From contig JALHQO010000003.1 of assembly GCA_022841905.1 (NCBI GenBank), forward strand, positions 1-44,235: a stretch of DNA of 44,235 bases. Reading direction: 5' to 3'. The notes under the pieces were generated by a model that was not told the origin of the DNA, searched no databases, and saw only the letters and a program-made list of their open reading frames with translations. The stretch is from Hyphomonadaceae bacterium (GTDB taxonomy: Bacteria; Pseudomonadota; Alphaproteobacteria; Caulobacterales; Aquidulcibacteraceae). Both the position numbers and the translations under genes were made by a program. Shown here in pieces: positions 1 to 44,235 of the stretch. The first letter of the stretch is position 1; the number at the start of each line of letters is the position of its first letter.

Positions 1-79
1 CGCGCGCGAGCCCCGAAGCGGACATGCCGCGCCGCTCGGCCATCGCATCAATCGCCCGCCAGATATGAGAGTGCTGCAT
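1..79 (-). CDS. HTH (S24/XRE-type) repressor, N-terminal fragment
   Basis: The frame starts at the ATG at 79-77 and runs off the left edge, giving 26 residues that begin MQHSHIWRAIDAMAERRG. The pattern IWRAIDxxAxxxGxSxSGLAR is what I know from the N-terminal helix-turn-helix of alphaproteobacterial LexA-like S24 repressors. Such a protein would bind DNA and usually also carry a C-terminal autoprotease domain, which lies outside the window. It points away from pyrD, with the mobile element inserted between them. The family call rests on a short stretch; a plain XRE regulator is the alternative. Confidence 0.55.
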   Translation of the reverse strand, partial: MQHSHIWRAIDAMAERRGMSASGLAR

Positions 80-106
80 GGGCGGCGATGATATCCGGCA
101 ATTCTG

Positions 107-117
107 GATTATCAACC
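107..117. repeat. Left copy of 11-base direct repeat flanking the insertion
   Basis: GATTATCAACC occurs here and again at 2752-2762 in the same orientation, just outside the two terminal inverted repeats. The simplest reading is a target-site duplication. The right copy is one base away from the inverted-repeat end, so the exact border is uncertain by one base. IS1595 elements usually make 8-bp duplications, so 11-12 bp is longer than expected. Confidence 0.6.
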
Positions 118-144
118 TAATTATAGACTTCGCGCCACAAGGCT
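118..144 (+). repeat. Left terminal inverted repeat
   Basis: The sequence begins TAATTATAGACTTCGCGCC. It matches the reverse complement of 2724-2750 at 23 of 27 positions, with mismatches at repeat positions 9, 14, 15 and 25. A perfect 12-bp palindrome, GGCTTTAAAGCC, overlaps its inner end at 141-152. Confidence 0.65.
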
Positions 145-318
145 TTAAAGCCTTGATTTCAAACGTAAATACCTCTGACTAATAACGCAAGCCTCTGGAA
201 AACTTAGAGAAAAATATTCCTAGGCGTTTGTGGTCTCAAACACATTTTTTCCTAGGCCGAACTCGTATTCCTTCCAGCCTAGCCATGTGCGATGAGTTGG
301 ACTCTGCCCGCAAAATTG

Positions 319-990
319 TCATGACGCCTCGTTCGGTGGAGGCGGCGTATCAGCGTTGGCGGGAGGCGCTAGTTGAGGAGTCTGCTGAGGGATTGCCTTG
401 GGCAGACTCGACGTCGGAGCGGTTATTTCGAGAGTTACGCCGTGAGTTTTCCGCGCATCAGGCGTCACCTGTTTCATGTCCATAGTGAAGAGGTGAAGGA
501 AAGCGCCGTGTTCGAAGAGGGTGAGCGAGTGCACCGTTTTCGCCGTAAAAGCGCCCCCCTGCGCCAAGCTAGAGAGATCCTGCATCGAGCGAAGCTCGAT
601 GATGTCAGTCTGCTTGTCGTGCAGGATGAATCGATGCGCGAGATAGTTGCGAACGGTCAGAATCGGACCCTCAAAATGCTTGATGCGCGCCGCAAAGTTC
701 GGACCGATGGTGATGTTGTTGCGCTTAGATATCGTGCGGAGGCGCTCGATCTTCGCTCGCGGCGACATGTTTTTGATGAGATCGCCGAAGGCGGCGAAAT
801 CGTGCGCTCCACTGGCCCAGCAGAGAAGCCTGTCGAAGTGCGACTCCATCCCCCCGAACCACTGAAAAAAGTACCCGATGGTCGCGTAGTGATAGAGGCC
901 ATCGCGCTCCAACAGGAAGCGGCGATGCTCAACAAGATCGTATCCAGGATCATCGACGGCGGGCGGATAGGTGAGGACGTAGTCAGTCAT
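319..990 (-). CDS. HEPN-like protein of unknown function, element cargo
   Basis: This is a 223-residue protein. Residues 30-60 are aromatic-rich and probably helical (YHYATIGYFFQWFGGMESHF). Residues 75-120 are helical and contain R114-N-Y-L-A-H119. That fits the Rx4-6H motif with a polar residue after the arginine, which marks the active site of many HEPN ribonucleases. The last 45 residues are proline-rich and probably disordered. The start codon at 990-988 overlaps that of the plus-strand 47-residue gene, so each leader lies inside the other gene. It sits inside the IS1595-type element. HEPN proteins often act in toxin-antitoxin or abortive-infection systems. That role is inference here: only one motif is visible, and many HEPN-fold proteins are not toxins. 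Confidence 0.7.
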   Translation of the reverse strand: MTDYVLTYPPAVDDPGYDLVEHRRFLLERDGLYHYATIGYFFQWFGGMESHFDRLLCWASGAHDFAAFGDLIKNMSPRAKIERLRTISKRNNITIGPNFAARIKHFEGPILTVRNYLAHRFILHDKQTDIIELRSMQDLSSLAQGGAFTAKTVHSLTLFEHGAFLHLFTMDMKQVTPDARKTHGVTLEITAPTSSLPKAIPQQTPQLAPPANADTPPPPNEAS

Positions 991-1132
991 GTCTAAAACC
1001 CCGAAAAACGATCAATACAGCGAAGAAGAAACGAAGCGGCGCGCCGAAGAAGCGCTACGCGGCGCGTTCAAAACTCCGCCAGTTCACGAAAAGAAAGGCG
1101 CGCGGGAGCCAAAGCCCCCGCGCAAAAAATGA
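989..1132 (+). CDS. Small charged protein of unknown function, element cargo
   Basis: A 47-residue frame starts at ATG 989 and ends at TGA 1130-1132. The sequence has an acidic and basic helix (QYSEEETKRRAEEALRGAF) followed by a proline and lysine-rich tail (TPPVHEKK...PKPPRKK). I recognise the pattern 'SEEETxRRxExALRxxxxTPPxPxxxK' from short unannotated proteins common in Rhizobiales and relatives, often near mobile DNA. GAGG at 973-976 lies 12 bases before the start. The gene is head to head with the HEPN-like gene, start codons interlocking at 988-991. An antitoxin or partner role is possible but unproven. Confidence 0.6.
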   Translation: MSKTPKNDQYSEEETKRRAEEALRGAFKTPPVHEKKGAREPKPPRKK

Positions 1133-1323
1133 CCGTCGGCGCTGTGCTGCACGAGATTGAGAGATGTTTCTCGTCGCTAACTGCGGTCGAGGCCGTCAGC
1201 CTCTCCGACCGTCTACTTGCTGTGATACATGAACAATCGACGTCTGAAGTTGCTCGATCGCTTTCACAATTTCCAACAGCGCAATCGTTTCATTGTACGC
1301 CTTTGGATCTGAGCGCGGACTGA
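1129..1323 (+). CDS. Possible small coupled ORF, unknown function
   Basis: A 64-residue frame starts at ATG 1129, overlapping the TGA of the preceding 47-residue gene (ATGA), the usual arrangement for translational coupling. The first half (HEIERCFSSLTAVEAVSLSDRLLAVI) looks like amphipathic helix. The second half overlaps a minus-strand frame (1196-1375) that looks at least as coding. I do not recognise it. Either frame or both could be real. Confidence 0.35.
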   Translation: MTVGAVLHEIERCFSSLTAVEAVSLSDRLLAVIHEQSTSEVARSLSQFPTAQSFHCTPLDLSAD

Positions 1324-1375
1324 CGAAGCGTTCCAAGTTTTCCTTCAGTGCTTTATTCGCAAGATATAGCGACAT
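1196..1375 (-). CDS. Possible small helical protein, unknown function
   Basis: A 59-residue frame starts at ATG 1375-1373 with a purine-rich GAGGA ribosome-binding site nine or so bases upstream. The product (MSLYLANKALKENLERFV...ETIALLEIVKAIEQLQTSIV) looks like two helices with coiled-coil spacing. It converges with and overlaps the 64-residue plus-strand frame. No family recognised; it would be a further cargo frame of the element. Confidence 0.45.
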   Translation of the reverse strand: MSLYLANKALKENLERFVSPRSDPKAYNETIALLEIVKAIEQLQTSIVHVSQQVDGRRG

Positions 1376-1491
1376 TAGGTGTCCTCGTTCTCCAACTGGA
1401 CTCCTTGACTGTGAGGCGCGGCGCAGCGGATAAATCCGAGTCAGTGACCGGCGGGATTGAGGCGAGTCCAAAGCTCCTCAGTCCGTCGAAA

Positions 1492-1525
1492 CGGGGCGGC
1501 CTTTCCTGGAAGTCGGGCCGCCCCG
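1492..1525 (-). terminator. GC-rich hairpin downstream of the transposase
   Basis: CGGGGCGGCC (1492-1501) pairs perfectly with GGCCGCCCCG (1516-1525) around a 14-base loop. On the minus strand the stem is followed by GTTTCG, a weak T-rich stretch. Its position downstream of the transposase frame fits transcription termination, though other structural roles within the element are possible. Confidence 0.4.
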
Positions 1526-1614
1526 AATCGCTCACTTTCCATTTTGCCTTTCGGATAAATGTGGAGTCGAGTCCCGGTTGTATTCGCAGCCGACTCGATC
1601 CGCTCGCGCAACAA

Positions 1615-1785
1615 TCAGCGTTCGTCCTCGAACAAATCGCCGGTCGCTGAGGGATCAGTCGCGTCTTTCAGCAGGCGCGCTTTGCGGCGCAACGCACGCA
1701 GCGCGACGCGCTTAGCCTTAGCCGCACGCTTCAAGCGCGCGACTAGGTAATCATGGGGCGGCTGTCCCGTCAGTCCGCCGATAGG
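1615..1785 (-). other. Lys/Arg-rich frame after the transposase
   Basis: This open frame overlaps the last 35 bases of the transposase gene in another frame and stops at TGA 1617-1615. From a possible TTG at 1734 it would give 39 residues: a basic helix (LKRAAKAKRVALRALRRKAR) and an acidic tail ending GDLFEDER. The composition looks protein-like. There is no ATG start and no clear ribosome-binding site. It could be a small cargo gene, a frameshifted extension of the transposase, or decayed sequence. Confidence 0.25.
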
Positions 1786-2704
1786 TCAGGCGCTTGCCTT
1801 CCGCGCCTTCGATGGCGAGTTGAGCGCGCTGCGTATCGGTGAAGCCCAGCTTGGTGCGGGTGTTGAAGCGAAACTCGAACTCGCTGACGTAGCGGTGCAA
1901 GTGCTTTTCGTCGCAGTGCTGATAGACGCCCGACATGCCCTTTTTGAACACGCCGAAGAAGCCTTCGGCGCTGTTGTTGTGAACGTCGCCGCGAACGTAC
2001 TCGCCAGCGGTGTGCTTGACGGTTTCGTGCGCGGCAAAGGTTTTGCCGATGCGCGTGTACAGCGAGCTTTCGTCAGTGTGCAGGCGCGATGCTGGGTCAA
2101 CATTCGCAGTGACGATCTTTTCGACGGTGATGCGATCGGCTTCGGCAACGTGGAAAACGCGCGCTTGGCCACCACGCTCAACGAGCGCCACGATAGGACG
2201 CTTGTTGGCAGGGCCGTGGCCCTTCTTGGACTTGTGAAGTTGGCCGGTCGTGCGCGTGCGCGGCTCCGGGTTGGAGACTTTGCCGTAATAGGTTTCGTCG
2301 GCCTCCACGACCTGACCGGCGCCGCCCATCGGGCCGACAAGGCCGCCATTCGCCATCGCAAGGCGAATGCGGTGGCAGAGAAACCAAGCGGTCTTGTACG
2401 TCACGTCCAACGTGCGGTGCAGCTGGTGAGCGCTCATGCCCTTCTTCGATGAAGCCATGAGATAGAACGCCATCACCCAGACATTGAGCTTGATGTGCGT
2501 CGCTTCCATCACCGTGCCGGTGGTGGTGGTGAAGTCCTTGCGGCACTCTTTCGCGCCGCAGCGATAACGGCCTTCGCGCTTGGTCGCGTACTCGGCGCCA
2601 ACGACGCCGCAATGCGGGCAGACGCGACCATCCGGCCAGCGCAGCGCCTCGATGTACTTGCGGGCTTCGGTTTCGCTCTGGAATTGGGGGGCGTCGAATT
2701 TCAT
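1751..2704 (-). CDS. IS1595-family transposase
   Basis: This 317-residue protein catalyses cut or copy-and-insert transposition of the element. An N-terminal zinc ribbon (CPHCGVVGAEY...YRCGAKECRKDFT, about residues 30-60) matches the IS1595/ISXO2 group. The motif MASSKKGMSAHQLHRTL with KTAWFLCHRIR follows. The DDE/DDN catalytic core has VEADETYYG, HTDESSLY and HNNSAEGFFGVFKKGM. The end GKRLTYRR is also typical, so the protein appears full length and intact. It starts at ATG 2704, about 47 bases inside the right inverted repeat end, with its likely promoter inside that repeat. Confidence 0.93.
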   Translation of the reverse strand: MKFDAPQFQSETEARKYIEALRWPDGRVCPHCGVVGAEYATKREGRYRCGAKECRKDFTTTTGTVMEATHIKLNVWVMAFYLMASSKKGMSAHQLHRTLDVTYKTAWFLCHRIRLAMANGGLVGPMGGAGQVVEADETYYGKVSNPEPRTRTTGQLHKSKKGHGPANKRPIVALVERGGQARVFHVAEADRITVEKIVTANVDPASRLHTDESSLYTRIGKTFAAHETVKHTAGEYVRGDVHNNSAEGFFGVFKKGMSGVYQHCDEKHLHRYVSEFEFRFNTRTKLGFTDTQRAQLAIEGAEGKRLTYRRTDGTAAP

Positions 2705-2710
2705 GAGCCA

Positions 2711-2739
2711 AATCTAGCTATTCAGGCTTGTGGCGTCAA
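2711..2739 (-). promoter_or_regulatory. Predicted transposase promoter in the right repeat
   Basis: On the minus strand, TTGACG (2739-2734) and TAGATT (2716-2711) are separated by 17 bases, just upstream of the transposase ATG at 2704. This fits a sigma-70 type promoter overlapping the terminal inverted repeat, so transposase binding to the end could repress it. The left repeat lacks the TTGAC element. Confidence 0.4.
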
Positions 2740-2750
2740 GTATATAATTA
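2724..2750 (-). repeat. Right terminal inverted repeat
   Basis: Read on the minus strand it begins TAATTATATACTTGACGCC and matches 118-144 at 23 of 27 positions. The inner part holds the -35 hexamer of the predicted transposase promoter. Confidence 0.65.
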
Positions 2751-2751
2751 T

Positions 2752-2762
2752 GATTATCAACC
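2752..2762. repeat. Right copy of 11-base direct repeat
   Basis: GATTATCAACC, the same as 107-117. With the following TA the identity reaches 13 bases, but those two bases coincide with the start of the left inverted repeat. Likely target-site duplication. Confidence 0.6.
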
Positions 2763-2894
2763 TAGTAATAGGAATAAAATCCAAGCGGTTAGCCGCGCTA
2801 CACGCTGCGGTAGAGAATGCGTGCGCCTCAAAAGTCTTGCTATGCGCCGCCGCGTGAATCGGCCACGCAACAGATCGTGAGCGGCTTTCACGAC

Positions 2895-3941
2895 ATGTCC
2901 ACGCGCGCGCTGCGCCTGATCGATCCGGAGACGGCGCACCACGCTGCGCTTCTGGGTCTTCGTTCGGGCCTGGGTCCGCGCGCGCGCGCCGACCGCTATC
3001 CGCGTTTGCGCACGACGCTGGCCGGCCTTGATCTGCCCAATCCGATCGGCATGGCGGCGGGCTTCGATAAAAACTGCGAAGCGCCGGACGCATTGCTGGC
3101 GTCGGGGTTTGGCTTTGTCGAATGCGGCACGGTCACGCCGCGCGCGCAGGAAGGCAATCCGCGGCCGCGCATCTTTCGGCTGAGCGAAGATCGCGCCGTG
3201 ATCAACCGGCTCGGCTTTAACAATAAGGGCCTTGACGAGTTCGCCGATCGCTTGAGCGCGCGCGCAGGCAGGGGCGGCATTGTCGGCGCCAATGTCGGCG
3301 CCAACAAGGATAGCGCCGATCGCGCCGCCGATTATGTGCTGGGCATGGGCAAAGTGTGGGGCCACGCCGCTTACGTCACCGCCAATATCTCATCGCCGAA
3401 CACGCCGGGTCTGCGCGGGCTGCAAGAACGCGGCGCGTTGGAAGAATTGCTCGGCCGCATGCGCGAAGCGCGCGTCGCGCTGGAAGCCGCGCATGGGCGC
3501 CGGCCGCTCTTCTTGAAGGTGGCGCCCGATCTCGACGAGAGCGCCATCGACGATATTGGTGATCTCGCGCTGCAGTTTGGGCTCGATGCGCTGATCGTTT
3601 CAAACACCACGATCCAACGCCCGCCGCATCTGACATCGGACAATCGCGAAGAAACCGGCGGGCTCTCTGGACAACCGCTGTTTCAGATTTCGACGCATGC
3701 GCTCAGGCTGTTTACGCAAAAGCTCGCGGGCCGTTTGCCGCTGATTGGCGTCGGCGGCGTCGAGAGCGGTGCGACGGCTTTGGCCAAGCTCAGAGCCGGG
3801 GCGAGCGCGGTGCAGCTCTATTCGGCGCTGGTCTATCAAGGGCCGGGCTTGGTGGCGCGCATGCTCGACGAACTCGACGGCTTGCTAGCCGCCGAGGGCG
3901 TCGATTCCGTATCCGAGATTGTAGGCGTCGAAGCGCGTTAG
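2895..3941 (+). CDS. pyrD: Dihydroorotate dehydrogenase (quinone), class 2
   Basis: This flavoprotein oxidises dihydroorotate to orotate in pyrimidine synthesis and passes electrons to membrane quinone. Visible class 2 marks are MAAGFDKNCEAP, RLGFNNKG, NISSPNTPGLRGLQ (with the catalytic serine), the substrate-contacting NTTI, GLSGQPL and the phosphate-binding GVGGVESG. From ATG 2895 the protein is 348 residues, the usual size, beginning MSTRALRLIDPETAH as homologues do. The frame is open further upstream, and a GTG at 2877 is the main alternative start. The mobile element ends 145 bases upstream and may have changed its promoter. It converges on mlaC, the stop codons overlapping in TTAG. Confidence 0.95.
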   Translation: MSTRALRLIDPETAHHAALLGLRSGLGPRARADRYPRLRTTLAGLDLPNPIGMAAGFDKNCEAPDALLASGFGFVECGTVTPRAQEGNPRPRIFRLSEDRAVINRLGFNNKGLDEFADRLSARAGRGGIVGANVGANKDSADRAADYVLGMGKVWGHAAYVTANISSPNTPGLRGLQERGALEELLGRMREARVALEAAHGRRPLFLKVAPDLDESAIDDIGDLALQFGLDALIVSNTTIQRPPHLTSDNREETGGLSGQPLFQISTHALRLFTQKLAGRLPLIGVGGVESGATALAKLRAGASAVQLYSALVYQGPGLVARMLDELDGLLAAEGVDSVSEIVGVEAR

Positions 3942-4609
3942 CTGCGCGCCATGATGCGCTGGCGCATCGAGGCGGTGACGGTGCGGATTTCCGTCATCAG
4001 CGCACGGATGTTGCCGTTATTGGCGTCGAGCTGCGCCAGGAAATCGCGCTGTTGTTGTTGCGCCAACCAGATCTGGTTGCCGTCCATCAGCAGCGACACG
4101 TCCACGACCTTCCAGGCATTGCCGGAACGCAGCAAACGCCATTGCACCGTCATCGGGCGACCGCCCGCGGTGCGTGGTTGAATCTCAGTATCGACGATCA
4201 CGTCGCGGCCGGCGACGCGCTCGGTTGAACCGGTCACGCGGATGGCGCTGCCGCTGAAGCGTTCGAGGCGATCTTCGTAAACGGCGATGGCGTATTCCTG
4301 GAACGTGCGCGTCCATTCGGTGCGCAGCGCGGTGTCGGCGCGCAGCTGGCCGCTATAGCGGCCGAGCACGAAGTTGGCGATGCGCGGCATGTCAGCGAAT
4401 TGCTGCATCAGACGATCGAAGGTCTGGCGGCGCTGCGCCGCCGAGATCGAGCGATCGCCCAAAGTGCGCAGAGCGGAGGAGGCGTTTTCCTGCACGTAAC
4501 GCTCAGCCTCGGCGTTGCGTGCAGCGTACGCGGCGGGCGCGCCGGCCACGAGCCCCACGCCCACCAAGCCGGCTAAGAAAGCGGCGCGGGAAATGGAACG
4601 AGCAGGCAC
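3938..4609 (-). CDS. mlaC: MlaC-like periplasmic phospholipid carrier
   Basis: MlaC-family (Ttg2D) proteins shuttle phospholipids between outer-membrane MlaA and the inner-membrane MlaFEDB complex. The 223-residue product has a signal peptide ending APAAYAA and a body with the family's QTFDRLMQQFADMPRIANFVLGRYSG and VQWRLLRSGNAWKVVDV segments. I chose GTG 4609 because AGGAG lies seven bases upstream. A start at 4651 would add 14 residues that do not look like a signal peptide. The gene follows mlaA on the same strand with an 89-base gap. No MlaFEDB genes are in the window. Confidence 0.85.
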   Translation of the reverse strand: MPARSISRAAFLAGLVGVGLVAGAPAAYAARNAEAERYVQENASSALRTLGDRSISAAQRRQTFDRLMQQFADMPRIANFVLGRYSGQLRADTALRTEWTRTFQEYAIAVYEDRLERFSGSAIRVTGSTERVAGRDVIVDTEIQPRTAGGRPMTVQWRLLRSGNAWKVVDVSLLMDGNQIWLAQQQQRDFLAQLDANNGNIRALMTEIRTVTASMRQRIMARS

Positions 4610-4698
4610 GTGAAGTCTCCTAGCAGTTGAACCGTGTACATGGGCGCACAAATGGGTTGCGCCAAGGTTACGGCGTGCGAGCGGGGATGGATCGAAAT

Positions 4699-5517
4699 CT
4701 AGTGTTGCGGATTTTCCCCACCGGCGCTTCCCTCGAGCGCTGGTTCATCATCAATGTCCTCGAAGTCCGGCAAATCTTGGACATCGGCGGGACCGTTTTG
4801 GATCGCGCTTTCACGCAGCAACCCATACGAGGTTCTGATCGTCACATACGGATCGAGTGAATCGCGGCGAATATCATCGACAGTTTCAAGCACTTGCTCG
4901 CGCGCCGACAAGGCGGTGAAGACGGTGCGTGCGATGCGAACGTCGTCAACTTCATCGCCGTCTATCCAGTTGAGCGGATCAAAAGCGGCGTCAACGACTC
5001 TGCCGAATGTGTCGCGAACCGTGCTCGGACCCATGAGCGGGATGAAAATGTAAGGCCCGCTATCGACGCCCCATACCGCAAGCGTCTGGCCAAAATCTTC
5101 GTCGTGGCGTTCAAGTCCCATTGGCGTCGCTGGATCGAAGACGCCGACAACGCCGACAGTTGAATTGATCACGAAGCGGCCAGCGGTAGTGCCGGCGCGA
5201 TTGAATTCGCCTTGCAGCACATCGTTGGCGAAGATCACAGGCCCGCGCAGATTGCGCAGCACGTTGCGTACGCCTTGACGGAAAACGCCCGGCGTCACCG
5301 CGCGATAACCGCGCGCGATCGGCTCGACGACGGCTTCGTCGACGCCCTCATGCACCGCAAACAAGTTGCGGTTGAAGCCTTCCCACGGATCGCTTTGCTC
5401 GGTCGCAGCGGCCGGCGCAGGCTCCTGGGCTGACGCAATCGCAGGCTCTTGGGCTGACGCCAGCGCGGGCGTGGCCAAGCACGCCGCAAAGCTCAAAACT
5501 GAAACTAGTCCCCGCAT
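4699..5517 (-). CDS. mlaA: MlaA (VacJ) outer-membrane lipid asymmetry protein
   Basis: MlaA sits in the outer membrane and removes misplaced surface phospholipids, handing them to MlaC. Family motifs include DPWEGFNRNLFAVHEGVD, NVLRNLRGPVIFANDVLQGEF, GRFVINSTVGVVGVFDPA, HDEDFGQTLAVWGVDSGPYIFIPLMGPSTVRDTFG and DPYVTIR, spread over 272 residues. The N-terminus is odd. SFAAC could be a weak lipobox (Phe at -3), while ALASA-Q looks like an ordinary signal peptidase I site. The start of the mature part carries a short duplication (ASAQEPA twice). The tail after about residue 245 is acidic. Confidence 0.93.
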   Translation of the reverse strand: MRGLVSVLSFAACLATPALASAQEPAIASAQEPAPAAATEQSDPWEGFNRNLFAVHEGVDEAVVEPIARGYRAVTPGVFRQGVRNVLRNLRGPVIFANDVLQGEFNRAGTTAGRFVINSTVGVVGVFDPATPMGLERHDEDFGQTLAVWGVDSGPYIFIPLMGPSTVRDTFGRVVDAAFDPLNWIDGDEVDDVRIARTVFTALSAREQVLETVDDIRRDSLDPYVTIRTSYGLLRESAIQNGPADVQDLPDFEDIDDEPALEGSAGGENPQH

Positions 5518-5740
5518 GAAGCACCCCGTCCGCCCTGAAATAATGGCCTGATACGGTTAAACAAAGTTACCGCCGGACTGTGCAAACCCGAGGCAGGCGG
5601 ATGAGGCGTCGAGTGCGTGTCGCTATGTGCAGGAAAAATATCAGTATATCAGCGCGCGGTGCGTGAACGACACAGTCGTGGCGGATTTGTCCACATGCCC
5701 TCTGGCGGGGCGGTCTTGCCGCCAGCGGCGCGTCATGGTC

Positions 5741-5760
5741 ATATAAAGATATGTTTATAT
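5741..5760. promoter_or_regulatory. Palindromic operator over the regulator start codon
   Basis: ATATAAAGATATGTTTATAT is a palindrome at 18 of 20 positions, with perfect arms ATATAAA and TTTATAT. It contains the ATG at 5751. Position and symmetry suit autorepression by the ArsR-type protein encoded just downstream, and with it control of metF and metH. AT-rich palindromes with ATATAAA/TTTATAT-type arms are what I would expect of a SahR-like site; the match is inference. Confidence 0.6.
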
Positions 5761-6728
5761 CTCCAATCCAGCCGGTCGCGGAGCGGCGCGACGCCAGCCG
5801 CGTGGTGCTGGCGCTGAAGGCGGCGGGCGAGCAGACGCGGCTGCGTGCGCTGGCGCTGCTGACCGAGGGCGAACTCGCTGTGGGCGAACTGGCGCAGGCG
5901 CTCGATCAGAGCCAGCCGCGCGTCAGTCGGCACTTGAAGTTGCTCACGGAAGCGGGCCTGGTCGAGCGCGCGCCGGAAGGGGCGTGGGTGTTTTATCGTT
6001 TGCCGCGCGCCGCGACGACGGAGCGTCAATTCGCCGACGCCGCACTTGCAATGCTAGATCCCGGCGATCCGGTGTTGGCGCGCGACGCTGAACGCCTCGG
6101 CGCTATCCGCGCCTCGCGCGACGAAGCGGCGGCCGAATATTTCGAACGCAACGCCGCCGATTGGGATCGGGTGCGCGCGCTGCATTTGCCGGAAGCGGAT
6201 ATCGAAAGCGCTATCCTTGCAGCTGCTGGCGCTGGGCTGTTTGATCTCATGGTCGATGTCGGCGTTGGGCAAGGGCGGATGATTCAGTTGTTCGCCGATC
6301 GCGTGCGCCGCGCTGAAGGCTTCGATACATCGCGCCAGATGCTGGCGATTGCGCGGGCTTCGCTGGATGATCTGAAAGCCAAGGCTGCGTTGCGGTTTGG
6401 CGATGCCTATGCGCCGCCGATCGAAGCGGGCGCGGCTGATTTGGTGACCATCCACCAAGTGTTGCACTTCCTTGCCGATCCCGGCCGCGCCATTAAAGAA
6501 GCGGCGCGGTTGCTGAAGCCGGGCGGGCGCTTGCTCATCGTCGATTTCGCGCCGCACGATTTGGAGTTTTTGCGCGAAGAGCATGCGCACCGGCGCCTGG
6601 GCTTTGCCGATCGCGAGATTGCCGAATGGTGCGAAGCGTCTGCCGTTCGCAAGCCGAAAGCCACAACGCTCGCGCCCAAGCGCAAAGACGCGCTCACCGT
6701 GAAAATCTGGGCTGGAGAAAAGCTGTGA
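5751..6728 (+). CDS. ArsR-family regulator with methyltransferase domain, SahR-like
   Basis: The 325-residue protein joins a winged-helix ArsR domain (about 18-90; LALKAAGEQTRLRALALL, QSQPRVSRHLKLLTEAGLVERAPEGAWVFYRL) to a class I SAM-methyltransferase fold (about 130-290; DVGVGQGRM, DLVTIHQVLHFLADP, LLKPGGRLLIVDF). This is the build of SahR, a proteobacterial repressor of methionine-cycle genes that is released by S-adenosylhomocysteine. It heads an overlapping metF-metH operon, exactly the expected targets. The start is uncertain: ATG 5751 lies inside the operator and has no good ribosome-binding site, and GTG at 5799 or 5802 would leave the palindrome in the leader. An ordinary methyltransferase fusion cannot be excluded. 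Confidence 0.85.
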   Translation: MFISPIQPVAERRDASRVVLALKAAGEQTRLRALALLTEGELAVGELAQALDQSQPRVSRHLKLLTEAGLVERAPEGAWVFYRLPRAATTERQFADAALAMLDPGDPVLARDAERLGAIRASRDEAAAEYFERNAADWDRVRALHLPEADIESAILAAAGAGLFDLMVDVGVGQGRMIQLFADRVRRAEGFDTSRQMLAIARASLDDLKAKAALRFGDAYAPPIEAGAADLVTIHQVLHFLADPGRAIKEAARLLKPGGRLLIVDFAPHDLEFLREEHAHRRLGFADREIAEWCEASAVRKPKATTLAPKRKDALTVKIWAGEKL

Positions 6729-7630
6729 GCCTGGCGCAAGACATCATCGCAAGTGCGGCGCCGCGCAACGGGCGCCCGCGCGTGTCGTTCGAGTTCTTTC
6801 CGCCGAAATCGGAAGCGCTAGAAGGTCAGCTTTGGGAATCAATCCGCAAGTTGGAAGCGCTGGGCCCAAGCTTCGTCTCCGTCACCTATGGCGCCGGCGG
6901 CTCGACGCGTGATCGCACGCACCGCACCGTGGCGCGCATCGTCAGCGAGACCACGCTGAAGCCTGCCGCGCACTTAACCTGTGTCGCCGCCAGCCGCGAT
7001 GAAGTCGATGCGGTGCTGCGCGATTATTGGCGCGCCGGCGTGCGCAAGATCGTGGCGCTGCGCGGCGATCCGCCGGGCGGCGTCGGCATGCCGTATCTGC
7101 AACACCCGCGCGGTTATGCGAGCGCGATCGATCTGGTGGAGGCGGCGTCGCGCGTCGGCGCGTTCGATATTTCAGTGGCGGTGCACCCGGAGAAGCATCC
7201 GTCGAGCCCGACGTTCGAGCACGATATCGACAATTTCAAACGTAAGCTCGCCGCCGGCGCGACGCGCGGCATTTCGCAATTTTTCTTCGATGAGACCGTG
7301 TTCTTGCGCTTTCGCGATCGGCTGGCGCGGGCTGGCGTTTATGCGCCTGTGTTGCCGGGCATCATGCCGGTGACGAACGTCAAAGGTTTGCGAAAAATGG
7401 TGGATGCCTGCGGCGCGACGCTGCCACGCTGGATGGTGAGGCTGTTCGAGGGGCTCGATGACGACCCGGAGACGCGCCGTCTGGTGGCGGCGGTGACGAC
7501 GGCGCAGTTGTGCGCTCGGCTGGCTGCGGAGGGGATCGAGGATTTCCACTTCTACACGCTGAACCGCGCCGACCTTACATTGGCGATCTGCCGCATTCTC
7601 GGCGTGCGGGCGCAACAGGTGACGGCATGA
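6725..7630 (+). CDS. metF: Methylenetetrahydrofolate reductase
   Basis: MetF reduces 5,10-methylene-THF to 5-methyl-THF, the methyl donor for MetH. The 301-residue protein has VSFEFFPPKSE with the catalytic glutamate, FVSVTYGAGGSTRDRT, LRGDPP, the substrate-side HPEKHP and FFFDETVFLRF. The start is GTG 6725, overlapping the TGA of the upstream regulator (GTGA), with GGAG seven bases before it. It overlaps the next gene by ATGA. This is the second gene of the SahR-like operon. Confidence 0.95.
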   Translation: MSLAQDIIASAAPRNGRPRVSFEFFPPKSEALEGQLWESIRKLEALGPSFVSVTYGAGGSTRDRTHRTVARIVSETTLKPAAHLTCVAASRDEVDAVLRDYWRAGVRKIVALRGDPPGGVGMPYLQHPRGYASAIDLVEAASRVGAFDISVAVHPEKHPSSPTFEHDIDNFKRKLAAGATRGISQFFFDETVFLRFRDRLARAGVYAPVLPGIMPVTNVKGLRKMVDACGATLPRWMVRLFEGLDDDPETRRLVAAVTTAQLCARLAAEGIEDFHFYTLNRADLTLAICRILGVRAQQVTA

Positions 7631-8688
7631 ACCGCGAACAACGATTGACGGCGCTCAACGCCGAACTCACCAAGCGCATCTTGATCCTCGATGGTTCAAT
7701 GGGCGCGTATCTGCAGGGCTTTGGGCTGACGGCTGAAGATTTCCACGGCGAACGCTTCGCCGGGCATAAAACCTCGCTCAAGGGCAATAGCGATCTGCTG
7801 ACGCTGACGCGACCGGCGGTGATCGCGGAGGTGCACGAGGCGTATCTCGCCGCCGGCGCTGACATCGTCAGCACCAACACGTTTACGGCCACGCCCGTCA
7901 GCCAGGCTGAGTATGCACTCGACGGCGTGGTGCATGACATCAATGTCGAAGCGGCGCGGCTGGCGCGGGCGGCGTGCGATGCGTTCGAGGCGAAGGATGG
8001 CAAGCCGCGCGCGGTGGCGGGCTCGATCGGACCGACGACGAAGCTGCTCTCGATGTCGCCCGAAGTCGGCGATCCCGGCCGGCGCGATGCGGATTTCGAC
8101 GGCATGGCGGCGGGCTACAAAGAACAAATCCTCGGCCTCATCGAAGGCGGCGCCGATCTGCTGCTGATTGAGACGATCACCGACACGTTGAATTGCAAAT
8201 CCGCGCTCTGGGCGGCGTGGGAGGCGTTCGATGAAACGGGTGTCGAGTTGCCGCTCTGGATCAGCGGCACGATCACGGATCGTTCAGGGCGCACGCTGTC
8301 GGGGCAGACGGTGGAGGCGTTCTACAATTCCGTGCGGCACGCGAAGCCGTGGGCGGTGGGCCTGAACTGCGCGCTCGGCCCTGGCGATATGCGCGCGTTC
8401 TTGGCTGATCTGGCGCGCGTCGCGGAATGTCCGGTGAGCGCTTATCCGAACGCCGGCTTGCCGAACGCGATGGGCGGCTACGACGAGACGCCGCATTCGA
8501 TGGAAGAGCATTACGGCGAATGGGCGCGCGCTGGTCTGCTCAACATCGCCGGCGGCTGCTGCGGCACGACGCCGGAGCACATCACGCACATGCTGCACGC
8601 TGTCGAAGGCGTCGCCCCGCGCGTTATTCCGGCTTGGGACAAGCGCATGAAGCTTGCCGGGCTTGAACCGTTCACGGCGGTCGCATGA
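7627..8688 (+). CDS. metH: Methionine synthase, homocysteine-binding subunit (split MetH)
   Basis: This 353-residue protein is the N-terminal homocysteine S-methyltransferase module of cobalamin-dependent methionine synthase on its own chain. It starts [14 protein letters not shown] and carries the zinc ligands C248 (GLNCALG) and C311-C312 ([11 protein letters not shown]). Those cysteines bind zinc and activate homocysteine thiolate. It begins at ATG 7627, overlapping the metF stop, and ends overlapping the second metH gene. The rest of MetH is encoded directly downstream, so the two chains presumably assemble. A two-gene MetH is, as I recall, normal in Caulobacterales. Confidence 0.93.
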
Positions 8689-11348
8689 CCAGCGCCAACC
8701 CCTTCGCAAACTTCGTCATCGTTGGCGAGCGCACGAACGTCACCGGCTCGGCGAAGTTTCGCAAGCTGATCGAGGCGGACGATTATGCTGGCGCGCTTGC
8801 CGTGGCGCGTCAGCAAGTCGAGAGCGGCGCCAATGTGCTCGACGTCAATGTCGATGCGGCGATGATCGATGGGCCGGCGGCGATGCGGCGGTTCTTGAAT
8901 CTGATCGCGTCCGAGCCCGATATCGCGCGCATTCCGCTAATGATCGATAGCTCCAAATGGGAGGTGATCGAAGCAGGGCTGAAATGCGCGCAAGGCAAAT
9001 CGATTGTCAACTCGATCTCCATGAAGGAAGGCGAGGCGCCGTTTCTCGAGCACGCGCGCAAAGTTCGTCGCTATGGCGCGGCCACCGTGGTGATGGCGTT
9101 CGACGAGCAGGGCCAAGCCGATACCGCCAAGCGCAAGATCGATATCTGCACGCGCGCCTACACTCTGCTCACCGATAACGGTTTCCCGCCCGAAGACATC
9201 ATCTTCGATCCCAACATCTTCGCGGTCGCGACGGGGATTGAAGAACACGCCGACTATGCTCTCGCTTTCTTTGAAGCGGCGCGCGCGATCCGTGAAACTT
9301 TGCCCGGCGCGCATGTGTCCGGCGGTGTTTCCAATGTCTCATTCTCGTTCCGCGGCAATGAGCCGGTGCGCGAGGCGATGCACGCGGTGTTCCTCTATCA
9401 CGCCATCCGCGCCGGCATGGACATGGGCATCGTCAACGCCGGTTCGCTGACTTTGTATGATGATGTCGAGCCGGAATTGCGCGAGCGGGTTGAGGACGTG
9501 CTTCTCAATCGTCGCGCCGACGCGACGGAGCGGCTGCTTGAACATGCCGAAAGCGTCAAAGGCGGCGGCAAGAAGCGCGATACGTCGAAGGATCTGGCAT
9601 GGCGCGAAAAGCCGGTGAACGAACGCCTTAGCCACGCGCTTGTCCACGGCATCACCGAGTTCATCGTCGCTGACACCGAAGAAGCGCGCCTCGTCGCGGC
9701 GCGGCCGCTGCATGTGATCGAAGGACCGTTGATGGACGGCATGTCCGTCGTTGGCGATCTCTTCGGTGCGGGGAAGATGTTCCTGCCGCAAGTGGTGAAA
9801 TCGGCGCGCGTGATGAAGCAGGCGGTGGCGCATCTCATTCCGTACATGGAAGAGGAAAAGCGGCTGACCGGCATGGAAGGCAAGTCGAACGGCAAGATCG
9901 TGATGGCGACCGTGAAGGGCGACGTGCACGATATCGGAAAAAACATCGTTGGCGTCGTGCTGCAATGCAACGGCTACGAGATCGACGATCTTGGCGTCAT
10001 GGTCCCGTGCGATAAAATTCTCGATCGCGCCATTGAGATCGGCGCTGATGCAATCGGCTTGTCGGGGCTGATTACGCCGAGCCTGGATGAAATGGTGTTC
10101 GTGGCCAGCGAAATGCAGCGACGCGGCTTTACGCTGCCGTTGCTGATCGGCGGCGCGACGACGTCGCGCACGCATACGTCAGTGAAAATCGCGCCGGTCT
10201 ATGCGGGGCCGACGCTTTATGTCTCGGACGCTTCGCGCGCGGTGCCGGTGGTGCAGAAGCTGCTTGGCGCGGACCGCGATATGCTTGTGGCGGAGACGAA
10301 GGCGGATCAAACCGCGGCGCGTGAGAGCTATCTCGCCGGTCAGGACAAGCGCCCGCGCATGCCGCTGGCGAAAGCGCGCGAGCGTGCGCCGAAATTGGAG
10401 TTCGCGCCGGTGAAGCCGAGCTTTCTCGGTGTGAAGAGCTTCGCGGAATATCCGCTGGCGGAGCTTGTGCCGTACATCGATTGGACGCCGTTCTTCGCGT
10501 CGTGGGATTTGGTCGGCCGCTATCCGGATATTTTGAATGACGAGATCGTCGGCGAAGCGGCGCGCTCGCTCTACGCAGATGCGCGCGCAATGCTGGAGCA
10601 GCTTGTCGCGGAAAAATGGGTGAAGGCCTCGGGTGTGATCGGCTTTTGGCCAGCGAACCGCGATGGCGACGATGTCGTGCTGTGGGACGATGAGACGCGC
10701 GCGAAGGAGAAGGCGCGCTTCTTCACCTTGCGACAGCAGATGGACAAAGGTGCGGCGCAAGGCGGCAAAGGCAATTTCGCGCTCGCGGATTTTGTCGCGC
10801 CTACGGGCACGCCGGATTATATCGGCGCGTTCGCGGTGACGGCGGGGATTGGCGAAGAGGACGTCGCCATTCGCTTCAAGCGCGCCAATGACGATTATTC
10901 CGCCATCCTCGCGCAAGCATTGTGTGATCGCTTGGCCGAAGCCTTCGCCGAGGCGATGCATGCCAAAGTGCGGCGCGAGCTTTGGGGTTACGCCAAGGAT
11001 GAGACACTGAGCACCGACGATCTGATCGCCGAAAAATATCGCGGCATCCGGCCCGCGCCTGGCTATCCGGCGCAACCCGATCACACCGAAAAGCGCACCA
11101 TCTTCGATTTGCTCGACGCAACGACCAATACCGGCATCGATCTCACCGAGAGCATGGCGATGACGCCGCCGTCTTCGGTGAGCGGGCTCTATTTCGCGCA
11201 TCCGAAGGCGGAGTATTTCGGCGTCGGCAAAATCGATCGCGATCAGGTCGCTGACTATGCGCGCCGCAAGGGCTGGGATTTGGCGACGGCCGAGCGCTGG
11301 CTCTCGCCGATTTTGGCTTATGATCCGTTGATCGCGAAGGCGGGGTAA
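8685..11348 (+). CDS. metH: Methionine synthase, folate/B12/activation subunit (split MetH)
   Basis: This 887-residue chain supplies the remaining MetH domains in order. The pterin-binding domain holds [13 protein letters not shown] and [13 protein letters not shown] (about 1-290). The cobalamin cap and B12-binding domains hold DVHDIG at 413-418, whose histidine is the lower axial ligand, plus SGLITPS and [10 protein letters not shown]. The C-terminal SAM-dependent activation domain holds [12 protein letters not shown] and [25 protein letters not shown]. It overlaps the first metH gene by ATGA, giving tight coupling, and ends the operon. No cobalamin riboswitch is visible, as expected inside an operon. 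Confidence 0.95.
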
Positions 11349-11467
11349 CCGGGCATTGCGTCCCTAGGGAACCTGCATTCGTCCGCCGCAGCGCAGCATC
11401 GGTCGCAATTTGGTGGCCCCGGTCGCGCGGGCGCTGCTAGGAAGGCCCCTTGATCTCGGGGACTCTC

Positions 11468-14293
11468 ATGAAACGCATCATCACCATGCTTGCGGCGGCG
11501 CTTGCGCTCGTCGCTTGCGCCACATCGTCGGCGCCGCAGAGCGGCTCGGGCGCGCTCGAAGTCGCGCCGCTGCAATACACGATGCGCACGCTGTCGAACG
11601 GGCTGCGCGTCTATTCGATGCCGAACGCCAATACGGCGAACGTGTCGGTGCAGGTTTGGTACGATGTCGGCTCGGTCGATGACCCGGAGGGCCGCTCGGG
11701 CTTCGCGCACCTGTTCGAACACATCATGTTCAAGTCGACGCGCAATATGCCGAGCGAGACGTTCGACCGGCTGACGGAAGATGTCGGCGGCTATAACAAC
11801 GCCTCCACGTACGATGACTTCACCAACTATTACGAAGTCGTCCCCGCCAACCATCTCCGCCGCGTGCTGTGGGCCGAGGCCGATCGCATGGGCTCGCTGG
11901 TCGTCAACGAAGCGACGTTCGAGTCCGAGCGTGATGTCGTGAAGGAAGAGCTGCGCCAGCGCGTGCTGGCGTCGCCGTATGGCCGGTTATTTTATCTCTA
12001 CCTGCCGCAAGTGAACTACACGGTGCACCCGTATGCGCGCCCCGGCATCGGCTCGATCGAAGATCTGGACGCCGCCACCGTTGAAGACGTGCGCGCGTTT
12101 CACGCCACGTACTATCGGCCGGACAACGCCATCCTCGTCGTCTCCGGCAACTTCAACCAAGCCGAACTCGATGCGTGGGTGGATGAGTATTTCGGCGACA
12201 TCGAGCGGCCGGCGCGCGAGATTCCGCGCGACTATCCGGAAGAGCCACTGCGCACGCAACCGGTCGAGCGCACGGTCTATGCGCCGAACGTGCCGTTGCC
12301 GGCGGTGATGCTGTCCTATCCGCAGCCGGAATCGACGCATCCTGACATTCCGACATTGATGGTGATCGACGCCATTCTCTCGAACGGCCAATCGTCGCGG
12401 CTCTATCAATCGCTCGTTTACGAGCAGCAGATCGCCACCAGCGTCTTCACCAATCTCGAGGCGACGCAAGATCCCGGCGCGTACTCGCTGTTCGTCATTC
12501 TCTCTGGCGGCCAAACCGCCGATGCGGGGCTGGCGAGCCTGCGCGCCGAAGTGGCGCGCCTGCGCGACGCGCCGGTGACGCAAGCGGAGCTGGACGAAGC
12601 CAAGAACGAAATCGTCACCGCGACCATCCAAGGCCGCGAAACAGCCGAAGGCCGTGCCGATGAATTGGCCGATTCCGTCATTCGCTATGGCGATGCGGGC
12701 TACGCTGATCGTCTGCTTGCCGCGATCCAAAGCACCACAGCGGCCGACATTCAGCGCGTCGCGCGTTCGATCTTCAACGAAGATCGCCGCGCCGTCGTGC
12801 GCTACCTGCCGGAGGAAGAAGGCGCTGTCGGCGACACCATCGTGACCTCGCCGCTGGTGCGCGCCCGCGCACTCGACATTCCGGAGTCGGAGATCACGGT
12901 GTTTACCTTGGCCTCCGAAAGCGAGCGCGAGCAACCGCCGGCGGCCGGCACGCCGGTCAATGCGCGCATTCCCGCAGCCTCGCAGCGTACGCTGGCGAAC
13001 GGCCTGCGCGTCATCGTTGCGCCCAACCGCGCGCTGCCGCTGATCAGCGCCGATCTGCGTGTCGCCTCCGGCAGCGCTGCCGACCCGAACGGCGGCGCAG
13101 GCCTCGCGGGCATGACCGCCGATCTGCTCACGCGCGGCACCACCACGCGCAGCGCTACCGAGATCGCGCGCCAGATCGAGTCGCTGGGCGCGGCGATCAG
13201 TTCAGGCGCTGGCGTCGATAGCTCGGCGGTCTCGATGCAAACGCGCTCGGATCGCGCCGCCGATGCGTTCACGGTGTTCGCCGATGTCGTGCGCAATCCG
13301 GCTTTCGCGCAGGAAGAGCTCGACCGCGCGCGCCAAGAAGCGCTCGACGGCTTGCAGGTGGCGCTCAGCGAACCGGGCCCGATTGCCAGCTTCGCCATGA
13401 CCCGCGCCCTTTATGGCGAGACGCCTTATGGCGGCATCGCCTCGGAGGCTTCGATCACGGGCATTTCGCGCGAGGCGATGGGAACGTTCCATCAGACGTA
13501 CTGGCGACCGGATAACGCCGTGCTCGTCATCACCGGCGATGTATCGGCGGACGAGGGCTTTGCCATCGCCGAACGCTATTTCGGCAGCTGGGCGCGGCCC
13601 GCCGCGCCAATGCCGGCGCGTCCGGATGCAAGCGCTTATGCCGCCGCGCCGCGCACCATCGTCGTCGATCTGCCCGATACCGGTCAGGCGGCGGTGCTGA
13701 TGGGGCTGCGTGGCGTGTCGCGCACGGATGCGGACTACTTCCCGCTGCTGGTCGCCAACAACGTGCTCGGCGGCGGCTACTCGGCGCGTCTCAATGCCGA
13801 AATCCGTATTCGCCGCGGACTCTCCTATGGCGCCGGCGCTTCGCTCTCTGCGCGCGCGGCGCCCGGGCCGATCATCGCCTCGGCGCAAACGCGCAACGAT
13901 GCGGCGGTGCAGGTCTATGAGCTGATGTCAGCCGAGATCGAGCGCATCGGCGACGTGATCGTGCCGGAGAGCGAACTAACGGCGCGCAAAGCGGTGCTGA
14001 TCGGCGGCTTCGGCCGTGCGGTTGAAACGACAGCCGGTCTCGCGGGTCAGATTTCGACGCTGGCGCTTTACGGCCTGCCGCCGGAACGGCTCGGCACCTA
14101 CGTGTCGGACGTGAGCGCGGTGACGCCGCAACAGGCGCTGGATGCGGCCGCCGGGTACTACGATCGCGACCGTGCCGATCTCGTCATCGTTGGCGATGCG
14201 CAACTGTTCTACGATGGCTTGCGTCGCGTGCGGCCTAACGCCGAGCGCATTCCGGCTTCGGAACTAAATCTCGACCGCGAATCACTGCGCTGA
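11468..14293 (+). CDS. M16-family zinc peptidase, lipoprotein
   Basis: The 941-residue protein has two M16 repeats, as in pitrilysin-type and processing-peptidase-like enzymes. The first half is catalytic, with the inverted zinc motif H81-LFE-H85 and a further glutamate near 157-161 (RDVVKEE). The second half (from about 510) lacks the motif and probably forms the other wall of the chamber. ATG 11468 gives a good lipoprotein signal, MKRIITMLAAALALVAC; a TTG at 11450 is the alternative start. It probably degrades peptides in the periplasm. Substrate unknown. A hairpin terminator follows. Confidence 0.92.
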   Translation: MKRIITMLAAALALVACATSSAPQSGSGALEVAPLQYTMRTLSNGLRVYSMPNANTANVSVQVWYDVGSVDDPEGRSGFAHLFEHIMFKSTRNMPSETFDRLTEDVGGYNNASTYDDFTNYYEVVPANHLRRVLWAEADRMGSLVVNEATFESERDVVKEELRQRVLASPYGRLFYLYLPQVNYTVHPYARPGIGSIEDLDAATVEDVRAFHATYYRPDNAILVVSGNFNQAELDAWVDEYFGDIERPAREIPRDYPEEPLRTQPVERTVYAPNVPLPAVMLSYPQPESTHPDIPTLMVIDAILSNGQSSRLYQSLVYEQQIATSVFTNLEATQDPGAYSLFVILSGGQTADAGLASLRAEVARLRDAPVTQAELDEAKNEIVTATIQGRETAEGRADELADSVIRYGDAGYADRLLAAIQSTTAADIQRVARSIFNEDRRAVVRYLPEEEGAVGDTIVTSPLVRARALDIPESEITVFTLASESEREQPPAAGTPVNARIPAASQRTLANGLRVIVAPNRALPLISADLRVASGSAADPNGGAGLAGMTADLLTRGTTTRSATEIARQIESLGAAISSGAGVDSSAVSMQTRSDRAADAFTVFADVVRNPAFAQEELDRARQEALDGLQVALSEPGPIASFAMTRALYGETPYGGIASEASITGISREAMGTFHQTYWRPDNAVLVITGDVSADEGFAIAERYFGSWARPAAPMPARPDASAYAAAPRTIVVDLPDTGQAAVLMGLRGVSRTDADYFPLLVANNVLGGGYSARLNAEIRIRRGLSYGAGASLSARAAPGPIIASAQTRNDAAVQVYELMSAEIERIGDVIVPESELTARKAVLIGGFGRAVETTAGLAGQISTLALYGLPPERLGTYVSDVSAVTPQQALDAAAGYYDRDRADLVIVGDAQLFYDGLRRVRPNAERIPASELNLDRESLR

Positions 14294-14336
14294 GTCGAAA
14301 AGCGCCGCAGCGTCAGGTGACGCTGCGGCGCGACTC
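14292..14336 (+). terminator. Strong hairpin after the M16 gene
   Basis: GCGCCGCAGCGTCA (14302-14315) pairs perfectly with TGACGCTGCGGCGC (14318-14331) over a two-base loop. GAGTC/GACTC (14292-14296, 14332-14336) extend it across a small bulge. There is no run of T, so it is a terminator by position and strength only. Confidence 0.55.
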
Positions 14337-14360
14337 GGTTACAGATTCGCATCAGTGGTG

Positions 14361-14720
14361 ATGCGCAATTTCATTCGTGTGGTGGCTGTGGCCGTCGGTC
14401 TGAGCACGCTGTCGTTCGCGGCGGGCGTGGCTGGTGACCTTTCTTTGGCCGATCCGCCGAACTTCGGTGAGCGCGTTGTGTTGCGTTTGCCGCCGGACTT
14501 GCCGGCCGATAGCGCCCGCGCCGCACCGCTGCCGCCGATGTTATCCACAGCGTCCGCCGAAGCCGCGCCGTTGCCGCGCCGCCGCGCAATGCCGCTCCGC
14601 GCCCATGTGATCGCGGCGGAATACCTAGTTAATGACGGTGACGAGGTCGTACTCGTCAGCCTTCCGAAGCCGCGCCAGTATTGGGCGGCCGACGCGCTGA
14701 CCCGGATCAAGGCTGCCTAA
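14361..14720 (+). CDS. Small exported protein of unknown function
   Basis: The 119-residue product starts MRNFIRVVAVAVGLSTLSFAAG, which looks like a signal peptide. The rest is alanine and proline-rich (residues 30-70), then HVIAAEYLVNDGDEVVLVSLPKPRQYWAADALTRIKAA, which may fold. Two GTG codons directly before the ATG (14355, 14358) are possible starts. I do not recognise the family. It lies between two hairpins and probably has its own transcript. Confidence 0.6.
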   Translation: MRNFIRVVAVAVGLSTLSFAAGVAGDLSLADPPNFGERVVLRLPPDLPADSARAAPLPPMLSTASAEAAPLPRRRAMPLRAHVIAAEYLVNDGDEVVLVSLPKPRQYWAADALTRIKAA

Positions 14721-14807
14721 AAAGTGCGGCTTTGCCGCCACAGTGGCGCCGGGCTACTGCAACACCGCCAAAAAAGCGCCCCGTTCGAAGCGCTCTCCTT
14801 GTCTCCC

Positions 14808-15572
14808 ATGAGCCATTCCTACGGGCCGAGTCTGTCAGGGCGTGGCGCTGCGGCATTAGCCGCGGCGCTGACTTTGGCAGGCGTGCCTGCGGTCGTTCAT
14901 GCACAAGAGCAGCGCGCCCAGCCGGCGCCGCCGCCAATGCCTGGGCTCTACGTCGCCTCGGGCGCCACGCGCTATTCCACGCCTGGCGGCGCTGTCCGCT
15001 TCGTCTTCGATCGCACCGGCCGCACGGCGTTGCTGCAGTTTGAAGGCGATCCGGAAGTGCACGTTCTGCGCGCCGCTCAAGCGGCGGGCGGCGGCCTCAT
15101 CTATTCGAGCGAGAACGCCAACGTCATGCTGCGCGTGACGCCGCAAGGCAGCCTCACGCTCTACACACGCAATCTTCAAACCGGCGCCGCAGCGACCGCC
15201 GAAGGCGACACCGATCGCCTCACGCCGGAAGCCATTGCGTTCGCGGAAATGCAGGAGCGCTTTCGCCGGCTGCAGGCGCAGGCGCGCCGCCGTGTCGGCC
15301 AGACCATCACCTTCTCTGTGCCCGCGAATTTGCCGCCTGCCGCTGCTGGCGTTGTGCTGGATGCTGCCGAACGCGCCGCCGAGGGCCTCGCTATGGCGCC
15401 GATGACCAACGTGCGCCGGGTCATCATCACCATTGGCCGCACGCCGGCCGTGGCGCTTCGCGGCGATCAGCTCTTCGTTCAGGTCGCGCCGCAATACGGC
15501 TACGCCGGCCGCCCGTCCTCCGGCTCGATCCGCAACGTGGTGACGGGGACGGTGCAGGGCCCGCAGCAGTAG
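14808..15572 (+). CDS. Exported protein of unknown function
   Basis: From ATG 14808 the 254-residue protein has a signal peptide (GRGAAALAAALTLAGVPAVVHA-Q). The mature domain contains FVFDRTGRTALLQFEGDPEVHVL, a Gln/Arg-rich helix around 140-165 (EMQERFRRLQAQARRR) and a conserved-looking end VRRVIITIGRTPAVALRGDQLFVQVAPQYGY. It may belong to the uncharacterised DUF4908 group seen in Caulobacterales; I could not check that. A terminator follows at once. Confidence 0.75.
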   Translation: MSHSYGPSLSGRGAAALAAALTLAGVPAVVHAQEQRAQPAPPPMPGLYVASGATRYSTPGGAVRFVFDRTGRTALLQFEGDPEVHVLRAAQAAGGGLIYSSENANVMLRVTPQGSLTLYTRNLQTGAAATAEGDTDRLTPEAIAFAEMQERFRRLQAQARRRVGQTITFSVPANLPPAAAGVVLDAAERAAEGLAMAPMTNVRRVIITIGRTPAVALRGDQLFVQVAPQYGYAGRPSSGSIRNVVTGTVQGPQQ

Positions 15573-15581
15573 AACCGTCGC

Positions 15582-15603
15582 AGCCGCCTTAGGGGCGGCT
15601 TTT
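15582..15603 (+). terminator. Rho-independent terminator
   Basis: AGCCGCC (15582-15588) and GGCGGCT (15594-15600) form a 7-bp stem over TTAGG, followed by TTT. It ends the plus-strand transcript before the convergent gloB, whose stop codon is five bases further. Confidence 0.7.
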
Positions 15604-15605
15604 CA

Positions 15606-16370
15606 TTAGCCTTTGAAATTGTCCTTGCGCGCACGCAGGTCAGCGAACGCTTCAACGTCGGTGGCGTCGGGCTTCATGATCGACTGCTTGAGCAGAGGCG
15701 CGCGGAGAAACGGGTTGGTGCGCAGTTCGAGATCGAGCGTCACCGGCACTGTCGGTTTGCCTTCGCTGCGCAGACGCTTCACCTCGGCCACACGCGCCTG
15801 CAAATCGCGATTGATCGGGTCGTAGTAGATCGCAAAGCGGGCGTTGGCTTCGGTGTATTCGTGCGCGCAATAGAGCGTGGTTTCGCGCGGGAGTGCGGCG
15901 ATCTTGGAGAGGCTCGTCCACATCTGCTCGGGCGTGCCTTCGAATAAGCGTCCGCAGCCCATCGAGAACAGCGCATCGCCCACGAACGCCACGCGCGCAT
16001 CGTCGAACACGTAGGCGATGTGTGCCAGCGTGTGGCCGCCGACATTGAGGACGCGCGCTTTCAATCCGCCGAGTTCCACAACGGCACCGTCATCGACGAC
16101 GCGGTCGGGATCGCTGCCGATGCGCGACACTTCCGCGGGCCCGGTGACGCGTGCGCCGGTTTTGGCCTTGATCGCGGCATTGCCGCCGGCGTGATCGGGA
16201 TGCCAGTGCGTGTTCCAGATATCGGTGATGCGCCAACCCTTCGCGTCAGCTTGGCGCATGATTTCGTCGGCGTCTGGCGTATCGATCGCCGCCGTCGCGC
16301 CGCTTGCCTCATCATGGATAAGGAAACCGTAATTGTCGGAGAGGCAGGGGAATTGATGGATTTGAAGCAT
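15606..16370 (-). CDS. gloB: Hydroxyacylglutathione hydrolase (glyoxalase II)
   Basis: GloB hydrolyses S-lactoylglutathione to lactate and glutathione, the last step of methylglyoxal detoxification. The 254-residue protein has the metallo-beta-lactamase motif T54-HWHPDH-60 for the binuclear metal site, with further ligands in GGHTLAHI, GDALFSMGCGRLFEG and CAHEYT. The substrate-binding C-terminal region ends RTNPFLRAP...ADLRARKDNF, as in the family. It is divergent from a methyltransferase gene with only 23 bases between the start codons; these two genes are often neighbours in alphaproteobacteria, as I recall. Confidence 0.95.
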   Translation of the reverse strand: MLQIHQFPCLSDNYGFLIHDEASGATAAIDTPDADEIMRQADAKGWRITDIWNTHWHPDHAGGNAAIKAKTGARVTGPAEVSRIGSDPDRVVDDGAVVELGGLKARVLNVGGHTLAHIAYVFDDARVAFVGDALFSMGCGRLFEGTPEQMWTSLSKIAALPRETTLYCAHEYTEANARFAIYYDPINRDLQARVAEVKRLRSEGKPTVPVTLDLELRTNPFLRAPLLKQSIMKPDATDVEAFADLRARKDNFKG

Positions 16371-16393
16371 TCGCTAGCTTAGCTCTCACCCTC

Positions 16394-17507
<1,114 letters not shown>

Positions 17508-17580
17508 TCCATCTCTCTAAGCTGTTGATTTCCGGCGTGGTATAGACCGGCGCCAATCGTCGAACATGGCTGCCACCGGC

Positions 17581-17610
17581 CCTGCCGGCGCGCTAGACTG
17601 TGCCGGCAGG
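17581..17610. repeat. Inverted repeat between P-II and DUF885 genes
   Basis: CCTGCCGGC (17581-17589) and GCCGGCAGG (17602-17610) are perfect 9-base inverted arms around 12 bases. It could end the P-II transcript (CACTCTTTC follows) or be an operator for the gene starting at 17638. Nothing decides between these. Confidence 0.4.
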
Positions 17611-17637
17611 CACTCTTTCAACTCGGGGTAGGTTCAC

Positions 17638-19491
17638 ATGCATACGACACGGCGCGCCCTTCTGGGCGGCACGGCGGCTGGTCTTCTTTTGGCGGCGGGC
17701 GGTTGCGCGCGCTCGGGCGCGGGCGGCAGCACCGAATTCCACGCACTGCTTGATCGCCTCGTCACCGACGTTCTGCGCGACGCGCCGGAATACGCCACCA
17801 TGCTCTCGGTTCCGGAAGAGCAAGCGGGCGGGCGCTATATCGACCGCTTGAGCGATGTTTCGCGGGAGTCGCTGCGCCGCCAACTCGCCGTCGCTGAACA
17901 AGGCCTGACGGATCTGCGCGCCATCAGCCGCGACTCGCTGGAAGGCCAAGACGCCGTCACCTATGACGTCGTCGTCACAGCCGCCGAAAACAACATTGCC
18001 TCCGGCCGTTTTGAAACCGGCGGCGGCGCTGGCGCGCCGTATACGGTCACGCAGCTGACCGGCGCTTACACGCAAATCCCGGACTTCCTCGCCAGCATGC
18101 ACCCGGTGACGAACCGCGATCAGGCCGACGCTTACCTCACGCGCCTTTCCGGCTATGCGCGCATGCTCGATCAGGAAACGGCGCGCGTCGGTGAAGACGC
18201 CGCCGCCAATGTTATCCCGCCGGACTTCGCCATTGATGGCGCCATCGGCCAGCTCCGCAACTTCGCCGGCATCGCAACGGCGCAGAATGTTTTGGTCACC
18301 TCGTTCCAGGGCCGTCTGGCCGGCGTTGCCGACATCGCCGATGCCGACAAGACCAGCTTGACGCAACGCGCCGAGACCATCCTGCGCGATGAAATCCTGC
18401 CGGCTTATCAGCGCCAGATCGAAGCGTTGACTGGCGTGCGCGCGCGCGCCGTGCATGACGCCGGCATCTGGCGTCTGCCGCAGGGCGAGGAAATGTACGG
18501 CGTCGCGCTGCGCTCCAGCACCACGACGTCGATGACCGCCGACGAGATCCACAATATGGGCGTCGAACTCGTCGCTCAGTTCAATAGCGAGATGGATGCG
18601 ATCCTGCGGGCGCAGGGGGTGACGCGCGGTACAGTTGCTGAACGTGTCGCCGCATTGGGTCGTCGCCCGGATCAGATTTATCCCAGCACCGATGCCGGCC
18701 GAACCGAATTGCTGGCCGCGCTCAATGCGCAGAATGCGGCGATCCAGGCGCGGATGCCGGAAGTGTGCGGCACGCTCGCGCGCGCAGCACTCGAGATCAA
18801 ACGCGTGCCGGAATACACCGAAGCCGGCGCGCCGGGCGGCTATTATCAGCCAGCCGCGCTCGATGGCTCGCGCCCTGGCGCCTATTACATCAACCTGCGC
18901 GATCCCGCGACCGAGTGGCCGAAGTTCACGCTGCCGACGCTCACCTATCACGAGGGCGTCCCCGGCCACCATTGGCAGATCGCCATCCAGCAAGAGGCGG
19001 GCGAACTGCCGTTCATTCGCAGCGCGCTGCTGGGCTTCGGCGCCTACGCCGAGGGCTGGGGGCTCTACGCCGAACAACTGGCCGACGAGATGGGCATGTA
19101 TGCGAACGATCCGTTCGGCCGCGTCGGCTATTTGCAATCGGCGGCCTTCCGCGCGTCGCGCTTGGTCGTCGATACCGGCATCCACTCGAAGCGCTGGACG
19201 CGTGAGCAGGCGATCCAGTCGATGGTCGAAGCCACCGGCGATCAAGTGAGCTCGATCACCACCGAGATCGAGCGCTATTGTGTGTGGCCGGGCCAGGCTT
19301 GCAGCTACATGGTTGGCCGCCAAGCCATCAACCGCATGCGCGAAAGCGCGCGCACGACGCTCGGCGAAGCCTTCGACATCCGCGGCTTCCACGACACGGT
19401 TCTCACCAACGGCTCGACGCCGCTTTCGGTCACCGAAAGCCTCGTGAATCAGTGGGTGGCGAGCGTCTCTGGTCCTGCCAGCGGCGGCTGA
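17638..19491 (+). CDS. DUF885-family putative metallopeptidase, Tat lipoprotein
   Basis: The 617-residue protein begins MHTTRRALLGGTAAGLLLAAGGC, a twin-arginine-like signal ending in a lipobox cysteine, so it is probably exported and membrane anchored. DUF885 proteins contain H-E-x3-G-H-H, here H438-EGVPGHHWQ-447 (preceded by LPTLTY). It resembles a zinc site, and peptidase activity has been suggested for the family. A ribosome-binding site GGGGTAGG precedes ATG 17638. It stands alone, ending in a strong terminator. Substrate unknown. Confidence 0.9.
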   Translation: MHTTRRALLGGTAAGLLLAAGGCARSGAGGSTEFHALLDRLVTDVLRDAPEYATMLSVPEEQAGGRYIDRLSDVSRESLRRQLAVAEQGLTDLRAISRDSLEGQDAVTYDVVVTAAENNIASGRFETGGGAGAPYTVTQLTGAYTQIPDFLASMHPVTNRDQADAYLTRLSGYARMLDQETARVGEDAAANVIPPDFAIDGAIGQLRNFAGIATAQNVLVTSFQGRLAGVADIADADKTSLTQRAETILRDEILPAYQRQIEALTGVRARAVHDAGIWRLPQGEEMYGVALRSSTTTSMTADEIHNMGVELVAQFNSEMDAILRAQGVTRGTVAERVAALGRRPDQIYPSTDAGRTELLAALNAQNAAIQARMPEVCGTLARAALEIKRVPEYTEAGAPGGYYQPAALDGSRPGAYYINLRDPATEWPKFTLPTLTYHEGVPGHHWQIAIQQEAGELPFIRSALLGFGAYAEGWGLYAEQLADEMGMYANDPFGRVGYLQSAAFRASRLVVDTGIHSKRWTREQAIQSMVEATGDQVSSITTEIERYCVWPGQACSYMVGRQAINRMRESARTTLGEAFDIRGFHDTVLTNGSTPLSVTESLVNQWVASVSGPASGG

Positions 19492-19516
19492 GTGCGTTTG
19501 AAATTGTGAATGCAGG

Positions 19517-19550
19517 CGGCGGCGTGAGCGATCACGCCGCCGTTTGTTTG
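19517..19550 (+). terminator. Terminator shared by convergent genes
   Basis: CGGCGGCGTGA (19517-19527) and TCACGCCGCCG (19532-19542) form an 11-bp stem with a GCGA loop, followed by TTTGTTTG on the plus strand. The TCA at 19532-19534 is also the stop codon (TGA) of the minus-strand DUF1365 gene, so the hairpin includes the end of that gene. Confidence 0.75.
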
Positions 19551-20293
19551 TGCGCCGCGGCGCCGCCGCGACGGCCCAGGAACCGGATGCCCTTCGTCCA
19601 CATCTTCAGCGCTTCCCAATGGATGCCGGCGATGACCATCAGCGTCATCAGCGGATTGCCGGCCCAGACGCGCAGGATATTGGCGTCGGTGAGGGCCAAG
19701 CGCTCGCCTGCGAATGACGCGGTCAGCGCCACTTCGGCGCCGCGCTTGACGATCATCCCCACCGAGGTGCGTTCGCCGGGCGGGGTGATCTGGAATTCGT
19801 AAGCGAGATCCATTTCGAGGAAAGGTGAGACGAAGAATTCTTTCTCGCAAGCCTGTGCAATCGCGCCATTGGCGCTGGCCCGGGGCTTCAGCACATAGAA
19901 GTGCGACTCGCCGAACGTGTTCGACACTTCGTGCACGAGCGCTGCGAGCTCGCCGTCGCGGCGTGTACAGAAATAGACGCTGAGCGGATTGAACACGTAA
20001 TTGAAGAGCCGTGGCATCGAGAGCAGCACGATCTGCCCGCCATCCCAGGCAATGCCTGCTTCGCGCAATTTGGCTTCGATCTGCGGGCGCAGACTCGCAT
20101 TGATTTTGCCGGCGTGATCGCGGTCGAACAGCGCCAGCAAACCGGCGCGGTTGTGCGAAAAGAACTTCAGCCGCCGATTGAGCGCAGGCGCTTCCTCGAT
20201 ATCGACGCTCAGCATGAAGACCGGATAGCGCAAGCGATGCTTGCCGGGCCGCGTGTGAGCGACGTGCCCGCGATAGATGGCTGAACCCGTCAC
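19532..20293 (-). CDS. DUF1365 (COG3496) family protein
   Basis: The 253-residue protein starts SAIYRGHVAHTRPGKHRLRYPVFML and carries LLSMPRLFNYVFNPLSVYFC, HEVSNTFGESHFYVL and the C-terminal WAGNPLMTLMVIAGIHWEALKMW, all characteristic of DUF1365. Its enzymatic role is not settled. In Rhodobacter sphaeroides homologues of this protein and the next lie beside rpoE-chrR and belong to the singlet-oxygen response, with links to membrane fatty-acid modification. It overlaps the upstream FAD gene by four bases. The same neighbourhood here supports the same job. Confidence 0.9.
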   Translation of the reverse strand: MTGSAIYRGHVAHTRPGKHRLRYPVFMLSVDIEEAPALNRRLKFFSHNRAGLLALFDRDHAGKINASLRPQIEAKLREAGIAWDGGQIVLLSMPRLFNYVFNPLSVYFCTRRDGELAALVHEVSNTFGESHFYVLKPRASANGAIAQACEKEFFVSPFLEMDLAYEFQITPPGERTSVGMIVKRGAEVALTASFAGERLALTDANILRVWAGNPLMTLMVIAGIHWEALKMWTKGIRFLGRRGGAAAHKQTAA

Positions 20294-21639
20294 GCCGCCA
20301 GCTGTTGGTTGTGCGACGCCGGCAAGAAGATGCGGGTGGACTCATCAGCGACAGTCCACGGCCGGCGCAGACCGCCTAGCTGCTCGGCCACCGCGAGCCC
20401 GGCTTGCAAGCCGTCTTCGTGGAAACCAGCGCCGAAGTGGGCGCCGCAGAACCAGGTGTTACGCACGCCTTGCAGCGACCACGCCTCCTCCTGCGCGCGG
20501 ATGGCGGCGGCGTTGAAAAGCGGGTGATCGTATTCGGTGTCGTAAAGCACGGCGTCTGCGCGCGGCATGGTGCGGGGATTGAGGGTGAGAAAGATGTTCT
20601 GTTTGCTCTTTATGCCCTGCAACTTGTTCATCCAGTAGGAGACGACGCAGCCGCCTTCCGGATTATCGCCGACATAATTCCAGCTCGCCCAGAGCGGTTC
20701 GCGGCGCGGCATCAGAGCGGGATCAGTGTGCAGAATGGCGCGGTTTTTGGCGTAGCGGAACGCGCCGAGCAGGCGTTGCTCTTCGGCGCTCGGATCGTCG
20801 AGCATGGCCAGCGCTTCGTCGGCGTGGGTGGCGATCACGATGTCATCGTAGCGCGCGGTGTGTCCGTTCGCATCGCGCACCGAAACGCCGCCGCCATCGC
20901 GCCGCACTGAAACCGCGCCCGCATTGAGCCGCACGTTTTCCGCGTAGGAGGCGGTGAGCTTATGGACGTAAGCCTGGCTGCCGCCTTCGACCGTCCGCCA
21001 CTTGGGACGGCCTTGCAGCTTCAGGAGGCCATGGTTTTCGAAGAAGCGCACGAAGGCGCAAGCCGGGTAGTGATGGATCTCCGCCATCGACGCCGACCAG
21101 ATCGCCGCCGCCTGCGGCAGCAAGTGATCGCGCTGAAACGCGTCGCCATAGCCGCGTCCATCAAGATATTCGCCGAGCGAGATCATGCTGTCCCGCGAGC
21201 TGAGCAGATCGAGCGGCGCGTTCTTGTAGAAGCGCAGCAGGTCGAGCGTCATCGACCAGAAGCGCGGGCTCAAGAGGTTGCGCCCGCCGCACAGAAACGC
21301 CGAAGCGCCGACCGAGGAATATTCCGTCTGCCCGCCATTGAGCGACACGCCGAATGACATATCTGACTGTTTCGTCGCCACACCGAGATGTTCGAAGAGG
21401 GCGATCAGGTTCGGGTAGGTGGCGTCGTTAAACACGATAAAGCCGGTGTCGACCGGGGTGGGCCCCAGATCGGTATCGACGATCACTGTGTTTGAGTGCC
21501 CGCCGAGGCGGCCGTTCTTCTCGTAAACCGTGACATCGTGGCGCTGACTGAGTAGCCAAGCAGCGGACATGCCCGAAATGCCTGAGCCGATGACAGCAAT
21601 AGAGCGACGCCGCGATGGCCCGCCAGAGTTAAAGGGCAT
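20290..21639 (-). CDS. FAD-dependent oxidoreductase (COG2907 type)
   Basis: The 449-residue protein has an N-terminal FAD-binding motif, IAVIGSGISGMSAAWLLSQRHDVTVYEKNGRLGGHSNTV, then GFIVFNDATYPNLIALFEHLGV and an amine-oxidase-like C-terminus (AHFGAGFHEDGLQAGLAVAEQLGG). COG2907 proteins are found with DUF1365 and cyclopropane/furan fatty-acid genes and may act on acyl chains. ATG 21639 is preferred because the upstream 20 codons do not resemble the family and would run over the promoter. It is divergent from rpoE; a weaker sigma-E-like site (21714-21686) precedes it. Confidence 0.9.
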   Translation of the reverse strand: MPFNSGGPSRRRSIAVIGSGISGMSAAWLLSQRHDVTVYEKNGRLGGHSNTVIVDTDLGPTPVDTGFIVFNDATYPNLIALFEHLGVATKQSDMSFGVSLNGGQTEYSSVGASAFLCGGRNLLSPRFWSMTLDLLRFYKNAPLDLLSSRDSMISLGEYLDGRGYGDAFQRDHLLPQAAAIWSASMAEIHHYPACAFVRFFENHGLLKLQGRPKWRTVEGGSQAYVHKLTASYAENVRLNAGAVSVRRDGGGVSVRDANGHTARYDDIVIATHADEALAMLDDPSAEEQRLLGAFRYAKNRAILHTDPALMPRREPLWASWNYVGDNPEGGCVVSYWMNKLQGIKSKQNIFLTLNPRTMPRADAVLYDTEYDHPLFNAAAIRAQEEAWSLQGVRNTWFCGAHFGAGFHEDGLQAGLAVAEQLGGLRRPWTVADESTRIFLPASHNQQLAA

Positions 21640-21685
21640 GGAGGTTTCCCGGTCCGGCCGCGAAAACCATGGCCGGTTCTGGCAG

Positions 21686-21714
21686 CGATACGGACTCAAC
21701 GCTTCTCCGGTTCA
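21686..21714 (-). promoter_or_regulatory. Weak sigma-E-like promoter for the FAD/DUF1365 pair
   Basis: On the minus strand TGAACC (21714-21709) is followed after 18 bases by TATCG (21690-21686), upstream of the FAD gene start at 21639. It departs from the TGATCC-N18-TAAGA pattern at one -35 and several -10 positions, so it is a candidate only. Confidence 0.3.
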
Positions 21715-21717
21715 CAC

Positions 21718-21746
21718 TGATCCAGGTTCCGCGCCGCTGCGTAGAA
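21718..21746 (+). promoter_or_regulatory. Sigma-E (ChrR-type) promoter of rpoE-chrR
   Basis: TGATCC (21718-21723) and TAGAA (21742-21746) are exactly 18 bases apart. The known R. sphaeroides RpoE promoter has TGATCC-N18-TAAGA. The -35 match is perfect and the -10 partial. Transcription would begin near 21753, 75 bases before the rpoE start codon, consistent with autoregulation. Confidence 0.65.
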
Positions 21747-21827
21747 CTGCCCATGCGTGCGCTAGAACTCTCGGCCGCTCCCGTGCGAACGGCGCCTTAC
21801 GCGCGGCGCGCCAAGGAGCCTGTCGCT

Positions 21828-22385
21828 GTGCATAGCCCCGCCGATGAAACGGACGAGGCCCTTCTGGTCCGTGTCGCCGGGGGCGATCGGGAGGCGTTTG
21901 CCCGCTTGTTCGGCAAGTATGCGCCGAAGGTGAAGGGCTATCTGATCCGGCTTGGCGCGCGCGGGGCGGCGGCGGAAGACTTGGCGCAGGATGCAATGGT
22001 TTCGGTGTGGCGCCGCGCGGGCTCATTCGATCCGTCGAAGGCGAAGGGATCGACCTGGATTTTCGTCATCGCCCGCAACGCCTGGATCGATCGTCTGCGG
22101 CGCGAGAAGGTCGAACTCGCCTATCGCGCCGGCATGGACGAACCGGAGGAAAGCAGCGACGAGGCGCCCGATGAAGCCGCCGTCCGCTTGCAGACCGAAG
22201 AGCAAATTGCAGCCGCGCTTCTCACCCTGTCGGACGATCAGCGGCAAGTGGTGCGGCTTTCGTTTTTCGAGGATCGCCCGCATTCTGAAATCGCCGAGCG
22301 GCTGTCGTTGCCGCTTGGCACTGTGAAATCGCGCTTGCGGCTTGCCCTGATCAAGCTGCGCGCGCATTGGGAGCAAGTGCAGTGA
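21828..22385 (+). CDS. rpoE: ECF sigma factor, RpoE of the ChrR-controlled group
   Basis: The 185-residue sigma factor has region 2 (DREAFARLFGKYAPKVKGYLIRLG, AEDLAQDAMVSVWRRAGSFDPSKAKGSTWIFVIARNAWIDRLRRE) and region 4 (LTLSDDQRQVVRLSFFEDRPHSEIAERLSLPLGTVKSRLRLAL). The frame is open back to 21669, but the predicted promoter lies inside that part. GTG 21828 has AAGGAG nine bases upstream and gives the usual length, so I choose it. In relatives it is held by ChrR and released by singlet oxygen to drive membrane-repair and quenching genes. It overlaps chrR by GTGA. Confidence 0.93.
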   Translation: MHSPADETDEALLVRVAGGDREAFARLFGKYAPKVKGYLIRLGARGAAAEDLAQDAMVSVWRRAGSFDPSKAKGSTWIFVIARNAWIDRLRREKVELAYRAGMDEPEESSDEAPDEAAVRLQTEEQIAAALLTLSDDQRQVVRLSFFEDRPHSEIAERLSLPLGTVKSRLRLALIKLRAHWEQVQ

Positions 22386-22999
22386 ACCCGCGTCATCATC
22401 CTTCGGCTGACGTTTTGGCGGCCTATGCGGCCGGCACGCTCGAACCCGGCTTTGGCCTCGTGGTCGGCGCCCACGTCGAGCAGTGCGCCGTGTGCCGCGC
22501 CAGCACGGCGGCGTTTGAGGCCGCATCCGGCGAAGCGCTCAGCGCACTTCCGCAAGCGGATGTCGCCGCTGATGCGCTGACGCGCGTTATGTCCCGTCTC
22601 GATGTTGCGCCGGCGCCTGCGCCCGCTATCGATAAGCGTCCGCTCATGGAGCGGCTGCCGCTGGGCAAGCGCAAATGGATCGCGCCGGGTGTGTGGGTGG
22701 CGGCGGTGCAGACGCCGCATGCGCAGGATAACCGCGTTTATCTGCTCTCGGTCGCGCCCGGCATGCCGACGGCGCGGCACGAACATACTGGCGCGGAATT
22801 CTGCACCGTGCTGAAGGGCGCTTTCCGCGATGAATCGGGGCTCTACGCGGCCGGGGATTTCGCCGCGACCGACGAGGATGTGGATCACCTGCCCGTGGTC
22901 GAAGGCGACGAAGACTGCATCTGCCTGTTCGCGACTGAGGGCCGGTTGAAGCCCAAGGGCCTGCTCGGTCGCTTGGCGTTTGCTTACGCCGACGTCTGA
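22382..22999 (+). CDS. chrR: ChrR-type zinc anti-sigma factor
   Basis: The 205-residue protein starts at GTG 22382 overlapping the rpoE stop. With this start the N-terminal zinc ligands fall at H6, H31, C35 and C38 (HPSADVL; HVEQCAVC), the same numbers as in R. sphaeroides ChrR, which supports the start. The C-terminal cupin domain has ARHEHTGAEFCTVLKGAF and a later histidine in DEDVDHLP, matching the metal site needed for the singlet-oxygen response. It binds sigma-E until the signal arrives. Confidence 0.94.
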   Translation: MNPRHHPSADVLAAYAAGTLEPGFGLVVGAHVEQCAVCRASTAAFEAASGEALSALPQADVAADALTRVMSRLDVAPAPAPAIDKRPLMERLPLGKRKWIAPGVWVAAVQTPHAQDNRVYLLSVAPGMPTARHEHTGAEFCTVLKGAFRDESGLYAAGDFAATDEDVDHLPVVEGDEDCICLFATEGRLKPKGLLGRLAFAYADV

Positions 23000-23075
23000 A
23001 CTGGTCGGAATCCGCTCCCGCCGACCTGTGACCTGAGGCATAGTCCCGCCGCCTCGGGCGAGGCGGGATGGGACC

Positions 23076-24320
23076 ATGACAAGCACACACATGGGCGCTG
23101 CGCCCACGCTGAACGCTGGCGCGCGGATCAGCGAAATCGACATGCTGCGCGGCCTCGTCATCGTGCTGATGGCGCTTGATCACGTGCGCGACTACTTCAT
23201 CACCGGCGGCGGATTTTCGATCAATCCGCTCGACCCCGAACAGACCACGCCCTGGCTCTACGCCACGCGCTGGATCACGCACCTGTGCGCGCCGACCTTC
23301 GTGTTTCTCTCCGGCGTCTCAGCCTATCTGCAGTTTGCCCGGGGAAAGGCGACGCCGAACCTGTCGCTCTTCCTGTTCACGCGCGGGCTCTGGCTGATCG
23401 TGCTTGAGCTCACGCTGATCAGCTTCGGCTGGTCGTTTGGCTTTCCGTACCTGCTGTTGATGCAAGTGATCTGGGCGATCGGTTGGTCGATGATTGGTTT
23501 GGCGGCTCTGGTTTGGCTGCCCCGCATGGTGGTGTTGGTCATCGGCGTCGCCATCATTGCCGGGCACAATCTGCTCGATCCGATCAGCGCGCAGCAGTTG
23601 GGCGGCGTCGCCGGCCAGCTTTGGACGTTTCTGCATGATGGCGGCATCATCTTCGCGGGTGAGCAGCCGATCGGGCTGGCGGCGTATCCGATCCTGCCTT
23701 GGCTCGGCATCGCGGCGTTCGGGTACGGCGCGGGCGCACTCTTTGTGCAGCCGCCGGCGCAGCGCGACCGCACCTTGCTGTTGCTGGGCCTAGCCATGTT
23801 GGCGCTGTTCGTCGTGATGCGCTGGTTTAACGGCTATGGCGACCCGCTGTTCGCAACCGGTCCGGAAGCGATCGCGCGCAATTGGCATGATCAGCCGACA
23901 CTGATGGCGCAGATCATGGTGTTTCTCGACGTGCAGAAATATCCGCCGTCGCTGCAGTTCGTGTTGGTGACGTCGGGGGTGGTCTTTGTGCTTTGGCCGC
24001 TGCTCACGCGCCTGCGCGGGCCGGTCGCTTCGCTGCTCACCACGTTCGGGGCGGTGCCGTTCTTCTTCTATCTGCTGCACATTTATCTGATCCACCTGCT
24101 CGCCATGGCGGCGAACGCAGCGGTGGGGCGCGATATCAGCGGCTTCTTCAACTATCTGATCAACGGCTTCACCCAGCCGGAACTGATCGCCAATACCGGC
24201 TTCAGTTTGCCTTGGGTGTATGTCGCTTGGATCGTGGTTCTGACGCTGCTCTATCCGCTCTGCCGCTACTGGCAGCAGCTGAAGGCGCGGCGGCGCGATT
24301 GGTGGCTTTCGTATCTCTGA
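23076..24320 (+). CDS. DUF1624-type membrane acyltransferase (HGSNAT-like)
   Basis: The 414-residue protein has about ten hydrophobic segments. It opens RISEIDMLRGLVIVLMALDHVRDYF, whose DMLRG...DHxRD pattern is typical of the DUF1624/heparan-alpha-glucosaminide N-acetyltransferase-like family. THLCAPTFVFLSGVSAYL and a late FGAVPFFFYLLHIYLIHLLA follow. These inner-membrane proteins are thought to move acyl groups onto sugars; the substrate here is unknown. It lies 76 bases after chrR. A GC-rich imperfect hairpin (about 23044-23068) in the gap suggests separate transcription. Confidence 0.88.
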   Translation: MTSTHMGAAPTLNAGARISEIDMLRGLVIVLMALDHVRDYFITGGGFSINPLDPEQTTPWLYATRWITHLCAPTFVFLSGVSAYLQFARGKATPNLSLFLFTRGLWLIVLELTLISFGWSFGFPYLLLMQVIWAIGWSMIGLAALVWLPRMVVLVIGVAIIAGHNLLDPISAQQLGGVAGQLWTFLHDGGIIFAGEQPIGLAAYPILPWLGIAAFGYGAGALFVQPPAQRDRTLLLLGLAMLALFVVMRWFNGYGDPLFATGPEAIARNWHDQPTLMAQIMVFLDVQKYPPSLQFVLVTSGVVFVLWPLLTRLRGPVASLLTTFGAVPFFFYLLHIYLIHLLAMAANAAVGRDISGFFNYLINGFTQPELIANTGFSLPWVYVAWIVVLTLLYPLCRYWQQLKARRRDWWLSYL

Positions 24321-24360
24321 ACGAAAAGACGCCGCCCTCGGGGTAGCGAGGGCGGCGTCT
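24321..24360 (-). terminator. Rho-independent terminator of the fasciclin gene
   Basis: AGACGCCGCCCTCG (24327-24340) pairs perfectly with CGAGGGCGGCGTCT (24347-24360) over a six-base loop. On the minus strand the stem runs into TTTTCG. It ends the fasciclin transcript and may also stop plus-strand transcription from the acyltransferase, whose stop codon is at 24320. Confidence 0.85.
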
Positions 24361-24382
24361 CACGCCAGCGGGGCCGGAGAGA

Positions 24383-24958
24383 TTAGCCCTGGGCCGGCAT
24401 AAGGACGGTGTCGATCACGTGGATGACGCCGTTCGATTGGTTCAGATCGGTCGCCGTTACGGTTGACGTGCCGCCGGCCGCGTCGGTCAACACAACGCTC
24501 GAGCCCGAGAGGCGCGCCGTCAGCCTGCCGCCTTGCACGGTCGTCAAAGTCGCCGTGCCGCCGCCTGCTTGAATCTGCGAGATCAGATCAGCAGCTGACA
24601 CGCGGCCAGAGACGACGTGATAGGTGAGAATGCCGCTCAGCGTTTCGCGTTGCGCCGGTTGGGTCAGGTTTTCAACCGTGCCAGCCGGCAGCTTTGCGAA
24701 CGCGGCGTTGGTTGGCGCAAACACCGTGAACGGACCAGCGCTCGACAGCGTTTCGGCCAAGCCAGCGGCTTGCACCGCAGCGACCAGCGTCGTGAAATCG
24801 GGTGACGCAACAGCGGCGTCGACAATCGTTCCGGATGCTGCGGTTTGTTCCGCGGCGACCGGCGCTTCAGGCGCTGCTGGCGGCGCTTCGGCCGCGCCGC
24901 AGCTGGCCAAGGCGAGCGAGAACGCGGCAACCGCCGCGGTAGTCATAAGCTTCTTCAT
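24383..24958 (-). CDS. Fasciclin (FAS1) domain lipoprotein
   Basis: The 191-residue protein has a lipoprotein signal (FSLALASC, Cys20), an alanine and proline linker to about residue 42, and one FAS1 domain. Visible motifs are FTTLVAAVQAAGLAETL, GPFTVFAPTNAAFAKLP, LTYHVVSGR and the end NGVIHVIDTVLMP. FAS1 domains mediate adhesion or bind ligands at the cell surface; the role here is unknown. A GAGGAGAT ribosome-binding site precedes the ATG, and a strong terminator follows. Confidence 0.93.
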   Translation of the reverse strand: MKKLMTTAAVAAFSLALASCGAAEAPPAAPEAPVAAEQTAASGTIVDAAVASPDFTTLVAAVQAAGLAETLSSAGPFTVFAPTNAAFAKLPAGTVENLTQPAQRETLSGILTYHVVSGRVSAADLISQIQAGGGTATLTTVQGGRLTARLSGSSVVLTDAAGGTSTVTATDLNQSNGVIHVIDTVLMPAQG

Positions 24959-25033
24959 GATATCTCCTCACGTGCTCGTAGTCACGTTGAGGCAGTTACG
25001 CCGCGCCCATTGGCGCGGATCACACGCGTGCAA

Positions 25034-26128
25034 TTACGCCGCACGTGATGCGTCGATGGAACTTTCGATGTCTTGCGCGAAGTTCATCAACGGTTCGGGG
25101 CGATACGAGGAATCGGCAATCCACCGCAGGCGCGCGGCTTCATGCACGTCGCCATAACGCGCAATGCCGCGCCGCCAACGCGCGCCGACGACATACGCAA
25201 GCGACGGCCGCGTGCTTGAGCGCAAAGAAGCGCCGATCGGATCGATCTCCGCGATGCAGTTCGATACGACCGAGCCCGGATCGCGGTCGAGATAGAGACC
25301 CGCTTGCTCGGCGCCTTCGAGCACCCAGAGCAACGCGCAATTGGAAAGCCCGCGATTGGGCCCGCCGCCGACGCCGCCATGATCGCCCGGAAACCACGCT
25401 TGCGCGACGCGCGGCTGCGCGAACGGCGAGTTGAAGGCGTCGACATTGCTCCACAGCGTCGGCTTGAACGGCGCGCGCCGCTCATCGATCGCCACCGCGT
25501 GGCGCGCATATTCGACCGAACGCGACAGCGCGGTGTCGTGAAACTCGTATTCCTTGTTCAGCCCGATCGAGATCGGCAGCAGGCGCGGAATGCCAAGCGA
25601 GCCCACCGTGTCCCAAACGCCGAGATAGCGAATGGCGAGATTGACGGGCGGGTTGGTGAATGGCGTCGTTAGCCTTGGCCATGCGATTGCGTGCGCGGTG
25701 CGGAAGCGTTCCGTCTGCGGGGCGTCAGCGCCGATTTCTCGCGCCCGATAAAGATCGATGCCCTCCTGCGCTTTGTCGACATGCGCGCGGCGCAAGATGC
25801 CGATCTTACGCAACAGTCCGGCAAGGCTGCGCACGGTGTAGGCGCCGCGCGAAAAGCCGAACAGGTAGAGCTCATCGCCGGGTTCGTAGTTCAGATTGAT
25901 GAAGAGCCAGGCGTCGAGCAGGTTGTCGTCGAGGTCCGCGCCGGTCGCGCCTTGCCAGAGGCTCAAGCCGCTGAGCGATGCGCCGACGCCGGCGGAGTAA
26001 TAGACGATCTGCGAGCGGCCTTGGCGGTCGCGCGACGCAATCGCGCGCGCCGTCAGCGCGACGTTGGTGAGCGTGCCGGCGTAGAGCCGCTGCCAGGTGC
26101 CGTCGCAGCAAATGATCAGCCGCTTCAT
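25034..26128 (-). CDS. DUF2235 alpha/beta-hydrolase-like protein
   Basis: The 364-residue protein opens MKRLIICCDGTWQ and has the nucleophile elbow LYLFGFSRGAYTVRSLAGLL (GFSRG near residue 93), LGVWDTVGSLG and FPGDHGGVGGG. These are the standard DUF2235 motifs, and the fold is shared with Tle1 phospholipase effectors. No signal peptide or secretion genes are nearby, so a housekeeping hydrolase is more likely than an effector. It follows metW by seven bases on the same strand. Confidence 0.88.
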   Translation of the reverse strand: MKRLIICCDGTWQRLYAGTLTNVALTARAIASRDRQGRSQIVYYSAGVGASLSGLSLWQGATGADLDDNLLDAWLFINLNYEPGDELYLFGFSRGAYTVRSLAGLLRKIGILRRAHVDKAQEGIDLYRAREIGADAPQTERFRTAHAIAWPRLTTPFTNPPVNLAIRYLGVWDTVGSLGIPRLLPISIGLNKEYEFHDTALSRSVEYARHAVAIDERRAPFKPTLWSNVDAFNSPFAQPRVAQAWFPGDHGGVGGGPNRGLSNCALLWVLEGAEQAGLYLDRDPGSVVSNCIAEIDPIGASLRSSTRPSLAYVVGARWRRGIARYGDVHEAARLRWIADSSYRPEPLMNFAQDIESSIDASRAA

Positions 26129-26135
26129 GCGCGCC

Positions 26136-26777
26136 TCACGGCGTCAGTAGGAAGACAGCCTCTTCGGCGAAGAGGTTGGCGCGCCAGATCGTTTTTGCGA
26201 ACGGCGCGCCGGGGCGGCCATTGGTCAGCGGGATGGCGGTTTCGATATTGAAGCGCATTTCGCGCGCCAGTTCGGCGAAGTCGCGGATGCTGCAGCGGCG
26301 CTCCAGCTCGCCATCGGCCCACGTAAGCGCGGCGGGCGTGCGCCCGCTCAACGCCAAGCGGTAGCGCGTGCGCATGTAAGCGGCGTTGCGCACCGAGACG
26401 ATGACGCGTTCGCCGATGCGGCCGGCTTGGCGCAGTGCATCGCGCGGTTGCGCCAGATGCGTCAGCGTGTGCGAGAACACGACGAAATCGAACCCGCCGC
26501 TCGGAAACTCGGCCAGATCGCTTTCCGCGTCGCCCTGCACGACCGAAAGCCCGCGCACCACGCAACCGCGCACCGCGGCTTTGTCGCGCTCCAGCCCGCG
26601 CGCCCGCGCTTTGCATTCGCGCGTCAGCAACTGGATCAGACCGCCATCGCCGCAACCGACGTCAAGCACCTTGGCGCCGTCGCTCACCATGCGGGCGATG
26701 ACGTCGTGGTCGCCGCGCGCGGGGCGGGCTTCCAGATCAAGCGGCGCCCCTTGGACGAGTTCGAGTTGCGCGGCCAT
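26136..26777 (-). CDS. metW: MetW methionine biosynthesis protein
   Basis: The 213-residue protein is a methyltransferase-fold protein of the MetW family: VLDVGCGDGGLIQLLTRE, RGLERD, VVQGDAESDLAEFPSGGFDFVVFSHTLTHLAQP and FAELAREMRFNIETAIPL. MetW is usually coded beside metX and acts with it in homoserine acylation. Here it overlaps the metX stop (TGATG). GGAGGGG lies six bases before ATG 26777; a GTG one codon earlier is possible. Its retention is notable because the adjacent MetX lacks its nucleophile. Confidence 0.93.
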   Translation of the reverse strand: MAAQLELVQGAPLDLEARPARGDHDVIARMVSDGAKVLDVGCGDGGLIQLLTRECKARARGLERDKAAVRGCVVRGLSVVQGDAESDLAEFPSGGFDFVVFSHTLTHLAQPRDALRQAGRIGERVIVSVRNAAYMRTRYRLALSGRTPAALTWADGELERRCSIRDFAELAREMRFNIETAIPLTNGRPGAPFAKTIWRANLFAEEAVFLLTP

Positions 26778-27919
26778 CACGCCCCTCCGTGCAGCGACAG
26801 TTCACGGGCGGTAGCGCATGAATCAACAAAGCCGGTGAGCGCGGCTTCGAATTGCGGTTCTTCGCCGAGATAGGCGTCATGGCCGTTGTCGCTCTCGATC
26901 TCGACGAAACCCGCATCGGCGCCCGCTGCTATCAAGGCGCGCGCGACGGCGCGGCTTTCGGCCGGCGGGAAGCGCCAATCGCTGGAGAAAGCGAAAACAC
27001 AATGGCGCGTCGAGCCGCCTTGGAACGCATTCGCCAGTCGGCCGCCGAAATCGCCGGCCAGATCGAAGCCGTCCATGGCGCGCGAGAGATAGAGATACGA
27101 ATTGGCGTCGAAGCGTTCGACGAAGCTGGTGTTAGAGCCGGTGCTGTAACCTGCGTCGAAGCTGAAGCGCTCGCGCTTATGCGCGTCGCTGAGGCGCGCG
27201 CGCACGCTGGCTTCCGAGTGGCTCGCCACTTGCGTCGCCATGCGCGCGACGGTGAGGCCCTTCGCGGGCCGCACGCCGTGGGCGAGATAACCGCCGCCGC
27301 GCCAGTCGGGATCGGCCATCACCGCTTGCCGGCCCAATTCGGAGAGCGCGATGTTCTGCGCCGACTGGCGCGCTGCCGTCGCGATGGTGGCGCAGGCGAA
27401 CACGCGCTTTGGGTAAGCGCTCGCCCAATGCAGCGCCTGCATGCCGCCCATGCCGGCGCCGATGACGAGGAAGAGGCTCTGAATGCCGAGCGCTTCCACC
27501 AGCATCGATTGCGCGCGCACCATGTCGGCAATGGTGATGGGCGGGAAACGCAAACTGTAAGCTTGCCCGTCGCGCGCCAGCGACGCTGGACCGGTGGTGC
27601 CCATCGAACCGCCGAGCACATTGGCGCAAATGACGAAGAAGCGGTTGGTGTCGATGGGTCGTCCGGGCCCGACGATGCGTGGCCACCAAGCGGGGCGGCC
27701 CGTCACCGGATTGGGGCTGGCGACAAACTGGTCCGTCGTCAGCGCATGGCAGACGAGCACGGCGTTGCTGCGCTCGGCATTCAACGCGCCATAGGTTTCG
27801 AACGCGATCGTCAACGGCGCGAGCATCTCGCCATTGGCCAATTGCAGCGGCGCGGACGCGTCGAAGGCGAGGGTGCGCACGCCCCCCGCCGCTTGCACTT
27901 TCGCTGCTGCATGAATCAT
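26777..27919 (-). CDS. metX: MetX-type homoserine O-acyltransferase with altered active site
   Basis: MetX acylates homoserine in methionine synthesis using a Ser-Asp-His triad. The 380-residue protein matches the family throughout (NAVLVCHALTTDQ, NVLGGSMGTTGP, SELGRQAVMADPDW, FVERFDANSYLYLSRAMDGFD). The Asp (SSDWRFP) and His (DNGHDAYLGEE) are present. The nucleophile elbow, normally GGSMGGMQ, reads GAGMGGMQ at 154-161, so Gly156 stands where the serine should be. HALTTDQ (usually HALTGDQ) also differs. The ATG at 27919 gives a normal N-terminus. Either the enzyme is inactive or repurposed, or the base call is wrong. No SAM-II riboswitch is apparent upstream. Confidence 0.88.
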   Translation of the reverse strand: MIHAAAKVQAAGGVRTLAFDASAPLQLANGEMLAPLTIAFETYGALNAERSNAVLVCHALTTDQFVASPNPVTGRPAWWPRIVGPGRPIDTNRFFVICANVLGGSMGTTGPASLARDGQAYSLRFPPITIADMVRAQSMLVEALGIQSLFLVIGAGMGGMQALHWASAYPKRVFACATIATAARQSAQNIALSELGRQAVMADPDWRGGGYLAHGVRPAKGLTVARMATQVASHSEASVRARLSDAHKRERFSFDAGYSTGSNTSFVERFDANSYLYLSRAMDGFDLAGDFGGRLANAFQGGSTRHCVFAFSSDWRFPPAESRAVARALIAAGADAGFVEIESDNGHDAYLGEEPQFEAALTGFVDSCATARELSLHGGA

Positions 27920-28041
27920 GTGGGCGAGCCTACAGCGTTCCGCCCAGCCGATGCATCCCCCGGCGCGAGCAGCAGCTGTGGGTGACATCGCCCGCGCGCA
28001 GCCGTTGGCGGTTGTCTGGAAAGTGCCTAAGGTTGCCGCGC

Positions 28042-28860
28042 ATGACCGATACCGGCCCCCAAAACGATCCGCTTGAGGCAGTCCGCCGCGAGATAGATAA
28101 CGTCGACAAGTCCTTGTTGGCGCTGGTCGCGCAGCGTTTGCAGCTGGCCGAGAAGATCGCCGGCGCGAAGGATCAAGGCGGATTGCCGATTCGATCCGGA
28201 CGCGAAGTGGCTTTGTTGCGCCGGCTGATTGCTGAAGCGCCCGCGCCGCTGGAGCGGGAACTGGTGGTCGAGCTTTGGCGCGCTTTGATCGGCGCCAGTC
28301 TACGCCGGCAGCGTATCGTCGACGTCGTCGTCGGCGGCGGGCGCAGCGACCCGACGCGGCTGTTCGATGTCGCGCGTCGTCATTTCGGCGCCAGAACGCG
28401 TATCAGCCACGTCGGCGAGCCGCAGGCGGCGTTGCAGAAGGCGGCGGAAAATCCGCAGACGGTCGTCGCGGTGACGCCGTGGCCGGCGGCGCCGGGCGTG
28501 GGCTCGTGGTGGCCGGCCTTGTCGGAGCGGCGCTTCCACGATTTGCATTTGATCGCTGGCCTGCCGTTTCTGAGCGGGGCCGCGAGCGGTGCGGAGCCAG
28601 AAGCGTGCGTGTTCGCCGCGGGCGCGACCGATTCAGCCGGCGGCGGCGACATCACCCTGCTGCTCGCGTTCGATTCTCACCACAAAGCGCAGCGCGCGCT
28701 GAATGAGGCGGGGCTTGTTGGTCGCGAAGTCGCGCGCTCCGAACCGCGCGTGCTGCTGCGGGTCGAGGAGTTTGTCGGCCTCAACGATCCGCGTGCAGCG
28801 GCGCTTAACAGTTATGGTCTCGAAGGCGTGCGCGTCCTCGGCTCCTACGCGCGCATCTGA
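28042..28860 (+). CDS. Chorismate mutase (AroQ type) with long C-terminal region
   Basis: Residues 8-95 form an AroQ-type helical chorismate mutase (EAVRREIDNVDKSLLALVAQRLQLAEKIAGAKDQ...RELVVELWRALIGASLRRQ), converting chorismate to prephenate for Phe/Tyr. About 175 further residues follow. They look vaguely like a decayed prephenate-dehydratase or ACT-like region (VLLRVEEFVGLNDP...GVRVLGSYARI), but I see no dehydratase active-site motif. The start is ATG 28042, divergent from metX. The stop overlaps the start of tyrA (TGATG), so both work in aromatic amino-acid synthesis. Confidence 0.88.
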   Translation: MTDTGPQNDPLEAVRREIDNVDKSLLALVAQRLQLAEKIAGAKDQGGLPIRSGREVALLRRLIAEAPAPLERELVVELWRALIGASLRRQRIVDVVVGGGRSDPTRLFDVARRHFGARTRISHVGEPQAALQKAAENPQTVVAVTPWPAAPGVGSWWPALSERRFHDLHLIAGLPFLSGAASGAEPEACVFAAGATDSAGGGDITLLLAFDSHHKAQRALNEAGLVGREVARSEPRVLLRVEEFVGLNDPRAAALNSYGLEGVRVLGSYARI

Positions 28861-29783
28861 TGGCCATGATTTTCGATCGCATCGCCGTTCTCGGCGTGGG
28901 CCTTATTGGCTCATCGATTGCGCATGCCGCGCGCGAGAGCGGCGTGACGCGCGTGGTGCAACTCTACGACGCCGATCCCGAGGTTTGTCAGCGTGCGCGC
29001 GAACTGGGGCTCGGCGAAGTGTTCGACGATCCAGCCAAGGCAGTGGAGAAGGCCGAGCTTGTCGTGCTTTGCGTACCGGTTGGCGCCATGGCTGCGGCGG
29101 TGGAAGCCGCCAAGCCGGGGCTGAAGATTGGCGCCATCATCACGGACGTGGGCTCGGTAAAGCAGGCAGTGGTCGAGAGCGTCGGCGCAAAGCTGCCCAC
29201 CTATGTTTACTTCGTGCCGGGTCACCCGATCGCCGGCACCGAGCGTTCGGGGCCTGATGCGGGCTTCGCCGCTCTGTTTCACAATCGCTGGCATATTCTG
29301 ACGCCGCTGCCGGGCGACGAGCGCGAGGCCTATGCCGCGGCTGTGGATCAGGTCGAAGAATTTTGGCGCGCGTTCGGCGCCGATGTCGAACGCATGGCGC
29401 CCGATCGTCACGACGTCGTGCTCGCCGTGACAAGCCACTTGCCGCACTTGATCGCGTTCAACATCGTGGCGATGGCGGAAGATTTGGAGAGCGTCACCGA
29501 GAGCGAAGTGGTGAAATACTCCGCTTCCGGCTTTCGCGATTTCACCCGCATCGCCGCCAGCGATCCGACCATGTGGCGCGACGTGTTCTTGAACAACAAG
29601 GACGCCGTGCTCGAAGTGCTCGGGCGCTTTTCGGAAGATTTGGCTGCGCTGCAGCGCGCCATTCGTTGGAGCGACGGCGATACGCTCTACGCCCTGTTCG
29701 ACCGCGCCCGCCGCATGCGCCGCGAAGTCATCGAAGCGGGGCAAGATACCTCCGCGCCGAATTGGGGGCGGGATCGGGATTAG
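28860..29783 (+). CDS. tyrA: Prephenate/arogenate dehydrogenase
   Basis: The 307-residue TyrA-family protein oxidatively decarboxylates prephenate or arogenate on the route to tyrosine. It has the NAD(P) motif VLGVGLIGSSIA, VVLCVPVGAM, DVGSVKQAVVE, FVPGHPIAGTERSGPDAGFAALF and the helical HDVVLAVTSHLPHLIAFNIV. Substrate and cofactor preference cannot be told by eye. It overlaps the chorismate mutase stop codon by one base, forming a two-gene operon. Confidence 0.94.
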   Translation: MAMIFDRIAVLGVGLIGSSIAHAARESGVTRVVQLYDADPEVCQRARELGLGEVFDDPAKAVEKAELVVLCVPVGAMAAAVEAAKPGLKIGAIITDVGSVKQAVVESVGAKLPTYVYFVPGHPIAGTERSGPDAGFAALFHNRWHILTPLPGDEREAYAAAVDQVEEFWRAFGADVERMAPDRHDVVLAVTSHLPHLIAFNIVAMAEDLESVTESEVVKYSASGFRDFTRIAASDPTMWRDVFLNNKDAVLEVLGRFSEDLAALQRAIRWSDGDTLYALFDRARRMRREVIEAGQDTSAPNWGRDRD

Positions 29784-29801
29784 GTCCCGAAAACCCAATC
29801 C

Positions 29802-30806
29802 CTAGTAAACAGGCGGCAGCATCCGCACCGGCAGCCCTTCGACACGCAGCACGCCGTCATGGGCGGAAATATCCAGCGTGATTTCGTCGCCCGTCACCAA
29901 ATAGCCGGCAGCAAGCAAGCCGAGCGCGCGGCGTGCGCTGTCGTCGATGTTATCGCCTTGCGCGATGGCGTTGATCACCGGCGCGGGCCGATCGACTGGC
30001 AACACCAAACGCCCTTGCAGCCGGCGTTGCGCGTCGAGACCGCCATCGCCTGTGCCTGTCGTTTCAAGTGGTCCCCAGTTCAGCACCAGAGCTTCAAACC
30101 GCATCTGCCCGCCCGCTTGTCTCCAAGGCCCCAGCGGATCGTCCGGCGATTGTTCGAGCAGTTGCGCGCCTTCGCTCACCACGATCGCGGCGCGCATGGC
30201 TGGTACTTCGAGGCCAAAGGTTTCGAAACTACGCACCGGGCGCGGCAGCGTCAGCGTTTGGGCGTCGAACGAAACTTGATACTCGCCCGCCGCGCGCGGA
30301 TCGGGGCGTGCATTGGCGACGATCTTCACGGCGCGCAGCACGCCGTCTTCAGCTGGATCGTCGAGCACCAGATTGTCGGCTTCGATGCCAGCGACGGCTA
30401 GGCGTCCGTTCTCGGTGCGCAAGCTTGCGATCAAGGCGTCGGCGCTGACGTTCGTCACCGCGCCGTTGGAGCGCGAGACTGCGATCGGCGATGTCGCTTC
30501 CAGGATGACGTGCTGGGGGTTGGTGAGCTGAATGTGCAGATCGGCGCTGTCGGTCGTGACGCGCCAGCCGCCGCGCGCGGGCGCGTAATTTACGCCCTGC
30601 AGTTCGAGCCGCATCAACATCGGGAAACCGTGGCGCACGATGCGCTCGACCGATGCGCTGGCGCCGGCGGCATTCTGCTCGAACGCCCACGCGCGAATGC
30701 GGCGCTCGGCTTCGTTGCCGACATAATTCCAGTAAAATACCCAGCCCAAAGCGGCGACAACGAACAGCGCCCAGGGAACAGCCAGCCAAAATCCGCGTAT
30801 CTTCAT
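29802..30806 (-). CDS. DUF2125 domain protein, membrane anchored
   Basis: The 334-residue protein begins with one hydrophobic segment (FWLAVPWALFVVAALGWVFYW, about 7-27) and continues as a beta-rich periplasmic domain containing RIVRHGFPMLMRLELQGV and GEYQVSFDAQTLTLP, as in DUF2125 proteins. Function unknown. It ends a minus-strand run from ftsE through plsC; ATG 30806 overlaps the plsC stop by one base, and a GTG one codon earlier is also possible. It converges on tyrA with an 18-base gap. Confidence 0.85.
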   Translation of the reverse strand: MKIRGFWLAVPWALFVVAALGWVFYWNYVGNEAERRIRAWAFEQNAAGASASVERIVRHGFPMLMRLELQGVNYAPARGGWRVTTDSADLHIQLTNPQHVILEATSPIAVSRSNGAVTNVSADALIASLRTENGRLAVAGIEADNLVLDDPAEDGVLRAVKIVANARPDPRAAGEYQVSFDAQTLTLPRPVRSFETFGLEVPAMRAAIVVSEGAQLLEQSPDDPLGPWRQAGGQMRFEALVLNWGPLETTGTGDGGLDAQRRLQGRLVLPVDRPAPVINAIAQGDNIDDSARRALGLLAAGYLVTGDEITLDISAHDGVLRVEGLPVRMLPPVY

Positions 30807-31531
30807 CACGCTACGGTGCGACGCTTGTCCGGCGGCAGCAAGGCCTGACTTTCGCTTTCGAGAATGCGCTCGAGTTCCCGCATGAATTCGTCGCGCGGCA
30901 AGCCGGGCGGAATGGGCGGCAGCACTTTGAACGTCACATGCCCCGGCGAACGCGTGAGTCCTTTAGGTTTCCAGATAAGGCCCGTGTTGAGCGCCACCGG
31001 CGTCACTGGAATGTTGAGATCCTTATACATCGCGGCGATGCCCGGCTTGTAATCGGGCGGCGCATCGAGTGGTTGGCGCGTGCCTTCTGGAAAAATCAGC
31101 ACTTGGCCGCCGCGCGCCACCGCATCGCGCGCGCCGCGCACCAGGCTCTTGAGCGCCTTGGCGTGACCGCTGCGATCGACCCCGATCTGGTTCTTCTTCA
31201 GATACGCGCCCATCACCGGCGAGTTTCCGAGTTCGGCTTTGTAAACATAGACCGGCCGCGGCAGGAACAGCGCCGGTACGATGGTGTCGAGCATCGACTG
31301 GTGCTTCATCGCGATCAGCGCGCCGCCTTGCGGCACGTGTTCCAGGCCTTCGAACGAAACGCGCGCGCCGATGATCCAGCGCAAGCCCCAAAGCGTGGCG
31401 CGGCCCCATGAGCGCAGTGCGACCCAAACGTAGCGATCGTCCATCAGCACGAACGGCCACAGGCTCAAGCCAACCACCGCCATCGAGCCATAAAGCCAGA
31501 TGACGAAAATGATCGATCGGATCAGTTTCAT
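30806..31531 (-). CDS. plsC: 1-acyl-sn-glycerol-3-phosphate acyltransferase (PlsC family)
   Basis: PlsC acylates lysophosphatidic acid to phosphatidic acid at the inner membrane. The 241-residue protein has an N-terminal membrane segment (SIIFVIWLYGSMAVVGLSLWPFVL), the catalytic HX4D as KHQSMLDT, and FPEGTRQP and VTPVALNTG motifs. ATG 31531 overlaps the ydcF stop (ATGA). Homologues could use other lysolipids. The coupling with ydcF and ftsEX is a conserved alphaproteobacterial arrangement, as I recall. Confidence 0.92.
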   Translation of the reverse strand: MKLIRSIIFVIWLYGSMAVVGLSLWPFVLMDDRYVWVALRSWGRATLWGLRWIIGARVSFEGLEHVPQGGALIAMKHQSMLDTIVPALFLPRPVYVYKAELGNSPVMGAYLKKNQIGVDRSGHAKALKSLVRGARDAVARGGQVLIFPEGTRQPLDAPPDYKPGIAAMYKDLNIPVTPVALNTGLIWKPKGLTRSPGHVTFKVLPPIPPGLPRDEFMRELERILESESQALLPPDKRRTVA

Positions 31532-32145
31532 GCGGGGTCCGCGGCGCTCTCTTCTTCGTCGGATTTGCCGAGGCTCAATACCGCCTCGCGCCCGCGGATG
31601 ACCAGGTATTTCACGTATTCCGCGCCGATGCGGCTCGCCGCCGCGAGATCGCTGCGCCACAGCGCGGGGTCAGTCCAGCGCGTGCGTACCGGATAGGGCA
31701 CGATCTGCGCCTCCGGCAAAGCCAGCGAGAGTTCGGCGTGCGAACGCGGCATGTGATAATCGTCGGTGACGAGGATGAGGCGCGTGTAGTTACGCTCGCG
31801 CGCCCAAGCGGCGGTTTCGGCGGCGTTGCCGAGCGTGTCTTCGGCGCTGCGACCGAGATCGATGCGGTCGGCGATGGCGGGATCGACGTTCAGCGCCGCA
31901 TCCAGCAATTCTTCATCGGTGACGACGCGGTTGACGCCGGAGATTAAGAGCCGCTCGCCCTTGCGCTCTTCAAGCAAGCGCACGCCGGTTGAGAGGCGTT
32001 CGAGCGAGCCGCCGGTGAGCGCGACGATGGCGTCGGCGCGCTCGGGTTCTTGCGCGGGTTCGCGCACGTTTTCGGCAAAGCCCCAAAAGCCCGCCACGAA
32101 CGCAACCACCGCGATGATGATCGCCCACGTGAAGAGCCCCCGCAT
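31528..32145 (-). CDS. YdcF-like DUF218 protein
   Basis: The 205-residue protein has one N-terminal membrane segment (FTWAIIIAVVAFVAGFWGF) and a DUF218 domain: ADAIVALTGGSLERLSTGVRLLEE, GERLLISGVNR, DLGRSAEDTLGNAAETAAWA and LILVTDDYHMPRSHAEL. DUF218 proteins such as SanA and YdcF are linked to envelope functions, but the reaction is unknown. It starts where ftsX ends (the TGA and ATG share one base) and overlaps plsC. Confidence 0.9.
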   Translation of the reverse strand: MRGLFTWAIIIAVVAFVAGFWGFAENVREPAQEPERADAIVALTGGSLERLSTGVRLLEERKGERLLISGVNRVVTDEELLDAALNVDPAIADRIDLGRSAEDTLGNAAETAAWARERNYTRLILVTDDYHMPRSHAELSLALPEAQIVPYPVRTRWTDPALWRSDLAAASRIGAEYVKYLVIRGREAVLSLGKSDEEESAADPA

Positions 32146-32993
32146 CAGCCGAGCCTCGCGGCCTGTGCGTGGAAATAGCTGGCCGCCGCACGCGCGCCGG
32201 CGCCAGCGGCGATCGCCGCACCCAAGGGCGCGGCTGCAATCGGCGTGAGATCGACGGGCAGAATCATACCGATCCGAGCATCAAGGCTGACGCCTGGAAT
32301 AGCCAGCATCAGAACAGCAAAGCCCGCGACGCCCGCAAGCACGCCGCCGATGAGGCCGGCATAAAGCCCCATGACAGCCGCTTCATCCGCGATGCGTCCG
32401 GCGGTCTCGCCTTGCGTGGCGCCGAGATCGCACATCACGGTCACCATCTCGCGCCGCCGCGCGGCGAGCCCGCGCGCCGCTAGCGAGACGATGATGCCCA
32501 TCACCAGCGCGAACGCGATCGCGCCCCAGAAAGCGGCGTTGCGGACGCGCGTCGCCAGCCCCGCGCCAGAACTATCGTCCGGCGCTTCGATGACTTCGGC
32601 GGTCACCCCGCCTTGCGCCAAGGCCGCGACCAGATCGCCGGACACATCCACGTGCGCCGGCGCGGCCGTCAGTTCGACCTCGATAAGCCGCAGCGCCGGC
32701 ATGTCTTCGGCTCGCACTTCACCGCCCAGTAGGGCGGCGGCGCGACCGGCCGTCATTGGCGCGGCGGAGGTGACTTGGACGGCTTGCGCCAGCGCCACTT
32801 CGGCCGCCGCGATCCCGGCCGGGCCCTCCGGGGCGAGCACGCGGACGATGGCGTAGTTCGAGCGCGCCGCCTCGTAACTGGCGGCGACCCGGTCCACCCC
32901 GCGTGCGGCCAGGCCGGCAGCGGCGGCGGCGAAGGCGGCGAAGGCCAAAGTCCAGAACATGGCGCGCTCGACGCCCGTCAGCGCGTTCCTCAT
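32145..32993 (-). CDS. ftsX: FtsX-like cell-division ABC permease
   Basis: The 282-residue protein has the FtsX layout: a short cytoplasmic N-terminus, a first membrane segment (FWTLAFAAFAAAAAGLAARGV), a periplasmic domain to about residue 165, and three further segments (AIAFALVMGIIVSLA, GLYAGLIGGVLAGVAGFAVLM, IAAAPLGAAIAAGAGA). FtsX passes ATP-driven changes in FtsE to periplasmic cell-wall hydrolases or their activators. ATG 32993 overlaps the ftsE stop. The composition is very alanine-rich. Confidence 0.88.
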   Translation of the reverse strand: MRNALTGVERAMFWTLAFAAFAAAAAGLAARGVDRVAASYEAARSNYAIVRVLAPEGPAGIAAAEVALAQAVQVTSAAPMTAGRAAALLGGEVRAEDMPALRLIEVELTAAPAHVDVSGDLVAALAQGGVTAEVIEAPDDSSGAGLATRVRNAAFWGAIAFALVMGIIVSLAARGLAARRREMVTVMCDLGATQGETAGRIADEAAVMGLYAGLIGGVLAGVAGFAVLMLAIPGVSLDARIGMILPVDLTPIAAAPLGAAIAAGAGARAAASYFHAQAARLG

Positions 32994-33727
32994 TCGAACG
33001 CCTCCGCTTCCTCGGAAGCCTTCTGGCTGATCGGCGACAGCCGCCCACGTTCCATGCGCCAATGATTGAGCGGCGCGCAGTCGGCCAGGGTCTCGTCTTG
33101 GCTGGCGATCACGACGCCAGCGCCGACGCGGCGCATCTCGGCCAGCAGGCGCACGATGCGGCGTCCGTCGCCCGGCGACATGCCGGCGGTGGGATCGTCA
33201 GCCAGAATGAGCGCAGGCTTGGCTGCGAGCGCGCGGGCTATGGCAGCCCTATGCCGTTCCGCACCCGAAAGTTTTTCCACGGTGAGATCGGCGGCGTCGG
33301 TCAGGCCGACGAATTCCACAAGTTCGCGCACATCGTCAGCGTAGTCGCGCGGCTTTTGCCCAGCCAAACGCAGCGGCATGGCGATGTTGTCGAACGCCGT
33401 CCAGTTCTCGATGAACGTTGGATTTTCAGCGACATAGCCGATGCGCTTCTTCACATTTGCACGTGCGCGCGCACTCGCTTTGCCGACCTCGGCACCCAGG
33501 ATTACACATCGTCCAGAACGGGGCTGCAGCGCTAGGCGCAGCAGGTGCATGAACGTAGTCTTCCCTGCAGCGGCGGGACCAGTAATGAGCGCGACCTCTC
33601 CGGTGCGCGCTTCGAATTCAATCCCGAACAATACAGTCGCGGTCTTGTAACCCGCGTCGACGCCAGAAAGGCGCGCGAGTATTCCGCGTTCGAACAGATC
33701 CTGTTCTGGGGTATTCGCACGGACCAT
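32990..33727 (-). CDS. ftsE: FtsE-like ABC ATPase with altered catalytic motifs
   Basis: The 245-residue nucleotide-binding protein pairs with ftsX downstream (4-base overlap). Walker A is intact (GPAAAGKTT, K56). Other motifs differ from normal FtsE: the Q-loop position reads YVAENPT (Glu for Gln), the signature is LSGAE rather than LSGGE/Q, the Walker B region is LILADDPT with Asp178 in place of the catalytic Glu, and the switch histidine position is ASQDET (Q210). It should still bind ATP, but hydrolysis is likely slow or absent. It could be a structural or regulatory partner for FtsX, as FtsEX is in some divisome models. Confidence 0.88.
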   Translation of the reverse strand: MVRANTPEQDLFERGILARLSGVDAGYKTATVLFGIEFEARTGEVALITGPAAAGKTTFMHLLRLALQPRSGRCVILGAEVGKASARARANVKKRIGYVAENPTFIENWTAFDNIAMPLRLAGQKPRDYADDVRELVEFVGLTDAADLTVEKLSGAERHRAAIARALAAKPALILADDPTAGMSPGDGRRIVRLLAEMRRVGAGVVIASQDETLADCAPLNHWRMERGRLSPISQKASEEAEAFE

Positions 33728-33791
33728 GACTGGACAAGCCGAATAGAATCAATGCACCGGGTGGTACTGGGCTAATGGGCGTATCGTTAAC

Positions 33792-34703
33792 ATGATCCTG
33801 ACCTGCACGTCTTGCTCGACAAGATACTACGCAGATGACGCGGCGATCGGGCCTTCGGGTCGGACGGTGCGCTGCGCGGCATGCGGTTTCTCCTGGTTTG
33901 CTGAGCCGCAGCTCGAGCTGCGGACCCAAGCTGTGGCCGCCGTTGCGGAAACCCGCGCCGAAGCCCCAGCCAAAGAACCTCTTACACGTGAACGTGTCGA
34001 AAGATTGCGCCGGGCGTCCGAACAACCTGGCCCGGCCCCATCAGCTGCCGCAAAATTCCGCGCCCAACAGGCTGAGCGCATGCGCCGTGAGCGCGCCCGC
34101 GCCGCCATCGTTGTCTGGGGCGCCACCGGCGCTGCCCTGGCCGCTTCGGCGACCGGCATGGTCGCTTTCCGTCAGGACGTCGCCGAACTGTGGCCGCGTT
34201 CGGCCAGCGCGTTCGCCGCGCTCGGCTTGGACGTAAACGTCTATGGCCTCGAATTCTACGACCTGGCCGTCGAGCGCGACTTCGATGGCGCGACGCCGAT
34301 CCTTTTGGTCAGTGGCGAGGTCCGCAATATCGGCCGCGACGACAAGCTGGTGCCGCCTGTGCGTGTATCGCTGCGCGACACGGCGTCGGCTGAAATTTTC
34401 GAACTGGTGAACGTTATCACCGAACAGCCGGTTGCGGCTGGCGCGTCGGTGCCATTCCAAATCCGTATCGAGAACCCGCCGGCTGACGCCGTCGATCTCG
34501 AAGCAACGTTCGCCAGCTTCTCGGAAGCGCAATTCGCAGGCGGCCCTGCGCGCGTGTCGCCAGCCGCGCCGCCAGCTGCGGCAGTGGACGATGCGCTCGT
34601 GCTCGACCAACCGATTGGCGATGAGCTGCTGCTCGAAGAGCCGATCACCTCGAGCGAGATCGGGCCGATCGAAGGTCTCGCGCCGCGCTTCGGCAATAGC
34701 TGA
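33792..34703 (+). CDS. Zinc-ribbon membrane protein (MJ0042/DUF3426 type)
   Basis: The 303-residue protein begins with a zinc ribbon of two CxxC pairs (C5, C8, C28, C31; LTCTSCSTRYYADD...VRCAACG). A charged linker and one membrane segment (about 104-126) follow. The probable periplasmic DUF3426-like domain has LLVSGEVRNIGRDDKLVPPVRVSLRD and an acidic tail. Such proteins are common next to ftsEX in alphaproteobacteria; function unknown. It is divergent from ftsE, with 64 bases between them holding both promoters. Confidence 0.88.
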   Translation: MILTCTSCSTRYYADDAAIGPSGRTVRCAACGFSWFAEPQLELRTQAVAAVAETRAEAPAKEPLTRERVERLRRASEQPGPAPSAAAKFRAQQAERMRRERARAAIVVWGATGAALAASATGMVAFRQDVAELWPRSASAFAALGLDVNVYGLEFYDLAVERDFDGATPILLVSGEVRNIGRDDKLVPPVRVSLRDTASAEIFELVNVITEQPVAAGASVPFQIRIENPPADAVDLEATFASFSEAQFAGGPARVSPAAPPAAAVDDALVLDQPIGDELLLEEPITSSEIGPIEGLAPRFGNS

Positions 34704-34708
34704 CGCGC

Positions 34709-35218
34709 TTGCGCGTTCTGCTGAACGCGGATGAGATCGCCGCGCGCGTAGATGCGCTGGCTGAGGGGTTTGCATCTCAAGTCGATGATGGCTGGACGGT
34801 TGTCGCGCTGCTGCAAGGCGCGATCCCGTTTGCGGCTGACCTAATGCGCGCGATCGAAAAGCGCGGGCGCCATCCGATTTACGATTCACTCTGGCTCGAA
34901 AGCTATCGCGACGCGCGCCAAAGCTCGGGCAAGGTTGTCGTACGCGCCGATATCTCGCGCTCAATCGAGGGTAGGCCGGCGCTGATCGTCGACGACGTCT
35001 TCGACAGCGGTCGCACTATCGCCTATGCGCGCGCTCACCTGATGGCGAAAGGCGCAACCAAGACGCTGGCCTGCGCCTTCGTCCGCAAACCGCAAGCCAT
35101 GGGCGAAGCGATCGACGCCATCGGCTGGGATGCGCCCGACGATTTCCTCGTCGGCTACGGCATGGATTACGCCGGCCGCTACCGCGGCCTGCCGTTCATC
35201 GCTGCACTCGATCCCTGA
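34709..35218 (+). CDS. hpt: Hypoxanthine phosphoribosyltransferase family
   Basis: The 169-residue protein joins PRPP to a purine base, most likely hypoxanthine. It has the PRPP motif ALIVDDVFDSGRTIAYA, VVALLQGAIPFAADLMRAI, the flexible-loop region SLWLESYRDARQSSGKVVV and DFLVGYGMDYAGRYRGLPFIAAL near the end. The likely start is a TTG at 34709, five bases after the previous stop. It gives the normal N-terminus (VLLNADEIAARVDALA), but no clear ribosome-binding site is seen. Probably cotranscribed with the zinc-ribbon gene. Confidence 0.9.
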   Translation: MRVLLNADEIAARVDALAEGFASQVDDGWTVVALLQGAIPFAADLMRAIEKRGRHPIYDSLWLESYRDARQSSGKVVVRADISRSIEGRPALIVDDVFDSGRTIAYARAHLMAKGATKTLACAFVRKPQAMGEAIDAIGWDAPDDFLVGYGMDYAGRYRGLPFIAALDP

Positions 35219-35740
35219 TCAGCCGCGCCGCGCAAAATCCATCAGAAGCGAACCGTTCGCGCCATCGGGCACGCGCAGCTGCAACGCCCCGCGGCTGGCG
35301 GTGAAGTCAGTTTCGACATCGCCGATGCGGCCGCAGGTGAAGTTCAAGCGCGGTGAGGGCGTATCGGTGAAGCTGGCGGTCCAGCGATCGACTTCGCCGC
35401 TCTCGGGCGCGCCGGCCCACTGGAACGTCACGCCGCTCGCGCCTTCTGTCACTTCCAACGCAACCGAGCGCGCGCCTTGCCAGCCTGTGGGTTGGCCGAC
35501 GCGCACGGCGCGAACGAGATCGTAGGTTCCTGGCGCAATCGGTCCGCCCGGCAGATCGACGGCGGCCGTCACCGCGCCGGCCTCCTCGATGCGCACCATG
35601 CGCGCGACGTCGGGCGTCACCGTGTTGCAGGCCTGAACTTGCGGCACTGGGCCGGGTGCGTCTGGCGTTTGTTGTTGCGCGGGCGGCGTGCAGGCCGCGA
35701 GCAGCGCGGTGACGGCGACCGACAAAAGAAACTTGCGCAT
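35219..35740 (-). CDS. Lipoprotein of unknown function
   Basis: The 173-residue protein has a clear lipoprotein signal (MRKFLLSVAVTALLAAC, Cys17), a Pro/Gln linker, and a beta-rich domain with two cysteines (QACNTV, NFTCGRIG) that might form a disulphide. I recognise no family. It lies downstream of the DUF4175 gene and converges on hpt, with adjacent stop codons. Confidence 0.75.
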   Translation of the reverse strand: MRKFLLSVAVTALLAACTPPAQQQTPDAPGPVPQVQACNTVTPDVARMVRIEEAGAVTAAVDLPGGPIAPGTYDLVRAVRVGQPTGWQGARSVALEVTEGASGVTFQWAGAPESGEVDRWTASFTDTPSPRLNFTCGRIGDVETDFTASRGALQLRVPDGANGSLLMDFARRG

Positions 35741-35794
35741 GCGTCCTCCTTCACCCCGCGCAAGAGTGTGGGGCGCTAGGCAGAGAAAGCAAGG

Positions 35795-38362
35795 CTAGCT
35801 ATCGCCAAACCGATCCATGAGGCGGCGCAGGTATTCGCGTTCCGCTTCGGGGCGGTTGGGATCTTGGGCGCGGCGGCGGATTTCGTCGAAAATTTCGCGC
35901 GCGCGCACTGGATCGGCGGTGTCGGGAATTTCGCCTTCGCCATCGCCGCGGGCGGAACCGTTGGCGCGCCCGAGCGGATCGCGCCCGACTTCACCTTCGC
36001 CGCCGCTTTCGCCTTGGCGTCCGCGTTCGCGGATTTCCGCGGCTAAAGCGTCCGCGCCTTCGCGCAAGCGCTCTAATGCTGCCGATTGCGCTGCTTCCGC
36101 GCCTTCCAGATCGCCGCGGCGTAACGCGTCTTCGGCTTGGCGCATGGCTTCGCCGGCGGCGTTGAGATCGTCGCTGGGTGCGGCGCCGGCTTCGTTGGCC
36201 ATCTCTTGCGCCTCGGCGAGGCCTTGGCGGATTTCGCCTTGGCGCTGGGCGAGGGCGTCGCCGCCTTGGCCGCCTTCCTGCTCGCCGCCACTGCCGCCTT
36301 GGCCTTGCTGCTGCTGCTGTTGTTGTTCCTGTTGTTGTTGCGTCTCGTCGCGCAGCGCCCGTTGCTCGCCCATGGCTTCGGCGAGCTCGTCCATGCTCTG
36401 CTGCATCTGTTCGTCTTCGCCGCCTTCGCCCTCGCCGCCTTGGCTTTCGCTCAGCTGTACGTCGAGATTGGCGAGGATGCCGGCGAGCATTTGCAGCAAT
36501 TGCTGCGCTTCGGCGTTGCGGCCTTGCTGCGCTAAGCGCTCGACCTCGGCCAACAACTCTTCGATGTCTTGGCCGCTGATCTGGGCTTGATCTTCGGTGT
36601 CTTCATTGTTGGCGGTTTCGCCATTGCGCATCGCTTCTTGCACGAGCGCTTGCATGTAGTTTTCAGTCGCGCGCCGTAGCGCTTCCAACAATTGGTTGAT
36701 GCGTTCCGGCGGGGCGCCTTGCGCCAAAGCTTCCGCGAGCTGGCGCTGCGCTTCTTCGAGCGCGCGCCGCGCATCGCCAGAGCCGCCATATTCGGCGCGC
36801 AGCGCTGTGCGCCAGAGCGTGTCGGCGGCCAGATCAGTGTCGCCGATTTCGGCCGCTACATCGAGCTGCGCCCGCGCCGAGCGGAAACCTAGATAAACCG
36901 CGAGATCGCGGAAATAGCCGTCTTCGGGCAGCATGGTCAGCGCATCGATCAGACGCGCGGCGTGGCGGATGCCGCCCGGCGCACGTTGCAGATTTGGCCG
37001 ACGGTCGTAATTGCGCACGTCGATGCGGAAGCCGTCCATGGCGGCGCCGGTGGGCCGCGTCTCACGCCGCACCTCGGCAGCGCCGCGATACGCGCGCCGT
37101 TCCGCCAGAATGTGCCGGCGAATTTCGATCGCGGCTTGCGCCAAAGGTTGCAGAAACACTTTCTCCGGCAGCGTCATGCGCAGCGGGTCGCTGACGCCTT
37201 CTTGGCCGAGCGCATCGAAAGCGACGATGAACGCTTCCACTTCCATGCCCGCATAAGGATGCGCGGCGAGATCGACTTCACTTTCCGCTTCCGCTTCGCG
37301 CGGATCGCCAGCCGGTGATTCAATCGGCGTATCCACAGGATCGGCCTGCAGCAGCCCTTGCGGCGGATTGAGCGGGCGCACGCGTAACGCTAAGCGCTGC
37401 ACGCCGAAATCATCCGATGCACGCCAACCCAGCCGCGCATGCTCTTCGGGCAGCATTTCGATGGGGGCGCTGAACGCAGCCGTGGGCGCAGCATCCGGCG
37501 CAGGCGCGATGCGCCAGAAGGCGCGCGTATGGAAGCGCACGATGCGCAGGCGCCCCGCGCCCGGTATCGCTAAGCGCGCTTCCCACGCGCCGTCAGCGGC
37601 GCGCGTAAACAGCACTGAACGGCGACCGCCCTGGCCGTCATACACCAGGCGCGGCGCGCCGACCGGGCCCGTTACGCGCACCATCGCTTCAACCGAAGGC
37701 GGCGTCGGCACGCGTTCGCCGATCACGTCGCTCAGTGAAATGGGTGGCGCGTTCGTGTACTCAGCCGGCGTCACCCAGGCCTCCACTGCCATCTCGGTAT
37801 CGCCGAGCAGTGGGCCGGGATCGGGTAGGAAAGCGCGCGCTAAACGGTCTGGCGCTTGTGCGCCGGCAAACACCAAAGCCCCGAGCAGCGCCACGAGCAG
37901 AACGTAGCGCAACTTGTAGCGATCGAAATCGTCGAGCCGTGCCCGGGGCGGGCCGGCGCGAACATGTTCGGCGCGCTCGATCGCGCGTTCGCGTTCGCGC
38001 GCCCAGAGCGCCATAGCGAACGCGTCGTAGCGCGCCGGGCGATCGCGCAGCGCATCGAACGAGCCAGGCTCGAGCTTCGAATCCACCGCCAGCCGTGCGC
38101 GCGCTTCTTCCTCGGTCGGCGCTTGCCATTCCTTATAGGCGCGCCAGCCGAGCCAGCCGATCAGCCCAAGCGCTGCAATTGCGCTCAAGCTCTGCGCCAG
38201 CAGCGGCAAGCGTTCATGCGCGCCGGCCAGCGCCAGCAGCGCCCAGACGCCGACCACAGCGCCCAGCACGAACCCGGCCCGCAGCGCCCGTTCCAGCGCA
38301 AGCCGCTGGCGGGCGCGCGCGGTTTCACGCGCGAGCTGGTCGAGGGCGTCCTGGTGCTTCAT
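35795..38362 (-). CDS. DUF4175 / TIGR02302 family membrane protein
   Basis: The 855-residue protein has two membrane segments near the N-terminus (about 29-48 and 58-72) and one at about 152-168. A large extracytoplasmic part contains MLPEEHARLGWRASDDFGVQRLALRVRP. The C-terminal third is rich in Gln, Glu and Gly, with long helices (LLAEVERLAQQGRNAEAQQLLQML) and a Q-rich stretch near 690. This layout fits the alphaproteobacterial TIGR02302 family, function unknown. The Q-rich part is coded by CTG/TTG-type repeats (about 36308-36340) that could slip. Confidence 0.9.
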   Translation of the reverse strand: MKHQDALDQLARETARARQRLALERALRAGFVLGAVVGVWALLALAGAHERLPLLAQSLSAIAALGLIGWLGWRAYKEWQAPTEEEARARLAVDSKLEPGSFDALRDRPARYDAFAMALWARERERAIERAEHVRAGPPRARLDDFDRYKLRYVLLVALLGALVFAGAQAPDRLARAFLPDPGPLLGDTEMAVEAWVTPAEYTNAPPISLSDVIGERVPTPPSVEAMVRVTGPVGAPRLVYDGQGGRRSVLFTRAADGAWEARLAIPGAGRLRIVRFHTRAFWRIAPAPDAAPTAAFSAPIEMLPEEHARLGWRASDDFGVQRLALRVRPLNPPQGLLQADPVDTPIESPAGDPREAEAESEVDLAAHPYAGMEVEAFIVAFDALGQEGVSDPLRMTLPEKVFLQPLAQAAIEIRRHILAERRAYRGAAEVRRETRPTGAAMDGFRIDVRNYDRRPNLQRAPGGIRHAARLIDALTMLPEDGYFRDLAVYLGFRSARAQLDVAAEIGDTDLAADTLWRTALRAEYGGSGDARRALEEAQRQLAEALAQGAPPERINQLLEALRRATENYMQALVQEAMRNGETANNEDTEDQAQISGQDIEELLAEVERLAQQGRNAEAQQLLQMLAGILANLDVQLSESQGGEGEGGEDEQMQQSMDELAEAMGEQRALRDETQQQQEQQQQQQQGQGGSGGEQEGGQGGDALAQRQGEIRQGLAEAQEMANEAGAAPSDDLNAAGEAMRQAEDALRRGDLEGAEAAQSAALERLREGADALAAEIRERGRQGESGGEGEVGRDPLGRANGSARGDGEGEIPDTADPVRAREIFDEIRRRAQDPNRPEAEREYLRRLMDRFGDS

Positions 38363-38466
38363 GGACCTGAGTGGTGGCCTCCGCGAGGGCCGAGCCTAAC
38401 CCGGCGCCTCTGGCCAAACCATGACCGTCGCCAGCCGCGGGCAGCGCTTTCGTCGCTATCCTTGGC

Positions 38467-39051
38467 TTAATCGGCGCCCCAGGGCGCGGGTGGGGCGGGA
38501 ACCGGGCGGGTCAGATCGAACTCGACACGGAGGTGGCGGTTCGGGCGGCGCAGCTCATAGGCGTAGATGCGGCCGGGATGCACCTCGACGGCCCAGACGT
38601 TGGTCGTCGATTGCGGGATGTTGTTGGCGACGAAGAGATCGCGCGAAAACTGATCGACCGGGAATTCCTGCCGCTCGGCGGTGCCGGCATTGGCGGTGTC
38701 GCCGCCATATTGGGTGAGCACGTCTTCGCTGCCGTCATCGTGGCGGTGATCGTGCTTCAAGCGCAGGCCCTCGCCGGTGCGCGTGATGACCCAGGTGCGC
38801 GAACGATTATCGCCGACATGGAACGGCACGCGGATTTCAGTCGCGCTGCACTCGCGCACCTGCATGACGAGCCGCTGGCTGGCGAAGTCGGCGTCCGCCG
38901 CTTCCGTGGTGACGACGCGGCCCTCGAAGCTTTGCCCGCACAGCGCCGAGAGATTGGCGAAGAACTGATCTTGGGGTGAGGATGGCGCTGGCGCCGAGGC
39001 GCAAGCGCTTAGCGCCAGCGCGGCGGCGGCGAATACAACGTGTTTCATCAT
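38467..39051 (-). CDS. Lipoprotein of unknown function downstream of lysA
   Basis: From ATG 39051 (or the next codon, 39048) the 194-residue protein has the signal MMKHVVFAAAALALSAC with a lipobox. The mature part contains FFANLSALCGQSFEGRVVT, WVITRTGEGLRLKHDHRHDDGS and VWAVEVHPGRIYAYELRRPNRHLRVEFDLT. I do not recognise a family, but it looks well folded and its codon use matches its neighbours. It starts five bases after the lysA stop, so it is probably in that operon. Confidence 0.8.
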   Translation of the reverse strand: MMKHVVFAAAALALSACASAPAPSSPQDQFFANLSALCGQSFEGRVVTTEAADADFASQRLVMQVRECSATEIRVPFHVGDNRSRTWVITRTGEGLRLKHDHRHDDGSEDVLTQYGGDTANAGTAERQEFPVDQFSRDLFVANNIPQSTTNVWAVEVHPGRIYAYELRRPNRHLRVEFDLTRPVPAPPAPWGAD

Positions 39052-39056
39052 TCTGC

Positions 39057-40313
39057 TCAACCCCAATCCGGAATGCGTTCCAGTTTGAGTTGATCTTCGA
39101 GCGTCCAGCGCTGTCGCACAACCTCAAACCGATCGCCGCGCACCAGAACTTCGGGAACAAGCGGACGGGCGTTGTAGGTCGAGGCCATCACGGCGCCGTA
39201 TGCGCCGGCCGTCATAAAGGCGACGAGGTCGCCGGGCTTCAGCGACGCCAGTTGGCGATTGCGCGTGAAGGTGTCGCCAGTTTCGCAGATCGGGCCGACT
39301 ACATCGTAGGCGACACGCGCGTTGCTGGTGTCGCTCAGCGGCTTGATCTCGTGATAGGCCTCATAGATCGCGGGGCGGATGAGGTCGTTCATCGCCGCAT
39401 CGAGCACGACGATTTCCTTGTCGGGTCGCTCCTGCAAGCGGATCACGCGCGAGAGCAACACGCCGGCATTGGCGGCGATCAGACGTCCTGGCTCGAAAGC
39501 GAGCGCGACATCGAAGCCGTCAAACACGCTTTTAACCATCGTGGCGTAGTCATCCGGTGAAGGCGGCGGTGGTTCGTTGAAATAGGGCACACCAAGCCCG
39601 CCGCCCAAATCCATGCGCTCGATGCTCAACCCATCGGCGCGCAGTTTTTCCGCCAAGCCGCGCATGACGCGGAAGGCGTCTTCCAGAGGTTTCAGATCCC
39701 GGATCTGGCTGCCGATGTGAACGGCGAGCCCTTTGGCGGCGAGGTGCTTATCGGCGCTGGCTCGCGCATAGAGCGCGAGCGCTTGGGCGCTGGAGACGCC
39801 GAACTTGGTGTCGCCCTTGCCGGTGGAGATCTTCTCGTGCCCGCCAGCGCCGACATCGGGATTGACGCGAATGGCGATGGCGGGCGCTGCGTTCAACGAT
39901 GCAGCGATGCGCGACAGCGCCTCTAGTTCGGCGATGCTCTCGACGTTGATCTGGTGCACGCGCGCCTTCACCGCGAACGCCAGCTCCTCTTCCGTCTTGC
40001 CGACGCCGGAGAAGACGATGCGCTCCGCCGGCACGCCGGCTTTCAGCGCGCGCTCGATCTCGCCTTGGCTTACCGTGTCGGCGCCAGCGCCTTTGCGCGC
40101 GAGAGTGGCAAGCACGGCGATGTTGGCGTTGGCTTTGACAGCGAAAGCGACAAGCACCTCGCGCGGCGCAAAGGCGCTCTTGAAGACGTCGTAGTGACGC
40201 TCAAGCGTGGCGCTCGAATAGACGTAAGCCGGCGTGCCGACCGTCTCGGCAATGTCCGCGAGGCGGACGCCTTCGCAGAACAACGCGCCATCGCGATAAT
40301 CAAAGTGATTCAT
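39057..40313 (-). CDS. lysA: Diaminopimelate decarboxylase
   Basis: LysA decarboxylates meso-diaminopimelate to lysine, using pyridoxal phosphate. The 418-residue protein has GTPAYVYSSATLERHY, the cofactor lysine K60 in FAVKANAN, HIGSQI, DLGGGLGVPY, EPGRLIAANAGVLLSRV, the active-site cysteine in GPICETGD and AGAYGAVMASTYNARP. It is full length. It belongs to the usual argH-lptM-lysA set; a palindromic element lies between lptM and lysA and might reduce read-through. Confidence 0.96.
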   Translation of the reverse strand: MNHFDYRDGALFCEGVRLADIAETVGTPAYVYSSATLERHYDVFKSAFAPREVLVAFAVKANANIAVLATLARKGAGADTVSQGEIERALKAGVPAERIVFSGVGKTEEELAFAVKARVHQINVESIAELEALSRIAASLNAAPAIAIRVNPDVGAGGHEKISTGKGDTKFGVSSAQALALYARASADKHLAAKGLAVHIGSQIRDLKPLEDAFRVMRGLAEKLRADGLSIERMDLGGGLGVPYFNEPPPPSPDDYATMVKSVFDGFDVALAFEPGRLIAANAGVLLSRVIRLQERPDKEIVVLDAAMNDLIRPAIYEAYHEIKPLSDTSNARVAYDVVGPICETGDTFTRNRQLASLKPGDLVAFMTAGAYGAVMASTYNARPLVPEVLVRGDRFEVVRQRWTLEDQLKLERIPDWG

Positions 40314-40320
40314 GTGCTTT

Positions 40321-40381
40321 CGGACCGCGGGTCTTCAGACCCGCATGTTCGCCTCAATGCGGGCCTGATGGCCCGCGGTCC
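40321..40381. repeat. REP-like double-hairpin element between lptM and lysA
   Basis: Two small hairpins, GCGGGTC-TTCA-GACCCGC (40327-40344) and GCGGGCC-TGAT-GGCCCGC (40359/40360-40376), sit in opposite orientation. The outer arms GGACCGCGGG (40322-40331) and CCCGCGGTCC (40372-40381) are perfect 10-base inverted repeats. The form is that of a BIME-like pair of REP units. No second copy was noticed in the window, so the repeat-family status is inference. Confidence 0.6.
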
Positions 40382-40383
40382 AA

Positions 40384-40578
40384 CTAGCCTGGCTGAGCGC
40401 CAGTCCGGTACTGCGCGCAGCGCGCGTCTGGCTCTTCGTTGTTGTCGATCTGGCGCTGGCAGTCGCGGCGGATGACGTCGTCGCTGTTCCAAAGCGGATC
40501 GGGACGGTCGAGGCTGCCCTTGACGCCGCAGGCGCTTAGCATCGTTAGCGCCAGCAAACTCAGAATTACGCGGCTCAT
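40384..40578 (-). CDS. lptM: LptM (YifL)-like small lipoprotein
   Basis: The 64-residue lipoprotein has the signal LLALTMLSAC and then GVKGSLDRPDPLW, the short motif after the acylated cysteine that marks LptM/YifL. In E. coli LptM helps mature the LptDE lipopolysaccharide translocon. Position between argH and lysA is the classic location for this gene. Its ATG overlaps the argH stop (ATGA). The C-terminal half (DDVIRRDCQRQIDNNEEPDARCAQYRTG) is longer than in some relatives. Confidence 0.85.
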   Translation of the reverse strand: MSRVILSLLALTMLSACGVKGSLDRPDPLWNSDDVIRRDCQRQIDNNEEPDARCAQYRTGAQPG

Positions 40579-41981
40579 GCGAACATCTCCTTCCAGCGCT
40601 CGATCTGCTCGCGCACGCGCTGCGGGGCGGTCCCGCCATAGCTATCCCGGCTCTCGACCGAATTTTCAACCGTCAACAGCGCCCGCGCCGCCTCGCTGAT
40701 GCGGCTATCGACGCTTTGGAATTCGCTCAACGGGAGATGCGCCAATTCGGCAACGCCGGTTTCCTCGGCCCGGCGCACGATCCGGCCGGTGATTTCGTGG
40801 GCTTCGCGGAACGGCACGCCGAGTTCGCGCACCAGCCAGTCGGCAAGGTCGGTGGCGGTGGAATAACCCCGCGCAGCGGCGGCGCGCATGGGTTCGCGAT
40901 TGAAGCGCATGGTCTCGATCATGCCGATCATGGCGGTGAGCGAGAGCGAAAACGCATCGAAAGCGCCGAAGGTCAGCGCTTTGTCCTCTTGCAGATCCTT
41001 GGCGTAAGCGAGCGGCAGTTTCTGGACGATGGCGTTCAGCGCCGCGAAATCAGCGCCGATGCGCGCGGCCTTGGCGCGGATCAGCTCAGCCGCATCCGGA
41101 TTGCGCTTTTGCGGCATGATCGACGAGCCGGTGGACCACGCGTCGCTCAACGCCGCGAAGCCGAATTGCGGCGAGGTCCAAAGTACAATCTCTTCCGCCA
41201 GCCGCGACAAATGCGTCACCGCGATCGCGAGTGAAGAGAGTGCGGCCATCGCAAAGTCGCGCGAGCCTACGGCGTCGAGCGAGTTGGAAGCGGGCGCGTG
41301 AAAGCCCAGCGCATGCGCCGTCATATCCCGATCGATCTTGTAGCCGGTGCCCGCGAGCGCGGCTGCGCCGAGCGGGCATTCCCAAGCCGCCTCCAGCGCA
41401 CCGCCCACCAAGCGGACGCGGTCGCGTTCGAACATCGAGACGTAAGCCAGCAGGTGGTGCCCGAGCGTGATCGGTTGCGCTGTCTGCAAATGCGTAAAGC
41501 CTGGCATGATCCAGTCGACGTGCTGGTCAGCGCGCTTCACCAGAGCCTGCTGCAACACGCGCAAGCCATCGCCCGCTTCGCGGCTGGCGCGCATTGTCCA
41601 GAGCTTGAAATCGGTCGCCACCTGATCGTTGCGGGAGCGGGCGGTGTGCAGGCGCTTGCCGGCTTCGCCGATACGCTCGGTCAGGCGCGCTTCGATATTG
41701 AGGTGGATGTCCTCAAGCGCTGCGGAAAAAGGAAACCGCCCCTCGGCGATTTCTGCGGCAATCTGATCTAATCCTCCTTGTATCGCCGCATTGTCTTCTC
41801 TCGTAATAATACCCTGGGCAGCCAGCATGTCGGCGTGCGCCTTCGAGCCTTCGATGTCCTCGCGCCACAAGCGCTGGTCAACATCGATCGAAGCGTTGAT
41901 CGCTTGCATTGCATCGTCAGGCTGCGCCGCGAAACGGCCGCCCCACATTTTTTGGCCGCCTGGAGGAGTGGAATTGGACAC
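40575..41981 (-). CDS. argH: Argininosuccinate lyase
   Basis: ArgH splits argininosuccinate into arginine and fumarate. Visible motifs are MWGGRFAAQPDDAMQAINASI, HTARSRNDQVATDF, PGFTHLQTAQPITLGHHLLAY and the superfamily signature GSSIMPQKRNPDAAE. GTG 41981 with GGAG nine bases upstream gives 468 residues. A GTG two codons earlier (41987) and an ATG at 41948 (MWGGRF) are alternatives. With the GTG starts its coding region overlaps the beginning of the divergent tlpA. Confidence 0.95.
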   Translation of the reverse strand: MSNSTPPGGQKMWGGRFAAQPDDAMQAINASIDVDQRLWREDIEGSKAHADMLAAQGIITREDNAAIQGGLDQIAAEIAEGRFPFSAALEDIHLNIEARLTERIGEAGKRLHTARSRNDQVATDFKLWTMRASREAGDGLRVLQQALVKRADQHVDWIMPGFTHLQTAQPITLGHHLLAYVSMFERDRVRLVGGALEAAWECPLGAAALAGTGYKIDRDMTAHALGFHAPASNSLDAVGSRDFAMAALSSLAIAVTHLSRLAEEIVLWTSPQFGFAALSDAWSTGSSIMPQKRNPDAAELIRAKAARIGADFAALNAIVQKLPLAYAKDLQEDKALTFGAFDAFSLSLTAMIGMIETMRFNREPMRAAAARGYSTATDLADWLVRELGVPFREAHEITGRIVRRAEETGVAELAHLPLSEFQSVDSRISEAARALLTVENSVESRDSYGGTAPQRVREQIERWKEMFA

Positions 41982-42588
41982 GAACACAGGCTCCGCGCGG
42001 AAGAATTGGGCTTTATGGGTGGCGTTGGCGATGCTGACAGCCGGCGCCGTGGCTGTCCTTTACGTGCTTTTCGCCGCGTCTTCAAAGCCGGAGAACGCTA
42101 CAGGACTGAGCCGATTCGCAACCGGTGAAATGCTGCGCCTCACCAGCCTCGAAGCGCCGCCGCCCATGCCGACCCGGACTCTGCAGGATGCGACGGGCGC
42201 CGAGACCACGCTGGCCGTCTATCAGGGCGAGGTGATGGTGCTCAATCTGTGGGCTACCTGGTGCGCGCCGTGTGTGGAGGAGATGCCGACGCTTGGCGCG
42301 CTGCAAAGGCGCTTTGGCGATCGGCTGCGAGTCATACCCGTCAGTGTGGATAGCGAGGCAGATCGCGCCCGCGCGCAAGCGCAGCTGGCGGAGCTTTCAG
42401 ACGACTCGCTGCCCTTCCTCATCGATATCAGTCGCGGTGTGCTGTTCGACGCCCAGGCGCCGGGCATGCCAGTGACGATTATCTATGACCGCGACGGCGC
42501 CGAGATCGCCCGCCTCGCTGGAGGCGCGGACTGGGATAGTCCCGAGGCGGTGGCGATGCTGGAAGCGGTGGTGGCGGAGGGGCAATGA
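41974..42588 (+). CDS. tlpA: TlpA-like membrane-anchored thiol-disulphide oxidoreductase
   Basis: The 204-residue protein has an N-terminal anchor (NWALWVALAMLTAGAVAVLYVLFAA) and a periplasmic thioredoxin domain with the active site W-CAPC in NLWATWCAPCVEEMP and the cis-proline region GMPVTIIYDRDG. TlpA-type proteins reduce periplasmic disulphides, often for cytochrome maturation. No ATG lies near the anchor. TTG 41974 has GGAGGA six bases upstream and is preferred; GTG 41968 is possible. It overlaps the following acetyltransferase gene by ATGA. Confidence 0.9.
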   Translation: MDTNTGSARKNWALWVALAMLTAGAVAVLYVLFAASSKPENATGLSRFATGEMLRLTSLEAPPPMPTRTLQDATGAETTLAVYQGEVMVLNLWATWCAPCVEEMPTLGALQRRFGDRLRVIPVSVDSEADRARAQAQLAELSDDSLPFLIDISRGVLFDAQAPGMPVTIIYDRDGAEIARLAGGADWDSPEAVAMLEAVVAEGQ

Positions 42589-43106
42589 GCCTCGCGCCCT
42601 TCATCGAAACGGAGCGCCTGCGCTTGCGCGGGCACACGCTGGCGGACTTCGAGAACTCAGCCGCCATGTGGGGTGACGAGAACGTCACCCGCTTCATCGG
42701 CGGCAAGCCATCGACGCGCGAAGACAGCTGGCGGCGCTTTCAGAGTTTCCTTGGCCATTGGCATCTGATGGGCCACGGCTATTGGCTGATCGAGGAGAAG
42801 GCGACCGGCGCCTATGTCGGCGATGGCGGCTTCGGCTCGTTCAAGCGCGATTTGGGCGGCATCCCGTTCGATGCGCCCGAACAGGGCTGGGCGCTGTCGC
42901 CCACTGTGCACGGTAAGGGCTATGCCACCGAAGCGGCGTCAGCGCAGATCGCTTGGGCCGAACAGCATTTCGGTCGCACTGATTTCGTCTGCCTGATCGC
43001 GCCGCAGAACACGCCGTCGCTGCGCGTCGCTGAAAAGCTCGGCTATCGCGAATTTGGGCGCACCCACTACAAAGGCGAGCCGAGCATTCTATTCCGCCGC
43101 GCCTAG
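42585..43106 (+). CDS. GNAT-family N-acetyltransferase (RimJ/RimL-like)
   Basis: The 173-residue protein starts FIETERLRLRGHTLADFE and has GYWLIEEKATGAYVGDGGFG, the acetyl-CoA motif region GWALSPTVHGKGYATEAASAQIAWA, and APQNTPSLRVAEKLGYREFGR. This is the RimJ/RimL-like group, which acetylates protein N-termini or small amines; the substrate here is unknown. It is coupled to tlpA by ATGA and converges on a minus-strand lipoprotein gene, the stop codons overlapping by four bases. Confidence 0.92.
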   Translation: MSLAPFIETERLRLRGHTLADFENSAAMWGDENVTRFIGGKPSTREDSWRRFQSFLGHWHLMGHGYWLIEEKATGAYVGDGGFGSFKRDLGGIPFDAPEQGWALSPTVHGKGYATEAASAQIAWAEQHFGRTDFVCLIAPQNTPSLRVAEKLGYREFGRTHYKGEPSILFRRA

Positions 43107-43921
43107 AAGTACGGATAAAGCGCCAAGCGCACGCGTGAGGCTTGCGCAAGCACGTCGCGATAAGCTGGTGGGGCTTCTGGCGCGCTCGCCTGTGACCAGA
43201 GGCCGACAAATCGCGTCATCTGCGCTGAGGCATCGCTGTACGCTTCGGCGTCTTCGCCGCTGAGCTCCGCTTGTCCGGCTTGCAGCACGGCTTGGGCGGC
43301 GAGGGCCGCGCCCATGCTGTGCTGGTATTCGATCGCGTCGACGAAATCTTGCTGCACCACGCCTTGATAGAGGCCGGTGGCGATGTCGACCATGCGTGCG
43401 GCGAGCGCCGCGTCATCGATTTCCGCGAGCGCGTCGGCGGCGCGGTCGATCTCGGCTTCCGCTGCATCGATGTGGGCGGGCGCGCCATCAGCGGCGGCGC
43501 GGACGATGGCGACATTGAGTGAGCCGAACTGATCGGCGGCGACGTTGTACACTTCGAGCACGCCTTGCTCGACCAGGATGCCCGCTTCGGCGGTTTGGCC
43601 TGCCGCCGCAACGCGGTCCGCCGCCAGTACGAAGCCTTTGAGGTGCGCCAGGCGCAGCGCCGTGAGCTGATCGCCGGAGACGCCGGCATAGGCGCTCGCC
43701 GCGCCCGCTTCGCCACCGGGGCCGCCTTCGCCGCCAGGCGCGGTGGCTGTCGCCGGAGAAGGCGCAGGCGCGCTGGCGCCGGCTTCACCGGCCTCGCCGC
43801 CATCACCGCCTTCGCCGCCAGCCGAGCCGCTTTCGCCGCCCTCGCCGCCGCAGGCCGCAGCCAAACAAACCACCGCCGCCGCGCCGACCGCGCGCCAGTA
43901 TTTCAGTCTGATGCCGCTCAT
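43103..43921 (-). CDS. Glycine-rich lipoprotein of unknown function
   Basis: The 272-residue protein has the signal MSGIRLKYWRAVGAAAVVCLAAAC (lipobox LAAAC). Residues 25-75 are almost entirely Gly, Glu, Ala, Ser and Pro with GGE/GGD triplets (GGEGGESGSAGGEGGDGGE). A helical domain from about residue 80 contains LTALRLAHLKGFVLAADRVAAAGQTAEAGILVEQGVLEVYN. The triplets suggest an extended or collagen-like stalk. The signal peptide resembles that of the next gene upstream, suggesting common origin. Function unknown. Confidence 0.82.
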   Translation of the reverse strand: MSGIRLKYWRAVGAAAVVCLAAACGGEGGESGSAGGEGGDGGEAGEAGASAPAPSPATATAPGGEGGPGGEAGAASAYAGVSGDQLTALRLAHLKGFVLAADRVAAAGQTAEAGILVEQGVLEVYNVAADQFGSLNVAIVRAAADGAPAHIDAAEAEIDRAADALAEIDDAALAARMVDIATGLYQGVVQQDFVDAIEYQHSMGAALAAQAVLQAGQAELSGEDAEAYSDASAQMTRFVGLWSQASAPEAPPAYRDVLAQASRVRLALYPYF

Positions 43922-43980
43922 GCGCCACGCCCCTTCGGAACTTCGAGGGGCTCGTCTGCCTTAAATGCGAACGGCTCGCA

Positions 43981-43999
43981 AGAAGCAAATGCTGCTTCT
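43981..43999 (-). terminator. Small hairpin at the end of the GER-repeat gene
   Basis: AGAAGCA (43981-43987) and TGCTTCT (43993-43999) form a 7-bp stem over five bases, overlapping the stop codon of the small lipoprotein. There is no clear T tract, so it is a weak candidate. Confidence 0.3.
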
Positions 44000-44207
44000 A
44001 ACCGCCGCGCCCGCGCTCGCCACGCTCGCCGCAGCCGCCGCGCTCGCCTCGTTCTCCGCGTTCGCCCCGCTCTCCGCGCTCGCCATAGTAGTCGCCGCGT
44101 TCGCCGTAGCCGTGGCCGGTTGCGCCATGCGCGTAGCAACCGCCGAGCGCGACGAGTGCAGCAGCGGCGCCAACAGTGCGCCAAGTTTTCAGTTTGAGAT
44201 TGACCAT
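43998..44207 (-). CDS. Small lipoprotein with collagen-like GER repeats
   Basis: From ATG 44207 (AGGA five bases upstream) the 69-residue protein has the signal MVNLKLKTWRTVGAAAALVALGGC. A short mature part follows, with YGERGDYYGERGERG and further GER triplets (about eight GER units), interrupted by GGC. Repeats of G-x-y fit a short collagen-like segment. An ATG at 44219 would add four residues. The signal LKLKTWRTVGAAAALVAL closely parallels IRLKYWRAVGAAAVVCLAA of the neighbouring lipoprotein. Function unknown; perhaps a surface or structural protein. Confidence 0.75.
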   Translation of the reverse strand: MVNLKLKTWRTVGAAAALVALGGCYAHGATGHGYGERGDYYGERGERGERGERGERGGCGERGERGRGG

Positions 44208-44235
44208 CGTGTTCCTCATGGTGGCGGTGTCCGCC

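Follow-up and report, generated by a model that had tools for sequence, protein, structure and literature searches.

The window, 44,235 nucleotides from the start of contig JALHQO010000003.1 of a Hyphomonadaceae bacterium (assembly GCA_022841905.1), begins in the 5' end of a gene for an S24-domain repressor and runs on into pyrD. A transposon of the IS1595 family stands between the two, with a small cargo of its own and with short palindromes at and beside its ends. The features are as follows.

1..79, minus strand: 5' end of the gene for the S24-domain (RogA-like) repressor, continued on contig C7
106..117, no strand: left copy of the target/operator O1, GG[ATTATCAA]CC
108..115 and 2753..2760, no strand: left and right copies of the 8-bp target-site duplication, ATTATCAA
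116..2752, no strand: IS1595-type transposon, 2637 bp, delimited by the empty site, relatives and comparison of ends
116..141, plus strand: left terminal inverted repeat, 22/26 identical to the right one
207..222, minus strand: operator-like site of putative function, TAGGAATATTTTTCTC, a short way in from the left border
285..485, plus strand: small ORF of the left end, MCDELDSARKIVMTPRSVEAAYQRW..., by eye like the 'TPEMIEAG' left-end ORFs of relatives
319..990, minus strand: cargo gene, 223 aa, tentatively HEPN-like (R114-N-Y-L-A-H119)
989..1132, plus strand: small ORF, 47 aa, with motif RRAEEALRGAFKTPP; its start codon and the cargo gene's overlap (CATG)
1751..2704, minus strand: IS1595-family transposase, 317 aa, by Pfam and NCBIfam matches
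2711..2739, minus strand: promoter-like TTGACG (2734-2739), 17 bp, TAGATT (2711-2716), picked by eye on consensus match alone
2727..2752, minus strand: right terminal inverted repeat, ending in the dinucleotide TG, which is GG in most relatives
2751..2762, no strand: right copy of O1, TG[ATTATCAA]CC, one base change having cost it the palindrome
2771..2782, no strand: operator O2, GGAATAAAATCC, its start lying 20 bp from that of O1
2817..3941, plus strand: pyrD, the right flank, by Pfam and NCBIfam matches

The transposon, its borders and its cargo

An initial annotation had read this region as an IS1595-type transposon carrying cargo between the S24 gene and pyrD, with an intact transposase at one end. 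This is borne out by the domains and ends, by an empty site and by relatives with a similar architecture. The transposase frame is open across 317 aa; its protein matches Zn_ribbon_IS1595 and DDE_Tnp_IS1595 of Pfam (5.7e-13 and 1e-34, above the cut-offs) and NCBIfam NF033547 (190.7 bits, cut-off 75). The promoter-like element points from the right inverted repeat towards the transposase, and the roughly 1.6 kb estimated between transposase and left end comes to 1635 bases from its stop. Ends of the same type occur in 47 relatives. Members of the IS1595 family are known to carry passenger genes, and its subgroups include ISNwi1 and ISSod11; the element in the window, which shares with the family the transposase domains, the terminal inverted repeats and an 8-bp duplication, is placed at the family level.

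The 27-bp imperfect inverted repeats first described (118-144 and 2724-2750, identical at 23/27) are there, as is the 11-base direct repeat outside them (GATTATCAACC at 107-117 and 2752-2762), but the exact borders had to be moved from 118 and 2750 to 116 and 2752. Between the 26-base arms so defined 22 positions agree; the best of 500 random arms at 205 offsets gave 20, with a mean of 13.9. The supposedly unusual duplication of 11-12 bp did not hold up: what is duplicated is the 8-mer ATTATCAA, inside a 12-base repeat (GGATTATCAACC / TGATTATCAACC) that results from the 8-bp duplication together with the GG and CC common to target and inverted repeats. Among 48 related elements the 8-mers are perfect in 47, partly by selection, since admission required at least 7 of the 8 duplicated bases to be identical; the 12-mers are perfect in 32/48, the mismatches being confined to the two outermost bases of a side in 15/48 and internal in one (L027). 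A duplication of 12 bp was rejected. Eight base pairs is the usual length in the family, according to passages of PMC8101967.

It had been proposed that a strain with an empty S24-pyrD site be sought, and one exists: a member of the same genus (G037) has there a single GGATTATCAACC, with borders that match; its PyrD is 99% identical over the longer match, and its flanks are 96% and 94% identical. The whole element has one match in its own genome. The last 119 bases of C7 are bases 1-119 of the window, and that contig ends at the exact point where the filled and empty alleles diverge. The contig ends suggest a population mixed for the two alleles; like the empty close relatives (G037 here, G059 for another element of the genus), they are an indirect sign that the transposon may be active.

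The cargo had also been called unusual, which holds in part: the main cargo gene varies from element to element, while similar small ORFs recur in relatives (the frame at 285..485 is without a match to the pattern applied to relatives' small ORFs). The 223-aa protein has the RX4-6H motif of HEPN proteins (R114-NYLA-H119), and both R114 and H119 are invariant in 18 cargo proteins, a set chosen partly for that motif; we tentatively regard it as HEPN-like. It matches no family of Pfam or NCBIfam, a structure search lent the HEPN fold no support (Foldseek gave 5 matches and VIA-align 15 rows, none of them a HEPN protein), and 60 genomes of the family and 385 of the class hold no homologue but itself. 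PADLOC assigned 18 families among 55 cargo proteins, each in 1/55, and none to the protein in the window; NCBIfam recognized four families. Searched against Pfam, 27 small ORFs gave a single weak match (0.028), in one of them. In one relative (L003) the left-end repeat region contains a guide-RNA-like match to that element's own target, absent from the element in the window.

Insertion at two regulatory promoters

The element lies in the promoter of the S24-domain (RogA-like) gene, and this position, whose importance the initial annotation missed, is the main finding. In Caulobacter, RogA is an S24-domain repressor of gene transfer agents, and each of the two promoters it binds has two GGAA-N4-TTCC inverted repeats, as sections of PMC9632790 describe; a second repressor, CdxB, binds the gafYZ promoter too (part of PMC13236601). 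The present genome has S24, gafY-like and gafZ-like genes, and palindromes like GGAA-N4-TTCC are found in its rogA-type and gafYZ promoters. Its S24 gene, in the copy on C7, matches Peptidase_S24 at 1.1e-22 and is the single strong match of the genome, the other full match being weak (E 1e-4, in a 233-codon frame). We call it RogA-like by its domain, by its standing as the sole strong S24 match and by its operators. To the parts of PMC9632790 and PMC11150451 that describe RogA/GafYZ control in Caulobacter, the likeness lies in an S24 repressor, in gafY plus gafZ and in GGA-N6-TCC promoter palindromes; the difference is that here the putative operators are transposon targets. TIGR02217, which we take to be a marker of gene transfer agents, had no match in the window's genome and one among 14 controls (Caulobacter vibrioides).

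Related elements were found by similarity of transposase and not by place; 48 of 65 could be delineated, and six partly matching loci were left out. In 10/48 an end lies upstream of an S24 gene by at most 100 bp, and 14/48 lie within 200 bp upstream of gafY; three more are probably near gafY, two of them (L033, L053) with another IS1595-type transposase in front of them towards gafY and one (L030) with the MucR side alone visible. The other 21 are at neither hot spot. In the members tested, the hot-spot genes matched Bac_DnaA_C, DUF6456, Peptidase_S24 and ROS_MUCR.

Within the window's genus, 6/28 S24 promoters are filled, four at O1 and two at O2, in both orientations. In a tree built from 27 S24 genes, with 13 of 24 inner branches weak, the filled and empty states require six changes. 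Empty close relatives are available for the window (G037) and for G057 (G059). The transposase tree, too, has its hot-spot labels at scattered positions, with 18 changes; shuffled labels needed 23 on average and as few in 3/200, so the labels cluster beyond chance and insertion events are fewer than elements. In the rest of the order, filled S24 promoters number 0/30 (by eye) and filled gafY promoters 2/30 (by end patterns). The pattern suggests repeated, independent jumps into two switches, by a transposon family that uses the switch as an address.

The target of these elements is a palindrome, TAGGA-N6-TCCTA, in agreement with the GGAA-N4-TTCC repeats of the RogA-bound promoters. A profile built solely from the 21 elements outside the hot spots reads tAGGAatatatTCCTa; it scores gafY O1 at 18.8 and 17.8 and S24 O2 at 11.2-15.5 in empty promoters (two and three promoters scored), with a background peak of 8.9 over 41,415 window positions. 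Given the S24 gene, the gafY/gafZ-like genes and the conserved sites, such targets are candidate RogA operators in these genomes. In the 3.56 Mb genome of the window TAGGAWWWWWWTCC occurs twice, at the S24 and gafY promoters. Thirty genomes of the genus hold 36 matches to the motif, and a reversed control gave 4; the 30 matches for which loci were listed represent 26 distinct places, namely S24/pyrD 8, gafY/SufE/MucR 12 and neither 6. In the window O1 and O2 have starts 20 bp apart, and the genus's empty S24 promoters mostly show the same spacing. Across the order, TAGGA-N6-TCC lies upstream of gafY in 28/30 loci, and 20/30 S24 loci match GG[AT]-N6-[AT]CC.

Junctions and internal sites complete the picture. 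Both junctions read GG[N8]CC in 33/48 elements, one of the two in the window having since lost its palindrome. In 7/48, the window included, an operator-like site (score at least 8.5) stands 92-141 bp inward from the left end; for elements at large, 19/48 with internal sites and 13.8 expected make no clear excess. What does stand out is the position of some of them close to the left end, a judgement made after the fact.

How the address might be read

We consider it probable that this is an IS1595-family transposon, with small variable cargo, that inserts by sequence into TAGGA-N6-TCCTA, an address resembling a RogA operator. The transposase would cut inside GG[N8]CC and duplicate the eight central bases. 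In elements whose inverted repeats start with CC, the two junctions again read GG[N8]CC, leaving an operator-like palindrome on each side and the promoter beyond. Such sites are few in each genome of the genus and lie mostly at the S24 gene and gafYZ; hence the repeated landings there. The element would gain an address that is conserved, rare and harmless, and would avoid coding genes, while the host would keep operator and promoter. Points against are CdxB as a second repressor at the Caulobacter gafYZ promoter, the use of the weakly scoring S24 O1, the small share of filled promoters across the order, and the lack of a TIGR02217 match in the window's genome.

The cautious form of this explanation supposes a plain preference for AT-rich palindromes between GG and CC, without any link to RogA, whose operators would merely happen to be the best sequences of that kind in a GC-rich genome. 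We hold it moderately probable. The profile from elements elsewhere already selects gafY O1 and S24 O2, the two promoters account for 20 of the 26 motif places examined in the genus, and nothing in the data requires RogA itself. It fits less well with S24 O1, which scores only 5.1-7.9 against that profile and yet took four of the six genus insertions, so that sequence alone may not be everything; nor does it call for operator-like sites near the left end in seven elements, even with the modest overall count of internal ones.

Use of the weak O1 site would suit a part played by RogA or by an operator left open, transposition being favoured when RogA leaves its operators or helped by bound RogA; the element would then be tied to the gene-transfer-agent switch, in keeping also with the sites inside left ends and with GG[N8]CC at both junctions of 33 elements. 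We judge such participation rather unlikely: the motif also serves 21 elements that adjoin neither an S24 gene nor gafY, and the presumed marker of gene transfer agents is absent from the window's genome. A fuller version makes the transposons parasites of that switch, which take the RogA operator as address, jump upon RogA release, restore that operator at either junction and so leave control of the host intact, subject the genes of their own left end to RogA as well, and exploit the particles or the decision to lyse in order to spread or survive. This is speculative and improbable as a whole; if it were true, HEPN-like and nuclease-like cargo would act once gene transfer agents, or a phage-like state resembling them, switch on.

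Wide insertion followed by persistence only in these dispensable promoters would account for the intergenic position of insertions at the two promoters and for the palindrome that most of them retain on each side; it is quite improbable, as the target motif is the same in elements away from the hot spots, and the target is thus chosen before selection. A single ancestral insertion at S24-pyrD, inherited since, would suit the window, L002 and L003, alike in O1 site and orientation and with related transposases, but was rejected as highly improbable on the six changes of the S24 tree, the emptiness of the site in the window's closest relative, the insertions of G031 and G057 at O2 with other transposases, and the cargo that differs between elements.

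Known systems and significance

Tn7-like transposons use a conserved chromosomal address, carry cargo and insert harmlessly, and in these three respects the present element is like them. It differs in having one DDE transposase, with no target-selector protein noticed, and an address that resembles a repressor operator and not a gene end. From the IS1595 family in general, the window's group is set apart by the narrow palindromic target, the repeated use of two regulator promoters and the recurring small ORFs. Among the matches listed in a literature search of partial coverage, with few subscription journals, titles and abstract openings mentioned no transposon aimed at RogA operators, and the same matches held no IS1595 target specificity of this kind. 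The portions of PMC9208149 on IS-gene statistics and IS hot spots contain nothing on these promoters.

The case corrects a trap for annotators: an odd-looking 12-base repeat is an ordinary 8-base duplication within a palindromic target. A one-transposase element with a narrow, operator-like target would be a new safe-site strategy for a simple DDE transposon, and possibly a tool for addressed insertion. Control regions of gene transfer agents would be hot spots of mobile DNA in Alphaproteobacteria; RogA-like operators might then be found through their transposons, a handle in the sequence itself, and the exploitation of gene transfer agents by mobile elements becomes a question for the bench.

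An IS1595-type transposon in the S24 promoter

The interval between the gene for an S24-domain, RogA-like repressor and pyrD carries two palindromic operator-like sites, O1 and O2, and the element of the window sits at O1. The initial annotation placed an IS1595-type transposon with its transposase here, and this holds: both IS1595 domains are present in the transposase, and the terminal arms agree at 22 of 26 positions. The element has a single match in its own genome (G000).

116–2752: transposon, a single unit of 2637 bp
116–141: left end, CCTAATTATAGACTTCGCGCCACAAG
2752–2727, read inward: right end, CATAATTATATACTTGACGCCACAAG
1751–2704, minus strand: transposase

An empty site in a relative had been proposed as a check, and one exists: the genus member G037, with PyrD 99% identical over the longer of its hits, has the same place unfilled, ...CTGGATTATCAACCTAGTAATAGG... 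The sample itself may hold both states. The remainder of the S24 gene lies on another contig, C7, whose end has exactly 119 bases in common with the start of the window contig (window 1–119); C7 terminates just where filled and empty sites begin to differ, the point at which an assembler would halt on a sample containing both alleles. A mixed population remains a hint, since the site pattern, searched against the assembly, gave no empty-site junction.

Within the left end, two TTCCTAGG motifs in window 207–256, at a spacing of 32 bp, enclose a TTGTGG core, possibly a structured or operator region; the arrangement is similar in L002 and L003, elements of the relatives G039 and G052.

The target palindrome and the 8-bp duplication

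Ends were sought by script in the window and in 64 of the 70 loci from a transposase search (6 partly matching loci were omitted); 48 of these 65 elements could be delineated with at least 7/8 matching bases at the ends, contig ends being partly responsible for the other 17. The flanking 8-mers are identical in 47 of the 48 and entire 12-mers in 32; in 15 any mismatch falls within the outermost two bases of one side or the other. The 8-bp duplication that PMC8101967 gives as usual, where it treats the IS1595 family, thus applies to the window element and its relatives too. The 11–12 bp duplication first annotated as unusual falls away: the longer repeat comes from GG/CC common to target and inverted repeat. 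The inverted repeats of L045 and L048 start with GG beside a GG[N8]CC target, so only the 8-mer is duplicated. In L010 the 8-mers adjoining the ends are mutual reverse complements (ACTATATT / AATATAGT); perhaps these ends belong to two different elements.

The palindrome is re-formed by insertion: GG[N8]CC stands at both junctions in 33 of the 48 elements, at one in 7 (among them the window, with right junction TG...CC) and at neither in 8. Flanks of L016, L033 and L053 contain a second IS1595-type transposase (on the gafY side in the latter two); at L016, the 12-base palindrome is also bordered by the end of another element, which fits a target that is restored with every insertion.

The profile from joined empty sites is symmetrical, TAGG-A-N6-T-CCTA, and nearly unchanged when restricted to the 21 elements outside both hot spots (the S24 and gafY promoters). 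This reduced profile, built from those 21 alone, scores the first operator upstream of gafY at 18.8 (G000) and 17.8 (G036); upstream of the S24 gene, O2 reaches 11.2, 15.2 and 15.5, and O1 7.9, 7.4 and 6.8 (G037, G059 and G042, respectively). Filled O1 sites score 7.9 (window), 5.1 (L002) and 7.1 (L003); over 41,415 window positions outside the element the maximum is 8.9, and 6 background positions score at least 5.

Such sites are rare. In the window genome GGAWWWWWWTCC occurs at 7 places (reversed control, 2) and TAGGAWWWWWWTCC at 2, one in the S24-pyrD promoter and one in the gafY promoter. Thirty genus genomes give 36 matches to the site pattern versus 4 to the reversed pattern, with any match in 20 of them; the 30 of these reported as loci fall at 26 distinct places, 8 at S24/pyrD, 12 at gafY/SufE/MucR and 6 at neither.

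Two promoters used repeatedly and independently

By tblastn of flanks, 10 of the 48 elements have an end no more than 100 bp upstream of an S24 gene, 14 have one no more than 200 bp upstream of gafY, and 21 are located elsewhere; L033 and L053, with their second transposase toward gafY, and L030, where the MucR side alone is visible, are counted apart. Distances run to the tblastn match rather than to proven start codons, and L009, 1.1 kb from an S24 gene, is classed as elsewhere. The same flank genes recur in Hyphomonas, Caulobacter, Brevundimonas, Methyloceanibacter and Methyloligella, among other hosts. In tested members Pfam identifies Peptidase_S24, Bac_DnaA_C, DUF6456 and ROS_MUCR; DUF6456 is present for L004 (in G046) and was not found for the L017 neighbour.

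Among the 28 genus genomes with readable S24 promoters, O1 is GGACTTTCAACC and similar, O2 is GGA-N6-TCC and similar, and their starts are 20 bp apart in most. Six of the 28 are filled: at O1 in G000, G039, G045 and G052, and at O2 in G031 and G057 (the element L028 in the latter), where the element is reversed; the promoter of G059, sister of G057, is unfilled. On the S24 gene tree (n=27; G053, with a split S24 gene, omitted) six changes are needed to explain the six filled states; support is weak on 13 of the 24 inner branches, and per-group counts are constant across trees from 5% to 95% bootstrap. A gafY match was obtained in 27 of 30 genus genomes, with IS1595-type ends at gafY operators in G045, G046 and G053; the gafY promoter is unreadable in G047 and G049 and partly readable in G051. 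G053, whose O2 site at gafY holds an element, also has its S24 gene matched in two frames (L202, L204).

Across the order the palindromes are conserved and mostly unfilled. GG[AT]-N6-[AT]CC occurs at 20 of the best 30 S24 loci among 299 genomes, where no IS1595-type ends were seen by eye; TAGGA-N6-TCC lies upstream of gafY at 28 of the best 30 loci among 200 genomes, and at two loci (G591 and G505) an IS1595-type end stands at the palindrome by the end patterns used. In G473 (L263) the gafY match is split into two segments some 17 kb from each other, as though a large insertion interrupts it.

Cargo, RogA and the choice of target

Cargo varies. The 55 ORFs chosen from the elements include DUF3800 (3), HNH (2), HNH_5 (2) and DUF4145 (2), and one each of DUF7689, MT-A70, GmrSD_N, PIN_10, MtlR, Abi_2 and others; the window cargo protein had no match in this family search, and the G031 element has an HNH-like ORF by eye. 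When 18 cargo proteins selected partly for the motif are aligned, 17 of them coming from the 48 elements and one from L207, R and H of R-x4-H are kept in all 18; this is suggestive of HEPN and falls short of proof, and structure searches did not confirm that fold for the window protein. Of the 48 elements, 24 yielded a small ORF bearing a TPP-type motif (a less similar version in 3 more), and a left-end ORF with a 'TPEMIEAG'-like stretch in at least 12, by eye with a loose pattern. The TPP ORF of the window and its cargo gene lie on opposite strands, and a single CATG holds both starts.

The favored sites resemble the operators of a known switch. In Caulobacter crescentus, the HTH-S24 protein RogA represses gafYZ, activators of gene transfer agents (GTA); the ChIP results described there place it at gafYZ and CCNA_02002 only, each promoter having two GGAA-N4-TTCC inverted repeats, and GafY has homology to DnaA domain IV (PMC9632790). 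Two further reports name GafY and IHF as activators of both gafYZ and the GTA cluster (PMC11150451) and CdxB as another repressor binding the gafYZ promoter (PMC13236601). The transposon target GG[A-N6-T]CC contains this RogA repeat. The window genome has a gafY-like gene with Bac_DnaA_C and a gafZ-like gene with DUF6456. Its assembly, 99.4% complete, has no match to TIGR02217, the one family searched, which we take to be a GTA marker; this counts against a tight GTA link. The S24, gafY-like and gafZ-like genes and the palindromes are nonetheless kept.

Very probably, then, this is an IS1595-family transposon that targets a TAGGA-N6-TCCTA palindrome matching RogA operators, a view slightly weakened by the palindrome's presence at both junctions in just those 33 elements, the window excluded, and by clustering on the transposase tree (3/200 shuffles). 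The transposase would read the palindrome directly, and RogA of these hosts would bind the same sequence. The host may tolerate the insertion because operator and promoter remain on its side.
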